Virus record (IMG/VR): IMGVR_UViG_3300028653_000014
Location: 19,070-83,069 of that record
Source: a virus
Length of the DNA: 64,000 nt
Direction: 5' to 3' (one strand)
Part shown: positions 1 through 64,000 of the stretch, piece after piece
How positions within the stretch are numbered: the first letter of the stretch is position 1
How the letters are laid out: every line of letters begins with the position of its first letter
Notes under the pieces: generated by a model
What the model saw: only the letters and a program-made list of their open reading frames with translations
Databases searched by the model: none
What the model was told of the DNA's origin: nothing
Made by a program: the position numbers and the translations under genes

Positions 1-996
1 GCCGCCGCTGCCCATCAGTTGGATGTAGTCAACCGCGACCATGCCAAGATCCGGATGCTTCGTCTTCAGGCGCCGCGCCTTCGACCGGAGTTCCGTGACG
101 GTGATCCCGGCTGACTCCTCGACGAACATCGGGGCGTTCGCGATCCGGCCGGACGCGTTCAGGACGCGCTCCCAGTCGTCGCCGTCGAGCCGCATCGGGG
201 TCTGTATGTGCTGCGAGTCGACGGCCGCCTCGGACGACAGGAGCCGTTGCGACACCTCCCACCGGCTCATCTCCAGGGTGAACAGCGCGACCGGGGTCGG
301 CGGGTCGATCCGGAGCGTGGAGTGCGCGAGCATCCCGAGAACCATCGCCGACTTCCCTATCGAGGGGCGAGCCGCGATCACGATCAGATTTCCCGGGTGG
401 AGACCCGAGGTCATCCGGTCGATCTCGGTGTAGCCGGTCGGCACCCCGATCACGGCCTTACCCGCCGCGGCCAACTCCTGCAGTCGCTGGACCGTCTCCG
501 TCATCATCTGGGAGGCGGTCACGAACTCGTGGCGGCGCGAGCGGGCCTGCGACAACTCGAACACCATCCCCTCCGCACGTTCGACCAGGTCGCCGATCTC
601 GCCGGGCCGTTCGTAGCCGAGCCGTGCGATGTCGGACCCGGCACGGATCAGGCCGCGCAGGGTTGCCATCTCGTGGACGATCCGGGCGTAGTGGGCCGCG
701 TTCGACGTGGCCGGGACGATGCCCGCCAACTCGTAGACGCGCGCCTCCCCGCCGACCGCCTCCGTCTTGCCGAGCTTCGCCAACTCGTCAACGACGGTGA
801 TCTGGTCGACCGGGTCGCCACGGCCGTGCATCGCCAACATCACGTCGAACAGGGCACCGTGGCTCTGCCGGTAGAAGTCGACCGGGGTGACGAGTTCGGT
901 GCAGACGCCGAGCGCGGACGGCGACAGCAGCGACGCGCCGAGCACGTGTTCTTCGGCAGCGAGATCCTGAGGTGCGGGCGGGGCCTTCTCAGGCAT
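1..996 (-). CDS. dnaB: Replicative DNA helicase, DnaB family (truncated by window edge)
   Basis: Hexameric 5'-3' helicase of the phage replisome. Read on the minus strand from the ATG at 996, the first ~332 residues are present. An N-terminal DnaB domain (AAEEHVLGASLL, TPVDFYRQSH) is followed by the RecA-like core with Walker A AARPSIGKS near residues 208-216 and the Walker B-like segment AVDYIQLM at the window edge. The C-terminal ~100 or more residues lie beyond position 1. The start overlaps the stop of the upstream winged-helix gene by 8 nt, so the two are translationally coupled and probably act as a helicase/loader pair. Confidence 0.93.
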   Translation of the reverse strand, partial: MPEKAPPAPQDLAAEEHVLGASLLSPSALGVCTELVTPVDFYRQSHGALFDVMLAMHGRGDPVDQITVVDELAKLGKTEAVGGEARVYELAGIVPATSNAAHYARIVHEMATLRGLIRAGSDIARLGYERPGEIGDLVERAEGMVFELSQARSRRHEFVTASQMMTETVQRLQELAAAGKAVIGVPTGYTEIDRMTSGLHPGNLIVIAARPSIGKSAMVLGMLAHSTLRIDPPTPVALFTLEMSRWEVSQRLLSSEAAVDSQHIQTPMRLDGDDWERVLNASGRIANAPMFVEESAGITVTELRSKARRLKTKHPDLGMVAVDYIQLMGSGG

Positions 997-1873
997 CCGG
1001 GAACGCCGCCATCTGCGCCGCTGACAAGCCGCCTTTGCCGTTCAGGTTAGGCATCTGCTCCAAACCTAGCCAGTAGGACTGGAGCGACAGAGCCGTCATC
1101 ATCCCGGCAACCTTCGCCGGGTACATCGCCGCCTTGGCGCGTATCGCCGACGCCAGCGCCGCCGCGAACACATCTGGCTCCTCGTGGCAGCGAGCACACC
1201 AGTTCGTTCCGCGCGCCTCATCCTCTCGGACGCATTCCACCCAGAACTGCGCGATGATGCCCTGCGTCGTCTTGCCGCCGTACAGCGCCGTGGTCGTCCG
1301 ATCCCGTGACGCTTTGCTCGCCAGGTCTGTTCCCGGCACCACTTCGGCTAGGGCGTCGAGCGGCAGGTTTCTGCCGTTGACGCGGGGTATCTTCGGTGGG
1401 GTATCGAGCGCGGCGTCAGCCGCTATCTCTTGCCTTTGCTCTTGATCTTGCACTTGAACTTCTTCTTTTCCAGACAAGGATCGCGCGTGAGGTTCCTCAT
1501 CGGTGAGGGTAGACGCATGGGTGCGTCCAGGGGGATCAACGAGCGCCCAGACGTTCGGCAGGTTGACCTTGCCGACCTTCTGGACGTCAATCTCCAGAAC
1601 GCCTATCTCGGCGAACTCGTTGACGTATCGGTCGAGTGTGGCAAGCGACACACCGGCCTGCTCAGCGATCTCCTTCCGCGTTGCGGAGAACCCGTCACGG
1701 GCCGCAGCGCCGCCTTTCGAGTTAGCCGTCTCGGTGAACACCAGATAGATGCCCAGAGCGGTGCTGAGTCGTGCTGCCGCGAAGTGCTCACGTACGGCTT
1801 TTAGAGCATCGAGGCTTTGGTAGCAGAAGGCCGGTCTACGCCTGTCCGTTACGGCGGAGGGTTGCGCGCTCAT
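989..1873 (-). CDS. Winged-helix replication initiator / helicase-loader-like protein
   Basis: 294 aa from the ATG at 1873, chosen because it forms an ATGA overlap with the upstream HNH gene; the frame stays open further upstream but runs through that gene. Residues ~15-115 look like a winged helix-turn-helix (FSATRKEIAEQAGVSLATLDRYVNEF is the recognition region), as in phage replication initiators. The C-terminal half has a CARCHEEPD segment and a helical domain ending near the stop. Position directly before dnaB suggests it recruits or loads the helicase. The family role is known; the assignment here is inference from domain and context. Confidence 0.72.
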   Translation of the reverse strand: MSAQPSAVTDRRRPAFCYQSLDALKAVREHFAAARLSTALGIYLVFTETANSKGGAAARDGFSATRKEIAEQAGVSLATLDRYVNEFAEIGVLEIDVQKVGKVNLPNVWALVDPPGRTHASTLTDEEPHARSLSGKEEVQVQDQEQRQEIAADAALDTPPKIPRVNGRNLPLDALAEVVPGTDLASKASRDRTTTALYGGKTTQGIIAQFWVECVREDEARGTNWCARCHEEPDVFAAALASAIRAKAAMYPAKVAGMMTALSLQSYWLGLEQMPNLNGKGGLSAAQMAAFPDA

Positions 1874-2445
1874 TGGGGGCGCGACTTCGGTCGGTGAGCG
1901 CCACCGTGAAAGTGGATTGCAGAATGACACGGCCGACAGAGGACGATGAGGTCTTCGCGGTCCTCCTTGCCGACGTTCGCATAGTCGCGATGGTGGACAT
2001 TGAGTGATCGACCGCTGCCGCACGTGGCGCACTTCCCTTTCGCTCTATCGAGTGCCCACTTTCTCTGCTTCGACCATTCCGGTGAAGATAGGTAGTCCCC
2101 GTACTGCATCGCCCGCAGTTCACCAACGCGCTCACTGGACCCGTCCCCCATAGAGGCAAGGGGTGAGTAGACGGATAGTTGCTCATCGACAGCGATGAGC
2201 GCCTGGTTGTAACTCTCGCTGCTATACGGGTCATCCTCGGTCGCGAAAAGGAACTGGTACGTGAGGAAGGCGCTGCAAAGATTCGAGTCGGCGGTGATCT
2301 CCAGCCACGTCCGCCACGCGCCGTCTTCGCGCGTCGGCTCGTAACCGAATCGCTGAACGAAATCAGCTACTAACGAGTCAATCGGGGATCCGTAATCGTG
2401 CCCAGTGAGTGGCGTGCGCTCACTGTCAGCCGGTGCCTGTGGCAT
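1870..2445 (-). CDS. HNH-type zinc-binding endonuclease-like protein
   Basis: 191 aa from an ATG at 2445, preceded by an AGAGGT-type ribosome-binding site. The last ~65 residues carry CATCGSGRSLNVHHRDY, then LIVLCRPCHSAIH: two CxxC pairs flanking the HH/H of an HNH (beta-beta-alpha metal) nuclease. The first ~120 residues are a helical domain I do not recognise. It is the first gene after an apparent terminator and overlaps the helicase-loader gene by ATGA, so it is part of the replication operon. It could be a recombination nuclease or a domesticated homing enzyme. Confidence 0.72.
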   Translation of the reverse strand: MPQAPADSERTPLTGHDYGSPIDSLVADFVQRFGYEPTREDGAWRTWLEITADSNLCSAFLTYQFLFATEDDPYSSESYNQALIAVDEQLSVYSPLASMGDGSSERVGELRAMQYGDYLSSPEWSKQRKWALDRAKGKCATCGSGRSLNVHHRDYANVGKEDREDLIVLCRPCHSAIHFHGGAHRPKSRPQ

Positions 2446-2471
2446 ACTCTTACCTCTCGATCGGTTGTTTT

Positions 2472-2509
2472 GAAAAGAGTCGCCTACTGGAGAGCGGGCG
2501 GCTCTTTTC
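2472..2509 (-). terminator. Hairpin terminator candidate
   Basis: Thirteen-base arms at 2472-2484 and 2497-2509 pair with one G-U, loop 12 nt. On the minus strand an A-rich run precedes it and TCAAAAC follows. It separates the small-gene block (2601 and above) from the HNH-dnaB operon. Confidence 0.55.
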
Positions 2510-2588
2510 GTTTCTTAGGGGCGCCAGTATCGCACGACGCCCGGCGGAAGTCTACGGGACCCGTGAACAGAAGATGCCGCACGGAGCG

Positions 2589-2604
2589 GTCACGCGGGCG
2601 TTAC
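2589..2604. promoter_or_regulatory. 16-bp palindrome, operator/stoperator candidate 1
   Basis: GTCACGCGGGCGTTAC fits the window-wide consensus GTNACGCNNGCGTNAC, whose ten fixed core bases (TNACGCNNGCGTNA) recur 13 times here. The TAA stop of the 2601-2852 gene lies inside the right half-site. A dimeric DNA-binding protein is the likely reader (inference). Confidence 0.75.
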
Positions 2605-2852
2605 CCGAGGATGCGCTGCTTGCCGGGTGCGAGATAGTGGTACGTCTCCCACCACCCGTCACAGCCGGGACGTGCGCAGACGCGCCACGACTCCATCAGC
2701 GCACCGATGTTCGGGTCGTAGTCGTGTCTCTCCGGCCCCCACTTGTGGCCGAGGAGACGACACCGCCACGTCTTGACCGGGTACGAGAGTACGTAGAGGG
2801 CATCGCGCCAGCCCGCATCCCGTGACCAACGCAGGAAGGCAATCGGCCTCAC
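2601..2852 (-). CDS. Small protein of unknown function
   Basis: 83 aa from the GTG at 2852, which makes a GTGA overlap with the upstream gene; an ATG 21 nt further up would give a longer overlap. Contains CRLLGHKWGPE and CARPGCDGWW, suggesting a metal-binding fold with C, H, C and C ligands. It ends in a TAA located inside an operator-like palindrome. Confidence 0.7.
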   Translation of the reverse strand: MRPIAFLRWSRDAGWRDALYVLSYPVKTWRCRLLGHKWGPERHDYDPNIGALMESWRVCARPGCDGWWETYHYLAPGKQRILG

Positions 2853-3190
2853 GTCTCCGCCATGCAGTCGCACTCCTTACCGGCGTGGTCTTCGACCTCG
2901 TGAACGCGCTTCCACAGCCGAAAGTAAACCGGCCCTATCTCGTCCGGCAGTTCGCCGCCTGGAGGCAGTTCCCCGTCTGCAAGCTCGACGTCGCGATCAA
3001 GCAGCGCCGTCCTCACGTCGAGGAACTCCTCCGCCTCGACGCAGTCGTCCGAGTCGACCAGCATCCGTTTCGCCTGCCCGCGCGTCTCCGCGATGAAGAT
3101 CCCGCACGGCACGTAGAACTCGCCCGGGTCGGGCCGCTCGTAGCTCATCCCGGCCGTGCGCCCTTCCAGATGGCACCAGTAGGCGTTCAC
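2849..3190 (-). CDS. Hypothetical protein
   Basis: 113 aa, start at 3190 with ATGA overlap to the preceding gene. Acidic; contains CGIFIAETRGQAKRML and ends in CDCMAET. No family recognised. Translational coupling on both sides supports it being real. Confidence 0.7.
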   Translation of the reverse strand: MNAYWCHLEGRTAGMSYERPDPGEFYVPCGIFIAETRGQAKRMLVDSDDCVEAEEFLDVRTALLDRDVELADGELPPGGELPDEIGPVYFRLWKRVHEVEDHAGKECDCMAET

Positions 3191-3396
3191 AGGATTCTCT
3201 CCCAGGCCGACTGCTCCTCACACGATCTGCACAGACACCCGAGCATCCCACGCGCGTGATCCCAGCAGAAGCAGCCGCGCAGGGGACTCAGGTCGCCCCA
3301 GATACGAACGGCAGCCGCCTCTCCGCAGCCGCCCATTTGGCAGACAGTCAGAACAGCCACCTCGGCATTCGCTATGGCAGCAGACCTTTCGTTCAC
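3187..3396 (-). CDS. Small Cys-rich protein, probable zinc-binding
   Basis: 69 aa, ATGA-coupled to its neighbours. Cysteines at CQMGGCGEAA and CFCWDHARGMLGCLCRSCEE make a plausible treble-clef or zinc-ribbon fold, common among phage proteins that modify host transcription; the function is unknown. Confidence 0.68.
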   Translation of the reverse strand: MNERSAAIANAEVAVLTVCQMGGCGEAAAVRIWGDLSPLRGCFCWDHARGMLGCLCRSCEEQSAWERIL

Positions 3397-3605
3397 GGCT
3401 TCCTCATGTCCGCCAGCGCCCGGGTCAGGTCAAGCGATGCACGCTTCGCCGCCGACGCCTCCTTCGACCCGCTGATCGACAGATACTGGGGATGCTCATG
3501 GGAGCGGTAGCGCACTTCCAACTCGTCGACGCGGGCCACGAAGCGGAGCGCCTCCTCGCGCGCCCGCGCGTACTTCGACGGCATCAGAACCACCCGGTCG
3601 CTCAC
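3393..3605 (-). CDS. Hypothetical helical protein
   Basis: 70 aa, ATGA overlaps at both ends. Predominantly helical and charged (YARAREEALRFVARVDELEVRYRSHEH, SAAKRASLDLTRALAD). No recognised family. Confidence 0.66.
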   Translation of the reverse strand: MSDRVVLMPSKYARAREEALRFVARVDELEVRYRSHEHPQYLSISGSKEASAAKRASLDLTRALADMRKP

Positions 3606-3973
3606 GTCTTCGCCTCCTCTTTCGGACGTTCGATGCCGGGCGCGTACCGCTCCTCGCGATACAGGAACGTCGAGAGGAAATCCTCGATCTCCTCCGCCGA
3701 CAGGCCGCGCTCCGCGAGTGAACGCTTCATCACATAGGGCGTGTGCGCCCAGTAGCGGAAACAGTCGCTGCGGTGCCGTTGCGGTGCGTGGAAGTGGAAC
3801 GTCAACCAGACATGCTTCGCCCGGTCGGCGGCTTCAACGTCCCACGGGATACGCAGTTCGCAGACGAGGTCCTCGTCACGCAGATGGGTCGTCGCTCGCT
3901 CCTCGACCGTCATGCCGACGAGATAAGCGCACCCGTCGCAACTGATCGCGGGCTTCGTGACCGTGGTCTTCAT
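3602..3973 (-). CDS. Hypothetical protein with N-terminal Cys motif
   Basis: 123 aa from the ATG at 3973 (ATGA overlap with the stop of the next gene up). Starts MKTTVTKPAISCDGCAYLVG and has CELRIP and CFRYWAH further on, a possible four-Cys metal site. The C-terminal third is helical and acidic. Function unknown. Confidence 0.7.
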   Translation of the reverse strand: MKTTVTKPAISCDGCAYLVGMTVEERATTHLRDEDLVCELRIPWDVEAADRAKHVWLTFHFHAPQRHRSDCFRYWAHTPYVMKRSLAERGLSAEEIEDFLSTFLYREERYAPGIERPKEEAKT

Positions 3974-4221
3974 GACCCCACCCGCGATGCCGCGTAGACG
4001 CCCTTTCGTGCCACCCACACGTCGACCATCAGCGCCGACGTCCGGTAGTCCAGACCGCCGTCAGGGTCGCCGCCGACGCCGCAGAAGTGAGCGTGGTCGA
4101 TCAGATGGCCGATCCCGCCGAGCACCGAACGGAGCGAGCACTCACGGTGCGCGTCGACGTTGTTGATGTCGGCGCGGTCCTCGTCGGGCAAGACCGGCTC
4201 GTCACAGAGATAGCACCTCAT
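3970..4221 (-). CDS. Small protein with N-terminal zinc knuckle
   Basis: 83 aa. Start at 4221 is decided by GGAGGC 5-6 nt upstream and by an ATGA overlap with a 31-codon gene. MRCYLCDEPVLPDED and DAHRECSLR give a C-x2-C...H-x3-C pattern; the remainder, including HLIDHAHFCGVGGDPDGGLDYR, has conserved-looking His and Asp. Function not recognised. Confidence 0.7.
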   Translation of the reverse strand: MRCYLCDEPVLPDEDRADINNVDAHRECSLRSVLGGIGHLIDHAHFCGVGGDPDGGLDYRTSALMVDVWVARKGVYAASRVGS

Positions 4222-4313
4222 GATCGCCTCCACCCGTCGCGTATGACGATCTGGAAGACGTTCCCGGAGCAGAAGCCGAGCCACGCTCCGACGAGCAGCG
4301 CGACGGCGATCAT
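4218..4313 (-). CDS. 31-aa single-span membrane peptide
   Basis: Micro-gene that starts with ATG at 4313 (ATGA overlap with the ERF gene stop) and ends in TGA overlapping the next ATG at 4221. Product begins MIAVALLVGAWLGFCSGNVF, a hydrophobic helix of ~23 residues followed by a basic tail (RDGWRR), so an N-out/C-in small membrane protein is likely. Coupling on both sides is the main evidence. Confidence 0.55.
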   Translation of the reverse strand: MIAVALLVGAWLGFCSGNVFQIVIRDGWRRS

Positions 4314-5236
4314 GACGCCTCCTCGCCGAACGGGATCTCATCCGCCGCGGCCTGCTCACTCGGAGAGAGGCCTGGTAGCCCGCCGCCGGGTGCGTAATGA
4401 CCGAACACGGGCCGCTCGTCCTCGTCGGGACTCATCCGCCACTCAGGCCCCGGCAGCGAGATACCGTCCAGGACGGCCGCCCACGCCTTCTGCACGTCCG
4501 TACGGGACACAGGAGGCATCTGGGCCGGGTCGACCGCTTCACGCAACGCCACAACCGCGGCGGCGGCCTTGGCGCCCAGTTCGGCCTTCTGCTCGCCCGT
4601 GAGCGCCGACGACTCGCGCACCTTGTAGAGAAGCTCGGACGCGTCCTGCACCCAGACGGGCCAGCCGAGCGAGTCACCGTACACGGCGGCCCACTCGAAA
4701 ATCTCCGGCCACGACTTCGGCGCCGCGGGCTTCGCTGCACGTCCTCGGCCGCGAGTCTCCTCTGCCGTCTCGCCGTCAGGGTCGGCGAACTCCTTGCTGG
4801 ATACCGCGAACGACTGCGCGAGCATCGACTTGAACGCCATCGTCATCGCTTTCGACGTCGCCTTGTCGCCCATATCGGTGCCCTCACCGTACGACGACCC
4901 CTCCACGAAATCCCCGGCGGCCCCGTAGAACCGATATCCGACGTGCAGGCTGACCTCGTACATCGTCTTGCCCTGACCGGTCGTCCGTTCGCTCGTGACG
5001 CGCTCCAGGATCGTCGGCAAGCAGAACACGCCGTGCTTCGCGAGGAGCGGGTTCAGCGCGTTCATCACATCGTCGTGCCCGCGGAACATGAAGTTCTGTT
5101 GCTCGTTTCGACTGTCCTTCCCGATCGCCGGTAGCTCCGCGAGCACCGCCCACATCCGCTGGTAAATAGTGCGATCGTCGAACGCAGGCTCTCTCCACGG
5201 GGTAACGATCTCCTCCACCATCACAGACTCAGTCAT
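4310..5236 (-). CDS. ERF-family single-strand DNA annealing protein
   Basis: 308 aa from the ATG at 5236, chosen because it overlaps the upstream stop as ATGA. Residues ~20-160 match the ERF annealase core: YQRMWAVLAELPAIGKDSRN, FMFRGHDDVMNALNPLL, and GEGTDMGDKATSKAMTMAFK around residues 117-138. ERF proteins coat single-stranded DNA and anneal it during recombination and replication restart. The C-terminal ~130 residues are Ala/Glu-rich with an acidic end (DEIPFGEE) resembling an SSB-interacting tail. SSB is encoded two genes upstream in the same operon. Confidence 0.87.
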   Translation of the reverse strand: MTESVMVEEIVTPWREPAFDDRTIYQRMWAVLAELPAIGKDSRNEQQNFMFRGHDDVMNALNPLLAKHGVFCLPTILERVTSERTTGQGKTMYEVSLHVGYRFYGAAGDFVEGSSYGEGTDMGDKATSKAMTMAFKSMLAQSFAVSSKEFADPDGETAEETRGRGRAAKPAAPKSWPEIFEWAAVYGDSLGWPVWVQDASELLYKVRESSALTGEQKAELGAKAAAAVVALREAVDPAQMPPVSRTDVQKAWAAVLDGISLPGPEWRMSPDEDERPVFGHYAPGGGLPGLSPSEQAAADEIPFGEEAS

Positions 5237-5553
5237 CTCTCCTCCGTCCGGTCGCGCCATACAAGCTCGACCAATCGTCTGTAGAGCGGCTGACTCATCA
5301 GCCACTGTTGCGGGGTCATCCGCTCGTGCGCGTCGAACTCCCGGTCGAACTCGTGGCTTGCCATCTCGGCGGTCGGGGCCGGGCCGTACAGATACTCGGA
5401 CGCCACCATGTCGTGCAGCGTGACCGCGTGCCTTCGTAGCCATCGTCTGACGTTGGCCCGGTGGGTCGGCTTCATCATGTCGAGACGTGTCCGGCAACCG
5501 TCGTTCGTCGTCCAGTACGTCGCCTGGGACAGCGTCTCGAACAGATCGGCCAT
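5233..5553 (-). CDS. Hypothetical protein between ssb and the annealase
   Basis: 106 aa, ATG at 5553 overlapping the ssb stop by one base (TGATG), and ATGA overlap with the annealase gene. Rich in Arg, His and aromatic residues (MKPTHRANVRRWLRRHAV); possibly nucleic-acid binding, judging by context only. Confidence 0.7.
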   Translation of the reverse strand: MADLFETLSQATYWTTNDGCRTRLDMMKPTHRANVRRWLRRHAVTLHDMVASEYLYGPAPTAEMASHEFDREFDAHERMTPQQWLMSQPLYRRLVELVWRDRTEER

Positions 5554-5933
5554 CAGAACGTTGCGTCTCCGAAGTCGGAACCGTCGGGCGCGTCGTCACG
5601 GCCCCGCGAGTTGAGGAACTGCACATTTTGCGCGACGACCTTGATCTTCGACCGTTTCTGGCCGTCCTTCTCCCAGCGGTCCTGCCGGATCTTGCCGTCG
5701 ACGCCGACGAGGCTGCCTTTGCCGAGATGCTGCGCGCACGCCTCCGCCTGCTTACCCCACACCGTCACGTCCACGAACGAGGCATAGTCCTGCCACTCCC
5801 CATCGACCTTCTCGCGGCTGTTCATCGCGATCGAGAACTCACAGACGGCCGTGTTGTTCCCCGCCGTGTACTTCACGTCGAAGTCGCGCGTGATGTGGCC
5901 GATCAACAGCACACGGTTAATCCCCTGAGGCAT
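5553..5933 (-). CDS. ssb: Single-stranded DNA-binding protein
   Basis: 126 aa OB-fold protein. MPQGINRVLLIGHITRDFDVKYT is the canonical SSB N-terminus; WQDYASFVDVTVWGKQAEACAQHLGKGSLVGVDGKI and the VVAQNVQFL strand follow. Protects single-stranded DNA at the phage fork and recombination sites. The usual DDDIPF tip is replaced by a short SDFGDATF end, so partner binding may differ from bacterial SSB. Starts by TGATG overlap with the upstream gene. Confidence 0.93.
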   Translation of the reverse strand: MPQGINRVLLIGHITRDFDVKYTAGNNTAVCEFSIAMNSREKVDGEWQDYASFVDVTVWGKQAEACAQHLGKGSLVGVDGKIRQDRWEKDGQKRSKIKVVAQNVQFLNSRGRDDAPDGSDFGDATF

Positions 5934-6157
5934 CAGATGGCTCCTTCCGTCGAGGTGAAGAGGGGCGGTCCGGAGCAGTTGTCACCCTGCGCGTTCAGCG
6001 TGCCCGCGGCGAACCGCGCATCTATGGTGACGCGCAGAGAGGGGTCGTCTTTGGCGCACGCGAATCTCTCTCTCATCACGAGGTACCGGCAGCAGGCGCT
6101 CCCCTTCCCGATCCTGCACACGTCCGTGACGTGCTGCGGCTCAATCGGTTGCGTCAT
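5933..6157 (-). CDS. Small Cys-containing phage protein
   Basis: 74 aa from the ATG at 6157 (ATGA overlap). CRIGKGSACCRYLVM, FACAKDD and DNCSGPP give four or five conserved-looking cysteines. It lies directly upstream of ssb and is probably part of the replication regulon; function unknown. Confidence 0.68.
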   Translation of the reverse strand: MTQPIEPQHVTDVCRIGKGSACCRYLVMRERFACAKDDPSLRVTIDARFAAGTLNAQGDNCSGPPLFTSTEGAI

Positions 6158-6567
6158 CAGCCGGTCGTCCTTTCGGGCAGGGCGGCGAGGAGTGGTTCGT
6201 CGCACACCCACTCGTAGTCCTCAACCGTCTCGGTCACCGTCACGACCGGCGCAGCCGGGTCGGGCATCTCTCTCGTGACTTCACGCGTGCCGGTCACGAC
6301 CTTGCGGCACACCGTGTCGCGATCGGTGAACGCCTCCACCGTCACGCCGCCGAAGTGGCGCTGCACGTTCATCCATTTGTCGTCCGCGCTCTTTGTGCCT
6401 TTACCGATCGCCCGGACGCTCTTGGCGAACTCCTCCGCGTTCATGGCGTAGAGACGGAAGAAAACGGTCGCGCTCAGCGCGAAGGTCTCCTCTTCGAGGA
6501 ACTCAGCGTTGGCGTCTACCCAGTCCGCGAAGTCGCGCAGCCCGGCGCTGTACTCAGAAGCGGTCAT
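6157..6567 (-). CDS. Hypothetical protein, helical N-terminus
   Basis: 136 aa from the ATG at 6567, which overlaps the upstream stop as ATGA. N-terminal segment TASEYSAGLRDFADWVDANAEF is helical; central FARSVRAIGKGTKSADDK-like region and a Thr-rich strand region (VTREMPDPAAPVVTVTETVEDY). It recalls actinophage proteins annotated only as hypothetical. Confidence 0.68.
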   Translation of the reverse strand: MTASEYSAGLRDFADWVDANAEFLEEETFALSATVFFRLYAMNAEEFAKSVRAIGKGTKSADDKWMNVQRHFGGVTVEAFTDRDTVCRKVVTGTREVTREMPDPAAPVVTVTETVEDYEWVCDEPLLAALPERTTG

Positions 6568-6734
6568 GTCGTCGCCTCCTGTGCTCTGCGTTTCAGCCAC
6601 TCGTCGAGCGACCGTAGGACTGTCGGTTCGAGGATGATCGTGTTCGTCTCCGAGATGCCGTCCTCAGTGGTCAGCACGACGTCTCCGCCTTCCTCTTGCA
6701 CGTACACCGCGTCCCCGAGGTACTGCTTCTCCAT
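6564..6734 (-). CDS. Small conserved-type protein, first gene of an operon
   Basis: 56 aa, ATG at 6734, with GGGGAGGGG 6-7 nt upstream. Sequence MEKQYLGDAVYVQEEGGDVV and LTTEDG belongs to a type seen in many tailed phages, of unknown role. It is preceded by a -10 element TAGCGT (6769-6764) placing the transcript start near 6756, so this gene probably opens the replication operon. Confidence 0.75.
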   Translation of the reverse strand: MEKQYLGDAVYVQEEGGDVVLTTEDGISETNTIILEPTVLRSLDEWLKRRAQEATT

Positions 6735-6755
6735 CGACACCCCTCCCCACTTGAT

Positions 6756-6775
6756 TAGGTAGCACGCTACCACAT
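6756..6775 (-). promoter_or_regulatory. Promoter for the left operon, extended -10 TGGTAGCGT
   Basis: Minus-strand TGGTAGCGTGCTACC: -10 TAGCGT at 6769-6764 within an inverted repeat GGTAG-N4-CTACC; start expected at ~6756, leader 22 nt with a strong ribosome-binding site. Same architecture as the promoters at 7939 and 58989. Confidence 0.65.
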
Positions 6776-6789
6776 GGGAGGACGTGGCG

Positions 6790-7005
6790 CTACTCGTCGT
6801 CGAAGCTGAGGGACGAATGCCCGGCCAGCCACGCGCTCCTGAAAGCACTCCCGAAACCAGCACGATTCCTGTACGGGCACAAGTCACGCGGATTACCGGC
6901 CAGCGCCACCCGGGCACCCGCTAGATAAGCGCTCTGGAGAGGCTGTGAGCGGCTGTAGAGCCTTGCGGCGCGCTGGGACGCCCTAGCGATCTCTGAGTCG
7001 CTCAC
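6790..7005 (-). CDS. RMF/CrpP-like small protein candidate
   Basis: 71 aa, ATGA overlap with its upstream neighbour. The C-terminal half PRDLCPYRNRAGFGSAFRSAWLAGH resembles the ribosome modulation factor / CrpP signature (N/C-PY ... R-x-AW-x-x-G). In bacteria RMF dimerises ribosomes; some phage/plasmid members are CrpP-like. Resemblance is by eye and short, so the functional link is weak. Confidence 0.6.
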   Translation of the reverse strand: MSDSEIARASQRAARLYSRSQPLQSAYLAGARVALAGNPRDLCPYRNRAGFGSAFRSAWLAGHSSLSFDDE

Positions 7006-7235
7006 TCGTCCACCTGGGGCCGTACAGCGTCTCGGGCGCCCGATGCTTCACAGACGAACACGATCGCGCTCGTCGGGGTGCGGTCGCCCTCGTAGGCGAT
7101 GCCGCGCCCTGGGTCGTCGAGACGTGCCGCGAGCCGGTCGCAGTTCGCCTGGGTGCCCTCGTACACGATCTTCCGTTCCGGTGGCCCCTCGGTGAACTCC
7201 ATCAGGTAGCCGCACACCCAGTCGCCGTCAGGCAC
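7002..7235 (-). CDS. Hypothetical protein
   Basis: 77 aa, GTG start at 7235 with an 8-nt overlap of the previous stop. Contains VCGYLMEFTEGPPERKIVYE and QANCDRLAARLDD, an alpha/beta pattern typical of small phage proteins that read like a single ferredoxin-like domain. Function unknown. Confidence 0.65.
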   Translation of the reverse strand: MPDGDWVCGYLMEFTEGPPERKIVYEGTQANCDRLAARLDDPGRGIAYEGDRTPTSAIVFVCEASGARDAVRPQVDE

Positions 7236-7596
7236 GACGCCTCCGGCGTACGCGTGACCATCTCAGCCGTCGAAGCCCGTTGCAGAACAGTCTCCGCCGC
7301 CACGGGACGTCCGCGCCGAAGAACAGCGTTCCCCAGCCGTAGTACGGCGGACCCGCAACGCAGCCGTCAGCAGGATGCGTTCCCGGTTCGCAGTCGCAAC
7401 AGTCGCACCAGTGCGGCCCCTTATGGCCGTGCGGCCGTTCGCAGCCATGCGACCCCCAGAAGACCCGGCAGCCCCGCACGTGACCGTCCGGGTTCGCGTA
7501 CCCGGAGTAACGGGTCGCCGCCTCGTCGCTCTCGTCGAACCAGACCATCGAGGAACGAACATCGTCGGGAGCGCAAGTGGGCGGGACGTCGGTCAA
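7228..7596 (-). CDS. Cys/His-rich hypothetical protein
   Basis: 122 aa from a TTG at 7596 that overlaps the upstream stop (TTGA); an ATG at 7548 would give 106 aa and has no clear ribosome-binding site either. The core CRVFWGSHGCERPHGHKGPHWCDCCDCE is dense in potential zinc ligands. Its 5' end lies in a 24-bp inverted repeat. Confidence 0.55.
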   Translation of the reverse strand: MTDVPPTCAPDDVRSSMVWFDESDEAATRYSGYANPDGHVRGCRVFWGSHGCERPHGHKGPHWCDCCDCEPGTHPADGCVAGPPYYGWGTLFFGADVPWRRRLFCNGLRRLRWSRVRRRRRA

Positions 7597-7655
7597 GCGT
7601 TCGGCCTGAACGTCGGCGCCGCGTCGGTTGTCCGACGTCCCGCCCACTTGCGCTC
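7569..7655. repeat. Perfect 24-bp inverted repeat with 39-bp spacer
   Basis: Arms 7569-7592 and 7632-7655 are exact reverse complements. The stop of the 7593-7931 gene and the start of the next gene fall in the spacer and left arm. A stable hairpin in the minus-strand mRNA could cover the TTG start at 7596. Confidence 0.85.
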
Positions 7656-7931
7656 ACCGCACTGGCAGCGGCCCGGCACCGACGCGAACACATGCACGTA
7701 GTCGGAGCAGCGCCTCTGCACCTGACCGTCGCTCCACCGCGGCGCGTCCTCGGCGTCGAGCGGACGCCGCTGGAACGGGATCACGTTGTACACCACCCCG
7801 GCCTGGTCTTGCGTCGCCCGCATGTAGCAGGTCGGCGATCGGTCCCAGTCGCCGTGGCAGTAGCGCACGTCACCGATCGACGCGAGTCCCGCCGCCGGTT
7901 CCTTCCCGCACAGCCCACACTGTTCGCTCAC
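7593..7931 (-). CDS. Small zinc-finger-like protein with leaderless start
   Basis: 112 aa, GTG at 7931. MSEQCGLCGKEPA, RYCHGDWDRSPTCY and GRCQCGERK give three Cys pairs, resembling actinophage proteins of the CxxC...YCHGDxdxSPTCY type. The GTG follows the -10 TAGGCT by exactly 7 nt, so translation is probably leaderless. The last ~15 codons run into the 24-bp inverted repeat. Confidence 0.68.
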   Translation of the reverse strand: MSEQCGLCGKEPAAGLASIGDVRYCHGDWDRSPTCYMRATQDQAGVVYNVIPFQRRPLDAEDAPRWSDGQVQRRCSDYVHVFASVPGRCQCGERKWAGRRTTDAAPTFRPNA

Positions 7932-7947
7932 GGGTAGCAGCCTACCA
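7931..7947 (-). promoter_or_regulatory. Leaderless promoter, extended -10 TGGTAGGCT
   Basis: Minus-strand TGGTAGGCTGCTACCC then GTG. -10 TAGGCT occupies 7944-7939; seven bases later is the first base of the start codon at 7931. Identical core to the promoter at 58989-58997. Confidence 0.65.
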
Positions 7948-7954
7948 CCCTGGC

Positions 7955-7975
7955 CCGAACCGTGCTAGGGTCGGC
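7955..7975 (+). promoter_or_regulatory. Divergent promoter candidate, -10 TAGGGT
   Basis: Plus-strand TGCTAGGGT, an extended -10, lies ~120 nt before the TTG of the secreted lysozyme-like gene. No good -35 is visible. The long leader contains GAGGAGG but no ATG/GTG frame of note. Confidence 0.4.
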
Positions 7976-8093
7976 CGGTCACGAAATCGACACGAGGAGG
8001 ACAGAGCAGCCGCACCAGCACGTCGTAGGGCACGCTGACCGCCCCGCAGGCGCAACACCGGGCGGCCGTGCGACACCTTGACACTGGAGAGAC

Positions 8094-8519
8094 TTGAAAC
8101 TCACGCTTGCAATCCTGGCCGTAACCGTCGCGGCCCTAACCCTGACGGTGAACGCAACACCGGCAAGCACCCACGCCATCGCCCGCTCGCCGCATAAACA
8201 CCGCCCAGCACATCACGGCTGGCACGCCCCTCCCTCTTGGCTCGTCGGCGCAATCTGCGTCCACGAACACGAGTCAGGCGACTGGCACTACGGCCCTGCA
8301 CATCATCCCTCAACCGGGGCATCGTGGAACGGGTATTACAACGGTTTCCAGTTCACCCTCGGCACCTTCGAGCGGGCCGAACGCCTCACCGGCATCCACG
8401 CCGACCCCGAGTGGGCACCTATCCCCGTTCAGGTCAGGCTCGCGTACGCGATCTGGCACTCAGATGGCGGCTCGTGGAGGGAGTGGCCGACAAGTTCGCG
8501 GCTCTGCGGCCTCCGCTGA
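8094..8519 (+). CDS. Secreted Rpf/lysozyme-like transglycosylase
   Basis: 141 aa from a TTG at 8094 with GGAG 7 nt upstream. Residues 1-~28 are a signal peptide or N-terminal anchor (KLTLAILAVTVAALTLTV). After a His-rich linker, residues ~48-141 resemble resuscitation-promoting-factor/lysozyme domains: VGAICVHEHESGDWHY with Glu60 as the candidate catalytic acid, GYYNGFQFTLGTFERA, and the closing WPTSSRLCGL. It would cleave peptidoglycan outside the membrane. It is a single plus-strand gene between two minus operons; an operator-like palindrome follows its stop. Confidence 0.72.
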   Translation: MKLTLAILAVTVAALTLTVNATPASTHAIARSPHKHRPAHHGWHAPPSWLVGAICVHEHESGDWHYGPAHHPSTGASWNGYYNGFQFTLGTFERAERLTGIHADPEWAPIPVQVRLAYAIWHSDGGSWREWPTSSRLCGLR

Positions 8520-8520
8520 A

Positions 8521-8536
8521 CTAACGCGCGCGTGAC
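8521..8536. promoter_or_regulatory. 16-bp palindrome, operator/stoperator candidate 2
   Basis: CTAACGCGCGCGTGAC, one base after the stop of the 8094-8519 gene and ~30 nt upstream of the candidate -10 (CATGAT, 8567-8572) of the next plus gene. Confidence 0.75.
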
Positions 8537-8580
8537 CCGGGACGTCGTGTCGTCCGGCGCAGTCGCCATGATGCTGAGCC

Positions 8581-9105
8581 GTGAGCGACGACGGGGCCTC
8601 GCCGTTCCAGCCCGGGAGCCGGGTCCGTGAATGCGCGACCGGTCAAACCGGCGTCGTCCACACGTACATCGTCACGACCGGGGCCATGCTCGTCCTGCCC
8701 GACGGCGGCGTCCTCACGATCACGACAGTCGAACTGTGGGAGGACGAAGCCGACCCGTACGTCGTCGAGACGGTGCCGCTCGCACGGGTGCTGGAAGAGT
8801 TCGTGACGAACTGGCGGAAGACCCGGCCGTCGACCGCCGGTCAGTGGGGCAGCGACAACCGCGGCCCGAACCACGTCGAACCCCTGTCGGCCTTCGAGTA
8901 TCTGCACGAGCGCGGCGTCACCGACTACCAGATCCGGAAGGTGCGGGCGCCCGACAAGTTCCCGCACACCGAACTACGCGTCGCGGACTCGCTCGTGGCG
9001 GCGATCGGGATGCCGGAGATGTTCTACGACGGCACCCTGAACATCGCGCCGAACCCCGCCTCACCGCAGTCCCTGACGGGCAGCGGCGAACCCGAAGCCG
9101 CTTAG
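8581..9105 (+). CDS. Hypothetical protein, possible leaderless GTG start
   Basis: 174 aa. N-terminal ~60 residues (GSRVRECATGQTGVVHTYIVTTGAMLVLPDGGVLTI) look like a small SH3/KOW-type barrel, followed by an acidic helix and a C-terminal YLHERGVTDYQIRKVR segment resembling a short HTH. The GTG at 8581 lies 8 nt after CATGAT. Converges with the lysin gene, their stop codons overlapping by 4 nt. Function unknown; a regulator is possible. Confidence 0.65.
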   Translation: MSDDGASPFQPGSRVRECATGQTGVVHTYIVTTGAMLVLPDGGVLTITTVELWEDEADPYVVETVPLARVLEEFVTNWRKTRPSTAGQWGSDNRGPNHVEPLSAFEYLHERGVTDYQIRKVRAPDKFPHTELRVADSLVAAIGMPEMFYDGTLNIAPNPASPQSLTGSGEPEAA

Positions 9106-9953
9106 ACCGGCAGCCTCACGTACACCAGGTCTGGTGCGCCGTGCGCGCGCTGGTACGCCGCCTGCCACGAGAGCGTGCTGTCCGACGGGTCCATCCGGCC
9201 GCCCATGTTGACGCATGACCAGTCGCCGTTCTTCAACTTGCTCCGCAGGATCGTGACGTGCGCACCCGCAGGCTTGGTCGGGCCGACGAACACCACCCAG
9301 TCGCCCGGCTGCGCCTGGTTCGCCGTGATGTGCGGCAGCGCCGAGAGAATCGCCCCGGTCGCGCCATCACTGTCGAACAGCGGCTGCTGCGGGCCGAAGA
9401 TCGGATGGGCCAGACCAGCATGGGCGCCGCACCCGATCGCGTGACCTGAACAATCGCACGAGAACCGCACGCTGCCGTCCCAGCGGAGCGGCGCAACACG
9501 GAACCAGTCGCGCTCGCCGGGATCTTCACCGATGAGTTCGCTGTACAGGAACAGACCCTTGTGTACGACCGTCAGGTCGGCGATCTGGAGGAACAGATTC
9601 CGGAGCCGCTGCTCCTCCAGCATGGTCGCCTCGAACGTCATCAGGTGGACGCCGAGCGCGTCGAAGTACGGCTCCAGAACCGTGTGGGCGGGCAGCGTGT
9701 AGATCGGGTCGCTCAGCAGCCCGTGTGCGCCCTTAAACGACGACAGCACCAACTGGGCCGCCTTACCGAACCCGTCGGTCTTCAGGCTCATCCCATGCGT
9801 CCCGTGCGCCCAGTCGGCCAGCGCACGCTTCACCGCCCGGCAGTCGAGACCACTCGCGCCCGGGCCGAACTGGCGCGGGTACGGGACCCTCAAACGAACC
9901 TCAACCGGCGGGGAAGGGTCACCCGCCGGTAGCACAGGCGTAGGCGTCGTCAT
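9102..9953 (-). CDS. Endolysin with CHAP/NlpC-P60-like cysteine peptidase domain
   Basis: 283 aa. The C-terminal half has FSCDCSGHAIGCGAHAG as the candidate nucleophile-Cys motif (DCSG), followed by QPGDWVVFVGP and GAHVTIL with the candidate catalytic His, the order expected of NlpC/P60 and CHAP amidases. The N-terminal half (LDCRAVKRALADWAHG ... GLLSDPIYTLPAH) resembles a peptidoglycan-binding-like repeat. It is followed upstream by holin-like genes, which supports a lysis role. Substrate bond is not predictable. Confidence 0.75.
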   Translation of the reverse strand: MTTPTPVLPAGDPSPPVEVRLRVPYPRQFGPGASGLDCRAVKRALADWAHGTHGMSLKTDGFGKAAQLVLSSFKGAHGLLSDPIYTLPAHTVLEPYFDALGVHLMTFEATMLEEQRLRNLFLQIADLTVVHKGLFLYSELIGEDPGERDWFRVAPLRWDGSVRFSCDCSGHAIGCGAHAGLAHPIFGPQQPLFDSDGATGAILSALPHITANQAQPGDWVVFVGPTKPAGAHVTILRSKLKNGDWSCVNMGGRMDPSDSTLSWQAAYQRAHGAPDLVYVRLPV

Positions 9954-9957
9954 CTGG

Positions 9958-10173
9958 TCAGGCGTTCCGCCACGTCACGCCGCCGCCTTCGGGGCCGTAG
10001 TCGGACGGCTCACGGTGCGGGACGGACGTCAGGATGCCCGTCACGCCAACGATGGAGAGGTCGAGAACGTCCGGGCTGTGCTCCTTCACGACGAGCGCGT
10101 AGATGTTGCCGCCCTCGTCGTTCGGGCCGCTGCCGTCGTTGTAGAGAACGTACGTCGCTGCGGTTCCGATCAT
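9958..10173 (-). CDS. Hypothetical protein in lysis cassette
   Basis: 71 aa, ATG at 10173 with GGAAGGGG upstream. Beta-rich, acidic (TYVLYNDGSGPNDEGGNIYALVV). Lies between the lysin and the holin candidate; function unknown. Confidence 0.65.
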   Translation of the reverse strand: MIGTAATYVLYNDGSGPNDEGGNIYALVVKEHSPDVLDLSIVGVTGILTSVPHREPSDYGPEGGGVTWRNA

Positions 10174-10197
10174 GGTGCCCCTTCCGTCAGAGGTGCG

Positions 10198-10377
10198 TTA
10201 CTCCCACCAGTGAAGCAGAAGCGCGGCCGTGACGGCGACGAACCCGCCGTCGACCCAGGCGGCCTGATTCCCTGAATGGATCACCTCGTTGGTCGCGATC
10301 AGCAGCGCAACGACGAAACAGACGAGTGCTGAGAATACGGCCAGGAGGGACAGATTGTTGCGGCGTGTGACTGTCAT
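10198..10377 (-). CDS. Holin candidate, two transmembrane helices
   Basis: 59 aa from the ATG at 10377, in ATGA overlap with the preceding gene. Two hydrophobic spans: LSLLAVFSALVCFVVALLIA (residues ~9-28) and FVAVTAALLLHWW (~46-58) with a short polar turn, a charged N-terminus TRRNN. Size, topology and position next to the lysin fit a class II holin, which would open the membrane for lysis. The TAA stop lies in a degenerate copy of the phage palindrome (10188-10203). Confidence 0.6.
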   Translation of the reverse strand: MTVTRRNNLSLLAVFSALVCFVVALLIATNEVIHSGNQAAWVDGGFVAVTAALLLHWWE

Positions 10378-10895
10378 GTTGCTCCCTTCGGTAGGTCGGC
10401 GGCCCGTCTCCCGTGATTCGCACCTTCGCCCGAGAGCTTCGCCGCCAGTTCGGTCATCACAGCGGTCTGTGATTCGAGCAGAGTCCCGATCCGTGCGAAC
10501 TGTTCGAGGTTCGCCTGATGGTGATCCTCGTTAAGCTTCGCCAGATCGGACAGGTCGGTGCGCGACTCCAACGTGACGATCCGTTCCCGGGCGGTCTGTG
10601 CGAGCGCCTCGGCTTTCGCGGCCTGCTGGTTCAGCCGATCCTTGTCCGCCATCAGATCCTCGATCCGGGCCTGGCGGCTGTTCGCGAGGTCCTCCCACGT
10701 CTCCGCGGCCTTCGTCGCCGTCGCGAGGTTCACCTTCTGCTTCGACCCGTACCAGGCCGTCGCGATACCAGCGACGAGCAGCACGACCGCGGCGACCTCC
10801 TCGAACAGGCCGCCGGTCGAGATGACGGCTGCCAGCCAGCCGAAGGAGGCGATGGCGGTACCGATTAGTTCCTTTGGGTTCATACCGAAGATCAT
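10374..10895 (-). CDS. Membrane protein with long coiled coil (lysis accessory candidate)
   Basis: 173 aa from the ATG at 10895; a second ATG four codons later is also possible. Two membrane spans in residues ~10-55 (IGTAIASFGWLAAVIST and EEVAAVVLLVAGIATAWYG), then ~110 residues of heptad-rich helix (AKAEALAQTARERIVTLES) and a basic tail. Adjacent to the holin candidate and lysin; may be an antiholin or spanin-like partner. Confidence 0.68.
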   Translation of the reverse strand: MIFGMNPKELIGTAIASFGWLAAVISTGGLFEEVAAVVLLVAGIATAWYGSKQKVNLATATKAAETWEDLANSRQARIEDLMADKDRLNQQAAKAEALAQTARERIVTLESRTDLSDLAKLNEDHHQANLEQFARIGTLLESQTAVMTELAAKLSGEGANHGRRAADLPKGAT

Positions 10896-10900
10896 CGCCG

Positions 10901-11470
10901 CTACGGGCTGATTGTAGTCGGGGACGGGACCGGAACCGACTGCACGAAAACGGTCGTGATGCCGCCGCCCGGGGACGTGGTCGCCGGTTTGAGCGCCCGG
11001 TAGGTCGTGAAGACGAGCAGCAGAGCCACGAGGACAGCGGCGCCTGTCGCCGCGATCTGCATACCGGTACCCCAACTGCCGCGCCGGTCGGTCTTCGCCT
11101 CGGTCTGGTACTCCTCCCGCACCACCCCACGGCCGAGTGCCGCATCGACGCGTCCCTGCCACTCGTCACGCTTGTCTAGTTCGGCCTTACGTTGCGCCTC
11201 GTTCGCTGAATAGGTGTCCTGCGACACCGAGTTCTCAGACACTTTCGCGACACGGGCGTTCTCATGGTTCAGATCGCCGAGGTGCCGTTCGATGAAGAAC
11301 CAGATCGTCGCCCCGATGACGGCCGCGAAAGCGAATCGTTCGTTGTTCAACTTCCGGTCAGCCCAGATTTTCTCGTTGAAGAACTCTTTGAGGCTGATGT
11401 CGGTGGCGGACGAGGAGCCGTAGGCAGGGGCAGTGGAACGACTCGCCCCGCCCCCATCGTCGACTGCCAT
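10901..11470 (-). CDS. Two-span membrane protein with central coiled coil
   Basis: 189 aa. Hydrophobic spans at ~47-62 (FAFAAVIGATIWFFIE) and ~140-160 (IAATGAAVLVALLLVFTTY) enclose a ~75-residue charged helical domain; the C-terminus is Pro/Ser/Thr-rich. Ends 6 nt upstream of the next gene. Probably the most upstream member of the lysis cassette. Confidence 0.68.
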   Translation of the reverse strand: MAVDDGGGASRSTAPAYGSSSATDISLKEFFNEKIWADRKLNNERFAFAAVIGATIWFFIERHLGDLNHENARVAKVSENSVSQDTYSANEAQRKAELDKRDEWQGRVDAALGRGVVREEYQTEAKTDRRGSWGTGMQIAATGAAVLVALLLVFTTYRALKPATTSPGGGITTVFVQSVPVPSPTTISP

Positions 11471-11482
11471 GACCGGAGGGTA

Positions 11483-11514
11483 CTACGGGTCTCGCGTCCT
11501 ACGGGTCTCGCGTC
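11483..11514. repeat. Tandem 16-bp direct repeat
   Basis: Two adjacent identical copies of CTACGGGTCTCGCGTC (11483-11498 and 11499-11514) in the 67-bp gap upstream of the lysis cassette. On the minus strand TAGTAC follows the second copy 9 nt before the ATG at 11470, so the repeat sits where an activator or repressor would bind. Confidence 0.8.
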
Positions 11515-11537
11515 TTATTCGCTGCCACGTTGACTCG

Positions 11538-12368
11538 TTATGCTTGGGGAATCCTCGTCGCCATCACCGGCTCGGTGAAGTGATGATGGACCACCACCGT
11601 TGTCGCCCCGGAACTTCCGCCGGGCTGCTGAGTCGCGACGATCTTCACCGTTCCACCGTCAGGGTAGAGCCGATACCCGGGATAATTGCCGTACGCGACG
11701 ACGGGGTTTGACCTCGCCGAGTCGAGCGTGTTAACAGGCCACTGCCAACGACCGACGCTCTGCGCGCTCAGCCCACCATTCGGCTCAAACTGCACACCAC
11801 CCACGAATCCTTCCGGATCTTCGGTGTCGCCGACGACCAGGTAGAAGCCGGTGTCTGCCCATTCGACCGTCGTGTCGATGAGCACCCATTCGACGGCGCC
11901 GTTGGCGGGGACGGTGATCTCGGCAATGAACACGATCCCGAGTTGGACGTTCCCGTCGGCCGTCGGATCGGACAAAGACGCGACGTCGGTGTCGATGACG
12001 AGTGTGGTTCGATTGGTAGCCGGATCGTAGGTCGCGCTCGAATTGGCGTAGTTGCCGTCGTTGCCGGTCGAACCGGAGATAACGAATCCTGCCCCGTTCG
12101 GGACGAGCGCGAGCGGAACGGCGACGGCGGTCTGGTCGCCAACGACCTCCAAGGTCTGCGCGTCGAGATCGACCGCGACGATCGGGAGAAGTGCAGGCTG
12201 GAAGTCAGTGACGTTGATCTGGACGACCTCGTCAGTGGCCCCTCCGATCTGCGTCTCCGACCCATCCGGGTTCACCAACCAGACCGTCGCATCGGCCTTC
12301 TGGATTAGCCCAGGCTCCATCTCGTCCGTCTCGCGATTGCCCTTCAGGAACTGCTGGATCAGACTCAT
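11538..12368 (-). CDS. Tail/appendage structural protein (putative)
   Basis: 276 aa. Beta-rich with many Asp/Asn/Gly/Thr turns (VVQINVTDFQPALLPIVAVDLDAQTLEVV, EVTVPANGAVEWVLIDTTVEW) and a C-terminal VVVHHHFTEP. Last gene of the tail module on this strand. Composition and position suggest a tail fibre or receptor-binding accessory; no specific family recognised. Confidence 0.6.
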   Translation of the reverse strand: MSLIQQFLKGNRETDEMEPGLIQKADATVWLVNPDGSETQIGGATDEVVQINVTDFQPALLPIVAVDLDAQTLEVVGDQTAVAVPLALVPNGAGFVISGSTGNDGNYANSSATYDPATNRTTLVIDTDVASLSDPTADGNVQLGIVFIAEITVPANGAVEWVLIDTTVEWADTGFYLVVGDTEDPEGFVGGVQFEPNGGLSAQSVGRWQWPVNTLDSARSNPVVAYGNYPGYRLYPDGGTVKIVATQQPGGSSGATTVVVHHHFTEPVMATRIPQA

Positions 12369-12371
12369 CAG

Positions 12372-12554
12372 CTACTCCAACTCCTGCGAGGTTTCCGCGG
12401 TCACGCCAGCGTTACCGGCCACAAGCACGAGGTTGCCAGCGGCAATCTGCCCCTGCATCCACCGATCCGCGAGTTGCTCCGCGCTGAGCGTCACGATGTC
12501 GCCCGGGTGGGCATCGCCGATGTTCACCGTCACCCGGTAGTCGGCGTCGTCCAC
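12372..12554 (-). CDS. Short structural-type protein
   Basis: 60 aa from a GTG at 12554; the frame is open further upstream but overlaps the next gene. DYRVTVNIGDAHPGDIVTLSAEQLADRWMQGQ resembles small virion-module proteins of actinophages. TAGCAT lies 8 nt before the GTG, so a leaderless start is possible. The GNAGVT codons near the 3' end contain an operator-like palindrome. Confidence 0.6.
   Translation of the reverse strand: MDDADYRVTVNIGDAHPGDIVTLSAEQLADRWMQGQIAAGNLVLVAGNAGVTAETSQELE
12400..12415. promoter_or_regulatory. 16-bp palindrome, operator/stoperator candidate 3 (intragenic)
   Basis: GTCACGCCAGCGTTAC inside the 12372-12554 gene, reading as codons for G-N-A-G-V-T on the coding strand. 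Confidence 0.65.
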
Positions 12555-12591
12555 GCGCGCTAATGCTACCGCGGCAGATGCAACGTCAGAT

Positions 12592-13689
12592 TCAATCCCT
12601 GGCGCGGAACATAAGGTCGAATACCGGAGTCGTAGGCGGCGGTGGAGGAGGGCACTCAGGCCCCGGCCCAGACGCAAGAGACATCGACCCGCCGACGGTA
12701 TACGTCGACGCGATCCCCGCCCAGGAACCAGTAATATCCTGGCCGGTGATCGGTAGCCCGGACGCGACCTGCTCGGCGTAGACCATCGATGCGAGCATCC
12801 CGTCGCTGTTGCCGTCCCAGTCGTCGAACTCTTCCACCGTCGAGATAGCCCCTGACCCCCACGTCCAAACGCCAGAGGAGCCACCGTCGTAGTTGCCGTA
12901 CGGGCCTGGGTTGCCAGGCGTCCAGATAGACCCGTGGTTCGCATCGACAACGACGTAGGTGATTAGATCGGCGGGGCCGAGGATCTCATAGTCGGGATAG
13001 ACAACCGTCGGCGTCATCTGAGGGTCGATAATGAACGGAGGCCCGACAGTGCCGGTCGTATCGGGAGCGGCGTTCTCCGTACCTGAGTTGTAGCTCCATG
13101 TGGCGCCGCTCTGAGAGAGATCATCGGGGATATCGTGATATTCCCCGAACGGCCCCAAGTAGGAGGCGCCTCCAAACGCATCCTGTGCCCAACTGCTTAA
13201 CGGCGTATCGACTGGCAACGATGGGTCTCGTTGCAATTGAACCCCCGTGTAGGCGACCGCGAAGAACCTGATCGCGGTCGGGCCGGGGAACTCTATTTCG
13301 AGGATCAGATTGTTCGACGTCGTGATGGGGTTGAGAACACAGCCGAGTTGATACTGGGCGTGACCGCCAACCGAACCGCCGAGGTTCGAGTAGCTGTCAC
13401 CGAACTTCCCGAAGATGAGTGGGAACCCGTGGCTGGTGCCGTTGTACGGGTTCAGACCGTTCGAGAACATGCAGAACCCATAGAACGCGTCGGTTGCAGC
13501 ATCGTCGGAGAAGCTATAGCCCTGGATCGTGTGACCGGGAGGGACGACTGCGACGTAACAAATCTGGATTAGCGTCGCGCCCGTAGTCGGGTCGGACCGC
13601 GGAATGTTCTGCGTGAACGGCACCGAGATCGTCGCCGCCCCACCGACGTGGCTACCGGAAGCGACGATACCTAGTGATGCGACAGTCAT
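12592..13689 (-). CDS. Tail appendage protein, paralogue A
   Basis: 365 aa. N-terminus MTVASLGIVASGSHVGGAAT then IPRSDPTTGATLIQICYVAV. A 200-residue domain with lectin/jelly-roll-like composition (Gly, Ser, Asn, aromatic) and AVAYTGVQ midway. A PECPPPPPPTTPVFDLMFRARD tail. Clearly related to the next gene upstream, so a tandem duplication. Likely a surface-exposed tail protein that binds carbohydrate (inference). Confidence 0.68.
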   Translation of the reverse strand: MTVASLGIVASGSHVGGAATISVPFTQNIPRSDPTTGATLIQICYVAVVPPGHTIQGYSFSDDAATDAFYGFCMFSNGLNPYNGTSHGFPLIFGKFGDSYSNLGGSVGGHAQYQLGCVLNPITTSNNLILEIEFPGPTAIRFFAVAYTGVQLQRDPSLPVDTPLSSWAQDAFGGASYLGPFGEYHDIPDDLSQSGATWSYNSGTENAAPDTTGTVGPPFIIDPQMTPTVVYPDYEILGPADLITYVVVDANHGSIWTPGNPGPYGNYDGGSSGVWTWGSGAISTVEEFDDWDGNSDGMLASMVYAEQVASGLPITGQDITGSWAGIASTYTVGGSMSLASGPGPECPPPPPPTTPVFDLMFRARD

Positions 13690-14633
13690 CAGTCGAGGGC
13701 GCGGAAGCGATGATTGAAGACGGGGATGGCCTCGGGAGGCGGGATGTCAAGCCAGATCGGGCCGAGGCCTTCGAGCATCATGTAGCCGAATCCGAGGGCG
13801 GCGAGGTTCGTGTCTGCGGTCGACCAGGTGCCGTCGAGGTCGTCGTTGAACTCGATAGGCGATAGCGGCTTCTCGAAAACGCAGAGCGAGTAGGAGGGCG
13901 GCGTCGAGGGGCCGACGAGTCCGGTTGGCATGTTGATCTGGGAGCCGATCTCCGTCCAGGTTCCATCGGCGGGTGTGAAGTCTCCAGGGTCGACCGTACA
14001 GAACGGCGAACTGGAAACGAAGTAAAGGCCGATTGATCCCTGCTCGATCGACCAGTTCGGGTAGCCGATCGGGTACGGCTCGGTCAGCACAACACCGAAG
14101 GGCGTGCTCCCTCCCTGCGTCCATTCCCAGCTAACACCGTAGGCGGACGGGCCACCAATCGGGTTGCTCCCGACCAGTCCGCGCGGCCCTGGGATATGCC
14201 CCTCGTCGAACCAGACATTCGCGGGAAGGTCGGCCACCTGATAGGCGGGGTAGGGCTGGTTGTTGACCTGAACGCCCGTATAGGCGACAGCGATGCAGAA
14301 CGAGTAGGTGACTGGCGACCCGGAAAAGGTGATAGTGATCGTGTCGCTCGAAGCCGTGAGCGGGTTGAGGATCAGACCCATGAAGGTGCCGCCGACTTGG
14401 TACCACGGGTTCGTGCCCGCCGTGTAGAGATGGGTCGAGTAGAAGGAATCGGTCGGGGCATCGTCGCTCGCAGACAGAGCGCTCTCGGGATCTATCTGGA
14501 TGACATTGACAATCACGACCGATGCGCCGAGCGTCGGGTCGGAGCGTGGCACATCGACCATCACCGGGATGTCGATCGTCGAGCCGCCTGTACCAACCCC
14601 GGTTCCGATCACGCCGAGCGACGCGACAGCCAT
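13689..14633 (-). CDS. Tail appendage protein, paralogue B
   Basis: 314 aa from the ATG at 14633 (TGATG overlap). Shares with its neighbour the MAVASLGVIGTG opening, VPRSDPTLGASVV, IAVAYTGVQ and an ...PVFNHRFRALD ending. The two genes overlap by one base. Divergence in the middle with conserved ends is what would be expected if the variable part contacts receptors. Confidence 0.7.
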   Translation of the reverse strand: MAVASLGVIGTGVGTGGSTIDIPVMVDVPRSDPTLGASVVIVNVIQIDPESALSASDDAPTDSFYSTHLYTAGTNPWYQVGGTFMGLILNPLTASSDTITITFSGSPVTYSFCIAVAYTGVQVNNQPYPAYQVADLPANVWFDEGHIPGPRGLVGSNPIGGPSAYGVSWEWTQGGSTPFGVVLTEPYPIGYPNWSIEQGSIGLYFVSSSPFCTVDPGDFTPADGTWTEIGSQINMPTGLVGPSTPPSYSLCVFEKPLSPIEFNDDLDGTWSTADTNLAALGFGYMMLEGLGPIWLDIPPPEAIPVFNHRFRALD

Positions 14634-15037
14634 CAGATAGCTCCCTGGGTGACATAGGTGACGGAGCCGTCGGTGCCGATGATGCACGTCCAGACACCGG
14701 AGCCGTCCGTCAGCGACCCCGTGATCGCCTGCGGATAAAGCGGTGCATACTCTGGCGGCAGAGTGAACACCACAGTGCCGTCGGAGCCACCAGTGAAAGC
14801 ACCGCGAATGTGCGTCCAGTTGCTGAACCGTTTGAAGCTGACAGGTGCCTGACCGCTAAATACGTTCCCCCAGCCGTTCTCGAACGGCGGCGACTCCGGC
14901 GTCGTGTTCGCATCGCCTGGATAGGTTCCGACGTAGATCCACGGGCTTGACCCGTCCGAACGTTCGACCGCGGTCAAACGGGCGTTGTGCTGCTTCAACG
15001 CCAGATCGACCGATAGTTGATTGACGGAGGACGTCAA
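14633..15037 (-). CDS. Tail-fibre-tip-like protein
   Basis: 134 aa. The helical N-terminus (MTSSVNQLSVDLALKQHNARLTAVE) looks like a trimeric coiled-coil stalk, followed by NWTHIRGAFTGGSDGTVVFTLPPEYAP, a motif typical of receptor-binding modules at the end of phage tail fibres. GTGA/ATGA-coupled to the neighbouring tail gene. Confidence 0.68.
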   Translation of the reverse strand: MTSSVNQLSVDLALKQHNARLTAVERSDGSSPWIYVGTYPGDANTTPESPPFENGWGNVFSGQAPVSFKRFSNWTHIRGAFTGGSDGTVVFTLPPEYAPLYPQAITGSLTDGSGVWTCIIGTDGSVTYVTQGAI

Positions 15038-16638
15038 CAGGTACCCGCCGTGTCAATCGCCGTGATGGAGATCGTGAACCCCGTGCCGCTGCCCGGAGAT
15101 GAGCCGCCTGTCTCCGTCGTTATGCCTGACCCTGGCGGATCGCCGTCGCCAACCGCATAACCGGACCCGGCGTCGGTGATCGTGTACGTCACGACCGCGC
15201 CGCCGCTCACGGAGTCGACGATGTAGGTGGCCTCCTGGTTCCCTGTGTCGATGAACCCCGTATCCCCGATCACGTACCCGGTGCCACCGTCGACAAGTTC
15301 GGTTGTGACGATAGCCCCGACCTGCCGCCAGTCCGGCGACGTCACCAGCCCGACGATCTCCTCGATCCCGTCGTCGGTGATCTGCACCGGGATCGTCTGC
15401 ACCCGCTGGAACCCAGCCGCCGTCACACGGAGTTTGTTCGGCGCGTAGACCGGCGCCCGGTCGCCGATGTTGTAGTCGAGCAGCGGGATAGGTGACCGTT
15501 CCGGGATCGGGTCCATCGTCAGCGTCCGCTTCCCCTGCTTCCCCAACGTCAGCGCCTGCTGGAGCAGTTGAAGGATCGCCGCCGGGTTTATCAGGTCCGT
15601 CTGGTTCGGCTGGAACTGCGTCGACCAGTAAGGCCCGAACGTGTCGATGCTCGCGTCCGACGGGATCAGCGGGCCGAGCAACGGTGTCGGAACGTTGCCA
15701 CCAGCACCGCCGAAGTACAAACCGAGATTCAGGAACCCGCCAGGGGTCGCGTCGTGCATCCGGTCGATCCTTTTCAGATTCCGCCGGAGCATCGCCCATG
15801 AGAAGATCGAGTTCGGCCGCTCGCACCCGGCCAGGTTGTAGATCGACAGTTCATGCGTGTAGCCAGGCCGGTTGACCGGGTCGTAGATCGGGGTGAGCAC
15901 GATGTCGCAGTTGCCCGCGTCGCACAGTTGCGTCCAGGTGTCCGCGACCGTGTTGCCGGAGGTGAGCGTCAGATCGATCACCGGGGTGATCTCCAACGTT
16001 CCCTGGTAGAACGACGTGCCGCCCCAGTCCTGATACTGGTCTCCCTCACCGCTCCGTGAGCCGTCCCCGGCGTCGATGAACGAACCGTTCCCTCCGGTGC
16101 CTGGCGGGCCGACGAAAGACGGTGTTGGCCCCCACTGTCCGGCGGCTATCGCGTCGAGGGCAGCCTTGTAGACGGTGAGCGCCCAGTAGGTGCCGTTGTA
16201 CGGCCCCAGGAAGTTGTAACCCTGCGGCCCCGGCAAACCACCGGAAGCCCACACGGGCCACGCCGCCATCAGCGCCCACGGGTCGAACGCAGTGAAGTTC
16301 GTCAACGGGATGTCCGTGTCGGCCTCGTCCTCCGGCTGCATCAGAATCCCGGCGCCGCGGCACACCCACGGGTCCTGCGGCGTCGACCCGATCGGGGCCG
16401 GTGCCTCACGGCGGAACGCGTACACGAGTCGGTTCGTCTGCGCGACCAGAGGGTAGCCGTCCGTGAACAGCAGATTCACCCGAGGGTCGTCCGGGTACAC
16501 CGACGCGGCTATCTGGGCTGGCTGGTCGAGGTTGAACGTCAGCGTACGATTCGTCAGCAGGCCATCCGCCCACGTCGTCGTGACCGTGTTCAGGTCAGTG
16601 AAGATGAACCGCCACGGCAAACCTACGTACTGCGCCAT
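15034..16638 (-). CDS. Minor tail / baseplate protein
   Basis: 534 aa, ATG at 16638. Starts GLPWRFIFTDLNTVTTTWADGLLTNRTLTFNLDQPAQI, then an RLVYAFRREAPAP segment, a pattern of the distal-tail protein families encoded after the tape measure gene in actinophages. The C-terminal ~100 residues are Gly/Thr-rich and repetitive (VDGGTGYVIGDTGF and DAGSGYAVGDGDPPGSG), resembling a beta-prism or collagen-like tip. An operator-like palindrome lies just upstream. Confidence 0.72.
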   Translation of the reverse strand: MAQYVGLPWRFIFTDLNTVTTTWADGLLTNRTLTFNLDQPAQIAASVYPDDPRVNLLFTDGYPLVAQTNRLVYAFRREAPAPIGSTPQDPWVCRGAGILMQPEDEADTDIPLTNFTAFDPWALMAAWPVWASGGLPGPQGYNFLGPYNGTYWALTVYKAALDAIAAGQWGPTPSFVGPPGTGGNGSFIDAGDGSRSGEGDQYQDWGGTSFYQGTLEITPVIDLTLTSGNTVADTWTQLCDAGNCDIVLTPIYDPVNRPGYTHELSIYNLAGCERPNSIFSWAMLRRNLKRIDRMHDATPGGFLNLGLYFGGAGGNVPTPLLGPLIPSDASIDTFGPYWSTQFQPNQTDLINPAAILQLLQQALTLGKQGKRTLTMDPIPERSPIPLLDYNIGDRAPVYAPNKLRVTAAGFQRVQTIPVQITDDGIEEIVGLVTSPDWRQVGAIVTTELVDGGTGYVIGDTGFIDTGNQEATYIVDSVSGGAVVTYTITDAGSGYAVGDGDPPGSGITTETGGSSPGSGTGFTISITAIDTAGTC

Positions 16639-16650
16639 CAGGTGATCCCG

Positions 16651-16666
16651 GTCACGCGCGCGTTAC
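16651..16666. promoter_or_regulatory. 16-bp palindrome, operator/stoperator candidate 4 (intergenic)
   Basis: GTCACGCGCGCGTTAC in the 30-bp gap between two tail genes (16639-16668), immediately upstream of the 15034-16638 start. Confidence 0.78.
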
Positions 16667-16668
16667 CG

Positions 16669-17580
16669 CTACGCGTAGGCGTTGTTGTAGAGGACGGTCG
16701 CTGACGCGCCGACGATCTCGACGTGCGACCCGCCGGGAGCGATCTGGAAGAAGTCCGTCGCGGTCGCCGTCAGAGACGCGCCCAAATCGGTGGAGGAGCC
16801 GTCCAGGTAGACGGTGCCGTCGAAGAAGTTGATCTCCGCGTAGTGACCGCCAGCGATGGCGGTGCCGTCGTAGACGACCTGCTCCCCCGTGTCGGTGTCC
16901 GTGATCGTGAATGACGAGGTCGCCCCAGCCACCCGAATCACGGGAAACACTGGCGCGTCACCCGCGTTCGGGAGGAGCACCGGCCCCCCACCGTCAGTCA
17001 GCGCGGACGGGGTGTTCTCCGTCCCGTCGATCGCGTACGGGAACGGCGACTCGACCTGGAACGTCACATACGTGAAGTCGTCGTCGCCCGTACCGCCGAC
17101 TACCGGGTCGATCCACGCAAGCGTCTGGATCGCCTGCAGGAGCCGTGAGTCGCCCAGACCGGTCGGGAACCAGATGAGCCTCTGGGACGTGTTCGGCGTG
17201 GCAGACGCCGTCAGGAGCGCTTGCAGGTGCAGGATCAGATGCTCGTGCATCAGCCGCAGGTCCGAGTTGCACGCCGGGACCACCTGCCCGCCGCCGTCCA
17301 CGGTCGCCGGGTAGATGCCGTCCTCGCTGATCGCGTAGCGAACCTTGATCGTCGCGCCCAGCCCCGACGTGAACCTCGGATGCAGCACCGAACCGTCCTG
17401 TTGCGAGATGTTGTCGGCCGTCACCCGCATCGTCGGCACGATCTTGTACCCGTCAGGCTCGATCAGGAAGACCGCGTTGTCGACGCCGCCCGATGATCCC
17501 GCCGTGAGCACCTCGTTGAAGGTGAGACTGCCGAGCGGCGACATCAGCACGTGCGGGACGGCGAACTCAAGATTCGGCAT
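16669..17580 (-). CDS. Distal tail (Dit-like) protein
   Basis: 303 aa. Directly downstream of the tape measure gene, the usual place of the distal tail protein. N-terminal beta domain (MPNLEFAVPHVLMSPLGSLT ... VRYAISEDGIYPAT), a helical insert HEHLILHLQALLTASA, and a C-terminal beta-sandwich (VIRVAGATSSFTITDTDTGE, GGHYAEINFFDGTVYLDG) like a phage tail-component galectin-type domain. Confidence 0.72.
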   Translation of the reverse strand: MPNLEFAVPHVLMSPLGSLTFNEVLTAGSSGGVDNAVFLIEPDGYKIVPTMRVTADNISQQDGSVLHPRFTSGLGATIKVRYAISEDGIYPATVDGGGQVVPACNSDLRLMHEHLILHLQALLTASATPNTSQRLIWFPTGLGDSRLLQAIQTLAWIDPVVGGTGDDDFTYVTFQVESPFPYAIDGTENTPSALTDGGGPVLLPNAGDAPVFPVIRVAGATSSFTITDTDTGEQVVYDGTAIAGGHYAEINFFDGTVYLDGSSTDLGASLTATATDFFQIAPGGSHVEIVGASATVLYNNAYA

Positions 17581-17582
17581 GG

Positions 17583-20500
17583 CTAACGCGTCGCCCCGGT
17601 GAGATTCGTCGACGTCTTCTTCTGCCTGCCAGGGTTACGGCCGAGCGCGTTCGGGTTCACCTTCACGGCCTTCTCCGCCGCAAGGGTGTCGGCGATCGTC
17701 TTCGTGTTAGTCGCGATCTTCTTCTGCAACGCCGTGTTCGCCTTCGCGATTGTCAACTGCTGCTGCGCGACGTCGCGTTGCTGCTGCGCCACCAGCAACG
17801 CCGGTTGCACGATTGTGGCCTCCTGGCCGCTCCCGGTCGCGCCGCCCGTGAACCCGTTCAACGCCTTCGCCTGATCCTGGATGCCCTTCAGTTGCGCGTT
17901 GAAACCGTCCGCGAACGACGTGCCGAGCAGCTTCCCAGCCGTCTTGTAGCTGACCCCGTCCCTCTTCAGCAACGCCAGCAACTGATCGCGCCCCTTCGTG
18001 ACCGACAGCCGCCCGGTGTTGATCCCGTCCGTGATGTCGTTGATCGTCCGGGTCGCGGTGATCTTCCGCTGGTTCACCTGATCCTGGGCAACCGACAGGG
18101 ACGCCTGCTGGTACTGCTGCAGGAACGACTCGATGTACGGCTTCGTCGCCGTCGACGCCTTCGCGGCCAGCGACTGCAGTTCCGCAACCGCCTTGTTCGG
18201 GTCGGTCGACAACTGCTTGCCGCCCGGCAGCAGCGCGCTCCGGCGCAACTGGTCGAGCGAGAGCTTGTTTTGGGCCAACGTCAGCTTGTTCTGGAGGTTC
18301 GTCAGCGGCTGGTCGAGCACCGACCCGACACTCGACGCCAACGATTGCCCGATCGATGCGAGGTTCTGCTTCGCCTGGTTGATCGAGTTCGTCAGGTCGA
18401 TGGCGTTCTGCTGGATCGTCTGGCCGAGTTTCTCGTTCAGCAACCCGATCCTCTGCTGGGCCTCAGAGATCGCCTGCGCGTTCGTGTTAGAGGCCGTGGT
18501 CGCCGCCGCGATACCGGACTTCAGTGCCGCCTGGATCTGATCCTGGGCGCCCTGGATGGCCGCGTTGATCGGGTCGAGGAACAACGTCGCGAACCTCTGC
18601 CCGGCCGTCTGCGCTGAGGCAGCAGACAGCGGGTCGGGTAGCGCGTTGAAGAGAGCCGCCACACCGTTCCCGAGGCCCTTCCCCTCAGCGACCGCAGCCG
18701 TCAGCGACTGCGTGAAGTTGTCGCCTGTAGCCGTCCCTGCGTTCGTCGCGTACTGCGGCAACTCGTTCAGCCTCGTGACGATGTCACTGAGGCTCGTGGT
18801 GGCACTTCGGTTGTCGAGGATGAAGTTGATTTCCTTCTGGGTCGGTATCCGCCCGACCGTCAGGGTGAACTGAGAGAGCAGATCGAGGTTCTGACGTATC
18901 GTGGGCGTCAGGTTCTTCTGTGCGGCGGCGTCAGCCTGAATGCCCTGAGCGAAGTCGAGCGCCGCCTTCTGACGTGCTGCAGCAAAGTTTGACGCCGACT
19001 GGCCGGGGGTGGCCCCGACACCAGCACGCGTCCCACCGATCGGAACGTTGGCGTTCGTCGCCTGCGTCTTCAACGCCGCCACGAGGTCCTGTGCGGTCTT
19101 CTTCGCGGCAGTCTGACCTGTGGAGATTTTCGTCAGGTCGCTCTGGTACTGCGCCCGTGCGGCCTTTTGCTGCTGCAACGCCGCGTCAAGGTCGAGCACC
19201 GCCTGCTTGTAGGCAAGCGTTCCCTTCTTCCCGGCCGAGAGTTCGCTGTTCGCCTTCGCCTGCTGCACCGCGAGGTTCGCCTGCGCCAGAGAAAGTTTGT
19301 CCTGCGGGGTCGCCGCGAGTGCGGTGTTCAGATCGGTGATGCTCGATACGAAGTTTCGGTTTGCAGCCGTCGCGTCCGACTCCCGCGTTGCGAGATAGAC
19401 AATCCCGGCGGTAAGCCCGGCGATACCGACAACCGCAAGACCGACCGGGCCGGTCAGAGCGGCGATCCCACCCGCCAGCAGGCCGACGCCCTCCGCCCCG
19501 CCCGCCTCTACCGCCGATGCCGCTATCGCCTCGTTCGCAGCCACGACGGCAGCCGCGTTCGTCTCCACCGCCGCCGTGGTTGAGAACAGCCCTTCTACGA
19601 GCAGACTCAGGTTGCCGATGATCGTCCCGATCTTCCAGCCGAACCAGACGGCAGCCATGATCTTCACGGCGTTCCCCAATCCGCCCACGGCGCTGATGAC
19701 GGCCTGCAGGGGCGGCAGCACCGTCGACAGCACGTCCTTGACGCCGCCGATGATCTGCTTCGCGTCCGAGAGGGCCGAGTTCACGTCGCGCTGCAACTTC
19801 CCGGACTGCGTCATCTTCGTCAGCCATGCCCCGAGTTCCGACGTCAGACTCGACAGGGCCGGGAGCAGTGCGGCACCGATCACGTCCTTCGCGTTCGAGA
19901 ACGCCGCCGACAGTTGCCGCTGCTCGTTCGCGTAGTCGTGCGCGTGCGCGGCGGCCTGCTGCTGGAACTGGCCGAGATTCTCCGTCGCGAGCGCGTAGAT
20001 CGCCTCAGCCTTCTGCGCCGGGTTCAACGCCTGCGTGATCGAATCCGTCAGGCCCAGTTTGAACGCCGCGATCTTCTCGGACGTCGTGTCGACCGAGATG
20101 CCGAGTTGCTTCAACCCTCGGGTGTTGCCTGCCGCGGCCAGCACGATGCTCTGCAGCACCTGTGAAGGGTCGACGCCCTTGATCGCGGACAGTGACCCGG
20201 CGAGAGACTCGAACCCCTGAGTCATCCGGGCCGCCAACGACGGCGCGATGTCGAGGTTCTTGAAGAGGATGCCGAACCGCGCCGACGTGGCGTCCGCCGT
20301 TTGGGCGCTGATCCCGAGCGCCTGAGCGCCCTTCTCACCAAACGCCGTCAGCGCGTCACCCGACTTGCCGAACTCCTCCTGGATCACCTCCTGCGACTTC
20401 TGCAGGTTCGCGGCGCTGCCGACGACGTCCTTCGCGAACTTGACCGCGAACGCCGCCCCGATCCCGACGCCCAGCACCTTCGAAAGGCTGAACACCTTCG

Positions 20501-20987
20501 TCCTCAGACCGTCGAGAGAGGCGCCAGCGGTCGCCGCACCCGCCTCAGTCGCCACCCCGAGTTTCGCCGCCGCGGAAGCGGTAGCGTCAGCACTGAGTTT
20601 CGCCGCCGCAGCGGCCGTCGCGGACCCCTTCTCCGCGGCGGCTGCGATCTCGCCGTACGACGCCGAGAGCGCCAGGTTCGCGTCGATCTCCTTCACCGTC
20701 GCCGCAACATTCGCCTGAGCGGTCGCCGCAATCGTCTCGGCACTCGTGGCAGCCGCGTCCTTCGTTGCCGCCCCTGCCGAGACAGCCGACGAGGCGACCT
20801 CCTTGTACCCGGCGGCCAGCAGGTCGAGTTGGTCAGCCTGGGCGGCCGTACCCGCGACAGCGCCTGTGGATGCGACCTGCGCCTGGGCACCCGTCACGGC
20901 CGCCCGAACACCTGCGCTGATCTGCGCCTGCAAACCGTCCAGGTTCGCGCGGACGCGAACGTACGCTGTTGCAAGTTCGACGGCCAT
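17583..20987 (-). CDS. Tape measure protein
   Basis: 1134 aa, the longest tail gene, upstream of the distal tail genes and downstream of the chaperones. Opens with VELATAYVRVRANLDGLQAQISAGVRAA, a common tape-measure start. Residues ~1-470 are Ala-rich helices with a TP901-type core (AFGEKGAQALGISAQTADATSARFG). Hydrophobic spans at ~440-540 (GGLGNAVKIMAAVWFGWKIG; GLAVVGIAGLTAGIVYLA). A ~400-residue C-terminal coiled coil. By the usual ~0.15 nm per residue it would set a tail of roughly 170 nm (inference). Confidence 0.9.
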   Translation of the reverse strand: MAVELATAYVRVRANLDGLQAQISAGVRAAVTGAQAQVASTGAVAGTAAQADQLDLLAAGYKEVASSAVSAGAATKDAAATSAETIAATAQANVAATVKEIDANLALSASYGEIAAAAEKGSATAAAAAKLSADATASAAAKLGVATEAGAATAGASLDGLRTKVFSLSKVLGVGIGAAFAVKFAKDVVGSAANLQKSQEVIQEEFGKSGDALTAFGEKGAQALGISAQTADATSARFGILFKNLDIAPSLAARMTQGFESLAGSLSAIKGVDPSQVLQSIVLAAAGNTRGLKQLGISVDTTSEKIAAFKLGLTDSITQALNPAQKAEAIYALATENLGQFQQQAAAHAHDYANEQRQLSAAFSNAKDVIGAALLPALSSLTSELGAWLTKMTQSGKLQRDVNSALSDAKQIIGGVKDVLSTVLPPLQAVISAVGGLGNAVKIMAAVWFGWKIGTIIGNLSLLVEGLFSTTAAVETNAAAVVAANEAIAASAVEAGGAEGVGLLAGGIAALTGPVGLAVVGIAGLTAGIVYLATRESDATAANRNFVSSITDLNTALAATPQDKLSLAQANLAVQQAKANSELSAGKKGTLAYKQAVLDLDAALQQQKAARAQYQSDLTKISTGQTAAKKTAQDLVAALKTQATNANVPIGGTRAGVGATPGQSASNFAAARQKAALDFAQGIQADAAAQKNLTPTIRQNLDLLSQFTLTVGRIPTQKEINFILDNRSATTSLSDIVTRLNELPQYATNAGTATGDNFTQSLTAAVAEGKGLGNGVAALFNALPDPLSAASAQTAGQRFATLFLDPINAAIQGAQDQIQAALKSGIAAATTASNTNAQAISEAQQRIGLLNEKLGQTIQQNAIDLTNSINQAKQNLASIGQSLASSVGSVLDQPLTNLQNKLTLAQNKLSLDQLRRSALLPGGKQLSTDPNKAVAELQSLAAKASTATKPYIESFLQQYQQASLSVAQDQVNQRKITATRTINDITDGINTGRLSVTKGRDQLLALLKRDGVSYKTAGKLLGTSFADGFNAQLKGIQDQAKALNGFTGGATGSGQEATIVQPALLVAQQQRDVAQQQLTIAKANTALQKKIATNTKTIADTLAAEKAVKVNPNALGRNPGRQKKTSTNLTGATR

Positions 20988-20995
20988 CTAGGTGC

Positions 20996-21193
20996 TCACC
21001 TCGCGTGCGCCACCTTCGGCCCGCCAGCAGGGGCCATCATGTCGAGCAGCCCCGGCGAGACCCGTGACACCGGCTTACGCGGCTCTGTCGGGTCCGCGTT
21101 GATCTCCGCCTCCCACTGCTCGAACTGGGCCTGGTCGGAGGCACGGTCGGCGAAGTAGGCGTGCGTCACGTTCACGAGTTGCCTGACGGTCAA
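20996..21193 (-). CDS. Tail assembly chaperone, C-terminal part (probable -1 frameshift extension)
   Basis: 65 aa if started at the TTG at 21193 (TTGA overlap with the upstream stop). The same frame is open for ~40 codons before that TTG, inside the upstream gene. There it encodes an aromatic helical segment (WLFRWAVVNWNLLDGYLI) far more protein-like than the Ser/Thr-rich zero-frame tail. This is the G/GT layout of siphophage chaperones, in which a ribosomal -1 slip yields the long form. No canonical slippery heptamer was found between 21313 and the -1 frame stop. Confidence 0.65.
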   Translation of the reverse strand: MTVRQLVNVTHAYFADRASDQAQFEQWEAEINADPTEPRKPVSRVSPGLLDMMAPAGGPKVAHAR

Positions 21194-21738
21194 GTTGTCT
21201 GCTCCTCCGGCGAGTCCGTGGAGGATGAGGTATCCGTCGAGGAGGTTCCAGTTGACGACCGCCCATCTGAAGAGCCAGCGGGCGGCACGGTAGGGCGCCG
21301 CGTCTGCGCCTCCATCATCCAGTTCACCACATCACCGACGTCGTCGATCGTGACGGGAGGTGTCGCGTCGATCGAGCGGACCTTCGCCCACTTGTCAGCT
21401 ACTTCGCCGTCACCTTCGACCGCGTCGAGGATCACCTGGTCGAACGCCTTCATCGTCTCACCGATCGAAGCGCCCCGAACGAGCACCTTCCCGAAGAACT
21501 CGTCGCACGTACAGCCCGGGTCGCCGCACTTCCCGGCCCCCTGCTCATGCTGAACCCGCTGATGCGTGCAGCGGCACTCCGTCTTCGACTGCTGCGCCTC
21601 CTTCAACGTCTCCAACGGCACGAACACCTCCGGGTGCAGCACATCGCGCATCACGAACGTTTCGCCGCCAAGCTGGAACGTTCGGTCCTCCACCGGCAGC
21701 GACGGCCTCGCCGTGCGTGCCTCATCGAAGTTCTTCAC
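21190..21738 (-). CDS. Tail assembly chaperone (G-like)
   Basis: 182 aa from a GTG at 21738 with AAGGAAAG 6 nt upstream; the frame is open further up but runs through the gp10-like gene. VKNFDEARTARPSLPVEDRTFQLGGETFVMRDVLHPEVFVPLE is the conserved tail-chaperone N-terminus. An odd inserted cysteine/histidine cluster follows (CRCTHQRVQHEQGAGKCGDPGCTCDEF), a metal-binding loop not usual in this family. The C-terminus is a low-complexity Ser/Thr tail bypassed if frameshifting occurs. Acts during tail assembly on the tape measure protein. Confidence 0.75.
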   Translation of the reverse strand: MKNFDEARTARPSLPVEDRTFQLGGETFVMRDVLHPEVFVPLETLKEAQQSKTECRCTHQRVQHEQGAGKCGDPGCTCDEFFGKVLVRGASIGETMKAFDQVILDAVEGDGEVADKWAKVRSIDATPPVTIDDVGDVVNWMMEAQTRRPTVPPAGSSDGRSSTGTSSTDTSSSTDSPEEQTT

Positions 21739-21763
21739 AGGCTTTCCTTTCCGTGCGTAGACA

Positions 21764-23188
21764 TCAAGTGGTCCTCGCCGCCTCCAAAGCCGGAAGTAGA
21801 AACGGCCTCGGAGCCGTGCGTTTATTCCCCACCCAGCCGACACCGCCCCCGCGCTTCGGATAAGCATGGGCCGTATTTCCATGCCCGAGTTCGACGTACG
21901 AGTTGCTCACCACCACGCCGTTCGCCAAAAACGAGTGAACGCCGTTTACGGCGAGGTCGTACAGGCTGGCGTGCCATGTCCCCTTTGACTTCGCCGCCTC
22001 GTCTCCGTAACGCCATGTCCTCAGAATGGTGGCCGGGACGACGCGGAATCTTTCAGGATCGACATATGACTTCGGGCCTGGGTTGCACACGACATAGCGA
22101 ACGCCCGCTAGAGGCTCTGGATCAATCGGCTCGAACGGCGGACGTGCCTTGTCGTAGAAATGAATGTGCGTGATCTCCACGCCGGGACAGAGGCGCAGGA
22201 GTTCTCGATCGCGCTCGATGTCTTTCTTCTGATCACGGTGCCAGTAGCCGCCGTCGGCCTCGATGATCTCGCGGCGCTCTGCATCGAAGAAGTCAACGAT
22301 GTAGTCACCAATCGGCACCTGGCGCTCGTAGTTCACTCCACGCTCATCAAGCCATGCGGCGACCTCGTACTCAGGTCGCGTCTCATGTCCCAACGCGGAA
22401 AGCTGTCTGTTCAGCCTGGCGCCCTGCTGACTTCGCTTCGCCGCCTCGGAAATCTTCTGGCGCGTAGCGTCAGAGCGGATGGCCCCAAGATGCGGATTCG
22501 CCCCGGCCGCCCATGCCTCATCCCGGCAGGCGGTGGAGCAATACCGCTTTCCTTGATTACGATGTGCGTCGAGGCAGTGATCGCACGTCTTTAGCAGTGC
22601 TGTTCCCTTGTTGTGAGCGAGTTTGCGCGTGGAATACAGCATGTCTCCATCGCGCAGGTCACCCGCGAAGATCCACTGATTACGCTCATCGCGCAGAACG
22701 AGAACGCGGTGATCGAGCGTCAGAGTGACTTGGTGAGTTCGATCTGATCTCCACGGCACTTCGATATCGATGAGTTCTGGCTTCTCGACTGCCGGAAAAG
22801 ACCACTTCCCGACGATCGGCTGGAAGTCTCCAGCCTGAGTGAGGACCTCTTCGCCTATCTCGATCTGACCGATAGTCCGCGGACCAGTTCTAGTCGTGAT
22901 CACAGTGTGCGCGTCGAAGACGCAGGCGTAACTGACGTTCGAGCCGATGTCGACATACGGGCCTTGCGAGTCGGCGCCTACCCGGTAGCCGATCGACGAA
23001 CGGAGACGGCCGGTGATGACGTTCGGCCCCGGCCGCCCCGTCGCGTTCGTCTTCGCGGCAGCCTCAACCCGGACGGCGCGCTTCACCAAGTCGACCACGA
23101 TCGCTTCGTTGAGCACCCGTGTGAACGCGGCAGCGTCGATCTGGAACTGGCCGAGCGTCGCCTGAATCTGGACATCGAGGACGCTCAC
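21764..23188 (-). CDS. HK97 gp10-like tail/connector protein interrupted by an intein
   Basis: 474-aa precursor, GTG at 23188 (GTGA overlap). The extein is 133 aa: residues 1-88 (VLNEAIVVDLVKRAVRVEAAAKTNATGRPG..., SSIGYRVG, IGSNVSYA) joined to SYVELGHG...RPFLLPALEAA, the classic gp10 family end, which helps join tail to head. The intein interrupts the conserved YA-YVELG strand between residues 88 and 430. The spliced product is needed for tail completion, so loss of splicing should be lethal to virion assembly. Confidence 0.85.
   Translation of the reverse strand: MSVLDVQIQATLGQFQIDAAAFTRVLNEAIVVDLVKRAVRVEAAAKTNATGRPGPNVITGRLRSSIGYRVGADSQGPYVDIGSNVSYACVFDAHTVITTRTGPRTIGQIEIGEEVLTQAGDFQPIVGKWSFPAVEKPELIDIEVPWRSDRTHQVTLTLDHRVLVLRDERNQWIFAGDLRDGDMLYSTRKLAHNKGTALLKTCDHCLDAHRNQGKRYCSTACRDEAWAAGANPHLGAIRSDATRQKISEAAKRSQQGARLNRQLSALGHETRPEYEVAAWLDERGVNYERQVPIGDYIVDFFDAERREIIEADGGYWHRDQKKDIERDRELLRLCPGVEITHIHFYDKARPPFEPIDPEPLAGVRYVVCNPGPKSYVDPERFRVVPATILRTWRYGDEAAKSKGTWHASLYDLAVNGVHSFLANGVVVSNSYVELGHGNTAHAYPKRGGGVGWVGNKRTAPRPFLLPALEAARTT
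21902..22924 (-). mobile_element. Intein in the gp10-like gene, with zinc ribbon and Vsr/DUF559-like nuclease
   Basis: 341-residue intein. It starts at Cys1 (codon 22924-22922, CVFDAHTVITT) and ends in VVVSN, followed by Ser+1. Splicing blocks: A CVFDAHTVI, B-type TLTLDHRVLVL, C-terminal DLAVNGVHSFLANGVVVSN. The central insert has a zinc ribbon (CDHCLDAHRNQGKRYCSTAC) and a PD-(D/E)XK nuclease of the Vsr/DUF559 type: YEVAAWLDERGVNYERQVPI, YIVDFFDAE, IIEADGGYWH with Asp/Glu in the expected order. Most inteins carry LAGLIDADG or HNH enzymes; this nuclease type is uncommon there. Confidence 0.88.
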
Positions 23189-23721
23189 GAATAGCCACCC
23201 AACTGAATCCTTATTGGTATGGACCAGCCCGCCACGCCGCCCTGTGACTGCACCGGGATGGCCGGGTCGAACTGGAACTCACGCCGGTTCGACTGCGACG
23301 CGAACAGCAGGCCCGCCCGGAACTGGTTCTTCAGATAGTTCCAGACACCCCACAGGTCCGCGTAGCAGATGGCTGCGGCAGCCGAGATTTTGTCGGTCGA
23401 CGGGAGCAGCAGGTTCTGGCCGTCGTCTTCGATGCCCGGGACGCACCGGAGCACGACCGCAGTCAGCGCGATCAGGTCGACCTGGCCGGTGGTCGAGATC
23501 CGCTGCATCGGCTGGAGCGGCGGCTGCAACGGGTACGTGTCCGCGACGTTAGCGGCACCCACGTACACGAGCAGAGACGACGACGCACAGTCGAACGAGG
23601 GCGGACCCGGCCAGATGGCCTGGTAGTCAGGTTCACCACCGGGCGTCAACGCCAGCCCGGCCGCGCACGCGACGAGATACTCAGACGCGAGCGCGTAGAG
23701 TGCCTCAGGCCCGCTAGACAC
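23185..23721 (-). CDS. Head-tail connector / tail terminator-like protein
   Basis: 178 aa from GTG at 23721. Helical start (EALYALASEYLVACAAGLALTPGG) and a beta half (VADTYPLQPPLQPMQRISTTGQVDLIALTAVVLRCVP), position next to the gp10-like gene, and length all fit a minor-tail-U/terminator or connector. Family assignment is by context. Confidence 0.65.
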   Translation of the reverse strand: MSSGPEALYALASEYLVACAAGLALTPGGEPDYQAIWPGPPSFDCASSSLLVYVGAANVADTYPLQPPLQPMQRISTTGQVDLIALTAVVLRCVPGIEDDGQNLLLPSTDKISAAAAICYADLWGVWNYLKNQFRAGLLFASQSNRREFQFDPAIPVQSQGGVAGWSIPIRIQLGGYS

Positions 23722-24043
23722 GCGCCGCCCCCTCTCTGAGGGTTTCTACTCGCCCTGGTCGGGCAAGAGCGCCAGCAGGCTTAGGGCGCGTCCTGACGCT
23801 ACCCACACGGCACCTGGGTACCCGGGCGCGCGGCGCACGACACGACCATGCGGCCTGTGACGTCTGAGGCAGCCAGCGGGCCGGTTGGACAGCCGCGAAG
23901 CGGAGCCGGTTCAGATGCTTCCGTGAGCAGAGAGCCGCACGAGCGTCGCGGCGCAGCCGTGTCGCGTCGACCCCGGCGCTGCCCTGTCGCATCAGCACCC
24001 CCAGATACGCCGCCTGCGCCTCACCCGTCAGAGCACCATCCAC
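23714..24043 (-). CDS. Small basic protein in connector module, leaderless start
   Basis: 109 aa, GTG at 24043. Arg-rich throughout (VDATRLRRDARAALCSRKHLNRLRF; RAPRARVPRCRVGSVRTRPK). Coding is supported by the -10 TAGCCT (24056-24051) exactly 7 nt before the GTG and an 8-nt overlap of its stop with the next start. The sequence is otherwise unconvincing, without family resemblance. Confidence 0.48.
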   Translation of the reverse strand: MDGALTGEAQAAYLGVLMRQGSAGVDATRLRRDARAALCSRKHLNRLRFAAVQPARWLPQTSQAAWSCRAPRARVPRCRVGSVRTRPKPAGALARPGRVETLREGAARV

Positions 24044-24059
24044 ATCGAGAAGGCTACAA
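24043..24059 (-). promoter_or_regulatory. Leaderless promoter, -10 TAGCCT
   Basis: Minus-strand TTGTAGCCTTCTCGAT then GTG at 24043; -10 at 24056-24051 and spacing 7 nt. It lies just downstream of a terminator hairpin, so it would restart transcription of the connector and tail genes. Confidence 0.55.
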
Positions 24060-24071
24060 CGGCGCTAGAAC

Positions 24072-24103
24072 GAACCAAGGGCCACCGAAGTGGCCCCTGG
24101 TTC
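24072..24103 (-). terminator. Hairpin terminator with UUCG loop
   Basis: Arms 24072-24085 and 24090-24103 pair over 14 bp with one mismatch; the loop on the minus-strand RNA is UUCG, a very stable tetraloop, followed by GTTCT. Ends transcripts coming from the capsid side. Confidence 0.62.
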
Positions 24104-24158
24104 ACCTATGCGCGAAGGGAGACATGCGATCCCTTCACGGGATAGACTACTACACCGG

Positions 24159-24174
24159 GTAACGCGCGCGTGAC
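24159..24174. promoter_or_regulatory. 16-bp palindrome, operator/stoperator candidate 5 (intergenic)
   Basis: GTAACGCGCGCGTGAC, right before TAGCGG (24176-24181) and the start region of the plus-strand HNH gene. Confidence 0.75.
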
Positions 24175-24191
24175 TTAGCGGAACGCAGTAG

Positions 24192-25151
24192 ATTGCGGCT
24201 ATCGCCGCTGAGACTAGATACCTCGGCCCGAACCTATCTGGCTTCTGCATGTGCGGATGCGGTCAGAAGACCAATCTCGCCCGGTACAACGATCACGAGA
24301 AGGGGTATGTGCTCGGTCAGCCGATGCGCTATCGCCTCGGCCACGCCTTGGCGCGCACGCCGGTTATGCCGCTCGTGGCTCCTAATCCGTCCGGCTATTG
24401 CGAATGCGGATGCGGCGCAAGCACGCCCGCGGCGAAGAGAACCAATCGTCAGTTCGGACATCTAAAGGGACACCCCGTCCGCTTCATAGCAGGTCATCAA
24501 CTCAGGAATCTCTGGGAGCCGTCCCAAAATCTCACTGCTCTCTGTGCTTGCGGGTGCGGTGGTCGGACGCGTTCAGTGAAATGGGGGAACGCCTCCAAAG
24601 GGCTTTCCCGCGGTCAGGCTCAGAAGTTCATCCGCGGCCATCAACAGCGGAAACCAGTCGCAATCCAGGAAGACGAATATCTAGTCGCCGATCTCGGCTT
24701 CGACACTCCATGTTGGGTCTATCTCGGCCTGCTCGACCCGAAGGGCTACGGCATTCGGCACCGAACCGGAACGGGCACCGCACGTGCTCACCGTCAGTCG
24801 TACACGGAGTTCGTTGGTCCTATCCCATCAGGGAAGTCAATCCATCATCGTTGTCGTCACCCCGCGTGCATCAACCCAACGCATCTCGAAGCCATGCCAG
24901 TCTCCGAGAACACCGAACTCACACGAGGAACTCGACCGCCCCGCGCTGTCCGTCTACGTGTCTTTGAACGAGACGGTCACCGTTGCCGACGATGCGGTGT
25001 GACGAAGGAACTCAGCATCGACCACATCGTGCCGCTCTGTCGCGATGGCACCCACGACGAGGCGAATCTTCAGACTCTCTGCCGCTCATGCAACAGCAAA
25101 AAGGGCCGCTACTACTTCCTCGACGAACGCCTCGCTACAGCAACCCTCTAA
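24192..25151 (+). CDS. Homing-type nuclease with zinc knuckles and two HNH modules
   Basis: About 319 aa. The frame begins after a TAG with ATT at 24192; the first ATG (24249) would cut the leading LGPNLSGFCMCGCG knuckle, so an ATT start or an unseen one is likely. Three CxCGCG-type knuckles (CGCGQKT, CECGCGA, CACGCGG) are followed by HHRCRHPACINPTHLEAM, an HNH_3-like core. A second nuclease core follows: CRRCGVTKELSIDHIVPLCRDGTHDEANLQTLCRSCNSKKG. It lies on the strand opposite its host module between two structural genes, as free-standing homing endonucleases do. Confidence 0.85.
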   Translation: MAAIAAETRYLGPNLSGFCMCGCGQKTNLARYNDHEKGYVLGQPMRYRLGHALARTPVMPLVAPNPSGYCECGCGASTPAAKRTNRQFGHLKGHPVRFIAGHQLRNLWEPSQNLTALCACGCGGRTRSVKWGNASKGLSRGQAQKFIRGHQQRKPVAIQEDEYLVADLGFDTPCWVYLGLLDPKGYGIRHRTGTGTARAHRQSYTEFVGPIPSGKSIHHRCRHPACINPTHLEAMPVSENTELTRGTRPPRAVRLRVFERDGHRCRRCGVTKELSIDHIVPLCRDGTHDEANLQTLCRSCNSKKGRYYFLDERLATATL

Positions 25152-26332
25152 GACGAGTAGTCGGTACCAACGGCGCGAGCGAAAGTCTGCAAGTCAGGCG
25201 AGAAAACGGCCCCTTGACGACCTCGTCGCTGTCCCCCGGCGTATGCCTGCAAGAAAAGATCGGTGCTGACCAGACCAGTTGCCTTCGTTGGGTCAGCCCA
25301 ATTTTGGACGAGACCTCTGTCAACTTCTATTCCTTGCCGCACGACACGGGTGGCGCCCGCGGGCAGCAGACAGTCCTTCCCGTTGCAGGCCAGCCACAAC
25401 TGGTTCGCGATCTCGGTCGCGGCAGCACGGCCCAACTGGGGCGGGTCGATGCCCCACTGGTACTGGATCGAGAACGTGCCCGGCTGGTCGTCGTCCAAAC
25501 TCATGTCCTGGCAGCCGGGCCACCAGTTCGGCTCTGACGGGTCCCCGGGCGTGTCCATCCGCACGAGTTGCCGCCACTTGTCGAGCCGCCAGTTCCGGGC
25601 GCCCGTGTCAGGGTCGAACTCCAGCAGCGGCACCCCGCCGATCAGCACATCCAGGATCTTCCTCACCGGGTAGCCGCCGAGCCGGACGATCGACATCGGC
25701 GCGCACCCGAACTTGTCGCCGACCTCGTTGTACCAGGCCCAGCCGCCACCGCCGCCCCACGGCGCCGTCTGCCAGTACCACGGCCCCCACCCGTACGAGA
25801 CAGGCCCCGTGAGCCAGCAGCCGCACGCCTGGCTGCACGGACGCACCTTCCGCTGACACAGACCAGGGAAGCGGCGTCCTGAAATCTCGTAGAGCGCCAT
25901 CGACGCCTCGAACGCGACCGTGTCGAACGCGGCCGGGTTGGAACCGTAGTTGAACTGCACACAGGCGGCGACGTCCTCCCCTGTGATCCAACTGAAGCAC
26001 GGCCCCAACGTCGGGCCGTCAGGGACGCTCCCGGGAGGGTCGACCGCGGACGGGATCACGAACACCGTCCCGTAGATCGTCTCCGTCACCGTCGACCCCT
26101 GATACCCCGTCGACCGCCACCGGTACTCGCCGATCAGGGCAGGCACCCCGAGCGCGCACTCCCAATAGTCCGGCGCCGGGTTCGTCACCGCCGCATCGAC
26201 GCCCGACGTGAACGTCAGCACCGTCTTGTCCGGCTGCTCCAACTGGAACACAACCTCGGACGGGGACGGCTCCCCCTCCTGCCCGAACGTGGCGTCAAGA
26301 ACGACCGGGTTGCCTTCGGTGACGGTACTCAT
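25148..26332 (-). CDS. Head-tail connector-region structural protein
   Basis: 394 aa, ATG at 26332. Residues ~1-100 form an Ig-like beta domain (DATFGQEGEPSPSEVVFQLEQPDKTV). The rest contains GRRFPGLCQRKVRPCSQACGCW and MSIVRLGGYPVRKILDVLIGG, and a C-terminal helical part. Sits between the tail tube-like gene and gp10-like genes, where adaptor/connector proteins are encoded. Converges with the HNH gene with overlapping stops. Confidence 0.65.
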   Translation of the reverse strand: MSTVTEGNPVVLDATFGQEGEPSPSEVVFQLEQPDKTVLTFTSGVDAAVTNPAPDYWECALGVPALIGEYRWRSTGYQGSTVTETIYGTVFVIPSAVDPPGSVPDGPTLGPCFSWITGEDVAACVQFNYGSNPAAFDTVAFEASMALYEISGRRFPGLCQRKVRPCSQACGCWLTGPVSYGWGPWYWQTAPWGGGGGWAWYNEVGDKFGCAPMSIVRLGGYPVRKILDVLIGGVPLLEFDPDTGARNWRLDKWRQLVRMDTPGDPSEPNWWPGCQDMSLDDDQPGTFSIQYQWGIDPPQLGRAAATEIANQLWLACNGKDCLLPAGATRVVRQGIEVDRGLVQNWADPTKATGLVSTDLFLQAYAGGQRRGRQGAVFSPDLQTFARAVGTDYSS

Positions 26333-26340
26333 CGACGCCT

Positions 26341-26347
26341 CATTCTA
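26341..26347 (-). promoter_or_regulatory. Promoter candidate, -10 TAGAAT
   Basis: Minus-strand TTAGAAT (26347-26342) lies 9 nt before the ATG at 26332 and directly after a terminator hairpin, implying a nearly leaderless transcript for the connector gene. Confidence 0.45.
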
Positions 26348-26357
26348 AGCGGGGTTG

Positions 26358-26390
26358 TGCGGCCGGGGCGCCTGTGAAGCCCCGGCCGCA
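26358..26390 (-). terminator. Strong hairpin terminator
   Basis: Perfect 12-bp arms (26358-26369 and 26379-26390), loop 9 nt, very GC-rich; lies between an HNH gene and the connector gene. Confidence 0.65.
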
Positions 26391-26404
26391 TCCTTAGTCA
26401 GTGA

Positions 26405-26812
26405 CTACCGGCCGAGATGCAGGAGTCTGTGATGCCGGATGCAAAGCCAGCGAACGTCGAGCGGCTTCGAGTAATCATCGTGATGCGCGTGAATCCTTCC
26501 AGAGCAGTCGTCGGACTCTCGCTCACATGGCTGAGGAACAAGATCACCGCGCGCAACGGCATTGAGCACGCGACTTCTAGCAACGATCTTTTCCGGCTCC
26601 CGCTTCTTACGTTCCAGCTTCTTCTGCGCCCACTCGTCGGAGTGACGGTGATAGGACGCTCGTGCTGCCGCCCGGTGCTGATCTCGATGCCCGACGACCC
26701 ACTTGTGGTGACGTGCAGCATTCGCTTCCCGACACTTTTCACACCTGCATTTGTGTCGTTCGTAGAAGTTGCGCGTACCGTGTCGTGGGTCGTCGGGGTC
26801 AAAATCGGTCAC
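26405..26812 (-). CDS. Small HNH homing-type endonuclease
   Basis: 135 aa. N-terminus has CRCEKCREANAARHHKW, a zinc knuckle plus basic helix repeated in homing endonucleases; the C-terminus CERESDDCSGRIHAHHDDYSKPLDVRWLCIRHHRLLH is a compact HNH core with H-H at the beta-hairpin and final His. Inserted in sense orientation between two structural genes, with a terminator behind it. Base composition is slightly less GC-rich than its neighbours, consistent with horizontal arrival. Confidence 0.82.
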   Translation of the reverse strand: MTDFDPDDPRHGTRNFYERHKCRCEKCREANAARHHKWVVGHRDQHRAAARASYHRHSDEWAQKKLERKKREPEKIVARSRVLNAVARGDLVPQPCERESDDCSGRIHAHHDDYSKPLDVRWLCIRHHRLLHLGR

Positions 26813-26821
26813 ACCCTCACT

Positions 26822-27469
26822 TTACGTAATTGGAGCGCTTTGGTACCCGCAGACAGCCGTCGGGACGGCCGTGTCGTAGAACCAGGCACCGTTCGGCTGG
26901 ATCGCCTCCGGCACGTCCGCGTAAATCCCCATCCCCCAGTTGCCGTTCGCGACGGTGAAGCCAGTGAACTTCGGCTGAGAGAAGTCGTTCTGGGCCGTGT
27001 CCGCGCCGCGCTGCCAGCGAGACGACGGGAACACGTAACGGCGATACGGGTACGGCGCCGACGGCTCGTGGTCGCAGTCCCACAGATCCTGCCACGCCTC
27101 GAACGCCGCGTACGGCTGCTGAGAGCCGCAAGGCACCTTGAACTGCACGCCGATCGGGAACCCGCCACCGTCGGTGATGACCGGTGCGCCCGTCAGCAAC
27201 TCCTCCAGGCCCGGCTCCAGCACGCCCTGGTCGAGTTCGAGGTTGAACCGCTTCAGGATGTCCTGACCCCGGTACGTGTTCAGAAGCTGGTCGCAGCCGC
27301 CCTTCTGGTCCTTCACCTCGCCCGCCAGCACGTCAGGCGTGATCGTCAACTGGATCGGCTTGTCGCTGACGTAGAGGTTGTTCGGTCCCGCGATGGGGTT
27401 GCCGAGCGCATCCACGCGAGTCGCCCGGATGTAGCAAAGATGGATCGCTCCATCACAGATTGCAGGCAT
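26822..27469 (-). CDS. Major tail tube protein (putative)
   Basis: 215 aa, with GAGGGGG before the ATG. Contains LTITPDVLAGEVKDQKGGCDQLLNTYRGQDILKRFNLELDQGVLEPGLEELLTGAPVI, typical of actinophage major tail proteins (the K-R-F-N-LELDQG-x-LEPG-LEELLTG stretch), and a C-terminal beta half. Lies between the capsid-side genes and the tail chaperones. Polymerises to form the tail tube. Confidence 0.75.
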   Translation of the reverse strand: MPAICDGAIHLCYIRATRVDALGNPIAGPNNLYVSDKPIQLTITPDVLAGEVKDQKGGCDQLLNTYRGQDILKRFNLELDQGVLEPGLEELLTGAPVITDGGGFPIGVQFKVPCGSQQPYAAFEAWQDLWDCDHEPSAPYPYRRYVFPSSRWQRGADTAQNDFSQPKFTGFTVANGNWGMGIYADVPEAIQPNGAWFYDTAVPTAVCGYQSAPIT

Positions 27470-27507
27470 GTTCTAGTCCCCCTCTCGGGATGTCGTTTGG
27501 TCTCTCA

Positions 27508-28554
27508 TCAGGAACCCGTGTTGCAGTCCGTAGAGCAACGATCCACCAGGACGGCCGCTTGTAACACGACGTCCCACACCGCCGAGTAGTAGCGTTCGGC
27601 CCGGTAGGTGAACGTGTTCGGGCGGCCATTCGTGGCGCCACTTGATGTGCCGCGGTCGAGCGCCTCCGTGCGGGTGTCCGGTGTCGTGAAGATGTCAGAG
27701 CGGCGCAGATCGACCGGGCCTGTCGCGTACGCCCACTCCTCAGTCGGGCCGGGTGTCGGATGACCGACAGGGGTCGACACGCCGACATAGCCGCCATCGG
27801 GGATGACCACGTTCCCGTTGATCGTCCGGATGACCCCGGTCTTGTCCTGGATCACGAAGCCGGTGCCCAGGAGGGCGGTCGCCATCATCGGGGAGCAGTG
27901 GATAACCCCGAGCGAACCCGTCAGGCCGATCGCGGCCTCCAGAATCTGCAGTGCATGGTTCGGTCTCGTCGCGACGTTGCCGTTCGGGAACGTCCCCATC
28001 CCGTCCGCCAGATACGGCTGCGAGGACAGGGTCGCGCCCGACATGAACTCGCGCGCGACCGCGAACGACTCCTTCGCCGCTATCGCGACGACCGCGCGGG
28101 CACGGAACGCCGCCTCGTCCGGCACCTGCTGCGACGTACACGTGATCGACTGGACGACCGTCAGCGTGTTGAACTCCGGCGGGGTCGCGTTCGAGCCGAA
28201 CGACTTCTGTACCGGGTGCGCGGCACACGCGTCCCACACCGACGGGGCATCCTCCGGGTACGGGTACACCGCGACACCGTTCAGCCAGCGTTCGCGGCCC
28301 GCGAGATCCGGCACATACACCTGCTCGTCCGGCGCGCTCGGAACCCGCAGCCAGATCGACCCGTCGGCTTTGCGATACAGGCCCGGCTCCAGAGAGCCGT
28401 CCTGGCCGATCGTTGAGTCGTCCACCGGGCCGATCGTCGTGTCGACGACGATCCTCACACCCGCCGCATCCGACGCCGCCGCCGGGACAAGCCCATGTAC
28501 TGGCGGAATCGGTAGGGGGCCATCTACGCGCCAGGTCGGGAAGTTCGCGTTCAC
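27508..28554 (-). CDS. Virion structural protein of unknown position
   Basis: 348 aa from GTG at 28554 with AGGGGGG upstream. GLYRKADGSIWLRVPSAPDEQVYVPDL, then ITCTSQQVPDEAAFRARAVVAIAAKESFAVAREFMSGA and HCSPMMATALLGTGFVIQDKTGVIRTINGN. The alternating alpha/beta organisation recalls encapsulin/capsid-like or connector proteins, but no family is firmly recognised. Immediately downstream of the capsid gene region. Confidence 0.65.
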   Translation of the reverse strand: MNANFPTWRVDGPLPIPPVHGLVPAAASDAAGVRIVVDTTIGPVDDSTIGQDGSLEPGLYRKADGSIWLRVPSAPDEQVYVPDLAGRERWLNGVAVYPYPEDAPSVWDACAAHPVQKSFGSNATPPEFNTLTVVQSITCTSQQVPDEAAFRARAVVAIAAKESFAVAREFMSGATLSSQPYLADGMGTFPNGNVATRPNHALQILEAAIGLTGSLGVIHCSPMMATALLGTGFVIQDKTGVIRTINGNVVIPDGGYVGVSTPVGHPTPGPTEEWAYATGPVDLRRSDIFTTPDTRTEALDRGTSSGATNGRPNTFTYRAERYYSAVWDVVLQAAVLVDRCSTDCNTGS

Positions 28555-28583
28555 GCCGCCCCCCTAAATGAGGTAAAATAAAT

Positions 28584-28607
28584 GCCGGGACGTATCCGCG
28601 TCCCGGC
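28584..28607 (-). terminator. Rho-independent terminator
   Basis: Perfect 9-bp stem (28584-28592 with 28599-28607), loop 6 nt; on the minus strand it is followed by ATTTATTTTA. Terminates transcripts from the capsid gene before the next structural gene. Confidence 0.7.
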
Positions 28608-28640
28608 CCTCAACTGGGCCACATCAACCAGGGAGAAGAC

Positions 28641-29417
28641 GTGACCAGCAGCGAGCTTTGCACCTGCACCCTTTGCACGGCAGGCGAGCCTGTTCCGTAC
28701 GGCACCTGCCACTGCGCGTGCGGCGAGAAAACGAACCCGGCGCCGTTCACGAACCCCGCCAGGGACTACGTGAAGGGCGAGCCGGTGAAGTACGTCAAGG
28801 GCCACGGCTCCCGCTCGAAGGACTGGAAGAAGCGTTGGAACAGCGAGGGACCAAACCCATCCGGCATCTGCCAGTACAACGGCTGCGATCAGCCGACCCT
28901 GCTCTCCGCGAACACCGTGTGGCATCTCGGGATCATCCGAGGAGAGCCGCTCCGTATGTGCCCTAAACACAAGCACCCCGGACGGAAGAAGGCCACTCTC
29001 ACCTTCGACATTGAGGATCGTGGATACATCAGCGACGAAGGGGTGGCTAGCGACTGCCACATCTTCAATCGTGACGCCCGCGACGGGAAGAACGGCGTAT
29101 ACGGAGTCATCGGCGGAAAGTCGCGGCTCGCCCATATCGTCGCATGGGAAGCGCTCAACGGCGCTCTGCCGCGCGGTCTCACCCTCGACCATCTCTGCGA
29201 GATCAAACTCTGCGTCAACCCCGATCATCTCCGCCTCTCCACTAGAGCGGTACACGCCAAGCGGCACGCTGACCTGCGGATTGACAAGAACGTGATCTCG
29301 GCTATCCGCGACGCCCTGCGTACAAGTGATCTCACTCAGAAGCAGATCGCCGCGAAGTTCGGCGTCAGCCTCAGCTACGTGGGCAGAGTCCGCTCCGCCA
29401 TGAAGCGCGAGTCCTAG
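28641..29417 (+). CDS. HNH homing-type endonuclease with C-terminal HTH
   Basis: 258 aa, GTG at 28641 with GGGAGA upstream. Zinc-knuckle modules CTCTLCTAGE, CHCACGEKT and CQYNGCDQP...CPKHKHPG, then a nuclease core (LAHIVAWEALNGALPRG, LDHLCEIKLCVNPDHLRL: HNH_3-like), and a C-terminal helix-turn-helix (TQKQIAAKFGVSLSYVGRV). Opposite strand to the surrounding capsid operon and bounded by its own terminator. Probably homes into the capsid-tail boundary. Confidence 0.86.
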   Translation: MTSSELCTCTLCTAGEPVPYGTCHCACGEKTNPAPFTNPARDYVKGEPVKYVKGHGSRSKDWKKRWNSEGPNPSGICQYNGCDQPTLLSANTVWHLGIIRGEPLRMCPKHKHPGRKKATLTFDIEDRGYISDEGVASDCHIFNRDARDGKNGVYGVIGGKSRLAHIVAWEALNGALPRGLTLDHLCEIKLCVNPDHLRLSTRAVHAKRHADLRIDKNVISAIRDALRTSDLTQKQIAAKFGVSLSYVGRVRSAMKRES

Positions 29418-29440
29418 ACTCCCACCGCCAAGAGCGACCG

Positions 29441-29486
29441 AGCGGTCGTGCCCTCCCGCCGATAAAGGCTGGAAGGCACGACCGCT
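29441..29486 (+). terminator. Rho-independent terminator of the plus-strand HNH gene
   Basis: Perfect 12-bp arms 29441-29452 and 29475-29486, loop 22 nt, followed by TTTCTCTTCC on the plus strand. Confidence 0.72.
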
Positions 29487-29527
29487 TTTCTCTTCCGTAA
29501 TACTCACTGAGATTAATCAGTCAGTAA

Positions 29528-31273
29528 TTACGAGTGATTCTGGTAGGAGTAGGGACAATCCCCAACAGCGACCGGAAGCGAAACGGCTCCGTTATCGCAA
29601 ACGAATGTCTCGACCGCAAGTGACTCCACACCAACGTAGGCCACATTTTCGAAACTTTCGCCGAAAAGTTGGAAATTGTTAAGCGCATTGAGTACGCTAT
29701 CCCGTACAATTCCCAACTCCAAAACTCCGCCGTCCAAATAGAGGAACGACCCCTCGGGGAAGAGGTACCAGACGACGGTCGGCGGGAACGTCAGGAGCGC
29801 CCCGTTCGCCTGGGTGCCGAACACCTGGCCGCGGCCGTTGGCGCCGTCGATGTAGTACGTCGGCTCGATCCCGAACGAGCGGAGCAGAGCCGTGACCTTC
29901 GCCTCGTCCGTGTCGAATCGCTGGAACTGGCCGCGGATGACGTCGGACACGATCAGGTCGACGGCCCAGTAGGGGATCATCAGCCTGAGGATCGCGCCCG
30001 GGTCCATCCGGTTGCGGTTCCGGAGGCCGTTCGCCGCAGCCAGGATCTGGCTGAACAGCGTGGCCGAGGCGCCCAGCCCGAGCGACCCTGCGGTCACCTG
30101 GGTCGAGAACGCGTCGATCTGGGTCAGGAGGTTCGACTCGGCCAGGCGAGCGTGGGCGGCGAGCACCAGGTTGTTCCACTGCGCGACAAGCTCCGGGAAC
30201 GCGCGCGCCCCGAGGTTGCCGAACTGCAGGCAGTGGTAGATGATGTCGACGTCGGTCTCCTGGAACGGCGGGCACGGGATCGTCTGGCACGACTTCGTGG
30301 CCGACGAGCCGCCCGCGGCGTCCTGCGTCTCGGTGATGAGGCCGACACCCGTCGTGACCGCCGAGAGGGCGGCCGGGCGTGCGTAGCGGAGACCGCCACG
30401 GTCAGCGTTGAACGACGGGAGGGCGCCCATCACGGGCCGGGTCGGCACCGAGATGTACTGCAGGTTGTAGTACGGCGTCACGGGGGCGCAGAGACCGCCG
30501 GACGCGACCAGCGAGTCGGGGGCGCCGTCGAGTTGCATCTTCTTCCGCTTCTCGAACTCGGCGTTGATGATGCTCTTCGACGTGACGGACGCGACGAGAT
30601 TCATGTTCTGCTCGATCGACTGTCCGAGCAGACGCGACTCAGGGTACTGGTCGTGCCAGTCGAACCGGCCGATCGTGAACTTCTCGTTCGTGTCCGGCCC
30701 GGCCTGCCCGAACGCCCGCTGGCGGTCGATCATCGCCTGGGCGAGGTCGAGGTCGGAGGTGAACTGGCTTCCCGGCACCCGGTCGGGGGCACCCGCGGCG
30801 GCCGTCAGCGCGATCGGCTTCTCCGTCGGCTCGTACTCGACGGGGGTGCGGTCGGCGGACGGGCGCGGCAGACGGCCACGCACGACAGGCTTCGCGGCAG
30901 CCGTGACGGCCGCTGCTTCCTCGACCGGCTCGGCAGGCTCCTCCGGCTCCTCCGGCGTCTCAGCCGCGGCAGTCGCGAGGTCAGCGAACGCGGCCTTGTC
31001 CTCGTCGGACAACTCGACCGGCTCGGCGGGCGTCTCAGCCCTGGTCGCTGCGGCGGCCTTCAGAGACTTCACAGTCTCGATGGCGGCCTTCGTCTCGTCC
31101 AGCAGGTTCGCGGTCGTGTACTCCGCGGTGATGAACTGGAGCGGGTTCGACGTGACGTCGCTGATCGCAAGCTCGTACGAGGCGATCAGACTCGCGAGGT
31201 CTTCGTCGGAAAGGGATGCGATGTCGTCTGGGACGGGCGCGAACAGCGGCTCGTCCAGGTTCTCGTTCTCCAT
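29528..31273 (-). CDS. Major capsid protein, HK97-type fold with long N-terminal region
   Basis: 581 aa from the ATG at 31273 with AGGAGG 10 nt upstream. Residues 1-~190 are acidic and Ala/Pro/Glu-rich with coiled coils, the expected scaffold (delta) part. Residues ~225-580 form the capsid domain: VTSKSIINAEFEKRKKM, VASGGLCAPVTPYYNLQY, GALPSFNADRGGLRYARP, AILRLMIPYWAVDLI, and FGIEPTYYIDGANGRG with FPEGSFLYLDGGVLELG. Assembles the icosahedral shell. The last ~190 bp of the gene are clearly AT-richer than the rest and lie nearest the HNH insertion. Confidence 0.9.
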   Translation of the reverse strand: MENENLDEPLFAPVPDDIASLSDEDLASLIASYELAISDVTSNPLQFITAEYTTANLLDETKAAIETVKSLKAAAATRAETPAEPVELSDEDKAAFADLATAAAETPEEPEEPAEPVEEAAAVTAAAKPVVRGRLPRPSADRTPVEYEPTEKPIALTAAAGAPDRVPGSQFTSDLDLAQAMIDRQRAFGQAGPDTNEKFTIGRFDWHDQYPESRLLGQSIEQNMNLVASVTSKSIINAEFEKRKKMQLDGAPDSLVASGGLCAPVTPYYNLQYISVPTRPVMGALPSFNADRGGLRYARPAALSAVTTGVGLITETQDAAGGSSATKSCQTIPCPPFQETDVDIIYHCLQFGNLGARAFPELVAQWNNLVLAAHARLAESNLLTQIDAFSTQVTAGSLGLGASATLFSQILAAANGLRNRNRMDPGAILRLMIPYWAVDLIVSDVIRGQFQRFDTDEAKVTALLRSFGIEPTYYIDGANGRGQVFGTQANGALLTFPPTVVWYLFPEGSFLYLDGGVLELGIVRDSVLNALNNFQLFGESFENVAYVGVESLAVETFVCDNGAVSLPVAVGDCPYSYQNHS

Positions 31274-31378
31274 CAGGTGTAGCCTCCTTGAACGCAAGTA
31301 GGGACTTCGGTTTGCGCTCGGCGGCTATGCCTGCCTTGCTACCGCACCCACTGGCTAAGCCGTGGTTACGATGGGTGA

Positions 31379-31391
31379 ATCGTACTGCGGT
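31379..31391 (-). promoter_or_regulatory. Late promoter candidate for the capsid gene, -10 TACGAT
   Basis: Minus-strand CCGCAGTACGATT with -10 at 31384-31379, ~105 nt before the capsid ATG; TTCAAG sits 17 nt upstream as a weak -35. The same CGCASTACGATT block precedes the protease gene and a membrane protein gene. Confidence 0.5.
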
Positions 31392-31421
31392 CTAGTTTTG
31401 GCTTGAAACCAGGGAAACCGG

Positions 31422-31437
31422 GTAACGCGCGCGTTAC
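31422..31437. promoter_or_regulatory. 16-bp perfect palindrome, operator candidate 6
   Basis: GTAACGCGCGCGTTAC lies in the spacer just before the plus-strand -10 TACGGT (31443-31448), and ~40 nt upstream of the capsid promoter -10 on the other strand. Binding here could control both directions. Confidence 0.8.
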
Positions 31438-31442
31438 CGCGC

Positions 31443-31476
31443 TACGGTGTTCTGCATGAGTGCCTCGACGCTATAG
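31443..31476 (+). promoter_or_regulatory. Promoter -10 TACGGT with a 6-codon leader frame
   Basis: TACGGT (31443-31448) is 7 nt before an ATG at 31456 that opens MSASTL and stops at 31476. A GC-rich hairpin (31468-31490 region) and GAGGAGGT before the ATG at 31521 follow. The leader may be an attenuator or simply an untranslated start. Confidence 0.4.
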
Positions 31477-31520
31477 CCGCCCTACGGGGGGCGGCGCTGG
31501 AACGCGAGGAGGTACCCAAG

Positions 31521-31760
31521 ATGCGGAGATGGCACTCCGAGACCGCGCTGATGATCGCGCGGATGCAGTTCGCCCGCGCTGACCACGATCAGTGTGCTTG
31601 CCGCCGATGCACATCTGACGGGATCGGCTGGTTCCGCGACCGTCACCCGCGCGACTGTGGACGCGCCCGTTGCGGCTGTTGCCACGGCGAAAAAGCGTAC
31701 GGCCCGAAGCGTCGCGGGGCTACGAAACGGCGCGCGGTCGAGTTCGAGTTGTCGCTGTAG
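31521..31760 (+). CDS. Small basic Cys-rich protein
   Basis: 79 aa with GAGGAGGT 8 nt before the ATG. HDQCACRRCTSDGIGWF and CGRARCGCCHGEKAYG give two Cys pairs of a zinc ribbon; the tail is Arg/Lys-rich (PKRRGATKRRAVEF). Likely nucleic-acid binding. Monocistronic, controlled by a promoter with a palindrome in its spacer. Confidence 0.65.
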   Translation: MRRWHSETALMIARMQFARADHDQCACRRCTSDGIGWFRDRHPRDCGRARCGCCHGEKAYGPKRRGATKRRAVEFELSL

Positions 31761-31767
31761 AGGAAGC

Positions 31768-31804
31768 GACGGGCCGCCCGTCCCCGGTTCCCGGGCGGCC
31801 CGTC
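31768..31804. terminator. Strong GC-rich hairpin, probable bidirectional terminator
   Basis: Perfect 13-bp arms 31768-31780 and 31792-31804, loop 11 nt, no T-run. Lies between convergent genes (31521-31760 plus, 31868-32293 minus). Confidence 0.68.
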
Positions 31805-31867
31805 TCATCGCGGCGCTAGGAGGCGGATGACGTGTCAGCGTTCCGCCACGCCGCAATCGGGTGAAGT

Positions 31868-32293
31868 CTATGCAGGAATCGGCAGGTCTCTCAGAGTCCC
31901 GAGAACGCCCCAGCGTCCATGCTCGATCAACGTCGAGAACACGAGAGGAAGATCGACGGGCACCCCGATGTAGGCAAGTCCCGGTGTTCTCCACGTCGGA
32001 TCGATCACGCCGCCGTCTGCGTCTGAGCACCACGCGTGGTGAACCGCGAACGTGTCGTGCTCCCAGCCGTCGATCGCCGGGACGGCCCATCCTTCCACGT
32101 ACGGCAGGCCGTGTTTCTCTGCGAGACGGTAGGCGTTCGCGAAGCAGCGGCGCTCCTGCCCGAACCGGTAGCCGTGACCGCGTGGCTTCGGCTGCGGCCG
32201 GTAGCAGACGCCGTGTTCGAGCACGTGCGTGGCCCAGTCCCACCGGGAGAGCGCCGTCAGATAGTCGCGGATCACCTGCTCGTGCTCGTTCAC
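31868..32293 (-). CDS. Transglutaminase/papain-like fold protein (putative)
   Basis: 141 aa, GTG at 32293 (GTGA overlap). CFANAYRLAEKHGLPYVEGWAVP, FAVHHAWCSDADGGVIDPTWR and AYIGVPV give a Cys...His...Asp order seen in transglutaminase-like and papain-like folds and in a widespread phage family of unknown function. Enzymatic activity is inferred from the triad order only. Confidence 0.65.
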   Translation of the reverse strand: MNEHEQVIRDYLTALSRWDWATHVLEHGVCYRPQPKPRGHGYRFGQERRCFANAYRLAEKHGLPYVEGWAVPAIDGWEHDTFAVHHAWCSDADGGVIDPTWRTPGLAYIGVPVDLPLVFSTLIEHGRWGVLGTLRDLPIPA

Positions 32294-32469
32294 GTCTCAT
32301 CCTCTGGCATGTACTCGAAGGCGAGATTGTCGTCCTCCGACGACCCGTACGTCCTCAGCCACTGCACGCACTCAGCACGGGTGGCGAGTCCCTCCTGCCC
32401 GTAGAAGGCGCGGATGGCCCGCCGCCATTCATCTGGGACGTCGACGGTGTAGGCGACACGGATCTTCAT
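32290..32469 (-). CDS. Small conserved-type phage protein
   Basis: 59 aa, ATG at 32469 and TGA at 32290-32292; ATGA and GTGA overlaps at its two ends. MKIRVAYTVDVPDEWRRAIR, AFYGQEGLATRAECVQWL and YGSSEDDN resemble a small family common in actinophage early regions. Function unknown. Confidence 0.7.
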   Translation of the reverse strand: MKIRVAYTVDVPDEWRRAIRAFYGQEGLATRAECVQWLRTYGSSEDDNLAFEYMPEDET

Positions 32470-32990
32470 GCCGTCACCGCCGATCCCTGATAGACGGTCA
32501 GCACCCGGAGCGCGTGCTCCTCACAGAGCAGTTCGCTCTGCTTGCCGCGGCCCCGGTCGAACGCCAGGACGTGCATCAGTTCGTGCGCGAGCGTATGGAC
32601 GACGGCCTCTTCGACGGTGTGCGTCCGGTAGATCGGCCAGCGGCCGATGTGCGTTGCACCTTCGGCGACTGTCGTCTCGATCCACTGATAGGCGTCAGCG
32701 ACAGAATGACCGGCCGCGTACTGGCGTAGCGGGGTTGCGTGCCAGCACACGCGGGCGGCGCCGAGGATGTCCCAGTCGTCGCCCGGCACCGACGTGGTTA
32801 CGAAGTGAGCCGCACGTCCCGCCCATTTCCGGATCGACCCTGGGCCTGCGTGCCCGGACGGGAACTCGCCATCGAGCAACTTGATCGCGATCGTCTTCTT
32901 GATCGTCGGGGAGTGGGCGAGCGCGAACTCGACCAACTCGGCGGCGGTGTCGTCGCTCAGACGGCTCTGGTTAAGTAGCCGGTAGCTCAT
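32466..32990 (-). CDS. Zinc metallopeptidase-like protein (HExxH)
   Basis: 174 aa. EEAVVHTLAHELMHVLAFDRG carries the HELMH zinc site at residues 136-140, followed by a downstream SELLCEEHALRVL helix with candidate third ligand Glu157/158. This arrangement resembles SprT/gluzincin-like proteases. The N-terminal ~110 residues are unusual for the family. Cytoplasmic; substrate may be a host or phage protein. Two short genes are coupled downstream. Confidence 0.72.
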   Translation of the reverse strand: MSYRLLNQSRLSDDTAAELVEFALAHSPTIKKTIAIKLLDGEFPSGHAGPGSIRKWAGRAAHFVTTSVPGDDWDILGAARVCWHATPLRQYAAGHSVADAYQWIETTVAEGATHIGRWPIYRTHTVEEAVVHTLAHELMHVLAFDRGRGKQSELLCEEHALRVLTVYQGSAVTA

Positions 32991-33142
32991 GACTTCGCCT
33001 TCGTCTCAGCGACGGGCCAGAAGTACAGCCCGGCCCGGTCGTCCTCGGCCACGGTGTACATCGGGCCGCTCAGAACGACGGTGCCGTGGAAGACGGTCTT
33101 GTCGATCGTGCGGGTCACGTGGGTGCCGGGTGCGAACCTCAT
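32987..33142 (-). CDS. Short hypothetical protein
   Basis: 51 aa from the ATG at 33142 (ATGA overlap). MRFAPGTHVTRTIDKTVFHG and LYFWPVAETKAKS suggest one small beta barrel (KOW/SH3-like). Unknown role. Confidence 0.62.
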   Translation of the reverse strand: MRFAPGTHVTRTIDKTVFHGTVVLSGPMYTVAEDDRAGLYFWPVAETKAKS

Positions 33143-33405
33143 GACGCCTGCCCGATCTTGTACGCGGTCTCCCACCCGTTCCGGTCGCGGATGTTCATGA
33201 TCGCGTGCTCTGCTTCGACGATCGCCTTGCAGGCAGCGTCGTAGAGCGGCCGGGGCATTCCGCCTCCGGTCATGCATCCGTGCTCGTCGCGCTCGACCGG
33301 GGTCTCGAACGGGATGCGAACCATCTCGCGCCGGAGCGCGACACGGACGGCAGTCAACTCGCGGATGTGGGCGTTCAACGCGTGATACTCGGCTGCTTCG
33401 ATCAT
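33139..33405 (-). CDS. Hypothetical helical protein
   Basis: 88 aa from the ATG at 33405, chosen for AGGAGGT 7 nt upstream and because codons above it are AT-rich at third positions. A TTG at 33471 with GGGGGAGGG upstream would add 22 residues. Helical N-terminal half (AAEYHALNAHIRELTAVRVALRREM), then GCMTGGGMPRPLYDAACKAIVEAEHAI. First gene of the metalloprotease operon. Confidence 0.65.
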   Translation of the reverse strand: MIEAAEYHALNAHIRELTAVRVALRREMVRIPFETPVERDEHGCMTGGGMPRPLYDAACKAIVEAEHAIMNIRDRNGWETAYKIGQAS

Positions 33406-33490
33406 CTCTCCTACCTCCTCTTTCATGGAACGCTGACGAGACTCAGTATAGCAGAATACCTCTAGGCGCAAGTCTCACCCTCCCCCGTTC

Positions 33491-33519
33491 TTGATAGCAG
33501 GCTACCCTTGTGGTAGGGT
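33491..33519. promoter_or_regulatory. Overlapping divergent promoters
   Basis: Plus strand: TTGATA (33491-33496), 17-nt spacer, TAGGGT (33514-33519), then GTG at 33526. Minus strand: -10 TAGCCT at 33504-33499, start near 33491, and a 20-nt leader with GGGGGAGGG. The two promoters share bases and are likely mutually exclusive. Confidence 0.65.
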
Positions 33520-33525
33520 CGTCTC

Positions 33526-33804
33526 GTGCCGCTTAGCACCACAGGACTCATCGAGACGGTCGCCCGGTTCCGGGCTGACAAGCTCGCGCTCGTCGCGTTG
33601 ATCGGGACAATGGGCGCCGAGACCGAGGCGGACGCGCTCGCACGGCTGCGTGACGTCATCCGTGTCACGGCCGAGCAGATGGCGGCGATCAGGAAGATGC
33701 CGCGCCCGAAGCGGCAGGGATTCGATCTGTGGCATGACGTGCATGAACTCGCGACCGAGGTGGAGCCGTGGCTCGCCCAGCTTGTCGAAAGGACGGCGGC
33801 CTGA
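33526..33804 (+). CDS. Hypothetical helical protein, leaderless GTG start
   Basis: 92 aa. The GTG lies 6 nt after the -10 TAGGGT, so the mRNA should begin at or next to the start codon. All-helical (LIETVARFRADKLALVALIGTM; DALARLRDVIRVTAEQMAAIRK). First gene of a plus-strand operon that ends in a lysozyme. Confidence 0.65.
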   Translation: MPLSTTGLIETVARFRADKLALVALIGTMGAETEADALARLRDVIRVTAEQMAAIRKMPRPKRQGFDLWHDVHELATEVEPWLAQLVERTAA

Positions 33805-34145
33805 TGCTCGCGTTCACGTTGTCGATGCCCGGCGTCGGGTCATGGGACGGCCGCTGGTCAGGAGCAGGGCGCCCGTATGTCATTGTGCGGCCCGTGCGTA
33901 GCAAGGCCGCCAAGGAGTTCGCCGAAGAGATCCTGGACGGCTCCCCGTATCGCTATGACTTCGGTGACGGCTGGGCCGCATCCGTCTCAGTGCGAGAGGT
34001 AGACGGGGTTGAGGCGCGCAAGCTGCGCCGGGCCAGCGCCGGGTTCTGCGGCTACGGGTGGATGGTCGACGAGATCATGGAGCACGGCCGCATCCTGCGG
34101 CTCGACGAACGAGGCACGATCGACAGCCGGAAGGCCGAAGCGTGA
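33804..34145 (+). CDS. Conserved-type MPGVGSWDGRWSG protein
   Basis: 113 aa from the ATG at 33804 (TGATG overlap). MLAFTLSMPGVGSWDGRWSG is a hallmark of a family widespread in actinophages whose role is unknown. Followed by FGDGWAASVSVREVDG and GYGWMVDEIMEHGRI, alternating strands and helices. Confidence 0.75.
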   Translation: MLAFTLSMPGVGSWDGRWSGAGRPYVIVRPVRSKAAKEFAEEILDGSPYRYDFGDGWAASVSVREVDGVEARKLRRASAGFCGYGWMVDEIMEHGRILRLDERGTIDSRKAEA

Positions 34146-34249
34146 CCAACACGATTTGCTACCCGCACATCACGAAGCCTGGCGTCCGCTACTGCGTGCG
34201 ATGCGGCGCTTCGCTGCCGGTCTTTCGAGCGCCGGTAACGCCCGCGTGA
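34142..34249 (+). CDS. 35-aa zinc-ribbon-like peptide
   Basis: GTG at 34142 (GTGA overlap), TGA at 34247-34249 inside an operator-like palindrome, and GTGA overlap with the next gene. Sequence contains CYPHITKPGVRYCVRCGASL, a C-x-x-H...C-x-x-C site. Coupled on both sides. Confidence 0.58.
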   Translation: MTNTICYPHITKPGVRYCVRCGASLPVFRAPVTPA

Positions 34250-34250
34250 T
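34235..34250. promoter_or_regulatory. 16-bp palindrome, operator/stoperator candidate 7
   Basis: GTAACGCCCGCGTGAT overlaps the TGA stop of the 35-aa gene and the GTG start of the next. Confidence 0.7.
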
Positions 34251-34617
34251 CCCTCGCGGCCACGTTCACCGGCTCGTCCCGATCTCCGTCTACGACCGGC
34301 CCGACCGGTCGACGGTCATCCAGTCCCGCTGCCAGGCCATCATGCCGTCCGGGGCCGCCCCCGACCTCGTTTGCTCACTGGAGGAGGAGCGGGTGTTCCA
34401 CGGGCAGACACCGATCTCGATCCGGTTCAAGTTCGGCGGCATGTGGCTGAGCGCACTCGACCTGCTGCGACTGCTGCCCGTTGCCGTTCAGGAGTGCCCG
34501 AGTTGTCACGGAGAACCAACGCTGTTGCGCTGCACGATCTGCGCCGGTACGGGAGTTGTTGAACGGGAGGGCGACACCTTCGTGGCGTTGAAGCTCCCTG
34601 ATCTGAAAGTGACATGA
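34246..34617 (+). CDS. Protein with DnaJ-like zinc-finger segment
   Basis: 123 aa from GTG at 34246. CPSCHGEPTLLRCTICAGTGVV matches the CxxCxG...CxxCxGxG zinc-binding pattern of DnaJ-type fingers; the N-terminal half is a beta domain (VPISVYDRPDRSTVIQSRC). No J domain. Probably a phage-specific zinc protein. Confidence 0.65.
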   Translation: MIPRGHVHRLVPISVYDRPDRSTVIQSRCQAIMPSGAAPDLVCSLEEERVFHGQTPISIRFKFGGMWLSALDLLRLLPVAVQECPSCHGEPTLLRCTICAGTGVVEREGDTFVALKLPDLKVT

Positions 34618-35189
34618 CCAGCCGAGTCCGGAATGTGCCGGAGGCGACGGCTGAGCATCTCGCGCTGGTCGAGCAGATGGCGACGAGGGCGATGACAGGC
34701 TGGTATCTCGGGTCGATGGAGACGCTGAAGGAGTTCGGCGCCACCGTCGACATACCTTCCCGGACCGACCCGGAGGAGGTGTGGGTTCGTCTGCTACTTA
34801 CGCGCGACCGGATGCACCACTCAGTCGGCTGGTGGCGCAACGCCGAGTACGAATACTGCTGGCATCTGTCGATCAGCGCGCGGCCCGCCACCGAGGTACG
34901 GCTTGCCCGGATCGGCCTGCGCGAAGACGCAGGCTACGTCGATCTGACGAAGCGCGAAGAAACCTACTGGGGCCGACTGTTCTTCGCCGCTCACGCCGAC
35001 AAGGTGTGGCACGAGCCGGGCGGCACCGACCCTCGCCTATCGCCGCAAGAGGCCCACCGCAACCGAGCGATCTCCCATCTCCGCCTGTTCCTCGACCCGG
35101 AGACATTCGAGCCGTTCATGCCGACCGGCGAGGTCTACGATCTGACACGGTGGATCGAAGGTCTAACCCCGGAAAAGGTCGACCGATGA
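34614..35189 (+). CDS. Hypothetical protein
   Basis: 191 aa, ATGA overlap. Many Trp/Tyr/His (VGWWRNAEYEYCWHLSISAR; GYVDLTKREETYWGRLFFAAHADKVWHEPGG). Seen as a mixed alpha/beta single domain; no family recognised. Confidence 0.65.
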   Translation: MTSRVRNVPEATAEHLALVEQMATRAMTGWYLGSMETLKEFGATVDIPSRTDPEEVWVRLLLTRDRMHHSVGWWRNAEYEYCWHLSISARPATEVRLARIGLREDAGYVDLTKREETYWGRLFFAAHADKVWHEPGGTDPRLSPQEAHRNRAISHLRLFLDPETFEPFMPTGEVYDLTRWIEGLTPEKVDR

Positions 35190-35374
35190 TCGGCGGCATG
35201 GTCGGGCGCACGTATCTGCTCCCCGACGGCCGTCTCGGCCGTGTCGTCGCGCGCTGGTCGGGGAAGGGATGCCCGCGGAACGTGCTCGTCGCGTTCGAGG
35301 ACGGCAGCATGACGTGTCGGCCCTTCCGGGGCCTTCGTCGCCTCCCTGCGCCGTATACTCCGCCCCGTGATTGA
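35186..35374 (+). CDS. Small KOW-like beta protein
   Basis: 62 aa, ATGA overlap at 35186. MVGRTYLLPDGRLGRVVARW and VLVAFEDGSMTCRPFRGLRRL resemble a single SH3/KOW barrel. Ends 8 nt into the lysozyme gene. Confidence 0.62.
   Translation: MIGGMVGRTYLLPDGRLGRVVARWSGKGCPRNVLVAFEDGSMTCRPFRGLRRLPAPYTPPRD
35354..35366 (+). promoter_or_regulatory. Promoter with TATACT at the lysozyme start
   Basis: TATACT (35354-35359) sits exactly 7 nt before the GTG at 35367 and inside the end of the upstream gene, implying a leaderless internal transcript for the lysozyme. No clear -35. Confidence 0.5.
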
Positions 35375-36870
35375 CCAGACGCAGCCGGGCGCCACGTGGG
35401 GGCTTGGCGATGTGTTTCTGCAGCCGCGGCAGGTGGCCGATCTCGCGTATCGACACGGTGTCACGAACGCCGCCGACTTGGCGGTCATCATCGCGATCTG
35501 TTACGCCGAGTCTCAGGCAGGGGTGAACGCGTGGCACGACAACCTAGCGGCGGACGGCGTGACGGTTCTGAGCCGCGACGTCGGTCTTTTCCAGATCAAC
35601 ATCCCGGCCAGTGCGATCGGCGGACCTCAGGAGGAGGCTCTGTACGACCCGGAGAAGAACGCGGCAGCGATGTTCGCGCTCTACAGCCACCGCCGCTTCG
35701 AGCCGTGGGCGTCGTTCAACTGCGTCCCGCTTGATGCCCAGATTTTGACAAGGCGCGGCTGGCTTGACTCCACCGACGTACGCGCTGGGTTCGATCAGAC
35801 ACTGGGCTATGACACGGCGCTCGAACAGCTTAGATGGACGTCGATCCTTCACGTCGGACAGCTAGAAAAGCAGGTCACGATTGAGATAGATGGCCGTCAG
35901 TGGAAGGCGCGAGTAACGCCGGGGCATCGCTGGTCCCTAGTCCGCAACTGGTATACGCGACGGACGAGGACACCGCGAGAGGAACTTGCCCCAACGAATG
36001 AGATTCGTCCACATGATCGTATTCGGCTAGCGGCAGTCGCTGTCGGAGGCGATCTCCCCATCTCCCCGCAAGAAGCAGCGGTGATTGCGTGGCTGCTTGG
36101 AGACGGGAGTATGCGCACACGTCAGAGCGACGGAAGACGCCGGGCGTTTATGGTCGAGAGCGACGAGGCAGACCTCGTTGGCAAGGCGTGCATCTTGCAG
36201 TCGAAGCCCTCAGGGGTCGCCGCATTACAAGCACTCCTAGAACCCGTCCCTCACCGCGCCACACAAACTGCGCACATCGCCGAGGGGCAAAACTATCGGC
36301 GCTCGCGATTCACGCTTGCCCCAGACTATGTACGGGACGTCCTTGCTCGTGCCGAGATCGACCAGCGTGGCCTGATGGGATTCGTGTTCGGACTAAGCAT
36401 GGAGGCGAGACAGGCGTTTGTTGAGGCATTCGTGATGGCCGAGGGTGGTCATGAACCCACAGGGTCGTATTTCACCCAGAACGAGGGGGCCACTACTTGA
36501 TGCTGCGATTGTCGCGACGTACATGAACGGCAAGCGACCGAGTGTCCACGTCAACGCGCCACATCGGTCAGACATATCGCGCAGCGTCCACCTCTGCGAA
36601 CCGTATGCAGCCGGTTCGCGCCTCCAGTTCGGAGTCGAGCAAGTCGAAGATGTCTGGTGTCCTACGACTGAACTTGGCACGTGGACGATGCGCCAGAACG
36701 GACGCGTAATGCTGACGGGGAACTCCGCCGTGTATCTGAACGACGGCTACACGGGGAAGGCCGCGCTCGGGATGTGCAACTTCGCGGTCGAACGGTTCAA
36801 CACGGCCGGGGCCAAGCTGCCGTTGCCGCTGTTCACGCTGCCCGATCTGCGCAAGAAGCTCCCGCACTAA
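35367..36870 (+). CDS. Lysozyme-like transglycosylase interrupted by a frameshifted intein
   Basis: Needs one base fewer to read through (500 aa); as sequenced the frame stops at 36500. Extein (166 aa): Glu48 in IAICYAESQAGV and DVGLFQINIPA at 72-82 are lysozyme-fold hallmarks. The C-terminal extein begins at SAVYLNDGYTGKAALGMC. The N-extein ends FEPWASFN, so the intein splits the conserved FxPW..N-S region of the fold. Would cleave peptidoglycan at entry or lysis. The G run at 36485-36489 has five G; with four the frame is continuous. Confidence 0.82.
35721..36723 (+). mobile_element. LAGLIDADG-type intein in the lysozyme gene, frameshifted
   Basis: Starts at Cys1 (TGC 35721, CVPLDAQILTRRGWL), ends RVMLTGN (N codon 36721-36723) before Ser+1. 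Block B VTPGHRWSL. Endonuclease motifs IAWLLGDGS and FVEAFVMAEGGH match the paired LAGLIDADG helices. A single extra G in GGGGG at 36485-36489 shifts the frame within YFTQNEG-PLLDAAIVATYMNGKRPSV. About 334 residues after correction. The C-terminal part (VWCPTTELGTWTMRQNGRVM) is close to the portal intein's. Confidence 0.85.
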
Positions 36871-36882
36871 CGCGTGCGTTAC
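36867..36882. promoter_or_regulatory. 16-bp palindrome, operator/stoperator candidate 8, holding two convergent stops
   Basis: CTAACGCGTGCGTTAC contains the TAA of the lysozyme (36868-36870, plus) and the TAA of the glycosyltransferase (36881-36879, minus). Confidence 0.8.
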
Positions 36883-37544
36883 CGGGTCCAGTCGATGGCC
36901 GCGACGTCACACTCATCGCAGTCGCCGACGTAGCAGCACGAAGTTCTTCCCTCGTCGAGGCCGTTCATCGTGCGGCGGCCGATCAGGCTGATCGATCGAT
37001 CCTCGTGCTGGACGAGGTTCGGGACGGTCGAGATCGGCTCGACGCCGACGTGTCTGGCCCAACGGTTCACGATCTCGTCGTCGGCGGTGAAGTCGGGCCG
37101 CCATCCTTGCACGTCGACGAACTCCAGCAGACTCGGGATCATCACCGTCGGCCATGCCACCGCGACCTGCGCCAAGAAGTGCGCCGCGGGTAGCTCGGCC
37201 CACGGTTCGTCCCGTTCGCAGGCGGCCCACACGGCACGTGCGTGAGTCTCCGGGCGCCCTGCGACGAAGAACAGGATCAGACGGTCGCTGCGGGCCTCTA
37301 CGGCCGCGTGTGCCGCGTCGCGGAACCCTGGGCAGACGGTTGTGTCGTCTTGAAGACTCACGACGTGCGTGGCTTCCTGCGGTCTCGTCTCCAGCAGATG
37401 CCGCAGGGTCCTCCAGGGTGACTTGATCGGGGCGTCCGGCTCCGGGTCGTAACACACCTGGCCGCCGACCTCCTGCGCGAGCGTCTCGGCCATCAGCGTC
37501 CGGGTCGGGTGCGCCTGCACCCTGAATGCGATGTCGACGGTCAC
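36879..37544 (-). CDS. Glycosyltransferase-like protein
   Basis: 221 aa, GTG at 37544. IAFRVQAHPTRTLMAETLAQEVGGQVCYDPEPD, then THVVSLQDDTTVCPGFRDA, the DxD-like QDD of GT-A enzymes used for metal-nucleotide sugar. C-terminus has NLVQHEDRSISLIGRR. Downstream of appendage genes, so it may glycosylate virion or DNA. The region around its start (37540-37555) holds a one-mismatch copy of the palindrome. Confidence 0.68.
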   Translation of the reverse strand: MTVDIAFRVQAHPTRTLMAETLAQEVGGQVCYDPEPDAPIKSPWRTLRHLLETRPQEATHVVSLQDDTTVCPGFRDAAHAAVEARSDRLILFFVAGRPETHARAVWAACERDEPWAELPAAHFLAQVAVAWPTVMIPSLLEFVDVQGWRPDFTADDEIVNRWARHVGVEPISTVPNLVQHEDRSISLIGRRTMNGLDEGRTSCCYVGDCDECDVAAIDWTR

Positions 37545-37556
37545 GCGGCCGTGACT

Positions 37557-39116
37557 TTACAGCAGGCCGAGCGCGAGCATCTCTTCCAACTCCGCCTGCT
37601 CCCGCTCCGCACGCGCGTCGACGGTCGGCAGGTGTTTGTCGAGCCAGTCGGCGGGGAACCCGGAGCCGCCGCCGAGCGCGACCGTGACGGGCGGTGGCGG
37701 AACGTGGCCGCCGGACACGGTGACGGCCAGGGTCGATGTGCCCGCCAGGACGGGGGTGAGGTACTGGAACCGTGTGAGGGTCGCGGCGAGCGTGCTGGTG
37801 CCCGTCAGGGTCGGCCGGATGTAGACGACGCCCAGCAGCGACGCGGTCAGACTCGATGTGCCGACGAACGTCGGGGTCAGCAGCTTGTACTCGGCCAGTC
37901 CGGCGTCCAGTGTCGAGGTGCCGCTGAGCGCGACGGTGATCTGCTGGAACTCGGTCAGCGCGGCACTCAGCGCGGACGTGCCTGCCAGATCGACGGTGAC
38001 GTACCGGAACTCCGTGACGGCGGCGGCGAGACTCGATGTACCGGCCAGCGTGACCGTGATGCGCTTCTGCTCCGCAACACTCACGCTCAGAGACGAACTG
38101 CCCGCGAGGGTCGGGGTCAGATAGACGAGTTCCCCCAGGGTCGCCGTGAGGGTGCTGGCCCCGGCCAGGGCAACGGTGATGTGCTTGTACTCCGTGACGG
38201 CTGCCGACAACGACGAGGTGCCTGTCAGCGACACCGTGATCTGCTTGAACGAAGTCAGGGTTGCGGTCAGCGACGATGTGCCCGCGAGAGCCGGGGTGAT
38301 GTGCTTGAACTCCATCAGGGACGCGGCGAGCGTGCTCGTGCCTGCGAGTGCAACGGTGATCTGCTTGTCCGCCGTCAGGGCCGCCGTCAGCGACGAGGTT
38401 CCAGCCAGGGTGACGGTGATGGCTTTGAACTCGGTGACGGTCGCGGTCAGCGAACTTGTCCCGGCCAGCGTGACCGTCAGGTTCTTATCCGACGTCAGGG
38501 AGGCGCTGAGAGACGACGTACCGGTCAACGAGACCGTCAGACGCTTCTGCTCCGTCAGGGTCGCCGTGAGGCTGCTGGTGCCCGCGAGGGACACCGTGAG
38601 ATTCTTGTCCTCGACTAGCGAAGCGCTGAGGGCCGATGTTCCCGCGAGGGCGACCGTGATCTGTTTGAACTCCGTGAGGCTTGCCGCAAGGCTGCTCGTT
38701 CCTGCCAGTGTCACCGTGAGGTTCTTGTCCTCGACTAGAGACGCCGACAGACTCGACGTGCCCGCCAGAGCAACCGTGATTCGTTTCTGCTGCGTCAGCG
38801 AGGCCGTCAACGCCGACGTCCCGGCCAGCGTGACCGTCAGGTCGTCGTCCTCTACGAGCGCCGCCGTCAGTGACGAGGTGCCCGCCAACGCGACGGTGAT
38901 CTGCTTGTATTCCGTCAGCGTCGTGCTGAGACTTGAGGTACCGGCCAGGGCAACGACGAGGGAGTCGATGGCTGTTTCAGCCGGAACCTGCTGGCGCATC
39001 GGCTCACCAGCGCGGAAGTAGTCGAACTCGAACTCGCTGCTCTTACCCGCGAAGGCGCCGAACGGCTCCCCCGCGCGGAAGTAGTCGAGTTCGTTTGGGT
39101 TAGCCGCCGAGGCCAT
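37557..39116 (-). CDS. Repetitive appendage protein, 21 x 20-residue repeats
   Basis: 519 aa. Two copies of DYFRAGEP near the N-terminus, then about 21 tandem 20-residue repeats of consensus ITVALAGTSSLTASLTEFKQ (residues ~54-472), and a C-terminal region with PPPPVTVALGGGSGFPADWL and an acidic helix. Each repeat reads as two beta strands and a turn, like a stack or solenoid. TGATG-coupled to the spike gene, so a fibre or surface decoration is likely. Copy number may vary among relatives. Confidence 0.75.
   Translation of the reverse strand: MASAANPNELDYFRAGEPFGAFAGKSSEFEFDYFRAGEPMRQQVPAETAIDSLVVALAGTSSLSTTLTEYKQITVALAGTSSLTAALVEDDDLTVTLAGTSALTASLTQQKRITVALAGTSSLSASLVEDKNLTVTLAGTSSLAASLTEFKQITVALAGTSALSASLVEDKNLTVSLAGTSSLTATLTEQKRLTVSLTGTSSLSASLTSDKNLTVTLAGTSSLTATVTEFKAITVTLAGTSSLTAALTADKQITVALAGTSTLAASLMEFKHITPALAGTSSLTATLTSFKQITVSLTGTSSLSAAVTEYKHITVALAGASTLTATLGELVYLTPTLAGSSSLSVSVAEQKRITVTLAGTSSLAAAVTEFRYVTVDLAGTSALSAALTEFQQITVALSGTSTLDAGLAEYKLLTPTFVGTSSLTASLLGVVYIRPTLTGTSTLAATLTRFQYLTPVLAGTSTLAVTVSGGHVPPPPVTVALGGGSGFPADWLDKHLPTVDARAEREQAELEEMLALGLL
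37700..38957. repeat. 60-bp coding minisatellite
   Basis: Tandem ~60-bp units, about 21 copies, with frequent synonymous changes; unit motif on the coding strand starts near GTNGCNCTNGCNGGNAC. Encodes the repeats of the 37557-39116 product. Confidence 0.8.
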
Positions 39117-40978
39117 CAGGCCACCGAGAACGTGTCGAAGATCGTCTTGCCGATCCCCGAGGTGTCACCGGCAATCAGGCGTACCGTCACGATCCCAGCC
39201 TGGGTCGGGTCAATCGTGATCGACTGCTGCTCCCAGGCGTTACGGGCCAACGAGTCGAAACTGACCTGGACGTCTCCGACACCGACCTGGCCGCCCTTCA
39301 CAATCTGAAGTTGCGGCAACGGGCCTGCATAGTTCGAGTCGAACTGGCAGTAGACACTGATCGTGAGAACGCCCGCGTCTACAGCAAGATCGAAATCCTG
39401 GAATCCGTCGCCGACCACGGAGATGGCGTTCGCGCCAGTGTGAACTGTCCCGGTTTCCTTGCCGAAGTTGTTGCCCGCCTGGAACGCGCCCGAGTCGATC
39501 CGGGTCGAGAGGGACGGGCGCGGCCCGGCTCGGCCGTCGAGCGGGGTCTGCGAGCCGTCCGCACCGAACACATAGGGAGCCAGTGGACCGCCCGCGATCG
39601 GCTCGCCGAACACCCGAGACTCCGCGCCCCAAACCCGCTCCTGCCCGAAGTAGAACAGGGGCGCCCATGACGCGTCCGCGAGGTTCTGAGAGTGAGGCCC
39701 GGCCGTCACGAGCGTGTTCGCTACCCGGTTCGTGTTCATGTTGTAGTCCTCAAGGATCTGCCCGGCAACGGCCGCCGTCAGGAAAGCCTGATTGCCGCCG
39801 TACGAGAAACAGTTCTTGACGAGACACGGGACCGTCGTCGACGAGCCGGTGACGTTCAGGAGCGCCGGGCCGAGCACGGAGGCGTTGTAGATCCGGAGGC
39901 CGCCGCCCTTACCGGTGCCGGAGCCGCCCGAGATGACGGAGATGGCGACGGTGGGGCCGAGGAGGTGCGAGCAGTTCGTCATGGTGATGTTGAAGTCGTA
40001 GTCGGGACCGGCGCCGAGCGTCGCGGTGATCTGGATGTGCCCGCCAGCGGTCGCGGAGATGACGTCGACGCCGCCGCCGATGAAGAGGCACCGGTCGAAA
40101 AGCCAGTTCATGTTCGAGCCGTATGCGGCACCGATAGAGAAGAACCGGCGGCCCGCCGACGACCCTTGCTGGAACGCGCAGTCGCGCCACGTCACGTTGA
40201 CGCTACCGGCGGTGTTCGCGAGGATGTTGACGTTCGACGAAGCCTCACCGCCGACGCAGTACAGGTTCGCGAACGAAAGGTTCGGTTTGCCGTTCAGGTC
40301 GATCAACTGGTTCAGAGACGGAGCGGTACGATCACCGGCCGTGTAGGCAGTCCACTGCACCATCCCGACGTCGCCGGTCATGGCCCCCGTCACGTCGCCG
40401 AATATCTGCACCAGGCCGCCGACGGGCCGCCAGTTTGCCCCCATCGTCGACGAGAACCGGTACACCCCGGCGCCGACCCAGACGGTGTCCCCGGCCCCTA
40501 CCGGGCTGTTGGTGTCGCCCGTGATCGCGCTGTCGGCCCATGCCGCCCGAGGGTCAGCCCAGGCGCCGCCGATAGCCCACGTCTGCCCGGACGCGGACAG
40601 AGTGCAGGCACGGTCGAGGATCACCGTCGTTCCGTTCGTGACGGACACGATCTGGTGGCGGCGAGCGGTGGCGCCTGTCGAGATGCAGATGCCGCGACCG
40701 ACGTCGGCGGAGGTGAATGCGGCAGTCGCCGACGTGAACGTCGTGGTGTTGTTCGCTACGCCGTCCGTGCCTGACCGCAACGCCGTCAGCGACTTGTCCG
40801 ACCCGCCGTTGTTGTTCGATCCTCCCGCCCGGACGAACCAGTTGTCCCCGAGCGGCGTCGCGGCGCTGGTCTGCTGCGCCCGCGCCCCGGCCGCCGCACC
40901 GAGAACGTCGGTGGGGCGGAACGGGGTAGGCGGAAGGATGAACCCCGGTGCGAGCGCGGGCTGGTTCGGCCCCGGCAC
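39116..40978 (-). CDS. Beta-helix tail spike-like protein
   Basis: 620 aa. Residues ~55-480 contain short strands with regular Asn/Gly turns (WFVRAGGSNNNGGSDKSLTALRSGTDGVANN; NPVGAGDTVWVGAGVYRF; SFANLYCVGGEASSNVNILANT), as in right-handed parallel beta-helix pectate-lyase-type domains. The C-terminal ~90 residues form a beta sandwich resembling a carbohydrate-binding module (ISVVGDGFQDFDLAV). A host-polysaccharide depolymerase or binder is plausible. No catalytic residues can be named. Confidence 0.7.
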   Translation of the reverse strand: MPGPNQPALAPGFILPPTPFRPTDVLGAAAGARAQQTSAATPLGDNWFVRAGGSNNNGGSDKSLTALRSGTDGVANNTTTFTSATAAFTSADVGRGICISTGATARRHQIVSVTNGTTVILDRACTLSASGQTWAIGGAWADPRAAWADSAITGDTNSPVGAGDTVWVGAGVYRFSSTMGANWRPVGGLVQIFGDVTGAMTGDVGMVQWTAYTAGDRTAPSLNQLIDLNGKPNLSFANLYCVGGEASSNVNILANTAGSVNVTWRDCAFQQGSSAGRRFFSIGAAYGSNMNWLFDRCLFIGGGVDVISATAGGHIQITATLGAGPDYDFNITMTNCSHLLGPTVAISVISGGSGTGKGGGLRIYNASVLGPALLNVTGSSTTVPCLVKNCFSYGGNQAFLTAAVAGQILEDYNMNTNRVANTLVTAGPHSQNLADASWAPLFYFGQERVWGAESRVFGEPIAGGPLAPYVFGADGSQTPLDGRAGPRPSLSTRIDSGAFQAGNNFGKETGTVHTGANAISVVGDGFQDFDLAVDAGVLTISVYCQFDSNYAGPLPQLQIVKGGQVGVGDVQVSFDSLARNAWEQQSITIDPTQAGIVTVRLIAGDTSGIGKTIFDTFSVA

Positions 40979-40987
40979 AGGGTCTCC

Positions 40988-41719
40988 TTAGTTGATCGAA
41001 GCGAGCGTTCGCAGGTGGTTCGTAAGCTGCGTCGTCGCCGTGCCGACGGAGAACTGCGCCGTTACCGACAGCGCCGAAGCAGCGACCGTTGAGAGCGACG
41101 AGACAACAGCCGGAACGTTCGCGCCTCCGGCGGTCATCGTGTAGATCGACTGCGGCGCAGAATCGGCCGCGACCGGCACGTCGTTCAGGAACACCTTGCC
41201 CATGCAGTACGCCGAACCTGCCGCGCCGATGGAGCGCCAGCACAACGTCGCCTGCAGCGAGCCGGTGTAGTTCGACCGAGCCGTCGCGGAGAGAGCGATG
41301 GCGGCGGTGGCGGCGAGCAGGGTCCCGGCGACTCCACCCCAGCGGATACGGAACGTCAGGGTGCCCGGCGTGGTCACGACGTTCGACACATCGAACTCGC
41401 ACTCGATCTTGAAGTACGCGCCCGAGTAGATGTGCGGGTCGTTCGCGGCGAACGTGTAGTCCGGCGTGATGATCGCTTCGGCCGTCGAGTTCAGGATCTG
41501 CGTGCCGTCAGCGATGTCGGACGCGAGGATCTCGAAGAATCCCTGCTTCGTCGCGTTCGGGCCGGAACCACGCGGATGCGCTCGCGCCCGGTCGAGCTGC
41601 TCAAGCACCGATACGGGCAACCGCCCTTCCGCATAGGCGTCGTTCAAGTAGTCGCGGTAACGGTTGGCCTCGACCGGCTTGCCGGTACGAGGATCGAGGA
41701 TAAGTCCGGGATTCATCAT
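40988..41719 (-). CDS. Beta-rich structural protein
   Basis: 243 aa. An N-terminal anchor-like segment (MNPGLILDPRTGKPVEANRYRDYLNDAYAEGRLPVSVLEQLDRA) precedes a jelly-roll-like beta domain (YSGAYFKIECEFDVSNVVTTPGTLTFRIRWGG; QFSVGTATTQLTNHL). Likely a virion appendage capped by the upstream region. ATGA-coupled. Confidence 0.65.
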   Translation of the reverse strand: MMNPGLILDPRTGKPVEANRYRDYLNDAYAEGRLPVSVLEQLDRARAHPRGSGPNATKQGFFEILASDIADGTQILNSTAEAIITPDYTFAANDPHIYSGAYFKIECEFDVSNVVTTPGTLTFRIRWGGVAGTLLAATAAIALSATARSNYTGSLQATLCWRSIGAAGSAYCMGKVFLNDVPVAADSAPQSIYTMTAGGANVPAVVSSLSTVAASALSVTAQFSVGTATTQLTNHLRTLASIN

Positions 41720-42303
41720 GCCTCGCTGCTGGTCAGGCCGGAGGGCTGCACGACAGGCGTGTCGAGCGGGTTGATCGCCGTCGACGTGATCGACCCCCAG
41801 TAGATGATGTTCCCGGCACCGATGGTGACCGAGTCCAGGACGACATAGAACGTTGCCGTCTGGAGCGTCCCTGCATTCGTCGGGAACGTGATCGCGGTCG
41901 CGTTCGTGATCGCCGCCCCGGCCGTCGACGTCGGGAAGTTCGTCGTGTTCGCGGTGACCGTCACCCGTGTGTAGCCGGTGTACGACGCCTCACCCGAGGT
42001 CGCGCCCGTCGAGGCCGCCGTGATCGTCGACGTCCAGAGCGCGTGGAAGCTCGAAGCGGGGAACGAAAACGCGGCGGCGTTCCAGTACGCGTTCAGCAGC
42101 TTGCTGGCGTAATACTGGGACTTGCCGGACGCCCAGACGACGAGGTCTTTCAGGCTGCGGCGGAAGCCCCGCGTGATGACGGCGCCGGGGCGCAGAGACG
42201 GCAGCCACGGCGTCTCGATGATCGCGCCGTCAGGGCAGAACGTCAGGTTGACGCGGTTGCCGCGCCGGTTGTGCCACTGGATCTGGTCGAGTGCGATCTC
42301 CAC
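41716..42303 (-). CDS. Virion structural protein, jelly-roll-like
   Basis: 195 aa. N-terminus ITRGFRRSLKDLVVWASGKSQYYASKLLNAYWNAAAFSF, then a beta domain with ASYTGYTRVTVTANTTNFPT and TATFYVVLDSVTIGAGNIIYWGSI. This sequence style is common in phage tail or capsid decoration proteins. ATGA-coupled to its neighbour. Confidence 0.68.
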   Translation of the reverse strand: MEIALDQIQWHNRRGNRVNLTFCPDGAIIETPWLPSLRPGAVITRGFRRSLKDLVVWASGKSQYYASKLLNAYWNAAAFSFPASSFHALWTSTITAASTGATSGEASYTGYTRVTVTANTTNFPTSTAGAAITNATAITFPTNAGTLQTATFYVVLDSVTIGAGNIIYWGSITSTAINPLDTPVVQPSGLTSSEA

Positions 42304-42305
42304 GT

Positions 42306-42713
42306 CTACTCACCCCTCCGCTTCTTCAGCATTTCCTGGATCGCCTCGTACTCGTTCTGGTCAACCTGCAGACCCGGCTGCACGCCGTCCTCCAGCACGA
42401 TGTTCGCGAAGCGGCGATGCTTCCGCTCATGCCACGACCGGGTGTCCGCGTCCGTGGCGAGCCGGTAGCGCGAGTTGCCCTCGTCGTCGTCTTCGAGAAC
42501 GAGCCGTTGGTCGGGAACCTCATGCGGGTGGGCGACCACGGCGGCGAGTTCGGCCTCGGCCTCGGCAATCGCGTCCTTGTCGCCGTTCGCGGTCGCGAAG
42601 TCAAGCTGTGCCTGCGCGATAGCGGTACGCCGCGTCTTGTCGGCCTCGTCCGTCTTGACGGTGTAGTGCCAACCGTCCATGTAGACGATCGGGCCGAACT
42701 CAGTTTCAGTCAT
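42306..42713 (-). CDS. Hypothetical acidic helical protein
   Basis: 135 aa. GPIVYMDGWHYTVKTDEADKTRRTAIAQAQLD, then EAEAELAAVVAHPHEVPDQRL; long helices and an acidic character. The 5' end overlaps the AAA+ gene by 8 nt. May be an assembly factor. Confidence 0.65.
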   Translation of the reverse strand: MTETEFGPIVYMDGWHYTVKTDEADKTRRTAIAQAQLDFATANGDKDAIAEAEAELAAVVAHPHEVPDQRLVLEDDDEGNSRYRLATDADTRSWHERKHRRFANIVLEDGVQPGLQVDQNEYEAIQEMLKKRRGE

Positions 42714-44823
42714 CGATGTCCTCCTGGACGTAGACCTTCTCGCCCGTGACGGGGTCGAACTGGATTCGTACCTGCCGCGGCTTCACTTCCGCCGTGTGAG
42801 TGTGAACCTCAACCTGGGCGGGCGGCACGTTCACGACCGTCTCGGGGACGTTCACGACGACCGACGGTGCGGCCTGCTCCGGCACGGTGAAGTTCACGAC
42901 CGGCGCCTCCGCGGCGGCGACATGCACGTCGACCTGGGGGGCGGTCTGTTCCGGCACATGGACGGTGATCTGCGCGGGTTCCACCCGCACATTCTGCTCC
43001 GGCACGTTAACGGTGATCGGGGCGGCGGCCGTTTCGGGTCTGAGCGCGAACTGGCGGAGCGCCTCGATGGCAGCCGAGGCGAGGATGTCGCCCTGCGCGG
43101 AGCCGCGCTCCTGCACCGCCGACGCGACGAGCGCCATGACGCCCTGCGTGGTCGACAGGTGCGCGGCCTCCAACGTTGCGAGCGCCGCTCTGAGAGCGTC
43201 TGTGTCCATCGTTCCGGCGCCGACACCCGGTAGATCACCCAGCGAGGCGATGAGGCTCTCAGCGGACGGTACGGTCTCCTGGACGGGTTCTGGCGGCGTC
43301 AGGTCTTCCAGCACGATCGGCTCGGCCGCGAGCGCGAGCACCTCGGCGAACAGTTCGTCGGTCACGCCCGCGTTACCGGCGCGCTCGGTCACCCACTTGG
43401 CCGGGTTCTCCGGGTAAACGACCTGCGCGTCCCACCATCCGTCCGGGAGCGCCTCGGCCTCATGCTCGAAGTTGTCGACCCCGTCGATCGCGAGCATGTC
43501 GTCCTTGATCGGGTCAGGGTCGGTCCAGTCACCGCAGACGTACAGCACCGTCTTCGTGTCTGGATTCCACGCCGTCTCGCCGTAGCCGCTGGCCTCATCC
43601 TGATGCTTCGCGGCGACCTTGGCGATCTGAACGCCTACGTCCTGCGCAGCCGCGGCAGACATGGAGACGACCTGCTCGGGTAGCGCCGCTTCGCCTTCGG
43701 CCTTCCGCGCGTACAACTCCGCAAGCGTGCCGCCCGTCTCGACGGTCTCGCCAAGGAACGCGGACGCCTCGTCGGCGGAGAGCGGCCCAAACTCCAACTG
43801 TGACGCGCAGCGGCCCGGACGGCTGACCGCCGGGTGCAACGTCCCGAGTTCGTCGTTCGTCGTCACGAGCGCCAGCACCCGCAGCCCCTGACCGATCATC
43901 CCGTCGACGACGTTGAGCAGCCGCGACAGCCCCTGACCGTACGACTCCTTCGCGTTCGCCGCGAGCAGTTCCCCGGTGTCTTCCAGGATCAGCACCCGCC
44001 ACTTGCCCTGCGGGTCGCCTTCGCTGTAGACGTCACCGGTCGGCTCGTCGATCACGTCGTAACTGTCGGAGAGGAGCACACCGATCATGTAGGACGGGTC
44101 CTTGACGAAGAACGCGTCCGGGTCGGTGATGTAGTGGAACTCAGCCCACTTCGACCATTCCGACGCGAGCGCACGGAGCGCCCATGACTTGCCGGTTCCC
44201 GGTTCGCCCTGCCAGAGGATCAGTTGGCCGTCCCGCTTCGGCTCGTCCCACGACATCAGGTCGGCAAGTTCGGTGCGGACGGCGGCGGTGTAGTTGTGCT
44301 CGATGCCGTCCCACTGCGCCGACTCGATCTTCCGGAGGCGTGACTCGGGGCCGAACTTCCCGAGCGTCCAGAACGTGATCGGCACCTTCCCCTCCGTCGA
44401 GTTCAGGTAGGACGCCGGGAACTGCGCCCTGAACGCCCCGCACATCGCCGAGGCCGCCGCGCGGTCGTCTGACGCAACCTGGACGCGTAGCCACCCCCAG
44501 GAGAGCGACACGAGCGACAGCACGCCATCGGGGGAGCAGACGACGGCGCTCTCCCCGTCCCGGAACAACGTGCCTGGGATGTCTCCGAGACCGGCCGACT
44601 CGCACGGCCACCGGTCAGAGACGATCTCGTTGTGGTTCGCGGCAATCGCGAGGCTCAGGAATCTCCGCTCCGCGAGGCTGCCCTGCGTCAACTCGTAGTT
44701 CGAGACGACCTCCGGCTCGGCTGTCCCGGCGGCTAGAAGCGCCTCGTGGACGGCGCGGCGGCGTGCCCTCACGGACGGGTGACGAACGAGCGCCGGACGG
44801 CCGATGCTGACGGTGCTACCCAC
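42706..44823 (-). CDS. AAA+ ATPase fused to a VPEQ-repeat tail, in virion gene block
   Basis: 705 aa. Residues ~195-370 form an AAA+ core: Walker A GEPGTGKS (206-213), Walker B VLILED (277-282), TTNDELGTLHPAVSRPGRC with sensor 1 and candidate arginine finger. The N-terminal ~190 residues resemble DUF-type ATPase-associated domains. The last ~100 residues repeat VNVPEQ/VHVPEQ/VNVPPAQVEVH, a proline-beta pattern common to virion anchor tails. Such an ATPase inside a structural operon is unusual; it may remodel the virion or work on genome packaging or ejection. Confidence 0.75.
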   Translation of the reverse strand: MGSTVSIGRPALVRHPSVRARRRAVHEALLAAGTAEPEVVSNYELTQGSLAERRFLSLAIAANHNEIVSDRWPCESAGLGDIPGTLFRDGESAVVCSPDGVLSLVSLSWGWLRVQVASDDRAAASAMCGAFRAQFPASYLNSTEGKVPITFWTLGKFGPESRLRKIESAQWDGIEHNYTAAVRTELADLMSWDEPKRDGQLILWQGEPGTGKSWALRALASEWSKWAEFHYITDPDAFFVKDPSYMIGVLLSDSYDVIDEPTGDVYSEGDPQGKWRVLILEDTGELLAANAKESYGQGLSRLLNVVDGMIGQGLRVLALVTTNDELGTLHPAVSRPGRCASQLEFGPLSADEASAFLGETVETGGTLAELYARKAEGEAALPEQVVSMSAAAAQDVGVQIAKVAAKHQDEASGYGETAWNPDTKTVLYVCGDWTDPDPIKDDMLAIDGVDNFEHEAEALPDGWWDAQVVYPENPAKWVTERAGNAGVTDELFAEVLALAAEPIVLEDLTPPEPVQETVPSAESLIASLGDLPGVGAGTMDTDALRAALATLEAAHLSTTQGVMALVASAVQERGSAQGDILASAAIEALRQFALRPETAAAPITVNVPEQNVRVEPAQITVHVPEQTAPQVDVHVAAAEAPVVNFTVPEQAAPSVVVNVPETVVNVPPAQVEVHTHTAEVKPRQVRIQFDPVTGEKVYVQEDIDD
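43361..43376. promoter_or_regulatory. 16-bp palindrome, operator/stoperator candidate 9 (intragenic)
   Basis: GTCACGCCCGCGTTAC within the AAA+ gene, encoding G-N-A-G-V-T, the same peptide as candidate 3. Confidence 0.65.
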
Positions 44824-44825
44824 CG

Positions 44826-47441
44826 TTAGACCTGGCGGGCAAGCTCGGCGAACTCAGCATGAGCGGCCAACGCCTTGAACCGCTCCAACTCGACGGCCGA
44901 CAGTTCCTCGTCGAACACCGGGATGCCTGCCGCGAGCAGAGCGACGACGTGCATCTCGCCGTCATCCCCGGATGCGACGAGGTGGCGGCTGTACGGGACG
45001 GGGAAGCCCGGCACGTTCACAGCCAGCAGCGCGACAAGTTCGAGGTTCCCGTCGATCTGGCGCCAGTCACCCGACAGCTTCGCACCGCGGAGCAGCGCGA
45101 CCTTCTCGGCGGGCGCGTCCGGCTGCAACGCCCCGGCGACCCAGATGCCGTGCTCGTCCTCGCCACAGACGACGTGGGCGGCGACGGTGCCGGTGTGGTC
45201 GTAATGACGGGTCGCGTCCGCGGAGCGCATGTCGCGGTCGGCGTGGCCGGTGTCGAGGGTGATCTGTCCGCACGGCACCCGTTCGCCGTCCTCGCAGAGA
45301 ACCTCGCCCAGATGGAAATACGCGTAGTCGGTGTTCGAGTGCGGCGGCGACACGCACCTGCCGGGCAGCCCGATGTGGCAGGCGGGGGAGCCGTTGATCT
45401 CCCAGACGGCTGCATGGCCGGACACCCGGCCGTTCTCGTCGACCGTCAGCGGGGTCGGCCCTTCCAACTGCGGGTCGTCGAACCAGGACGCCGGGGGCGC
45501 CTCAGCGACAAGACCGGCAGCGGAGGCCGTCAACGACGGTTCGGCGTCGTCGCAGCCACAGTCCTCGCCCAGCACGGCGGCGGGCGTCTCAGCGGCTCCT
45601 GTGGGCTTCGCGAACCATCCCGCGTCAGCCGTGACCGTCCAGCACATCTCGGACTGCGCGGATGCGACGAGTGACTGCCCGACCGCGATCTGTGCCTCAC
45701 CGAACGCCGGGAACGGGCAGACGGTCGTCATGCCGATCTCGGCGGCCAGCACGACCGAGATGAGGTTCTCGCCGTACAGCAGGTCGAGCGGCGACACCTG
45801 GTCACGGTCGGCGTCAGGCTTCGGCGCCCACTCGCCGTCCTCGTTGAACCAGTCCGTCGACGGTGAGCGGTCCCACTTCTGAACCGCCAGATCGACCGAC
45901 ACACCGCGCAACGTGCGGTCGTCGACGAGCCGGGCGATCTCGGTGCCGTACTCCCCGGTGTCGAAAACCCCGGACGCGCGGATCAGACCAGCAGCCTCAT
46001 CCCGCCATATCTTCTGGATCTGCCCGCACAGTTCGGCACCGACGTGGCCGCCCTCTGACGTGACGGTCATCGCCATCAAAGCGAGCGGGCCGTCATCGAG
46101 CCGCGGCCACGTGATCGAACCAGGGGCGAACGCGCGCCCGTCCGACGTCATCTTCCCCTCGGGGGCCAGTACGGCAGACCACTCGGTCGGGCCTGCCGTG
46201 CTCATCGACGGCTCGGGTGCCTTCACACCCGCACGCCGCCGCGGCAGCTTCTCGCCCGGCTTGTGAGCCTCCGGCAGCGTCGCGCTGATCGCGTCCGCGA
46301 ACGTCATGCCGTTGATACCGGTGAACGTCATCGTCGCCGGGATGTCAGAGATGTTGTGCCAGCCGTTCTGGAAGGCGATCACGCCCGCGTTACTCGCGGC
46401 CATGTAGGCACCGCAGTCGCAGCCGGGAGACGAGCACGCACCGTCGTTGTCGTCGCCGCCGTGCATCCCGGCCGGATGCTCACAGTTGTCGCATGGAGCA
46501 AGAACCGCAAACCGGGCAGCGAACCTTGCCGAAAGTGCAGCAGCCTGCTTGACCCAGCCCTTCTCGATCGGCGTCCAGTCGGCCTGGTCGGAAAGCACCG
46601 GCTCCTTGTCGTCCCCGATCGTGAACGGGATCAGCCAGTACGACGGCCCATCGTCGTCATCATCAGACCCGGAGGGCGCGACGGACTCGGCCATGCTGGA
46701 GCCGTAGTTGCAGGCGATTGCTTTGTCCGCCGTCAACGCCACGTCGAGAACCGACCAGCCGTAGCCCAGCAGCGCTTGCAGATCGTCGGACAGGTCAGCG
46801 AACCCGTCCTCGTCGTCCCACACGGCGGTGCCAGCGGCGGGCGCGGCGGCGAACTCCTGCTCCCAGATCGCCGTCGCCATCGAGATGAGCGCAGGGTCGG
46901 CGTCAGGGCCGTGCTGCGCGTAGGCCATCGTGTGGGCTGCGGCGGAGGCGTCTCCCTTCCAGGGCGCCTCGATCTTGTCGTCTTCGTACTGCTTCGCGGC
47001 CTTCTCGTACAGCCCCTCGACGCGCGTCTTGATCGCGTCCGCGTCACTGCCGATGTCGGCACCTCCCCGCGCGCCCTGGAGCACCCCGGCGACCGCCGTG
47101 ATGCCGCCCCAGTTCGCGACGAGTTTGCCGTCGACCGGCTCAGCGAACCCGAGCTTGAACTTCCCGAAGTCCTCAGCGGGGCCGTCAGACGTGTCCTTGT
47201 AGAGGAACGCCTGCCCGTACTTGCCCCAGTCGACCTTGTCCTTGTCGCCGGAGCCGTCCGAGGACGCCCACTTCGCGACGGCCTGCGCGGCGGCGGGGCC
47301 GTCCCACTTCGCGTCGCGCTCCCCGAGCGGGAGACTCGTGCTGCCGCTCGCTGCGGCCACCAGCGCTGCCGGGCGCACTGCCCGCATCGCTACCTGCCGC
47401 CGTTCGGTCCTGCGCCTACGTGCCCCGGTTCCTCTCGACAT
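44826..47441 (-). CDS. Capsid maturation protease with two protease-like domains
   Basis: 871 aa with TTGGGAGA 6 nt before the ATG. Roughly residues 1-320 form an unusual Ala/Asp-rich domain (WDGPAAAQAVAKWASSDGSGD). A zinc-like cluster CDNCEHPAGMHGGDDNDGACSSPGCDCG follows. Residues ~420-560 (GKMTSDGRAFAPGSITWPRLDD, EGGHVGAELCGQI, LRGVSVDL) and ~690-830 (DENGRVSGHAAVWE, CHIGLPGRCVSPP, ITLDTGHAD) each look like an HK97-type prohead protease or maturation domain. Cleaves the capsid scaffold region before packaging. Located between portal-side and capsid-side genes. Confidence 0.82.
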   Translation of the reverse strand: MSRGTGARRRRTERRQVAMRAVRPAALVAAASGSTSLPLGERDAKWDGPAAAQAVAKWASSDGSGDKDKVDWGKYGQAFLYKDTSDGPAEDFGKFKLGFAEPVDGKLVANWGGITAVAGVLQGARGGADIGSDADAIKTRVEGLYEKAAKQYEDDKIEAPWKGDASAAAHTMAYAQHGPDADPALISMATAIWEQEFAAAPAAGTAVWDDEDGFADLSDDLQALLGYGWSVLDVALTADKAIACNYGSSMAESVAPSGSDDDDDGPSYWLIPFTIGDDKEPVLSDQADWTPIEKGWVKQAAALSARFAARFAVLAPCDNCEHPAGMHGGDDNDGACSSPGCDCGAYMAASNAGVIAFQNGWHNISDIPATMTFTGINGMTFADAISATLPEAHKPGEKLPRRRAGVKAPEPSMSTAGPTEWSAVLAPEGKMTSDGRAFAPGSITWPRLDDGPLALMAMTVTSEGGHVGAELCGQIQKIWRDEAAGLIRASGVFDTGEYGTEIARLVDDRTLRGVSVDLAVQKWDRSPSTDWFNEDGEWAPKPDADRDQVSPLDLLYGENLISVVLAAEIGMTTVCPFPAFGEAQIAVGQSLVASAQSEMCWTVTADAGWFAKPTGAAETPAAVLGEDCGCDDAEPSLTASAAGLVAEAPPASWFDDPQLEGPTPLTVDENGRVSGHAAVWEINGSPACHIGLPGRCVSPPHSNTDYAYFHLGEVLCEDGERVPCGQITLDTGHADRDMRSADATRHYDHTGTVAAHVVCGEDEHGIWVAGALQPDAPAEKVALLRGAKLSGDWRQIDGNLELVALLAVNVPGFPVPYSRHLVASGDDGEMHVVALLAAGIPVFDEELSAVELERFKALAAHAEFAELARQV
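46378..46393. promoter_or_regulatory. 16-bp palindrome, operator/stoperator candidate 10 (intragenic)
   Basis: ATCACGCCCGCGTTAC within the protease gene, encoding S-N-A-G-V-I. Confidence 0.62.
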
Positions 47442-47483
47442 GATTCTCCCAAGCCCTTTCAGTCGGTGTGGCTTCTGCCGGGA

Positions 47484-47496
47484 ATCGTAGTGCGGT
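47484..47496 (-). promoter_or_regulatory. Late promoter candidate for the protease gene, -10 TACGAT
   Basis: Minus-strand CCGCACTACGATT with -10 at 47489-47484; leader ~40 nt to the ATG at 47441. The palindrome at 47507-47522 covers the -35 position. Confidence 0.52.
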
Positions 47497-47506
47497 GTTT
47501 TTTCGG

Positions 47507-47522
47507 GTCACGCGCGCGTTAC
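47507..47522. promoter_or_regulatory. 16-bp palindrome, operator/stoperator candidate 11
   Basis: GTCACGCGCGCGTTAC holds the TAA of the zinc-finger gene (47519-47521) and overlaps the -35 region of the protease promoter. Confidence 0.8.
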
Positions 47523-47827
47523 TCCTCCTCGTACTCAAGCGGAATGTAGAAATGCTCGGCAAGCCACTCAACTGCCTCGGCGAACTCAAGTCCCTGAATC
47601 TCCTGGACGAACTGGATGACGTCGCCCCGCTTGCGACACCCGAAGCAGTAAAAGAGGCCCACATCCCCTGTACTCACGGCAAAGCTCCTCTTGCACTTTC
47701 CGTTGAAAGGGCAGAAGCCGACCCAGCGTTCACCTTGCTTTCTGAGAGCCGTCCGGTTGTCGATCAACTCCACAATGTCGACAACCTGCCGCACGACCAT
47801 GACGGAGGAGTCCTTGATACGCGCCAT
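47519..47827 (-). CDS. Stand-alone CHC2-type zinc finger of DnaG primase
   Basis: 102 aa from the ATG at 47827 (TGATG overlap). VVDIVELIDNRTALRKQGERWVGFCPFNGKCKRSF, FYCFGCRKRGDVIQFVQEIQGLEFAEAVEWLAE matches the N-terminal primase zinc-binding domain, with the usual CPFH replaced by CPFN and a compensating Cys three residues on. No TOPRIM catalytic domain follows. It could be a primer-template binding factor, a decoy or an inhibitor. The TAA stop lies in a palindrome. Confidence 0.8.
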   Translation of the reverse strand: MARIKDSSVMVVRQVVDIVELIDNRTALRKQGERWVGFCPFNGKCKRSFAVSTGDVGLFYCFGCRKRGDVIQFVQEIQGLEFAEAVEWLAEHFYIPLEYEEE

Positions 47828-48681
47828 CACCGGTCGCTCCACGGCTCGGGCATTTCCCCGTTCTTCACAGCGAGAATCCCGACTTGCTTGCCGTCGCGCC
47901 ATTGGTTCATCGCCTTCAAGTTGTAGAGCAGCCATGTCTGGGGATGCTCGTTCGTCCGTTTTGCCATCGTAAGAATGGCCCATCTCCGATAGGTGAGAAT
48001 AGGGTCTTTCGCGGTCAGCCCTTCGCCTGTTGATGCGAGCCGCCAGAACTCCGCCGCCGCTTCGGGGTCGACGCGCGAGTTGAGATACAGCGCTACGGCC
48101 ACGGGCGTCCGTGGAATCCGTAGATTCACGTAGACAGATTTAGCGAGAGTGACCGCTTCTCGTATGCCGCCGTTGTCTTCTATCCACGTAAGTGCCTCTG
48201 ACCGTGACGGCCAGTCTGTCTGCTTGAAACGATGGTGTTCATATCGCCATGCCATGTTCGCGGCAGCGGCGAGGTCTTTCGACGCTCCTTCGGTCCCGGT
48301 GACGTGCATGGCGTGCTGAAGCGTTCTCGACCTTCCCGAGTCGACGAACTGGATCGCCCGCTCCTCGTTCGGTATCCCGCGCACGACGACGGACTGGATA
48401 GCGACCCCGGATTCAACGATGGCCCAGAGTCGATGCTGGCCGTCTAGGAGTCTCCCGGACTCCCCGAAGATGATGGACTCGCCCGTGAGGATGTACTCGC
48501 CTTTGCTCATGTCCCTGGCGATTCTCGTTACGACTAGCTGAGCTACAGGACGGTTGAGTCCGTTCAGTTCAAGCCATTCCGCCGCAGTTTCGGGCGTGAT
48601 GATTTCGATGGTCACACTGACGTCCGCCAGGTCGAGGGACGCCAGAAGATCACGGACTTCCAGTGAGGAAGATCGCGTCAC
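47827..48681 (-). CDS. ParB/sulfiredoxin-like nuclease-fold protein
   Basis: 284 aa from GTG at 48681 with AAAAGGAG 9 nt upstream. TIEIITPETAAEWLELNGLNRPVAQLVVTRIARDMSKGEYI and FGESGRLLDGQHRLWAIVESG carry the ParB/Srx fold signature (G-LLDGQHRL-A). The rest is helical with no clear HTH. In phages such proteins are often DNA-binding regulators or nucleases. Has its own sigma-70-like promoter and is coupled to the CHC2 finger gene. Confidence 0.78.
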   Translation of the reverse strand: MTRSSSLEVRDLLASLDLADVSVTIEIITPETAAEWLELNGLNRPVAQLVVTRIARDMSKGEYILTGESIIFGESGRLLDGQHRLWAIVESGVAIQSVVVRGIPNEERAIQFVDSGRSRTLQHAMHVTGTEGASKDLAAAANMAWRYEHHRFKQTDWPSRSEALTWIEDNGGIREAVTLAKSVYVNLRIPRTPVAVALYLNSRVDPEAAAEFWRLASTGEGLTAKDPILTYRRWAILTMAKRTNEHPQTWLLYNLKAMNQWRDGKQVGILAVKNGEMPEPWSDR

Positions 48682-48699
48682 GGGTGAACTCCTTTTGGT

Positions 48700-48729
48700 T
48701 AAAGAGGGTCGACCCGGCAGGTGTGTCAA
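48700..48729 (-). promoter_or_regulatory. Sigma-70-like promoter, TTGACA-18-TCTTTA
   Basis: Minus strand: TTGACA at 48729-48724, 18-nt spacer, TCTTTA at 48705-48700, and GTG 19 nt further. Overlaps the end of the MuF gene; the only exact -35 consensus noted in the window. Confidence 0.6.
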
Positions 48730-48734
48730 GTATG

Positions 48735-51686
48735 TCATTGCCCGAACGAGACTGAGCATCTGCAGTTAGCTACCTGCGAGACGTCACCATCTGGATCACC
48801 GGGGTAGTTCAGCGCGAACCCGTCAACGTCGAACGCCTCCTCAAGAGCGCGCTGCTGACCGTCGAGGCCGTCCACGAGTTCGTGTCGCGGATACAAAGCT
48901 CCCGGAGCCGTCATCCAAGTCTTGGGCATCGTCGAGCCGGTCGCCTGCCCGACGAGTTGCGCCGACGTGACCGCGGCGCCGTTCGCCAAACCGGTCATCT
49001 CCGTATTTCCCGTGTAGACGCCGTTCGCGATAAAGTACCCGTACGGCGTGCAGAGGTTGAAGACATAGCCAGCGAACGAGACCAGTCGACTCGCGATCAC
49101 GCGGTCCAACTGTATGTCTCCGGTCTCAGCGCGCGGGTGGTCGGGTCGGCTGTCGGCGTGGATAAGAGCGTCGTGCTGCGATGGGTCGACGCAGCCGGAA
49201 TACCTCGTCGCACTCTTCAGGAGGCTCGTGCTTTGTTCTTCGAGAACGGCGGGAACGTCCATAACCGCCGAGACGACATTAACGCTGCCGATGTGATCGA
49301 ACGCTTCAACTCGGGACGGGCGGTGAAAAAGATCGCCGGGGATCTGGACACGAGCGGAATTGTCATCCGACGAATCCTGCTCGAAAACGGGATCACCCCT
49401 CGAAACCCCGCAGAAGCAGGCGCTCTGGTCAATCGCCAGCAAGCCTCCGCACTCCGCGCAGAAGGGCGAATGTCCCAGTACGTCGGCTGGGGCGAAGACA
49501 TCATCGCCGAGATGCTCTCCGAGAGGGGCGAACATCCCGAGCGACAATTCCCCGTCGGGCCACGCAATCTCGACCTCGCCCTCATGCCCGTCGCCGTGGA
49601 AGTCTGGCTCTCCTCCGCTTCGCCTCTCAATGATCCCTACTGTCGCGACCGTCTCGAATATCTCAGCGATCGTGGCTGGTGGATTTGCTACATCTTCATC
49701 GCGCGCCGCACTCGGGTTTTGGTTCCCGAAGTAGCAGACGAGATCGTCTCCTTCGTTGAGTTCGCCCGCAGTTCTCCAGCCGCCGCGCGTGAGCATCGGG
49801 TGATTCGGGGTTGCGGTGAACTCGCGGCCAGATTCCATGACGATGACCGCCATGTCTCCCTCGTACCACCGTCTCGTGACTGCCCGCACCACAGCACCAT
49901 CAACAAGCGTCTCCGCGGGTAGACAGCGCGCGATCAGGGTGGAGCGGGTGACTGACGCCTGCTTCATGCCGGACCGGATCGCCTCGGCCGTGTCGGGGAT
50001 CGACAGTCCGGCCTGGTACGACTGGCCGATGATGTCCATCACGTCGGCCTGGGTCGTCTCGGTGATGTTCGTGACCTGGCTGGCGGACTTCGCGAGCACC
50101 CCGCTGATGAGCGGGTTGTGGACGTCCCAGTTCAGCCCGGCCGCTTCGAGGACAGGGGTCATGGCGGACTTGATGAACGCCTGCCGGATCGGCTCGGTGC
50201 GCGCCTTGATCTCAGCGATCAGCGCGGTCACGTCGAGGACTTCGGCCGGGGCGGGCGCTGTCCACTGCGGCGGGGTCGGCGTCGCGTCCTGATCGCCCGC
50301 GGCGGTCAACTGGCGAACCCCGGTCAGCGGGAAGTCTGCGACCACCTGGTTGCCCTGCACGATCTTCAGCGAGTCGAAGTGGAGTGGCGCGCCGAGTGTG
50401 GCCGTGTCGGGCGGCGCAGTCGAGTCATCCCGGTAGGCGATCGTCCCGTGTGGCTGGTAGCCGTGGTTGCGCGCGTAGTCGGCGTCCGCGACTAGCACCG
50501 CCGTACAGACCGCCTGGCGCAGCTCGACAAGCCCTGGCACGTCGGGAAGAACGATCGCTGGTGTCCCGTTGCCCTGGTCTTGGAACGCGCCGACACCGCC
50601 GACTGTCCCTTCGAGCGGCGGGTGAGACGCTGCGACGCGGGTGAGTGCGGTACGTACGGCGTCGACGGTCTCCTCGTCGGTGTCTCCGAGGTACGCGAGC
50701 GTCACGTGGATGTCCTCGGGCTTCTCGCCTCCCGTCTCAGCGATTGCGGCAGCCTCAGCCGGGCGCGGAAAGAGTGCGATCATGGTTGAGGCGCTCGTGA
50801 TGTCCGCAGCGGCCGTCAGCGCAAGTGACGCGAGCAGCGCGCGGCCTTCCTCCAACCCGATCGCACCGAGCGCGTCCCGGTCGGCACGGCGGGCAAGCGA
50901 GGCGGTGAGATGGTTCGTGACGCGGGACTGGAACGTGCGGGCCGCCTGCTCACCGGCCTGCTCTAGGATCGGCTGGATCGCGGCGGCGAGCTTCGGCTCC
51001 AACGCGTCGACGCGCTTCTGCGCCTCCGCCAGAACCTTGTTGTGGAGCAGAGGCGGGACGACCTTCGCGGGCGGCGCGGACTGCGGGGCGGCGTCGGCGG
51101 TCACGGCGTGGTCGGATTCTAGCCTCACCCATTCGTCACACACGTTCGACGGCGACACCGGCGCCCCGAACATCAGGCAGACGGCGTTCTCGTAGAACTT
51201 GCAGGTCGCGCAGGCCACGTCGGGGTCGTCCGATGCCCGGTAGTGGACGCGGGCCGGGATGCCGTCGTCCACAGGCTTGTCCCCATCTGTGGATTCGGCG
51301 AACGCCCGCTCGACGTGAGCCGCGACAATGGCAGGAAAGACGGCCTGGCGCGCATCTTCCGCAGTGGCGGGTTTGAGGATGTCGCTCAATCGAACCTCGT
51401 CGAACGCGGAGTCACGGACGACGCGAAACTCAAGTCCGCCCGGATTCGGGTTGGCGGCGGTAACGCGGGCGTTACTCGCAACCGTCCTGGCAGGGGAGAC
51501 CGAGGCTGGAACGCCGCCGTCCTCCCAAGCGTTGCAGAGCCGATCTCCTTGCACGGTCACGTCGAACCGTCCGCACTGGTCGACCGTCCCAGCGCCGTAG
51601 AACGAGCACGTCGCGCACGAGACCGCATGGGTCGGCGCAGGCCGGTACTGCTCCGACGCGGGGATCGTCCCGCGCCCGTCGTTCAC
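48735..51686 (-). CDS. MuF-type head morphogenesis protein fused to a 2H phosphoesterase, with intein
   Basis: 983-aa precursor from GTG at 51686 (GTGA overlap). Extein 676 aa: two Cys modules (CATCSFYGAGTVDQCGRF...C and CATCKFYENAVCLMFGAP...C); a 2H phosphoesterase domain ~300-455 with HVTLAYLG (~327-334) and HGTIAYRD (~413-420); then a helical MuF-like domain (RSTLIAR|TEMTGLANGAAVTS, TWMTAPGALYPRHELVDGLDGQ) ending VANCRCSVSFGQ. MuF/SPP1 gp7-like proteins act between portal and capsid. The intein splits the conserved IAR-TE motif. Confidence 0.87.
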   Translation of the reverse strand: MNDGRGTIPASEQYRPAPTHAVSCATCSFYGAGTVDQCGRFDVTVQGDRLCNAWEDGGVPASVSPARTVASNARVTAANPNPGGLEFRVVRDSAFDEVRLSDILKPATAEDARQAVFPAIVAAHVERAFAESTDGDKPVDDGIPARVHYRASDDPDVACATCKFYENAVCLMFGAPVSPSNVCDEWVRLESDHAVTADAAPQSAPPAKVVPPLLHNKVLAEAQKRVDALEPKLAAAIQPILEQAGEQAARTFQSRVTNHLTASLARRADRDALGAIGLEEGRALLASLALTAAADITSASTMIALFPRPAEAAAIAETGGEKPEDIHVTLAYLGDTDEETVDAVRTALTRVAASHPPLEGTVGGVGAFQDQGNGTPAIVLPDVPGLVELRQAVCTAVLVADADYARNHGYQPHGTIAYRDDSTAPPDTATLGAPLHFDSLKIVQGNQVVADFPLTGVRQLTAAGDQDATPTPPQWTAPAPAEVLDVTALIAEIKARTEPIRQAFIKSAMTPVLEAAGLNWDVHNPLISGVLAKSASQVTNITETTQADVMDIIGQSYQAGLSIPDTAEAIRSGMKQASVTRSTLIARCLPAETLVDGAVVRAVTRRWYEGDMAVIVMESGREFTATPNHPMLTRGGWRTAGELNEGDDLVCYFGNQNPSAARDEDVANPPATIAEIFETVATVGIIERRSGGEPDFHGDGHEGEVEIAWPDGELSLGMFAPLGEHLGDDVFAPADVLGHSPFCAECGGLLAIDQSACFCGVSRGDPVFEQDSSDDNSARVQIPGDLFHRPSRVEAFDHIGSVNVVSAVMDVPAVLEEQSTSLLKSATRYSGCVDPSQHDALIHADSRPDHPRAETGDIQLDRVIASRLVSFAGYVFNLCTPYGYFIANGVYTGNTEMTGLANGAAVTSAQLVGQATGSTMPKTWMTAPGALYPRHELVDGLDGQQRALEEAFDVDGFALNYPGDPDGDVSQVANCRCSVSFGQ
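48882..49922 (+). CDS. Antisense HTH plus Vsr/DUF559-like homing nuclease inside the MuF intein
   Basis: Reading frame of up to 346 aa opposite the MuF gene. The protein-like core is residues ~74-300 (49101-49781): two HTH repeats (YVSGLSARVVGSAVGVDKSV, FNSGRAVKKIAGDLDTSGIV) followed by a Vsr/DUF559-type nuclease (EDIIAEMLSERGEHPERQFP, NLDLALMPVAVEVWLS, RLEYLSDRGWWICYIFIA). The core fits exactly between the splicing blocks on the other strand. Start is uncertain: no ATG, GTG or TTG occurs between 48885 and the HTH, so the ATG at 48882 is the only conventional one. Expression or remnant status cannot be told from sequence. Confidence 0.6.
   Translation: MSRIQSSRSRHPSLGHRRAGRLPDELRRRDRGAVRQTGHLRISRVDAVRDKVPVRRAEVEDIASERDQSTRDHAVQLYVSGLSARVVGSAVGVDKSVVLRWVDAAGIPRRTLQEARALFFENGGNVHNRRDDINAADVIERFNSGRAVKKIAGDLDTSGIVIRRILLENGITPRNPAEAGALVNRQQASALRAEGRMSQYVGWGEDIIAEMLSERGEHPERQFPVGPRNLDLALMPVAVEVWLSSASPLNDPYCRDRLEYLSDRGWWICYIFIARRTRVLVPEVADEIVSFVEFARSSPAAAREHRVIRGCGELAARFHDDDRHVSLVPPSRDCPHHSTINKRLRG
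49005..49925 (-). mobile_element. Intein in the MuF-type gene, without in-frame nuclease
   Basis: 307 residues from Cys1 (codon 49925-49923, CLPAETLVDGAVV) to VYTGN (N codon 49007-49005), followed by Thr+1. Block B FTATPNHPMLTRGGWRT. Residues ~63-275 encode no recognisable endonuclease in frame: sequence there is Gly/Asp/Glu-rich and corresponds to the reverse complement of the plus-strand nuclease. C-terminal block VFNLCTPYGYFIANGVYTGN. Confidence 0.87.
51460..51475. promoter_or_regulatory. 16-bp perfect palindrome, operator/stoperator candidate 12 (intragenic)
   Basis: GTAACGCGGGCGTTAC inside the 5' part of the MuF gene, encoding S-N-A-R-V-T. Confidence 0.65.
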
Positions 51687-51868
51687 AGTTCGCCCTTCCA
51701 CGACTCGATCACCTCTCGGAGCGCCCGTGCCTTCTCCGCCACCGCGTCCGTGATGAGCGCCTCGTCGGCGTACTCGATCTCGACGAGCAGGTCGAGTGCG
51801 GCGGCGGTGAACTCCGTCAGCACGAGCGACGGGCGCAGCCTCACGTACAGCACCGCTTCGCCCGGCAC
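51683..51868 (-). CDS. Small acidic helical protein
   Basis: 61 aa from GTG at 51868. AVLYVRLRPSLVLTEFTAAALDLLVEIEYADEALI; a two-helix protein between portal and MuF genes, coupled by GTGA to the MuF gene. Unknown function, possibly a scaffold or chaperone. Confidence 0.62.
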   Translation of the reverse strand: MPGEAVLYVRLRPSLVLTEFTAAALDLLVEIEYADEALITDAVAEKARALREVIESWKGEL

Positions 51869-51871
51869 GGG

Positions 51872-54800
51872 CTACTTGCCCGCCGTCAGCAGTCCCTGAA
51901 CGAACTGCGGGAACGAGTCCGGCATCAGTTGCGGCTTCAAGTCGTACAGCGTGCGGGCCGCGTGCTTCTCGATCGTGTCCGCAATCGACGTCTGCACCCC
52001 GTCGTCCGTGATCCCGAACACCCTGAGCGCGTCGAGGATCAACGTGCGGGCGCCGCCGACGAGGGCGGCCTCTGACGGGACGTTGGGGAGGTTCCGCACG
52101 CGCGCACGTCCCAGAGTGGCTGCAACGTCGCGTGCCGGGACGCCCTCTATCAGCGCGAGGGTTTCATCGTCGCGACGTGCGAGCGTCCGTAGGCGGCTTC
52201 CTGCGGCCTCACGAGCACGTAGGAGCGCCAACTGGGCGGCGCCCTGAACCATCACCGTCTGTGCCCGCTGCGCGGACGCCACGACCTCGTTGTCGACCCC
52301 GGCCGGGTCGTCCTTCGGCACAGGCGGCGTCTTCTCGACGTCGGCCGCCGTGACTCCGCCATCGCCTGTAGTGCCACCGTCTGGACCGGGCGAGACGAGC
52401 GTGTCCGAGTCCGGCTCAAGTTCGGAGTTCTGCCTGAGCGACGGGACGCCGTAGACAGCCAGCGACGGGTCGCGCAGCTTGACGCCGAGCCAACGGTTCC
52501 GCTCCTCCTCGGTCGGCGCGTCGTTGTCGCCGAAGTTCGCGACACCGCGCAGCGCCTCGTCACCGATGACGCCACGGTCGTGGAGGTCCTTCGCGTCCTT
52601 CGTGCGGTCCGGATGGTTGATGACCGCGGTCGCGTCGTACGCGATCACGTATTTCCCCCAGTCCGCGATGTTCTGATCCATCAGGTACGGGGACAGGTAG
52701 GCGTCCGTCAAGTCCTGCACGAGCGAATCCGCGACAGGCTGCAGGTGGTACTTCCACGTGATCTCGTCGATGTTCCAGGCGCTGTTGCCGGTGAAGAACG
52801 TCCGCCCGTCCCGCCGCGCAAGCCATGTGCGGTTCACCGTGGTGGGGCACCAGACGACTCCCGAGTAACTGACTATCTCGTCCGTGGCGCCGTCGTCGTT
52901 GAACTGCCGTCCGGCTTCCTGCGCCGCCTTGACAGGCCGTACCGCCAGAGAGCGCAGCGCCCGCACGACAACACCGCCATCGTGTGACGGTTGCCGGGAG
53001 GCGGCGCGGCCCGAGAGGATCACCGCAAGCTCGAATGCGTCGAGCCGGGCCGGGTCCTTCTGCCAGACGTCGAGTAGGCCGCCGCGGTAATGATGGCCGT
53101 CCCCCTGGCAGGAGACGTCGATGAAGAGTTCTAGTTGCGCCCTGCTCAGCGCCGAGATGAACTCCGGGCTGACGCATTTCGACGGCGCGATGTCGAGCAG
53201 GGGCTTCGACGCCTGCTGGTTCAGGTGGAAGACGGTGATGGGGACGCCGTGACTTCCATCGTTCTGCTGAATGGCCTCACGCCATGCCGGGACACCGAGC
53301 ATCCTCGTCTTGCCGACCGATGGTCCGTAGAGACGGGTCAGGCAGCCGCGGATGCGCTCCACCCTGTCGGCGTTCCGGGTGTGGGACTGAGCGATCGACA
53401 GCGTCTTGCCTCGCGCGTGTCCTTCCGTCCAGAACCAGGCGGCAAGCTCTACTAGATCGTCCGGAACGACGGCAAGATTCTCGTCGCCCGCGAACGCACC
53501 CGTGATGATCGAATCGGCAGCGGTCAGGCGCTTCGTTGTCGTCCACTCCCGCGATACGTACGGAACCTTGTCCTTGTGCCGAAGCCGTGTAACCGGCCAG
53601 CGATGGTTCAGCGTCGTGAGCGAACTGTGCGTGCGACTCTCCAGCCGACGCATCGGCTCGTTCGTCACGCCAGCGCGATAGATGTCCAGAACGGGCTGCC
53701 ACTCGGCGAGGCCGGTCTCGTGATTGAGAGTGCGTACGACGTCGCCCGTTTCGAGGTCGTCGTGCGTCACCCATCCTCTGTCCTTCGTCAGAATCTCCGT
53801 CGATTCGTCCGAGCACCAGTGGTTGACGTCGCCCAATCCGAGAAGGACTTCGGGCGGCATGTCGAGCGAGACGGCGAGGCGGCGGATGCACTCGTCGCGC
53901 AGCCCGGTCTCCGGGTACACCTGGGTCGGGTCGATGATCTGGAGATGGAAGACCAAGTCGGAGAGTTTCATCCCTTCAGGGACGCGCACACGGGCGACGA
54001 GCGGTACGACGGCCCCGGCGGTGCCTTCGTTGATGATCGGCTTCGTCATCGCCTCCGTCAGGTCGGCGAGGAACGGGTCCTCCTGCGGGTCCTCGTCCGG
54101 GGCGGCCTCTGACGGGGTGGTGGTGATCCGGTCGTCGATGAACAGGACGCCGGAGCCTGCGAGGCGTGACCGGGCGCGGGCACGGACGGCCTGCGTGAGG
54201 AGCACGTACTCCTCCAGGATGTCCAGGCACGCCATGACGGACGAGTCGGCCAGCGACGACCAGCGCGGATGCCGTTTCCAGATCCGGTAGGCGACCGCCG
54301 TGTCTGCGAGCGGCTCGAAGTCCTTGTCGGGGGCCGGGTAGAACTGGTTCGCGGGAAGCTGCGGCGCCTTGAAGCGGGTGTAGAGGCCCTCGATCAGCCG
54401 CACCTCGTCGGTGGAGAGCATCTCCCACTGTTCCAGCTTCGTCCGCTGGTTGATCGTGACGAGCAGATACGCCTCGCCGACGAGGAACATCAGGCGGCCG
54501 TAGTTCGCCAACAGCCCGGTGCGCCCGGTGCCGCCCGGGTCTTTGATCCGGGCGAGCGCGTCGATGACGACCTCGTTCTTCGTACGGACGACCTCGCCCG
54601 TCTCCTCGTCGATCTCCCCGGCGAACAACTCCAACTGGGCGAGTGCGCGGCTGTAGAACTGGGCGGCGTACTTGAGCGGCCCGACGATATCGTAGTAGCC
54701 CATCGCGCGTACCTGCCACGCCTGGATCAGTCGGCGCAGATAGGTCGCGTCGCCGTGCTGCACCAACTCCCCTGCCGCGGTGAGTGAGCCGGGCTGCTCT

Positions 54801-54916
54801 GCCCGGAGCCGATCCATTTCGGCCCGGACGGCGTTGTGGCGTGCGCTGACCCGATCAGGGGACGCGTCCTTATAGAGAACCGGGGTTGTGTCGCGGCGGC
54901 GACTGAACAGCGCCAT
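51872..54916 (-). CDS. Portal protein interrupted by an intein
   Basis: 1014-aa precursor; extein 670 aa. Residues 1-367: RLIQAWQVRAMGYYDIVGPLKYAAQFYSRAL, ANYGRLMFLVGEAYLLVTINQR, and the portal crown-like SLDMPPEVLLGLGDVNHW immediately before the intein. The C-extein starts SAWNIDEITWKYHLQPVADSLVQDLTDAYL, the conserved portal helix, followed by a linker and a helical C-terminus. Forms the dodecameric DNA gate at the capsid vertex. The intein sits in the GDVNHW-SAW junction, a highly conserved site. Confidence 0.9.
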   Translation of the reverse strand: MALFSRRRDTTPVLYKDASPDRVSARHNAVRAEMDRLRAEQPGSLTAAGELVQHGDATYLRRLIQAWQVRAMGYYDIVGPLKYAAQFYSRALAQLELFAGEIDEETGEVVRTKNEVVIDALARIKDPGGTGRTGLLANYGRLMFLVGEAYLLVTINQRTKLEQWEMLSTDEVRLIEGLYTRFKAPQLPANQFYPAPDKDFEPLADTAVAYRIWKRHPRWSSLADSSVMACLDILEEYVLLTQAVRARARSRLAGSGVLFIDDRITTTPSEAAPDEDPQEDPFLADLTEAMTKPIINEGTAGAVVPLVARVRVPEGMKLSDLVFHLQIIDPTQVYPETGLRDECIRRLAVSLDMPPEVLLGLGDVNHWCSDESTEILTKDRGWVTHDDLETGDVVRTLNHETGLAEWQPVLDIYRAGVTNEPMRRLESRTHSSLTTLNHRWPVTRLRHKDKVPYVSREWTTTKRLTAADSIITGAFAGDENLAVVPDDLVELAAWFWTEGHARGKTLSIAQSHTRNADRVERIRGCLTRLYGPSVGKTRMLGVPAWREAIQQNDGSHGVPITVFHLNQQASKPLLDIAPSKCVSPEFISALSRAQLELFIDVSCQGDGHHYRGGLLDVWQKDPARLDAFELAVILSGRAASRQPSHDGGVVVRALRSLAVRPVKAAQEAGRQFNDDGATDEIVSYSGVVWCPTTVNRTWLARRDGRTFFTGNSAWNIDEITWKYHLQPVADSLVQDLTDAYLSPYLMDQNIADWGKYVIAYDATAVINHPDRTKDAKDLHDRGVIGDEALRGVANFGDNDAPTEEERNRWLGVKLRDPSLAVYGVPSLRQNSELEPDSDTLVSPGPDGGTTGDGGVTAADVEKTPPVPKDDPAGVDNEVVASAQRAQTVMVQGAAQLALLRAREAAGSRLRTLARRDDETLALIEGVPARDVAATLGRARVRNLPNVPSEAALVGGARTLILDALRVFGITDDGVQTSIADTIEKHAARTLYDLKPQLMPDSFPQFVQGLLTAGK
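52784..53815 (-). mobile_element. LAGLIDADG-like intein in the portal gene
   Basis: 344 residues, from Cys1 (codon 53815-53813, CSDESTEILTKDRGWV) to FFTGN (N codon 52786-52784), then Ser+1. Block B LTTLNHRWPV. Paired LAGLIDADG-like helices LVELAAWFWTEGH and LELFIDVSCQGDGHH, the first with Glu in place of the usual Asp, so nuclease activity is uncertain. The end (VVWCPTTVNRTWLARRDGRTFF) is clearly related to the lysozyme intein's. Confidence 0.87.
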
Positions 54917-54925
54917 GCGGGGCTG

Positions 54926-55129
54926 CTAGGGCTTCGGGGGGCCGTTGTGGGCCGACGACGCCTCGGCCGGGCCGTTCACAGGCCGCTGGGGTCCTGACCA
55001 GTAGTAGTCGGGCGTTCCTGGCCCTCCGCCGCGGCGTACCGGCTCGGGCGCTCCGGGACGTACCTGGCGGGCCACTGGCTCACGCCGCACCTGCGGGTTC
55101 TGCTGCGACCCGCCACAGTTGCACGGCAT
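54926..55129 (-). CDS. Small MPCNCGG-type protein
   Basis: 67 aa. MPCNCGGSQQNPQVRREP then PDYYWSGPQRPVN; proline-rich and apparently unstructured. Similar short MPCNCGG proteins accompany portal or packaging genes in actinophages. Function unknown. Confidence 0.62.
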   Translation of the reverse strand: MPCNCGGSQQNPQVRREPVARQVRPGAPEPVRRGGGPGTPDYYWSGPQRPVNGPAEASSAHNGPPKP

Positions 55130-55165
55130 CTAGAAGCTCTCCCTCATGTCGCCTGCTCCTTCCGG

Positions 55166-55399
55166 CTATGCCGTTGGGGGTTGGTTCTTCAACGCCTGAG
55201 CCTTCGCCCCGGCGGTCACGCCCGTGTGGACTCCGAAGATCGCGATGGCCGCGACCGCGACGGGGGAGATGACGAGCATCGCCTGGGTGCCCGTGACGCT
55301 GCCGTGCCACGTCAAGGCTCCGAGGAGCGCGAGCACCCCGAGGATGACGAGGGTGCCTGCGACGACGAGGATGTTCGGGTTAGCGCCTGTGACGTTCAC
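55166..55399 (-). CDS. Two-span membrane protein, leaderless start
   Basis: 77 aa from GTG at 55399. Hydrophobic spans ILVVAGTLVILGVLALLGAL (~9-28) and AMLVISPVAVAAIAIFGVH (~39-57), short basic/polar tail. GTG is 7 nt after the -10 TACGAT, so a leaderless transcript is expected. Immediately downstream of the tRNA cluster. Membrane role unknown. Confidence 0.65.
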   Translation of the reverse strand: MNVTGANPNILVVAGTLVILGVLALLGALTWHGSVTGTQAMLVISPVAVAAIAIFGVHTGVTAGAKAQALKNQPPTA

Positions 55400-55419
55400 G
55401 CGGCAAATCGTACTGCGGC
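55399..55419 (-). promoter_or_regulatory. Promoter with -10 TACGAT, leaderless
   Basis: Minus-strand CCGCAGTACGATT with -10 at 55412-55407, seven bases before the GTG at 55399. Same block as at 31379 and 47484. Confidence 0.55.
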
Positions 55420-55432
55420 GATTCCAGACCCA

Positions 55433-55504
55433 AGACCGCGCCGGGAGTCGAACCCGGTTGTGCGGCTTTGCAGGCCGCCACCTAAGCCGTTCGGTCACGC
55501 GGTC
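55433..55504 (-). tRNA. tRNA-Cys(GCA)
   Basis: Cloverleaf on minus strand: acceptor GACCGCG/CGCGGTC, anticodon stem GCGGC/GCCGC with loop CTGCAAA (anticodon GCA), T-arm ACCGGGTTCGACTCCCGG. No encoded CCA. Confidence 0.9.
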
Positions 55505-55507
55505 AAC

Positions 55508-55589
55508 GGAAGCTGAAGGAATCGAACCCTCGGGCTTTCGACCCGGCCTGGTTTTCGGGACCAGTTTGCCCCCACGGGCGCCAGCTTCC
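55508..55589 (-). tRNA. tRNA-Ser(CGA) with C33
   Basis: Class II tRNA: acceptor GGAAGCT/AGCTTCC, anticodon stem CTGGT/ACCAG with loop CCCGAAA (anticodon CGA) and a long variable arm. Position 33 is C where U is nearly universal; the D-loop is short. Confidence 0.8.
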
Positions 55590-55592
55590 AGC

Positions 55593-55675
55593 GGCGGGGG
55601 TCGGAATCGAACCGACTCGGGCTATTGACCCTTACGCAGTTAGCGGCTGCGCTCCTGACCGTTCGGGTCCCCGCC
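55593..55675 (-). tRNA. tRNA-Ser(GCT) with C33
   Basis: Class II tRNA: acceptor GGCGGGG/CCCCGCC, anticodon stem CGCAG/CTGCG with loop CCGCTAA (anticodon GCT), long variable arm, T-arm GTCGGTTCGATTCCGAC. Also C33. Confidence 0.83.
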
Positions 55676-55739
55676 GAGGCTACGCGCTACAGCGCGAAGA
55701 TGATGACAGCGGGGTGATACTCGGCCAGGTCATTTCAGG

Positions 55740-55809
55740 AGCGCCCCTGCGAGTTGAACCCAGTTCTCAGCCTTATGAGGGCCGCGTGTTGCCGTTTCAC
55801 TCGGGCGCT
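55740..55809 (-). tRNA. tRNA-Met(CAT)
   Basis: Acceptor AGCGCCC/GGGCGCT, anticodon stem CGGCC/GGCTG with loop CTCATAA (CAT). The T-stem has one mismatch. Its 5' end overlaps the 3' end of the next gene by 13 nt, consistent with processing from a longer transcript. Confidence 0.85.
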
Positions 55810-56039
55810 GCGCGAGATACTACCGTGAAGTCCACGCTGTCGTTGGTGTCCATCACGATGAAGGCGCGGTCTCTGAGACCTACCCGGACGAGTTCACCTA
55901 CCAGCGCTTCAACGAACTCGGGGATGCTGTCGGGCGACTCGTCCGCGTCATCGGGAAGGGCGCTGTTGACGCGGATGATGAGCCGGTCGTCGGGGCCTAC
56001 CCGGAGCGCTTCCGCGTTGACGATGCGAACCTCGGTCAC
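55797..56039 (-). CDS. Hypothetical protein
   Basis: 80 aa from GTG at 56039 (GTGA overlap). VRIVNAEALRVGPDDRLIIRVNSALPDDADESPDSI then IPEFVEALVGELVRVGLRDRAFIVMD, an alpha/beta fold. Ends inside tRNA-Met. Unknown role. Confidence 0.65.
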   Translation of the reverse strand: MTEVRIVNAEALRVGPDDRLIIRVNSALPDDADESPDSIPEFVEALVGELVRVGLRDRAFIVMDTNDSVDFTVVSRAAPE

Positions 56040-56401
56040 GGGTCGATGAACCTCGACCAGGCGCCGACGACGGTGCTGAGCGCTAACGGGACGGCCGCGT
56101 ACAGCGTCCAGCGCGGCTCGAACCGCCACGCGACATATGCCGCCGTGCTCAGCCACAGGCCGGAGCAGTACGAGCACGCAATCAGGTCTGCGAGCCACTG
56201 CCGCCGGTACGTGACGGTGTTCTGTACCTGCTCATTCGTGACGCCCAGCCGGGCGTTCGTAGACCCGTTGCTTGTGTGCTGCTCCCCGGTCGCCCAGGCG
56301 CGCACACGGATCAGGTACGGCATGTGGTCCCAGCCGATGAGACGAACGAGCCGGAAGACGGCGAGCGTCAAGATGACCGCGATGTACGGATGTGGTGTCA
56401 C
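56036..56401 (-). CDS. DUF1360-like membrane protein
   Basis: 121 aa, GTG at 56401. N-terminal hydrophobic helix (YIAVILTLAVFRLVRLIGW), then LIACSYCSGLWLSTAAYVAWRF and YAAVPLALSTVVGAWSRF. The C-x2-C-SG-W-LS motif is typical of DUF1360 proteins. Function unknown. Confidence 0.72.
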   Translation of the reverse strand: MTPHPYIAVILTLAVFRLVRLIGWDHMPYLIRVRAWATGEQHTSNGSTNARLGVTNEQVQNTVTYRRQWLADLIACSYCSGLWLSTAAYVAWRFEPRWTLYAAVPLALSTVVGAWSRFIDP

Positions 56402-56748
56402 TCGTCGTCCTCCTGATCGTCAAGCCAAGATTCCGGGAACGTGTACGGGCGCCCCGGGTCGTCGTAGCGGATGCCGCCCCGACCGGTCTTGACCGATGGA
56501 AGCGAATCACGAATCGGCCGCTTCAGCCCGTCGACCATGACTAGGTCGTAGTAAGGGGCGACGGGCGCGCACAGACCGCCGGACGCGATCATCGACCGCG
56601 ACAGCACCGTGTTCTCGACAGGGACAGGAGGCCCAACGTCGTAGTCGATCCACTCGGCGTCGGTCTTGGCTGCCGCTGCGGGCAGCTTGCCGAACGCGAG
56701 CGCGCCAACGACCGCGCCTGCGCGCTTCAGGAACGAGCCTCTGTTCAT
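56398..56748 (-). CDS. Signal-peptide-bearing fragment paralogue of the capsid protein
   Basis: 116 aa from the ATG at 56748 (ATGA overlap). Starts MNRGSFLKRAGAVVGALAFG then KLPAAAAKTD, a signal or Tat-like N-terminus. Residues ~55-100 (ASGGLCAPVAPYYDLVMVDG, LKRPIRDSLPSVKTGRGGIRYDDPG) align with ASGGLCAPVTPYYNLQY and GALPSFNADRGGLRYARP of the major capsid protein at 29528-31273. The homology is limited to about 45 residues. A domesticated capsid fragment, decoy or exported protein; the function is unknown. Confidence 0.75.
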   Translation of the reverse strand: MNRGSFLKRAGAVVGALAFGKLPAAAAKTDAEWIDYDVGPPVPVENTVLSRSMIASGGLCAPVAPYYDLVMVDGLKRPIRDSLPSVKTGRGGIRYDDPGRPYTFPESWLDDQEDDE

Positions 56749-57068
56749 AGCGGCGTCTCGTCGAAGACGATCGTGCATCCGTCAGGCAGCAGCAGTCTCT
56801 CGGCCTCGGCGCTGACCTGCTCCGCAACCGCGTGAGCGTGTTCGAGCCACTGCTCACGCTGCAGCCGTGCAAGGTCTCGGGCGGCCCGCTCCCGCTCTTC
56901 CAGAAGGTCGACGAGTTCTCGCTCCTCGTCCGTCAGATCGAGGGCCGTGTAGATGCGCTCCTTGAACTGCTGGCGGAATAGAGCGAAGTCGTTCGTGCCC
57001 GAGTCGCCGATGACTCCGACCTCCACACCGGCCTCCCGCAGTTCGTCCCAGGTCGGCGGCGTGGTCAC
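56745..57068 (-). CDS. Coiled-coil hypothetical protein
   Basis: 107 aa from GTG at 57068. DLTDEERELVDLLEERERAARDLARLQREQW is a long charged helix; the N-terminus is VTTPPTWDELREAGVEVGVIGDSG and the C-terminus LLLPDGCTIVFDETPL. GTGA/ATGA coupled. Confidence 0.65.
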   Translation of the reverse strand: MTTPPTWDELREAGVEVGVIGDSGTNDFALFRQQFKERIYTALDLTDEERELVDLLEERERAARDLARLQREQWLEHAHAVAEQVSAEAERLLLPDGCTIVFDETPL

Positions 57069-57289
57069 GCGACGGCAGCCTTGAGATCGTCGAGATCGGC
57101 GCGCTCGAAGACGCGATGCTCCACCCAGGTTGACTTGCACCGCAAGCAGCGCATGTGGAGCCGCGTGAATGACCCTTCCCGGCTGAACTCGAAGTCGCGT
57201 TGCATGATCGTCCCCACGCAATCGCCGACGTCAACTAGATCGACGAAATGAGGCGACTTGTGGGAATCCACGAGGCAGCGGCGCGTCAC
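57065..57289 (-). CDS. Small Cys-containing hypothetical protein
   Basis: 74 aa from GTG at 57289. RCLVDSHKSPHFVDLVDVGDCVG, LHMRCLRCKSTWVEHRVF: two CxxC-like sites suggest zinc binding. Unknown role. Confidence 0.65.
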   Translation of the reverse strand: MTRRCLVDSHKSPHFVDLVDVGDCVGTIMQRDFEFSREGSFTRLHMRCLRCKSTWVEHRVFERADLDDLKAAVA

Positions 57290-57603
57290 GGCCCCTCCAA
57301 CTGTAGAGGAACCTCGCCCAAAGGGATCAGTTCGCCGCGGGCGCCGAGCATGTGCGACGGCTGATGAGTCCAGAGCCGCCACTCGACGTTGGCTTCCTCA
57401 CGGGCGACCATCAGTTTGTACTCGGCCTCCTGCGGCGTGTTGGCGCGGCCTCCGCGCGCGAAGCGGAACCCGCGGTCGACGACTCCCTGACGGGCCTGTT
57501 GGTTGCGGCCCTCGGACACCTCCAGGTAGAGCCACCAGCGGACGACGTCGCGGCGGTCGTGGAGGCTGTCGCGTTCGTGGCCGAACTCGTACATGTCGGT
57601 CAC
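57286..57603 (-). CDS. Hypothetical protein
   Basis: 105 aa, GTG at 57603. MYEFGHERDSLHDRRDVVRWWLYLEVSEG then EAEYKLMVAREEANVEWRLWTHQPSHML. Long basic helices. Unknown role. Confidence 0.65.
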   Translation of the reverse strand: MTDMYEFGHERDSLHDRRDVVRWWLYLEVSEGRNQQARQGVVDRGFRFARGGRANTPQEAEYKLMVAREEANVEWRLWTHQPSHMLGARGELIPLGEVPLQLEGP

Positions 57604-57773
57604 CTGGATGCCTCGACAGTCTCAGTGAGGATGATCGTGACGGACTGGCCGTCGTTCTTGTCGATGAACCCAATCTCCCGGCCGTGCTCGTCCGTCACAC
57701 TCGATTCCAGGCGGTGCCAGTCCGGACACGGCTCCTCGGGCTTCACGCCCAACTTCACGATGATGACGCTCAT
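57600..57773 (-). CDS. Small hypothetical protein
   Basis: 57 aa from the ATG at 57773 (ATGA overlap). SVIIVKLGVKPEEPCPDWHRLESSVTDEHGREIGFIDKND, probably a beta-rich fold. Unknown role. Confidence 0.62.
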   Translation of the reverse strand: MSVIIVKLGVKPEEPCPDWHRLESSVTDEHGREIGFIDKNDGQSVTIILTETVEASR

Positions 57774-57892
57774 CGCTTCGCAGGCTTTCCGTGGGTCGGG
57801 CATTCCCACCAGCCGTTGAACTCCATCGGGGCGTAACAGACGGGGCACGGGCGGGGGTCCTGCGGGCGCTTCACGATCGGCTTCGCGGTCAT
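57770..57892 (-). CDS. 40-aa zinc-ribbon peptide
   Basis: ATG at 57892 and TGA at 57770-57772, ATGA overlaps at both ends. Contains RPCPVCYAPMEFNGWWECPTH, a C-x-x-C...C-x-x-H zinc ribbon like those in small phage accessory proteins. Confidence 0.6.
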   Translation of the reverse strand: MTAKPIVKRPQDPRPCPVCYAPMEFNGWWECPTHGKPAKR

Positions 57893-58080
57893 GGTGCCCC
57901 GTGAGCGGTCATCCAGACGAGAACGTCTCTAACGGACGCACCTGCGTCGAGTAGGGATGCGGAGGCTCGCGCGTCGGACTCCTTCACCGCCTGAGGGCAC
58001 GGTGTGTCGTAGTGTGGCGGGGCGCCCGGGTGGTTACCGGCTTTGCCGCACGTCGCGCAGTATTCATATCTCGCGGTCAC
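57889..58080 (-). CDS. Small hypothetical protein
   Basis: 63 aa from GTG at 58080 (GTGA overlap). YEYCATCGKAGNHPGAPPHYDTPCPQ followed by an amphipathic helix (DARASASLLDAGASVRDVLVWM). Possibly a zinc-ribbon plus helix protein. Unknown role. Confidence 0.62.
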   Translation of the reverse strand: MTARYEYCATCGKAGNHPGAPPHYDTPCPQAVKESDARASASLLDAGASVRDVLVWMTAHGAP

Positions 58081-58289
58081 GGGATTCTCTTCCACCAGAC
58101 CTGCCAGTCACCGAACCTCGCGAGCCGATGCGCGCCGCGCCGTTCACGTTCTGACCAGCGGAGCGGGTACAGGCTGGCCCGTCGCAGCACGAGGTAGCGC
58201 TTCCCGATCACGAGGCCGTGCCAGCCGCGCATGTGGTGCGTCCGGATCACGGCCGTCTTGCCGCCCACCAGATGCAGGCCCGATGCCAA
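58077..58289 (-). CDS. Basic aromatic protein
   Basis: 70 aa if started at the TTG at 58289; shorter starts are possible. RTHHMRGWHGLVIGKRYLVLRRASLYPLRWSERERRGAH; beta-rich and strongly basic. A KOW/Sm-like nucleic-acid-binding fold is possible. Confidence 0.58.
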   Translation of the reverse strand: MASGLHLVGGKTAVIRTHHMRGWHGLVIGKRYLVLRRASLYPLRWSERERRGAHRLARFGDWQVWWKRIP

Positions 58290-58378
58290 GGGCCGCGGTG
58301 ACGTCGAATCCCGACGAACCCGTCCGCATACGTCGGGAGTGCAGGTTTTATCGCGCGCGGGCTACGGCAGCAGGCCAT
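58247..58378 (-). CDS. Doubtful small gene
   Basis: 43 aa from the ATG at 58378 (TGATG overlap with the upstream gene). MACCRSPRAIKPALPTYADG and RGPWHRACIWWAARRP. Overlaps the start of the next gene by 43 nt, so it may be a chance frame. Confidence 0.35.
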   Translation of the reverse strand: MACCRSPRAIKPALPTYADGFVGIRRHRGPWHRACIWWAARRP

Positions 58379-58695
58379 CAGGAAAGCGCGTCCCTGAACA
58401 GTCTGAACGCGCCCGCCAGAAGCTCGCACACCTGATAGAGCAGATAAGCCGAAACGACGCCGAGGAAGTAAAGCGGGACGGTCCGGCCGATACCCCACAC
58501 CGTGTGGCCGTGCGCGTTGACGCCTTTGCTGCTGAGCCAGCCGAGGATCATCCCGTGACCGCCGTGGACTCCAGCCGCCCACAGCCACGCCAACACGAAC
58601 AGTGACCCAAGGCCGACGACGGCCGGTATCCCGATCGCTCCCAGAAGGAATGCTACGCCGACGGCAATCCACTGCCTATCCGTTACATCACCCAC
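58378..58695 (-). CDS. Two-span membrane protein
   Basis: 105 aa from GTG at 58695. Hydrophobic segments WIAVGVAFLLGAIGIPAVVG and SLFVLAWLWAAGVHG (~8-48), plus PLYFLGVVSAYLLYQVCELLAG further on. Unknown role. Confidence 0.65.
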   Translation of the reverse strand: MGDVTDRQWIAVGVAFLLGAIGIPAVVGLGSLFVLAWLWAAGVHGGHGMILGWLSSKGVNAHGHTVWGIGRTVPLYFLGVVSAYLLYQVCELLAGAFRLFRDALS

Positions 58696-58981
58696 GCACT
58701 GCCTCCTGCTTGATGAGTTCCGTTGACTGAGGTTCCCGCGACGTCGGGTCTGTCGCGCGTTCAAGACGAAGGTGGATCGCGTCGTCGACCCGCATCTGAA
58801 TCGACTCGCGCTCCAGCCGGATCTGGCTGAGCGTCAGTTCCGTCCGTTCGCGTTGGACGCGGCGGAGATTCGTGTTCGGCAACGTCAGTTTCCCGTTGGC
58901 GATCAGGATGGCTCCCGCGACTGTGGCTACCACCATTGACAGGCCGAGGAAGACGCTGAGGACGATCAGAGCCGCGACCAT
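58688..58981 (-). CDS. Membrane-anchored coiled-coil protein, leaderless start
   Basis: 97 aa. N-terminal membrane span (MVAALIVLSVFLGLSMVVATVAGAILI) then a charged helix (QRERTELTLSQIRLERESIQM). The ATG at 58981 lies exactly 7 nt after -10 TAGGCT, so the mRNA is probably leaderless. Coupled to the next gene. Confidence 0.66.
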   Translation of the reverse strand: MVAALIVLSVFLGLSMVVATVAGAILIANGKLTLPNTNLRRVQRERTELTLSQIRLERESIQMRVDDAIHLRLERATDPTSREPQSTELIKQEAVRG

Positions 58982-58997
58982 TGGTAGCAGCCTACCA
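58981..58997 (-). promoter_or_regulatory. Leaderless promoter, extended -10 TGGTAGGCT
   Basis: Minus-strand TGGTAGGCTGCTACCA then ATG at 58981. -10 at 58994-58989, spacing 7 nt; the core is identical to the promoter at 7931-7947. Confidence 0.66.
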
Positions 58998-59006
58998 CCC
59001 GCGGGG

Positions 59007-59207
59007 CTATCGCGCCAGTGGTCGTCTCGTCTCGAAACGACGCAGCGCCGACTGCTCCGCTTCGCGCCATTCCCGCTCGAAGCCAGGATGCCCGTCCCGC
59101 TCTCTGAGAGCCTCCCTGCGCGTCACAGACGCCACAGCGCAGGAGAACGTCAGGTTGCCCGACACGGCAAGTTCAGCGACGAACAGGGCGCGCTGGTCGG
59201 CGGTCAT
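59007..59207 (-). CDS. Small terminase-like HTH protein (putative)
   Basis: 66 aa from the ATG at 59207 (ATGA overlap). QRALFVAELAVSGNLTFSCAVASVTRREAL has the F-x4-LA-x-SGN-x-x-x-x-A pattern of HTH terminase-small-like proteins, followed by GHPGFEREWREAEQSALRRFE. Too short for a complete small terminase; may be a related DNA-binding protein. Confidence 0.5.
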   Translation of the reverse strand: MTADQRALFVAELAVSGNLTFSCAVASVTRREALRERDGHPGFEREWREAEQSALRRFETRRPLAR

Positions 59208-59278
59208 CTCGTCGCCCACCAGAGGAACAGGACTAGGAACACGATGCCCACCCCGATATTAAAGATGAGCCAACTCAC
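59204..59278 (-). CDS. 24-aa membrane micropeptide
   Basis: GTG at 59278, TGA at 59204-59206. The glycosyltransferase stop overlaps as GTGA and the HTH gene start as ATGA. SWLIFNIGVGIVFLVLFLWW is a near-perfect membrane helix. The start codon sits inside an operator-like palindrome. Confidence 0.5.
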   Translation of the reverse strand: MSWLIFNIGVGIVFLVLFLWWATR

Positions 59279-59289
59279 GCGCGCGTTAC
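59274..59289. promoter_or_regulatory. 16-bp palindrome, operator/stoperator candidate 13
   Basis: CTCACGCGCGCGTTAC spans the TGA of the glycosyltransferase gene and the GTG of the micropeptide gene. Confidence 0.78.
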
Positions 59290-60108
59290 CGCCGGGTCAT
59301 ACACAAGGCCGCGTTCGTCTTCGGAGCCGGGCGCCCGCGGCGGGTTCGGCGCGTGGAAGTAGAGGCGGAACCACTCCGCGGCCCGCTCGTCCAGGTCGGG
59401 TGCGTCCGGGTCACCCCACATCCGCCAATGACCGCCGACGTCTTCCGGCAGATCCGTCGCGGCGTACGCTCGCGCGCCATTCCGCACCTTACGGGCGAAC
59501 TGCTCCGCCGTGCGCCACGAATAGTGGTCGACCCTCAGGCCGCCCGCCGTGAGGTAGCGCTTCGACCCGTCGTAGGAGCAGCCGTGGTTGCCCGCCTCAA
59601 TCACCAGGCCCGGCCAGGTGCGGCACGCGACCTTCGGCAACGCGGACGGTTCAGCGAGCCGCCAGCGGATACGGTCGAACGGCGACGGGCACTCGGCCGC
59701 GGACGGGTCGTCGCCGGACGGGATGTAGTGGTATATACCGGCGGCCACCACCGGCACGTCGGGCGGGATGCTGCGCAGGAACGCCCCGACGGTCCGGCCG
59801 TCTTTTGCGACCCATCGTTCGTCCGCGTCGATCAGGACAGCCCAGTCGTAGCCAAGCTCGCGCGCCTGATCCGCGAGCGTCGTCATCTTCCGTGCCTGGA
59901 AGTACGCCGGGTCGAGATCGGGATAGATGGCGAGCCAGCCTTCGGTCTCCAGAGCCAGGTCGAGCAGGATCTCAGAGGTGCCGTCCGTCGAGAGGTTGTC
60001 GAGCACGAGCAGCCGGTCGATGTCCTGGGTCATCAGATGCCGGATCGTGTGCTCGATCACATCGGCCTCATCACGGACCATCATCAGCCCAGCAGAACTC
60101 AAAGCCAC
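59275..60108 (-). CDS. GT-A family glycosyltransferase (GT2-like)
   Basis: 277 aa from GTG at 60108. VRDEADVIEHTIRHLMTQDIDRLLVLDNLSTDGT is the classic GT2 N-terminus, then WAVLIDADERWVAKDG supplies the DxD-type motif, and HYSWRTAEQFARKVR further on. Uses nucleotide sugars to decorate virion or other targets. First of several sugar-related genes. Confidence 0.8.
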   Translation of the reverse strand: MALSSAGLMMVRDEADVIEHTIRHLMTQDIDRLLVLDNLSTDGTSEILLDLALETEGWLAIYPDLDPAYFQARKMTTLADQARELGYDWAVLIDADERWVAKDGRTVGAFLRSIPPDVPVVAAGIYHYIPSGDDPSAAECPSPFDRIRWRLAEPSALPKVACRTWPGLVIEAGNHGCSYDGSKRYLTAGGLRVDHYSWRTAEQFARKVRNGARAYAATDLPEDVGGHWRMWGDPDAPDLDERAAEWFRLYFHAPNPPRAPGSEDERGLVYDPAVTRA

Positions 60109-60690
60109 CTACACGTCCCGGCGTCGGAACGCCAGCCCCGATCGGCGGTAGTGGTTGAACGGCCGCTCGTTCTTTGACGACAGCGCCCGCGTCATCGCGG
60201 TCAGACCCTCGTCAAACTCGAACCCGTTCGCGGCGAATACGCCTTTCCAGTAGTCGTCTGAGCGGCAGTTGACGTGATGCCAGCCGGGACAGCCCGGCTC
60301 CGCATGGGTGATCGCGGCGAACCGGGCCATCTTGAACGTCGCCATGAAGTTCGGGACGTACTGCTCGTCGACGTGCTCCACGAACTCAGCCGACCAGGCA
60401 AGATCGAACTCCTCCAGGCTCCCAGGGAACGGCCCAACGGTGTAGTCGTGCTGAAGTATCCGCTCGTCTGTCTGCGGTGTTCCCTCGATGCCGAGCACGC
60501 GGCAACCCTTACTCGCGAAGTAGGCCAGCGTCTGCCCGTCGCCACAGCCGATGTCGATCACCGACTTGACCTCCCACGTCTCTACGAGCCAGTCCCACAT
60601 ATCTTCATAGCGCGTATCCGGGTCGCCGCCGGTCAGGTAGCCGCCGAGGTGCCCGGCCGTCTCCATGCGGTGATGCTCTGGTTCGGTCAC
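60109..60690 (-). CDS. SAM-dependent methyltransferase
   Basis: 193 aa from GTG at 60690. SVIDIGCGDGQTLAYFASKG is motif I of class I methyltransferases; EFDLAWSAEFVEHVDEQYVPNF resembles the post-I segment with acidic residue. Coupled to another methyltransferase and to a glycosyltransferase, so it probably modifies sugars. Substrate unknown. Confidence 0.78.
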   Translation of the reverse strand: MTEPEHHRMETAGHLGGYLTGGDPDTRYEDMWDWLVETWEVKSVIDIGCGDGQTLAYFASKGCRVLGIEGTPQTDERILQHDYTVGPFPGSLEEFDLAWSAEFVEHVDEQYVPNFMATFKMARFAAITHAEPGCPGWHHVNCRSDDYWKGVFAANGFEFDEGLTAMTRALSSKNERPFNHYRRSGLAFRRRDV

Positions 60691-61250
60691 AGTTCGACCC
60701 ACCATATCGATGTCCCTTCGCCCACATTCACCCTCTCTCCGAAGACTTCATTGACGGCCTGGGCGACGCCGGGGTATCCCGCGTCGGGGCCGGGCAAGTA
60801 GTCGTGCCCGCAGATCAGCCTCCTGGTGAGCGGCAGCCACGCGGCGATGTCCTGCTTGACGGATTCGTACGCATGGTCGGCGTCGATGAATGTCATGTCG
60901 ACGGCGGCGTAGCCGAAGGACAACGCCCGCATGGTGTCGGCGGCGGGGAGCGAGTACGTCTGCAGCGCACGCAGGTTCTCGAAGTGGCCGCACGAGCGCA
61001 TGAACGACCGGTAGCAGTGGCCGCCCTCGTCATCCCACGGGTCGACGCAGTAGACCGGGCCTTTGCAGCCGGTCAGGAGCGCGAACGAGGAGCGGCCGTG
61101 GAGGGAGCCGATCTCGACGACGCTGTCCATCGTGGCGGCGGTGTCGTGGAGCCACCAGCATTCGACGTTCGACATCCAGCCCCAGATGTGGTCGCCGGGG
61201 AACCCGGCGTCCGGTGTCGGCTCCGGTCCCATGATGAGCGGAGTCGTCAT
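60687..61250 (-). CDS. Class I methyltransferase (Methyltransf_24-like)
   Basis: 187 aa. SVVEIGSLHGRSSFALLTGCKGPVYCVDPWDDEGG, then AVDMTFIDADHAYESVKQDIAAWLPL and ICGHDYLPGPDAGYPGV. The DADHAYE and motif I EIGSLHGRSS pattern fits sugar O-methyltransferases (macrocin-O-methyltransferase-like family). Likely acts in virion or glycan decoration. Confidence 0.76.
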   Translation of the reverse strand: MTTPLIMGPEPTPDAGFPGDHIWGWMSNVECWWLHDTAATMDSVVEIGSLHGRSSFALLTGCKGPVYCVDPWDDEGGHCYRSFMRSCGHFENLRALQTYSLPAADTMRALSFGYAAVDMTFIDADHAYESVKQDIAAWLPLTRRLICGHDYLPGPDAGYPGVAQAVNEVFGERVNVGEGTSIWWVEL

Positions 61251-62050
61251 CTAACCGGGCCTCTGGGTCGTACTCCGATCTCGTTCGCGCAACGCTTGCA
61301 CAAGTCATCGAAGTGACGGGGTCTTTTCTCACAACGACTGCAGAGCGGTGAGACAGCGCGAGGTTCATCGTCAATCGCCTGGCGCCGTTGATCGCGTTCT
61401 GTCAATCTTCTGCGTCTTGCATCGGCGGCTACATCTTCGCTGACTTTAAGCATCGGGCGGTGGCGATCAATTTCCGCGCTAAGTCGCTCAAACTGGCCGT
61501 CCTCCCACACCTTCGTGCCGAACTCTGATGCCGCGTAGTCGGCGAGAGGCACCAATCTGTCCCATAGGTCAATAATGACCGCTAGCAGCGCGGGTGCTGA
61601 AAGTTCATATCCATCTTCCGGCAGAGAGTTGAACGCGTCTTTTTTGGAATCGAACGCGCGGCAGAGATCGTCGATAGCGCGACACGTCGCCACGTATTCC
61701 GACCTGTCTTTCACCACGCCCCTCCACGCGTTCTCGAAAGACTTCCGCATTTTTCGGGAACCAAAAGTCGTCAGGTCGCTCGCGAAATCGCCGGTGGAGG
61801 CATCTAGCTCGTGAGTAGCGAAAAAGGCTCTTGCTACTTCGTAGTAGATGGAGATTTCGTGATCGGATAACGCTGAGGACGTCGAGAAGTAGGCCACGAA
61901 GTCGTCCTCGTATGCAGCGAAGATCGGGTCGTCTTCCCGGTCCTTGGCTCTGTCTCTGAGAACGTGTCCGTCTCCGATCGCCTGAAAATCGGTTCCCTCG
62001 GTTTCGATGCCGAACACATCTGAGAAGAACCCCGTCTTGCGGAACTTCAT
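61247..62050 (-). CDS. Unknown protein with C-terminal zinc finger, AT-richer insert
   Basis: 267 aa. Mostly helical and acidic (VFGIETEGTDFQAIGDG; EDDFVAYFSTSSALSDHEISIYYEV); the C-terminal CSRCEKRPRHFDDLCKRCANE is a zinc ribbon. Base composition is visibly lower in GC than neighbouring genes, and its start is one base after the next gene's stop. Probable recent acquisition; not recognised. Confidence 0.66.
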   Translation of the reverse strand: MKFRKTGFFSDVFGIETEGTDFQAIGDGHVLRDRAKDREDDPIFAAYEDDFVAYFSTSSALSDHEISIYYEVARAFFATHELDASTGDFASDLTTFGSRKMRKSFENAWRGVVKDRSEYVATCRAIDDLCRAFDSKKDAFNSLPEDGYELSAPALLAVIIDLWDRLVPLADYAASEFGTKVWEDGQFERLSAEIDRHRPMLKVSEDVAADARRRRLTERDQRRQAIDDEPRAVSPLCSRCEKRPRHFDDLCKRCANEIGVRPRGPVR

Positions 62051-62051
62051 C

Positions 62052-62750
62052 TCAGTAGCCCGTCCCGGTTCTGACGCCCGTGTGGTGAATCCACTCCTCG
62101 CCGTTACCCCATACGCCGAAGCGGTAGCCGCGGCCCATCAGGTCGTGGCTGAAGCGGCCCTCGCAGTGGTCTTCGTAGTCGGGCCAGGGGTTGTCGCGCA
62201 TGAACTCTGTGCTCATCAGCGACGGGTTCGTGGTGAAGTACATGCGCTGTTCCAGCCACTGGAGGCTGTAGAGGCCGAGACCGCCGAGCCACGCGTTCGC
62301 GGCATGGGTCGTCACCGGCTGATATTCGTGGCGGTGGAGGGCGTAGAGGCCGCCCGCACGCCGTTCGATCGGGTTGACCGCGTCGCGCATCAGCGACATC
62401 TGCGCCACCTCGGGTTCGGCGCGAAGGACGGTCGCGAGTTCAGCCAGGTTCACCGGGCGCAGGAACTCGAAATCATTTTCCAACCAGAAGACGTGCTCCG
62501 GCCCGTCCTTGGCCGCCTGCTGCCAGAGCGCAGCGGTCGCACCGCAGAAACCGCGCTGCTCGCTCAGGAAGATGCCGCCCCACGACCCGAGCGGCTCAAT
62601 CGGCGGCAGGCGTCCGTCTTCACCGTCCACGACACAGACGAGATCGGTGGGGCGCGGTGTGACCATCGCGGCGAAGCTCTCGATGGTGCGGTCAAGCGTC
62701 GGTGCGTCGCCGTGGGTCAACACAGCCAGCCTGTAGGAGAAGTCGCTCAC
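62052..62750 (-). CDS. Glycosyltransferase-like protein
   Basis: 232 aa, GTG at 62750. YRLAVLTHGDAPTLDRTIESFAAMV, then LVCVVDGEDGRLPPIEP, RGFCGATAALWQQAAKDGPEHVFWLENDFEFLRPV with DFEF acidic motif, and a C-terminal EDHCEGRFSHDLMGRGY. GT-A-like fold. -10 candidate TATAGT 9 nt upstream of the GTG. Confidence 0.72.
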   Translation of the reverse strand: MSDFSYRLAVLTHGDAPTLDRTIESFAAMVTPRPTDLVCVVDGEDGRLPPIEPLGSWGGIFLSEQRGFCGATAALWQQAAKDGPEHVFWLENDFEFLRPVNLAELATVLRAEPEVAQMSLMRDAVNPIERRAGGLYALHRHEYQPVTTHAANAWLGGLGLYSLQWLEQRMYFTTNPSLMSTEFMRDNPWPDYEDHCEGRFSHDLMGRGYRFGVWGNGEEWIHHTGVRTGTGY

Positions 62751-62760
62751 GCGGGCGCGA

Positions 62761-63462
62761 CTATAGCCTACTACCGGATGCCGTGCGGGCCAGATGGTCG
62801 GCCCAGATGGCGTTGTACACCTTCATCGGGTCGCCTCCGGCTACGTTGCGGCTGTTAGGCCGGACGTGTGCCCGATACACCGCGTCAGGGACATGCACGA
62901 GATGTGCGCCCGCATCCCAGAGGGCCAGGAACGTCGCGTAGTCCTCGTAGATCGTGAGCGGGGTTCCGTCGCTGGTTGTCTCCTGGAACCCGCCCGCTTC
63001 GAGGAACGCAAGCCGGGGCATGAGTGTGCCGATGACGCACTCCGACGTGCGCGGCCAGCCGCCGATGTTCGGGATGCCCGCGCCCGGCTCGCGTCCGTCA
63101 CCGGCCCAGTAGCGAACCGCGGGCGCGAGGAGCAGGTCGGGGAGCGGGAAGCCCGGATGGTCGATGCCGTCGCCGTGCCAGAGCAGCAGAAGCCGCCGGT
63201 ACATCTCCTCGACGTAGAACGGCTCCAGTTCGTCGTCGGCGTCGAGGAAGCACAGCCATTCGCCTTCCGCCCGGGCAGCGGCCTGGTTGCGCGCCTGCGC
63301 CAACGTGCCGTCCTCCAGATGGTGGACGATCGTCTCGACCGTCCCGTCGAACGGTTCCTTCATCCCCTGCCCGACGGTAGACGGGTACGCGCGTGACCAC
63401 GACAACTCCTCCCAGGCCGGGTCGCCGTAGGTCGCGACCAGGATCGAGCAGAACGTGGTCAC
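62761..63462 (-). CDS. GT2-like glycosyltransferase
   Basis: 233 aa, GTG at 63462 overlapping the HNH stop (GTGA). FCSILVATYGDPAWEELS, then GEWLCFLDADDELEPFYVEEMYRRL, the canonical DxD of GT2 enzymes, and GGWPRTSECVIGTLMPRLAFLEAGGF. Transfers a sugar from an NDP donor, probably to phage components. Confidence 0.8.
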   Translation of the reverse strand: MTTFCSILVATYGDPAWEELSWSRAYPSTVGQGMKEPFDGTVETIVHHLEDGTLAQARNQAAARAEGEWLCFLDADDELEPFYVEEMYRRLLLLWHGDGIDHPGFPLPDLLLAPAVRYWAGDGREPGAGIPNIGGWPRTSECVIGTLMPRLAFLEAGGFQETTSDGTPLTIYEDYATFLALWDAGAHLVHVPDAVYRAHVRPNSRNVAGGDPMKVYNAIWADHLARTASGSRL

Positions 63463-63977
63463 TTTCGCCTACTGCCTGACTGATAAGCCCTTCTGAGACC
63501 TTCGCCAATGCGCGCTCGGTGTTCCGCAGTGTGTCGCTTTGATCTTCTTCCCTTCGCAATGCAATCTGCCGAGTTGTCGGCGTGAGTACCGACGAAAAGA
63601 TGCTCCGGATTCACACAAGCCGGGACGTCGCAGCGATGAAGTACAAGCAGCCCGTCAGATATGGGGCCGACAAAATGTCGATACGACCAGCGGTGAGCGA
63701 GCATGTTGACATTGCCGCCCTTCGCCGATTTCGTCCCGTCCCAGAACATCCCGTAGCCACCCTTTGTCGGATGCCCCTGCCAGAGCCAGCAACCGGTAGC
63801 TAGCTCTACAACGTAACGGCCGTGGAATCTCTCTTCGTCAGTCTTGACCGTCTTGGCAGGCGCCGGAGCAATAGGGTCGCCATAGATAGTCCAGCGCCAG
63901 TAGTGAGGTCGACACCAGCCACGCGTGTACGACCTCTTAGAACATCCCTCTACGGCGCAGTCCGGAACTTCCCGCAA
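63459..63977 (-). CDS. HNH homing-type endonuclease
   Basis: 172 aa from TTG at 63977. A zinc-knuckle CAVEGCSKRSYTRGWCRPHYWRW, a beta segment GCWLWQGHPTKGGYGMFW, then LAHRWSYRHFVGPISDGLLVLHRCDVPACVNPEHLFVGTHADN, the HNH_3 core. It precedes the GT2-like gene with overlapping stop/start, showing that insertion kept the operon coupled. AT-richer than its neighbours. Confidence 0.82.
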   Translation of the reverse strand: MREVPDCAVEGCSKRSYTRGWCRPHYWRWTIYGDPIAPAPAKTVKTDEERFHGRYVVELATGCWLWQGHPTKGGYGMFWDGTKSAKGGNVNMLAHRWSYRHFVGPISDGLLVLHRCDVPACVNPEHLFVGTHADNSADCIAKGRRSKRHTAEHRARIGEGLRRAYQSGSRRK

Positions 63978-64000
63978 ACGCTTGTAGTGGTAGCGACACC

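Follow-up and report, generated by a model that had tools for sequence, protein, structure and literature searches.

Intact inteins have usually been described with LAGLIDADG nucleases and less often with HNH nucleases. A gene for an HK97-gp10-like neck protein, found in the 64,000-nucleotide stretch of viral DNA analysed here (the window; positions 19,070 to 83,069 of IMG/VR record IMGVR_UViG_3300028653_000014), raises the question of whether an intact intein can carry a nuclease of another type as its own in-frame domain, and whether such an arrangement extends beyond this phage. The initial annotation had placed an intein at 21902-22924, and the boundaries computed here agree to the base. 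The ORF at 21764-23188 (-) is one open 474-aa frame holding both the gp10 extein and the intein, which spans residues 89-429 of the precursor, begins with CVFDAHTVITT and ends with SFLANGVVVSN before the extein Ser. As the single frame is continuous, a split intein or fractured gene was ruled out. The gene is composed as follows.

22925..23188 (-): N-extein, residues 1-88, HK97-gp10-like neck/tail-completion protein (PF04883, phrog_5)
21902..22924 (-): intein, 341 aa, C1...N341/S+1 (computed boundaries; predicted Hint fold)
22625..22924 (-): N-terminal Hint half, intein residues 1-100, with block B T69..H72 (C1, T69 and H72 invariant in 53 relatives)
22520..22591 (-): putative zinc ribbon CxxC..CxxxC, intein C114, C117, C129 and C133 (Cys conservation 52/53)
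22421..22471 (-): NUMOD3-like helical stretch, DATRQKISEAAKRSQQG (motif by eye; predicted helix)
22154..22378 (-): DUF559/EDxHD nuclease core, residues 183-257, with E185, D211, E222, D224, H229 and D235 (PF04480, PDB profile matches)
21902..22102 (-): C-terminal Hint part, intein residues 275-341, VHSFLANGVVVSN (TIGR01443)
21764..21901 (-): C-extein (first residue Ser, +1) and stop (joined 133-aa extein aligned with Chenonceau Neck1)

The assignment of the putative HK97-gp10/neck extein is supported by a match to phrog_5 ('tail completion or Neck1'; E 3e-6) and by the joined 133-aa extein, whose alignment to Neck1 of Flavonifractor phage Chenonceau, an uninterrupted protein, continues past the splice point (NVSYA^SYVELG vs NVEYAPYVELG); the Pfam HK97-gp10 model PF04883 lies just below its cut-off (E 5e-4, 21.3 bits vs 21.4). 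Within the insert, NCBIfam TIGR01443 (intein_Cterm) scores 23.0 bits, above the cut-off of 15.6, and Pfam gives weak Intein_splicing and weak Hint_2 matches on the precursor. The residues of a class 1 intein are all present, namely C1, T69, H72, N341 and the extein Ser +1, the four intein residues being invariant in 53 relatives. The AlphaFold model of the whole intein has a pLDDT of 86, and its Hint part resembles solved inteins with a VIA Z of ~19 over ~130 residues.

Conservation was scored on a 53-row alignment (A5) of gp10 and other inteins, 51 of which bear the nuclease. All four cysteines, Cys114/117/129/133, occur in 52 of the 53 rows, the exception being a nuclease-less mini-intein. 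In the window protein, no family is matched with confidence by either the ribbon or the NUMOD3-like stretch: Pfam zf-MYND covers the intein cysteines weakly, and Pfam NUMOD3 was reported in 3/53 related inteins and not in the window protein; the ribbon presumably binds zinc. The gp10 inteins (16/16) have a block-F His330 and a Ser340 preceding the terminal Asn, while nearly all non-gp10 inteins are reversed, position 330 being Glu or Asn and position 340 His. Despite Ser rather than His before the terminal Asn, the gp10 inteins likely splice, with the F-block His330 kept.

The initial annotation had proposed a zinc ribbon and, from the motifs YIVDFFDAE and IIEADGGYWH, a PD-(D/E)XK-type nuclease. 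Both motifs are found inside the gp10 intein, and DUF559 (PF04480, Pfam) scores 40.9 bits (E 2e-10), about double its cut-off of 20.6. The initial annotation had further held that LAGLIDADG and HNH domains are absent, and a Pfam search of the window gp10-intein protein indeed matched neither family. Compared with PDB, the 53-member profile reaches 3HRL at E 5e-12, I-Bth0305I (3R3P) at E 4e-9 and Vsr (1CW0) at E 1e-3. The isolated module was modelled with a pLDDT of 85 and an alpha-beta-beta-beta-alpha-beta core, a PD-(D/E)XK core like that of Vsr and I-Bth0305I rather than a different fold. It compares with Vsr 1CW0 at Z 8.5 (89 aligned, 3.3 A), with I-Bth0305I 3R3P at VIA Z 8.3 (74 aligned, 2.6 A, 27% id) and with the DUF559-type 3HRL at Z 7.7; a structural Z near 8 is in itself modestly above background, and the main weight lies on the sequence profile. 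Foldseek pairs the module with 3R3P at E 1e-3 and prob 1.00. In the fold search with the module, some mitochondrial ribosome chains place as high as the nucleases or higher; these may be RAP-type domains of Vsr-like fold. The EDxHD motif (E185, D211, H229, D235) lies within the region profile-aligned to 3R3P, whose sequence has A at the catalytic D and H positions, residues that we infer to be mutations introduced for crystallisation. Among the nuclease-bearing inteins, D211, E222 and H229 are present in 51/51; E185 occurs in 48, D224 in 50 and R238 in 49 of the alignment (53 rows, 51 with nuclease), and D235, the last EDxHD residue, in 15/15 nuclease-bearing gp10 inteins, the remaining inteins nearly all having D or E there. 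Family model, PDB profile and predicted fold thus support a predicted DUF559/EDxHD (Vsr-like) nuclease of the PD-(D/E)XK type.

This in-frame design appears not to be peculiar to the window phage. Relatives were opened up by an IMG/VR scan with a degenerate pattern for ExDGxYWH and reading of the ORFs; the first five were intact inteins in MuF-type/head genes with the order Hint, zinc ribbon, helical linker, DUF559, Hint. An IMG/VR scan with an alignment of four such inteins gave 156 relatives. The 80 best were retained and ~40 inspected individually, nearly all of the latter being open, in-frame inteins. The gp10 orthologues were collected with another pattern and by scanning with an alignment of the gp10 type. 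Besides the window copy, 14 other gp10 inteins carry the module at the identical gp10 position, and the module is found in 36 further inteins, mostly in MuF-type head genes. Every gp10 member examined shares one site, typically YA^[S/C]xxExG, in otherwise strongly diverged exteins, and the orthologue inteins are 38-46% identical to that of the window. Whether the tree is built from Hint or from nuclease sequences, the gp10 inteins group in a single, fully supported clade, consistent with Hint and nuclease having descended together in the gp10 lineage. In 103/105 pairs, identity is higher between the inteins than between the exteins, a rough indicator of transfer in which local and global alignment identities are mixed. 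Since the same architecture is found in many distant phages, chance is excluded, and the dozens of relatives in other phages, comprising one fixed-site gp10 family and a larger MuF set, show the in-frame zinc ribbon and Vsr/DUF559-type nuclease to be widespread as a mobile-intein design rather than an isolated case.

Among the relatives found, none is close to the window intein (best ~46%), and mobility of the window copy itself is therefore not seen. No relative was returned when IMG/VR and genome_contigs were scanned with the window protein as a single sequence, and the tblastn matches among phage and plasmid records were only weak and partial; no isolates with the gp10 intein were found, the genome_contigs scan with the gp10 alignment yielding three weak partial matches.

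Considering the boundaries, predicted fold, catalytic residues, fixed site in diverged gp10 genes, nuclease-less forms and intein-free homologue established by comparison and modelling, the element is very probably a mobile (homing) intein with an EDxHD endonuclease. The gp10 precursor would be translated as a single chain, from which the Hint domain would cut out the intein, with Cys1 as nucleophile, T69..H72 of block B, cyclisation of Asn341 and Ser+1 as acceptor, leaving the exteins ligated to YA^SYVELG, a conserved neck-protein motif. The released intein would double as a homing endonuclease: zinc ribbon and downstream helices are expected on the DNA around the empty gp10 site, which the EDxHD core (E185, D211, H229, D235) would cleave with metal ions, and the element could spread through repair templated by the intein-bearing copy.

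Other uses of the nuclease may be considered. Cutting of intein-free rival phage genomes (marker exclusion) is a general trait of phage homing endonucleases, and the target here would be a conserved structural gene, so the nuclease might serve chiefly in phage competition, with homing unnecessary. Such a role is compatible with homing and hard to tell apart from it; yet homing is favoured by an insertion site that stays constant while the gp10 genes have diverged, and competition as the chief function appears unlikely. Somewhat less likely still, the intein may splice while its nuclease is inactive or otherwise employed, e.g., as a structural brace of the Hint fold. Reduced forms persist at the same sites, including, at the gp10 site, a mini-intein of 169 aa without ribbon or nuclease (L243) and 193-aa MuF inteins that keep the ribbon and have lost the nuclease (L175, L176), and a further MuF intein has a truncated nuclease (L218). 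As nuclease-less mini-inteins persist at these sites, the nuclease would be dispensable for retention of the insert. Yet decayed nucleases would drift, while all catalytic residues are intact in the window copy and in nearly all relatives. Capture of a Vsr mismatch-repair enzyme by the intein is highly improbable: the fold is the same and Vsr is among the best structural matches, but NCBIfam vsr (TIGR00632) scores 12.3 bits, far below its cut-off of 97.85, and DUF559 and I-Bth0305I match more strongly, and the reading as a repair enzyme was rejected on the TIGR00632 score. The homing intein remains the preferred reading of the gp10 insert.

A second intein of the window lies in a MuF/head-morphogenesis gene and is overlapped by an ORF on the opposite strand.

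49005..49925 (-): MuF intein, 307 aa (computed boundaries; Intein_splicing E 8e-7, below cut-off)
48882..49922 (+): antisense ORF over the MuF intein, 346 aa, HTH-like repeats and a distant DUF559-like nuclease (homologues, hhalign)

The initial annotation had regarded the two inteins as unrelated, with nucleases of the same broad type in opposite orientations. The former part stands: the gp10 and MuF inteins have only short splicing motifs in common, their relationship being otherwise unrecognisable in sequence, and the gp10 nuclease is read in frame on the (-) strand, whereas the MuF nuclease is an antisense ORF on (+). The common nuclease type holds as well, with the refinement that the kinship is distant: hhalign relates the antisense nuclease to the in-frame family (A5) over the E..D..E core (Prob 89, E 2e-6), but zinc ribbon and DGxYWH motif are lacking, and HTH-like repeats are present instead. 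The antisense nuclease may thus be viewed as a distant cousin of the in-frame nuclease rather than the same module. Its conserved part begins at about residue 71, and the true start is probably within the intein.

Homologues of the antisense ORF lie antisense to MuF/head-morphogenesis genes in Gordonia, Klebsiella, Cronobacter and Salmonella phages, and the register is the same in 8/8 homologues checked, antisense position 1 facing sense position 3. In three Gordonia pairs, substitutions inside the ORF at sense positions 1/2/3 number 42/11/25, 49/7/27 and 54/12/35 of 221 each, compared with 10/4/73, 11/6/52 and 6/2/69 of ~750 in the exteins of the same pairs. The excess lies at sense position 1, which is the wobble position of the antisense frame, and marks the antisense frame as the more strongly constrained of the two in these three Gordonia phage pairs. 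In Vibrio phage 1.266.O, a Hint gene near the major capsid gene (NVP1266O_04; L007) has an antisense DUF559-like ORF in its intein region. A single MuF gene with two inteins (L134 8509-12048 (-), on a contig shared with L164) has an antisense five-zinc-ribbon DUF559 ORF in the upstream intein and an in-frame DUF559 nuclease in the downstream one. Given the Vibrio phage 1.266.O and L134 cases, both coding directions recur. It is fairly likely that phage head/neck inteins repeatedly gain EDxHD/DUF559 nucleases, in frame or on the opposite strand, with the complement staying open as a linker.

Further features of the window were observed in passing. The MuF-type protein (48735-51701 (-)) has a fused 2'-5' RNA ligase/LigT-type phosphoesterase domain at residues 331-431 (E 5e-16), and a similar domain is apparent by eye in the MuF-type gene of L218; on the MuF-type protein it is possibly a virion-borne anti-defence enzyme. 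A portal-like gene at 51872-54916 (-), for whose protein Pfam found no family, holds another intein with a LAGLIDADG-like look, starting as CSDESTEILTKDRGW after DVNHW and ending RRDGRTFFTGN before SAWNIDE. An apparent intein in an SLT_3 lysozyme-like gene at 35367-36870 (+) starts as CVPLDAQILTRRGWL after FN; its end, VMLTGN before SAVYLNDG, sits in another frame, so the gene seems to be interrupted by a frameshift. Free-standing HNH/HNH-like endonuclease genes are located amid the structural genes at 24249-25151 (+), 28641-29417 (+) and 26405-26812 (-), two of them on the opposite strand.

Vsr-like endonucleases have reportedly been described in 'fractured genes' with split inteins (Dassa et al. 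2009). Such genes are said to share with the present case a Vsr-like homing endonuclease linked to phage inteins, but the nuclease there is reportedly a free-standing gene between the split-intein halves, whereas the gp10 intein is intact and the nuclease is its domain. Part of the present material, the antisense form above all, may be covered by Gosselin et al. 2025 (bioRxiv, 'Actinobacteriophage Inteins ... Non-Canonical Architecture'). Group I introns are a known source of EDxHD/Vsr-like homing enzymes (PMC3943268), and phage group II introns of a related group (PMC12350094). I-Bth0305I resembles the gp10 nuclease in catalytic fold and motif and is also tethered to extra DNA-binding modules (PMC3943268), but it is encoded in a phage group I intron and has other DNA-binding domains, while the gp10 nuclease is in frame within an intein. 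Classical homing inteins such as PI-SceI and the mycobacteriophage TerL inteins likewise combine Hint with a nested in-frame homing endonuclease (PMC5050341), yet theirs is LAGLIDADG, of which none was detected in the gp10 intein. For the MuF antisense ORF, the ShiLan element, an out-of-frame HNH nuclease hidden in a phage methylase (PMC11855218), is a relevant precedent; it uses an alternate frame of the same strand, without Hint and with an HNH nuclease, whereas the MuF case uses the opposite strand. A DUF559/EDxHD gene is named among intein-containing genes in PMC9403480, without details. In a limited search of the literature on inteins together with DUF559, EDxHD or Vsr, no paper was found on EDxHD nucleases lying in frame within intact inteins, which, as far as searched, represent a variant not described so far.

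The in-frame EDxHD inteins thus form a populous class, in which same-site gp10 alleles range from full-length to nuclease-less, along with intein-free homologues. This allele series provides natural material on the entry of nucleases into inteins and their exit, and the in-frame EDxHD inteins would be new site-specific enzymes with predictable targets. In the antisense counterpart, both strands code across a presumably spliced element, and selection on each strand can be separated.

What the first reader, a model, noticed from the sequence alone, without database searches (positions are those of the whole stretch)
35721..36723. Single-base frameshift within the lysozyme intein
A run of five G at 36485-36489 breaks the reading frame; with four G the LAGLIDADG-type intein and C-extein are continuous. 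It may be a sequencing or assembly indel, a real inactivating mutation, or a site of slippage that would couple lysozyme production to frameshifting. As written, no spliced lysozyme is made.
Basis: seen in the sequence. Interest (0 to 1): 0.7.

Follow-up and report, generated by a model that had tools for sequence, protein, structure and literature searches.

The report
Frame-broken intein in phage lysozyme
A self-splicing protein insert (intein) in a bacterial virus's lysozyme gene is knocked out of frame by one extra base in a run of five Gs; all 71 relatives examined are in frame, so this is most likely a sequencing slip or a fresh mutation rather than a control switch.

Summary
In this 83-kb IMG/VR phage record, a LAGLIDADG intein (35721-36723) interrupts a lysozyme (SLT_3) gene (35367-36870). 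The frame changes by +1 at GGGGG 36485-36489, and the upstream frame ends at TGA 36498-36500. Profile alignment shows the two open pieces are complementary halves of one intein, meeting exactly at the G run. All 71 relatives found in IMG/VR, and three named phages, carry this stretch in a single frame. The rest of the intein is intact: all splicing residues, no other lesion, and a C-extein with phage-like codon use that matches an entry lysozyme across the junction.

Programmed slippage is not supported. The site is not conserved, no RNA structure follows, and 55 in-frame GGG.G sites (four GGG.GCC) sit harmlessly in intact genes of the record. An internal Shine-Dalgarno/ATG in the new frame leaves a weak split-intein rival. 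I conclude one unprogrammed extra base: an assembly error or a recent inactivating mutation, indistinguishable without reads. The more notable fact is that three further, intact inteins lie in the same record.

The parts
35367..35720 (+). N-extein of the lysozyme: GTG start, SLT_3 domain, ends ...FEPWASFN
   Evidence: PF18896 at E 7.9e-10, residues 26-115; the only SLT_3 match in the record; aligns with the Rhodococcus phage P19 entry lysozyme
35721..36723 (+). Intein with LAGLIDADG endonuclease domain; Cys1, TPGH, HRW, VWC, TGN and Ser+1 present; 334 aa if read across the break
   Evidence: fold of the relative L028 matches TliVMA and PI-SceI inteins
36485..36489 (+). GGGGG run where the frame changes by +1
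36498..36500 (+). TGA that ends the upstream frame, three codons after the break
36436..36870 (+). Open +1 frame that carries the C-terminal intein part (blocks F and G) and the C-extein
36441..36453 (+). Shine-Dalgarno-like GAGG with ATG at 36451 in the +1 frame: possible internal start, basis of the split-intein rival. The GAG GGT codons also encode the conserved E-G of the second LAGLIDADG motif
   Evidence: 3.7% of comparable stretches inside intact genes hold such a site
36724..36870 (+). C-extein SAVYLNDGYTGK...KKLPH, in the shifted frame
   Evidence: GC3 0.938, phage-like; WASFN|SAVYL aligns with WSTYNSGAYL of phage P19

Best explanation
An intein of a widespread phage family sits near the end of a lysozyme gene. 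As an in-frame chain it would splice itself out, joining ...WASFN to SAVYL..., and its LAGLIDADG domain would help it spread. In this record one unprogrammed extra base in a G run shifts the frame in the turn between the last endonuclease strand and the next helix. The ribosome stops three codons later. The chain then lacks splicing blocks F and G, so a single chain cannot splice; it leaves the lysozyme N-domain fused to a dead intein stump. The extra base is either an assembly or sequencing error or a recent mutation in the sampled phage. Shown: the frame break, its location, the intactness of everything else, and its absence from relatives. Inferred: that it is unprogrammed and recent or artefactual, and that splicing would occur in an in-frame copy.
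For: The two ORFs are complementary halves of one profile, meeting at the G run (ungapped alignment). 71/71 relatives are in one frame. All splicing residues, the first LAGLIDADG acid (LLGDG) and the second motif (AEG, as in relatives L027-L030) are intact. The 126 codons after the break are open, and the C-extein keeps GC3 0.938 against 0.831 for the N-extein, so little time has passed since the frame was whole. The extein junction matches phage P19 lysozyme. No other frame break was found in 20 genes (27.9 kb) checked against relatives G001-G004, nor by a codon-usage scan, so this is an isolated event.
Against: 24 G or C runs of five or more in homology-checked genes of the record cause no break, so there is no general homopolymer error; that makes an artefact less automatic and a real variant more plausible. 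No second copy of the locus was found to compare, and no reads are available. A Shine-Dalgarno/ATG in the new frame leaves a functional reading open.
Confidence: 0.9

Rival explanations
1. Within the main explanation, the base is an artefact of sequencing or assembly and the real phage has a whole intein.
For: A single lesion in an otherwise perfect element, lying in a homopolymer; 71/71 relatives whole.
Against: 24 other G/C runs of five or more in checked genes, including one G6 and one C6, cause no break. 71 other IMG/VR inteins show no such error, so the base rate of such errors is low. The sequencing platform is unknown.
Confidence: 0.5
2. Within the main explanation, the base is a real, recent inactivating mutation segregating in the phage population, tolerated because this lysozyme is accessory.
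For: The rest of the record is free of detected frame errors. The lysozyme is not detected in the four relatives G001-G004. A weak NlpC/P60 match at 9102-9953 may offer another wall hydrolase.
Against: No population data; no second sequence of the locus.
Confidence: 0.4
3. The gene is a split intein: the ribosome restarts at ATG 36451 in the +1 frame, and the two pieces associate and splice in trans.
For: GAGG six bases before ATG 36451, found by chance in only 3.7% of comparable stretches. The two ORFs overlap and together hold all splicing blocks. A naturally split phage-type class 3 intein, AceL NrdHF, is known (PMC7891396).
Against: No relative is split. The break is inside the endonuclease domain (by homology with L028, between strand 263-268 and helix 271-282), not at the usual split point at the endonuclease insertion site. 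About 13 residues of the restarted piece would be out-of-frame sequence. The SD lies on conserved E-G codons of LAGLIDADG.
Confidence: 0.05
4. Programmed +1 slippage: tRNA-Gly on GGG moves one base forward onto GGG and restores the intein frame in a fraction of ribosomes, dosing the lysozyme.
For: Re-pairing GGG to GGG is perfect at 36486-36489, and a stop follows within three codons.
Against: Not conserved in 71 relatives. The next codon GCC is the 4th commonest in the phage, and 55 GGG.G sites including 4 GGG.GCC lie in intact genes. No stimulatory RNA structure (z +1.3) and no upstream SD-like stimulator seen close to the site. A two-base backward slip would mispair.
Confidence: 0.03

Closest known systems
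Tape-measure intein of Gordonia phages Mcklovin and Twinkle
   Same: 35% identical over the whole intein, same blocks, Cys1 and HRW/WC/T residues, LAGLIDADG domain; ungapped over the break
   Different: Inserted in a tape-measure gene; in one frame
DNA polymerase inteins of Escherichia phage PaulScherrer and Pseudomonas phage KIL1
   Same: 34% and 26% identical, same splicing blocks; the PaulScherrer element is annotated as an intein
   Different: DNA polymerase host gene; PaulScherrer's is shorter (245 aa); both in one frame
AceL NrdHF, naturally split class 3 intein (PMC7891396)
   Same: Phage-type intein with an internal block F Cys, made in two pieces
   Different: Split at the endonuclease insertion point with a GIY-YIG gene between the halves, no Cys1, trans-splicing shown; here the halves overlap in two frames and are separated by one base
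Arthrobacter FB24 Arth_1007 intein pseudogene (PMC3196547)
   Same: A decayed intein retained in a genome
   Different: Inactive through substitutions, not a frame break
Putative entry lysozyme of Rhodococcus phage P19
   Same: 30% identical over 119 residues, continuous across the splice junction
   Different: No intein

Membership tests
Intein (Hint splicing domain with LAGLIDADG homing endonuclease) | Splicing blocks A, B, F, G with Cys/Ser1, block B T..H, terminal Asn and Ser/Thr/Cys+1 | tested here: met
   CVPLD; TPGH; VWCPTT; TGN followed by Ser. Blocks F and G lie in the other reading frame
Intein (Hint splicing domain with LAGLIDADG homing endonuclease) | Interrupts a host protein whose flanks join seamlessly | tested here: met
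   WASFN|SAVYL matches WSTYNSGAYL of the intein-free P19 lysozyme
Intein (Hint splicing domain with LAGLIDADG homing endonuclease) | Hint plus LAGLIDADG fold | tested here: met
   Tested on the relative L028 (pLDDT 92), which matches TliVMA (Z 23.7) and PI-SceI (Z 20.8); the window's own halves align to that family's profile
Intein (Hint splicing domain with LAGLIDADG homing endonuclease) | One continuous reading frame with the exteins | tested here: not met
   Frame changes at 36485-36489
Intein (Hint splicing domain with LAGLIDADG homing endonuclease) | Splicing activity | not testable with these tools
   Needs expression
Class 3 intein | Trp B:12, Cys F:4, Thr G:5 (WCT) | tested here: met
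   HRW, VWC, LTGN
Class 3 intein | No Cys or Ser at position 1 (PMC7664689, PMC5050341) | tested here: not met
   Cys1 present here and in 62 of 63 relatives counted
Naturally split intein | Two separately translated genes whose products splice in trans | tested here: inconclusive
   Possible SD/ATG at 36441-36453; no split relatives; no expression data
Programmed +1 frameshift gene | Conserved slip site with a pause or stimulatory element | tested here: not met

The most novel reading that the evidence does not exclude
The record is correct and the gene is a natural split intein created by a one-base shift, with overlapping halves translated from two starts and spliced in trans to make the lysozyme.
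Probability: 0.04. Interest if true: 0.7.

Novelty: new member of a known kind. Interest (0 to 1): 0.2.

Why it matters
As a frameshift it matters little: it is a caution against reading function into one base of a metagenome contig. If real, it would be an example of an intein dying together with its host gene; the authors of PMC3196547 called theirs the first decayed intein pseudogene known to be retained in a genome. A side result is more useful: four inteins in one phage record, three whole, and a large phage intein group that carries both Cys1 and the class 3 WCT residues, which the class definitions in the papers read treat as exclusive.

Tried and rejected
Second copies of the locus: none in phages, plasmids, viral contigs or genome contigs; the record's near-identical kin may be left out of these searches. 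Lysozyme in the four phage relatives: not found. Pfam and NCBIfam do not recognise the lysozyme intein, so profile and fold comparison of relatives was used. phmmer hits of the spliced lysozyme to designed SAKe6BE repeat proteins are repeat-inflated chance: single stretches score about 8 bits. Reading the window intein through with a four-letter codon for folding did not work, since the words tried also occur earlier in frame, so the close relative L028 was folded instead. A general homopolymer problem in the record: rejected. Frameshift-stimulating RNA structure: rejected. Promoter and terminator scan around the gene: nothing.

Full report
Setting. The window is bases 19070-83069 of an 83,069-base IMG/VR virus record. 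Its portal and major head proteins match PHROG families, and its head protein is closest to those of actinobacterial phages such as Arthrobacter phages Atuin and Mimi. Four IMG/VR contigs carry 41-63% identical head proteins.

Observation. The lysozyme ORF starts at GTG 35367 and carries an SLT_3 domain at residues 26-115. Its frame ends at TGA 36498-36500. The +1 frame is open from 36436 to 36870 and carries the rest of the intein and the C-extein. The switch lies at GGGGG 36485-36489. The intein begins at Cys 35721 and ends at Asn 36721-36723, followed by Ser.

Where the break lies. Aligned with intact inteins in three named phages, YFTQNEG|PLLDAAIVATYMNGKRP matches without a gap (Mcklovin: RIYQDEG|PLIEVITTLAYFCGHRP). 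A 34-member profile of relatives matches the first ORF over columns 1-236 and the second over columns 234-316. The break is therefore in or within a few bases of the G run. On the AlphaFold2 model of relative L028 (pLDDT 92), it falls between endonuclease strand 263-268 and helix 271-282. The truncated chain lacks the last Hint strands with the block F Cys and terminal Asn. The model matches the TliVMA, PI-SceI and PI-PfuI inteins over the whole length.

Is it conserved? An alignment-based scan of IMG/VR found 71 relatives. In every one, all matches are in a single frame. None has a stop inside an intein; the single stop counted, in L068, lies in a 709-aa span that covers two tandem inteins. 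Among the sequences seen, the break is unique to this record.

Is the record error-prone? Relatives' ORFs aligned to the record show no gene split over two frames, apart from paralogous HNH genes, a short head-protein-like segment at 56455-56598, and reverse-strand shadow ORFs. The 20 genes checked (27.9 kb) hold 24 G or C runs of five or more. So a general homopolymer problem is excluded, but a single error is not.

Could it be programmed? The tRNA on GGG could re-pair one base forward. But the next codon, GCC, is the 4th commonest; 55 in-frame GGG.G sites, four of them GGG.GCC, occur in intact genes. The RNA downstream is less structured than its shuffles. No relative shares the feature.

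Could it be a split gene? GAGG 36441-36444 precedes ATG 36451 in the new frame, a combination found in 3.7% of comparable stretches. It lies on conserved LAGLIDADG codons, which may explain it. The break is inside the endonuclease, unlike the known split intein AceL NrdHF, which is split where endonuclease domains are inserted (PMC7891396). I keep this at about 5%.

Age of the lesion. Every catalytic residue and 126 codons past the break are intact. The C-extein has GC3 0.938 and the N-extein 0.831, as in phage genes, while the intein has 0.63-0.65, consistent with an element acquired from elsewhere. The extein junction aligns with the intein-free entry lysozyme of Rhodococcus phage P19. A long-dead gene would show more damage, so the lesion is recent or not real.

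Consequences. As written, a single chain cannot splice. The 377-aa product still has SLT_3 profile positions 3-88 of 89, so partial lysozyme function is possible; this is untested. A study of 224 mycobacteriophage endolysins found none interrupted by an intein (PMC3314691); whether the present gene is a lysis or an entry enzyme is unknown.

Other inteins. Three further inteins in the record are in frame: portal 52784-53815, a MuF-like/2'-5' RNA ligase protein 49005-49925, and neck 21902-22924. The phage relatives lack them, as their homologous proteins align on either side of each insert.

Probabilities. The headline confidence (0.9) is for one unprogrammed extra base; it divides into roughly 0.5 artefact and 0.4 real mutation. 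These are judgements, not computed values.

Noticed in passing
52784-53815 (-), 49005-49925 (-), 21902-22924 (-): Three more inteins, all in frame: in the portal, in a large 2'-5' RNA ligase/MuF-like protein, and in an HK97-gp10 neck protein. Related phages lack all three. Four inteins in one phage record is a lot.
   Followed up: partly
35721-36723 and loci L027-L097: Cys1 occurs together with the class 3 residues W (B:12), C (F:4), T (G:5): 43 of 63 relatives counted have all four, 62 have Cys1. The papers read describe WCT as confined to inteins without Cys1 (PMC7664689, PMC5050341), so which Cys starts splicing here is open.
   Followed up: partly
21902-22924 (-): The neck intein's nuclease is a DUF559/MTES_1575 (Vsr-like) domain next to a CxxC...C..C motif, not LAGLIDADG.
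   Followed up: no
24249-25151 (+), 28572-29417 (+), about 63573-63830 (-): Free-standing HNH endonuclease genes, two of them on the opposite strand to the structural genes, with related stretches elsewhere in the record including the first 19 kb.
   Followed up: partly
37557-39116 (-): A protein built of repeated units of about 20 residues (LAGTSSLTATLTE...ITVA), a likely fibre or surface protein; its reverse strand also shows long open frames.
   Followed up: no
L068:1870-3996: Two related inteins lie head to tail in one contig, with a stop in the span that covers both.
   Followed up: no
52784-53815 (-) and L086:3001-3990: The window's portal intein and the L086 intein sit at the same site (NHW|C...TGN|SAW), pointing to a shared homing site.
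   Followed up: no

Follow-up and report, generated by a model that had tools for sequence, protein, structure and literature searches.

In the 'fractured genes' of Dassa et al. 2009, a free-standing EDxHD/Vsr nuclease gene reportedly lies between the two halves of a split intein. The EDxHD homing endonuclease I-Bth0305I (PDB 3r3p) is encoded in a group I intron, by a gene that is not known to overlap a protein frame, and has DNA-binding parts different from those of the nuclease described here. Antisense homing endonuclease genes, both expressed and active, have been described in nuclear group I introns of Didymium squamulosum (PMC9548176). The coding of proteins on both strands of the same DNA is the subject of the Rodin-Ohno hypothesis, according to which ancestral aminoacyl-tRNA synthetases were coded sense/antisense. 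Here we describe an intein in a phage MuF-like gene, the complementary strand of which encodes a nuclease in exact codon register with the intein.

Results

The window analysed is a stretch of 64,000 nucleotides from the IMG/VR virus record IMGVR_UViG_3300028653_000014 (positions 19,070 to 83,069). Its minus strand encodes, at 48735-51701, a MuF-like minor head protein whose N-terminal region resembles 2'-5' RNA ligases. The assignment rests on PHROG head morphogenesis matches and on Pfam 2_5_RNA_ligase2; with the intein removed, the joined extein also gives a weak match to Pfam Phage_Mu_F. The MuF gene is a single continuous frame, as it is in the annotated phage records examined. An intein of 307 residues (49005-49925, minus strand; C1, TPNHP, FNL, N307, +1 Thr) is inserted at ...STLIAR|TEMTG.... 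Block A (49887-49925) starts with Cys1 (CLPAETLV), and block B (TPNHP, 49797-49811) lies opposite nuclease residues 246-249 (VIRG). In block F (GYVFNL, 49053-49070), Tyr287 (TAT) is opposite the nuclease start position, and the penultimate residue of block G (YTGN|T, 49005-49016, with the end GVYTGN|T) is Gly, not His. The block B residues T39-P-N-H42 are invariant across the family.

A first-pass annotation, made from the sequence alone, had placed a MuF intein with N- and C-terminal splicing blocks at 49005-49925. This claim held with exact coordinates, except that the block F and penultimate histidines are absent. The C-terminal Asn criterion for a class 1 intein is satisfied by N307, followed by Thr, and the His criteria are not met in the window copy (Gly306, Tyr287). 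Relatives of the window intein have the block F His, and those of one clade end in HN; the penultimate His is absent from some known inteins. The window intein passes the NCBIfam model intein_Nterm (TIGR01445) with a score of 25.3 against a cut-off of 24.5, and matches Pfam Intein_splicing with E=7.9e-7, yet below the gathering score. Foldseek matches the intein model to the Mtu RecA, RadA and gp41-1 inteins with a probability of about 1.0, indicating a Hint fold. In the AlphaFold model of the intein frame, residues 1-70 and 271-307 are folded, most of them with pLDDT above 90; residues 81-130 (pLDDT 71-92) form part of the folded splicing domain, and most of residues 131-266 are predicted to be disordered.

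On the plus strand, this stretch of the gene encodes a protein of 285 residues followed by a TAG stop (49065-49922), a gene supported by its relatives, its phase, AlphaFold and Foldseek. Codon register is exact, nuclease residue i lying opposite intein residue 288-i, and the stop codon (49920-49922) is intein codon 2 on the opposite strand. The protein comprises a first helix-turn-helix (HTH) domain (residues 7-43, 49083-49193; AlphaFold helices, and Pfam HTH families in relatives), a second HTH domain (residues 74-107, 49284-49385; AlphaFold helices and resolvase/Cbp1 HTH matches) and a Vsr/EDxHD/PD-(D/E)xK-like catalytic domain (residues 144-258, 49494-49838; profiles, AlphaFold and Foldseek), all on the plus strand. 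The AlphaFold model (pLDDT 90.4) shows the two HTH domains and an alpha-beta nuclease domain. Its best solved match in Foldseek is I-Bth0305I (3r3p), with a probability of 1.00 though an E-value of about 0.01; 3hrl is also close, and the sequence profile likewise puts the protein beside I-Bth0305I (E=7e-5). Matches of the profile to stathmin were discarded as helical low-complexity matches. Four residues of the catalytic domain are near-invariant (E144, Q161, D170, E179), three of which (E144, D170 and E179) line up with 3r3p and 3hrl. The His-Asp portion of the EDxHD motif cannot be clearly recognized. Given the regions that AlphaFold predicts to be folded or disordered in the two frames, the DNA of the catalytic domain is predicted to face the folded N-terminal splicing domain, and the DNA of the HTH domains to face the disordered intein linker.

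These results bear on three further claims of the first-pass annotation. A two-HTH, Vsr/DUF559-like nuclease nested antisense in the intein was borne out by homologues, fold and profile; its homing cleavage, like splicing of the intein, remains inferred. That the nuclease exactly fills the gap between the splicing blocks was wrong: the gene starts inside block F (49065), continues across block B and ends at the second intein codon. The statement that the central ~210 intein residues are the reverse complement of a nuclease gene needs correcting in one respect: ~50 of them (81-130) fall within the folded splicing domain, and only about 131-266 are predicted to be disordered.

A tblastn search with the plus-strand protein found 47 records among annotated phages. 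Ten representatives were examined, from Gordonia, Klebsiella, Cronobacter, Pseudomonas, Haemophilus and Salmonella phages and virus Rctr197k, with 21-37% identity to the window protein. In all ten, the nuclease lies opposite a MuF, head-morphogenesis or hypothetical gene, in the identical codon-aligned phase and with the MuF frame open throughout. The antisense ORF had been annotated by one depositor, as a hypothetical protein. A scan of IMG/VR yielded at least 441 confirmed relatives of the nuclease. Across 90 related phage loci, the codon-aligned antisense frame is stop-free over the match in 89, and the remaining antisense phases mostly contain several to many stops. Loci with one stop in the nuclease frame are not claimed as decayed copies, as they appear to be mostly matches that overrun the true nuclease stop. 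When loci were picked by the intein instead, 80 of 80 had the nuclease profile antisense. The intein matches ~70 Salmonella phage records, mostly Jerseyvirus, and the three representatives that were fetched all have the nuclease. The element is found in MuF at several sites and also in uracil-DNA glycosylase. Separately, two loci (L079 and L091) appear, by reading only, to have portal and tail host genes. One candidate relative (L012) was rejected as the same sequence from another sample. A single-protein search found one bacterial contig; in 399 genomes of the phylum of that contig, the full protein occurs only in that genome, and eight further matches are partial. Domains related to the nuclease also occur within large proteins of other function.

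The signals for starting and stopping nuclease translation lie within codons of splicing motifs. The nuclease start is preceded by a Shine-Dalgarno-like AGAGGT (49052-49057, plus strand), which on the other strand reads as the block F Asn-Leu-(Gln/Glu) codons; the start itself complements the His codon of block F. Over 68 distinct loci, the start codon is ATG in 50, GTG in 12, ATA in two and TTG in one, with none in three. The block F His is written CAT in 50/62 loci (21.2 expected) and the block F Leu CTC in 48/66 (20.1 expected); the Shine-Dalgarno core is present in 58/68 loci, compared with 14.8% of control antisense-His sites. At the other end, intein Leu2 is CTA or TTA in 24 of 29 distinct loci (3.1 expected), the window codon being CTA, and this codon, read on the opposite strand, supplies the nuclease stop in 24 distinct loci. 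Promoter scans of the window for an antisense transcript returned no promoter-like site and were uninformative. In the window copy, the nuclease start position reads ATA and the block F His is replaced by Tyr287. Because of the ATA start and the missing block F and penultimate histidines, the nuclease and splicing activities of this copy are uncertain; its nuclease may be weakly expressed or attenuated, and its intein may splice poorly.

Purifying selection acts on both frames, with the dominant strand switching along the element. In 69 distinct loci, no stop was observed in the intein frame, against about 304 expected if the synonymous codons of the nuclease were free. This set required both blocks in one open frame, and the count from the unselected 90 loci agrees. 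Conversely, 59 loci chosen by the intein contain no stop in the nuclease frame, against 339 expected if the intein codons were free. Among 21 disjoint pairs, nuclease position 1 is the most variable in the splicing-block regions, as expected where the intein is constrained, and the core is most variable at nuclease position 3 (0.53 vs 0.41 at position 1), where the nuclease is constrained. Comparisons of close pairs are in line with this switch. In one pair (L046/L172), the third-position difference is 0.64 in the extein and only 0.35 in the nuclease.

At 49590-49601, both strands are constrained at once: nuclease residues V176-A177-V178-E179 lie opposite intein residues F109-H110-G111-D112. 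The codon of the catalytic Glu179 is GAA in 65/72 loci, compared with 26.3 expected from extein usage, and the preceding codons are GTC in 54/56, GCC in 66/68 and GTG in 64/68, with 22-26 expected for each. The locked VAVE codons are exactly those that write FHGD on the opposite strand. A control Glu in the nuclease shows normal, unbiased codon usage. Block B TPNH and the opposing nuclease VIRG show equivalent codon locking. The expected counts treat loci as independent, and z-scores are overstated since the loci are related; the locked codons nevertheless persist although third positions elsewhere are saturated. The first-pass annotation had named three outcomes that would refute it: no homologue of the plus-strand protein, plus frames in relatives that are synonym-depleted or carry stops, or a purely minus-strand purifying signal. 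None of these was found, as there are homologues for both frames, neither frame carries stops in relatives, and selection acts on both strands.

Comparison of relatives with and without the intein provides evidence of mobility. The joined flanks of the Vivi2 and Jerseyvirus inteins match intein-free relatives in one piece and with codon-exact junctions (Brandonk123, 94.3% over 400 nt; SF4, 91% over 300 nt), so that empty alleles, exact to the codon, exist in Gordonia and Salmonella relatives. The inteins of phage Jersey and E. coli phage E2010 are nearly identical, with differences of 0.03-0.11 at the most variable positions, whereas 51% of third positions differ between their exteins; the intein has thus moved from phage to phage although the exteins are divergent. 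The opposite is seen in Vivi2 and Angelicage (exteins 98.8% identical, intein middle 72%). We searched for a close intein-free relative of the window's MuF and found none. One contig (L187, 91% over residues 46-143) was considered as such an allele and rejected: the contig ends inside the intein and is identical to the window.

A second, unrelated nuclease occupies the equivalent antisense position in Gordonia phage Nordenberg and its relatives. These phages have a different intein at the same MuF site, and its codon-aligned antisense frame encodes a LAGLIDADG-like nuclease with the motif FIDGEG (PHROG_5046, E=2e-15; I-MsoI, E=0.0013). In the middle of the intein, Nordenberg and Barsten are more similar in the antisense than in the sense protein (identity 0.885 vs 0.694); in the splicing blocks, the pattern is reversed.

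Discussion

We consider it very likely that the MuF element is a homing intein and that its endonuclease is encoded by the complement of the very codons that specify the intein. The data directly show the sequence, the phase, the conservation, selection on both frames, and the presence, absence and transfer of the element among relatives; that it is expressed, cuts and splices is an inference. On the sense strand, translation of the MuF precursor would read in frame through the intein, which would then fold as a Hint domain and excise itself. As inferred from the codon evidence, an antisense transcript would be translated from the start codon and ribosome-binding site in block F to the stop in or near block A, producing the two-HTH, Vsr/EDxHD-like nuclease. 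Cleavage of intein-free MuF alleles by the nuclease would then lead to repair that copies the element in full. With both genes contained in 49005-49925, the splicing and mobility functions would move as one unit.

Could only one of the two frames be real? If the intein alone were real, the plus-strand open frame would be a by-product of reading GC-rich DNA antisense in codon register. Such frames are indeed often open in GC-rich DNA, and the portal intein of the window has only four stops in the codon-aligned antisense phase. However, chance openness does not account for a plus-strand protein with a confidently predicted fold (pLDDT 90.4) matching I-Bth0305I, for conserved catalytic residues and third-position variation in the core, or for the enrichment of Shine-Dalgarno, start and stop codons. 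The antisense frame is also open in AT-richer phages (Aaphi23, 41% GC). If, instead, only the nuclease were real and interrupted MuF, the intein frame would be passively open or non-functional. In favour of this view, the core evolves mainly under nuclease constraint (0.53 at position 3 vs 0.41 at position 1), and the intein middle is mostly predicted to be disordered. Against it, conservation extends to every splicing block, these blocks account for most of the constraint at the element ends, the intein frame contains none of the 304 expected stops, and the FHGD codons are locked beyond the needs of the nuclease. We regard both single-frame explanations as all but ruled out.

Two other possibilities accept both frames. 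The nuclease might not be a homing enzyme, and might serve, for example, to exclude competing phages or to regulate late genes. Homing cleavage is only inferred, and related nuclease domains are found in large proteins with other functions. We nevertheless think a non-homing role very improbable: the nearest solved relative by fold is a homing endonuclease, homing fits the codon-exact presence/absence and the transfer between divergent phages, and an unrelated LAGLIDADG-like nuclease of homing type occupies the same antisense position. A different concern is that the family works while the window copy is decaying, one change having produced both the Tyr in block F and the ATA start, and so weakened both products. 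An ATA start is found in only 2/68 distinct loci. However, neither frame of the window copy has stops or frameshifts, its Shine-Dalgarno is retained, and the assembly of a different sample contains an identical sequence; on balance, we lean slightly against decay.

Our preferred reading, the homing intein with a complementary-strand endonuclease, can be taken further. It is likely, with less certainty than the reading itself, that the two-strand intein is a distinct class of mobile element, with a splicing domain on one strand and a mobilizing endonuclease in codon register on the other. The folded catalytic domains, each with conserved motifs, would be encoded back to back, and the nuclease would take its start, ribosome-binding site and often its stop from splicing-motif codons. 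Its two unrelated nucleases, one Vsr/EDxHD-like and one LAGLIDADG-like, would imply two or more origins of the class, and complementary-strand coding would therefore be a repeatable solution.

The inferred functions, those of a homing intein, are already known; the genetic architecture is new as far as the open-access literature searched shows. That search returned antisense homing genes in group I introns and none in inteins, and key older work (the 2009 'fractured genes' study) lay outside it. The first-pass annotation could not place the arrangement in the standard intein classes, and this judgement is supported, as inteins with in-frame endonucleases, mini-inteins and split inteins all differ from it. 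The architecture has been overlooked because gene-calling programs list the long capsid gene alone. An active nuclease is predicted in the well-studied laboratory phages of Jerseyvirus and Vividuovirus, and the predictions are therefore directly testable. The family is also a source of inteins and gives a codon-by-codon readout of dual-strand selection. As a rare case in nature of folded proteins encoded by both DNA strands, two unrelated folded proteins have been kept on complementary strands across very divergent phages, bearing on a question that is usually argued only theoretically.

Inteins with an in-frame LAGLIDADG or HNH homing endonuclease, such as that in the portal gene of the window (52784-53815), share with the MuF element a Hint domain and a selfish nuclease that invades empty alleles; in the MuF intein, the nuclease is instead a separate protein, encoded opposite the intein codons on the complementary strand. 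The 'fractured genes' link the same nuclease superfamily to phage inteins, but the MuF intein is unbroken and overlaps the nuclease gene over its full length, and so does not fit the split-gene arrangement. With I-Bth0305I, the antisense nuclease has its catalytic fold and sequence profile in common. In Didymium squamulosum, a homing endonuclease is likewise encoded opposite its splicing element; unlike in the MuF element, the host element in that case is an RNA whose peripheral loop carries the gene, and its codons need not specify a second protein (PMC9548176). As in the Rodin-Ohno hypothesis, two folded catalytic proteins are encoded on complementary strands in codon register. That hypothesis concerns ancestral genes and remains hypothetical, whereas the MuF element is an extant and recurrent pair of unrelated folds. 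If the two-strand intein is indeed a distinct class, it would be an extant parallel to the Rodin-Ohno idea.

Distribution of the antisense-nuclease intein

The inteins carrying a nuclease gene on the complementary strand of their own codons are not confined to the minor head protein gene MuF, as the uracil-DNA glycosylase genes of three related phage loci (L043, L055 and L077) apparently host the same element; the host gene of L043 has a Pfam UDG match. The MuF genes of a Jerseyvirus phage of Salmonella and a phage of E. coli (L173 and L175) carry near-identical inteins within exteins that share only 81% identity, which suggests that the intein moved horizontally in recent times.

In the window, a short gene at 47519-47983 (-) encodes only a zinc-ribbon domain of the DnaG type (Pfam Zn_ribbon_DnaG, E=1e-25) and lacks the remainder of a primase.

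Comparison with other inteins

The portal gene of the window (51872-54916) contains a 344-residue intein-like insert at 52784-53815 (-), with the ends CSDESTEI...TFFTGN, then S. It resembles a conventional intein with an in-frame endonuclease, and NCBIfam and PHROG gave no match for it. Its three antisense frames hold 4, 9 and 13 stops, and it was therefore used as a control.

The MuF intein of Gordonia phage Nordenberg (locus L177, 2381-3205) differs from the window family, and its antisense ORF (2495-3082) encodes a LAGLIDADG-like nuclease. This type, common to nine Gordonia phage records, likely represents a second origin of the antisense-nuclease architecture.
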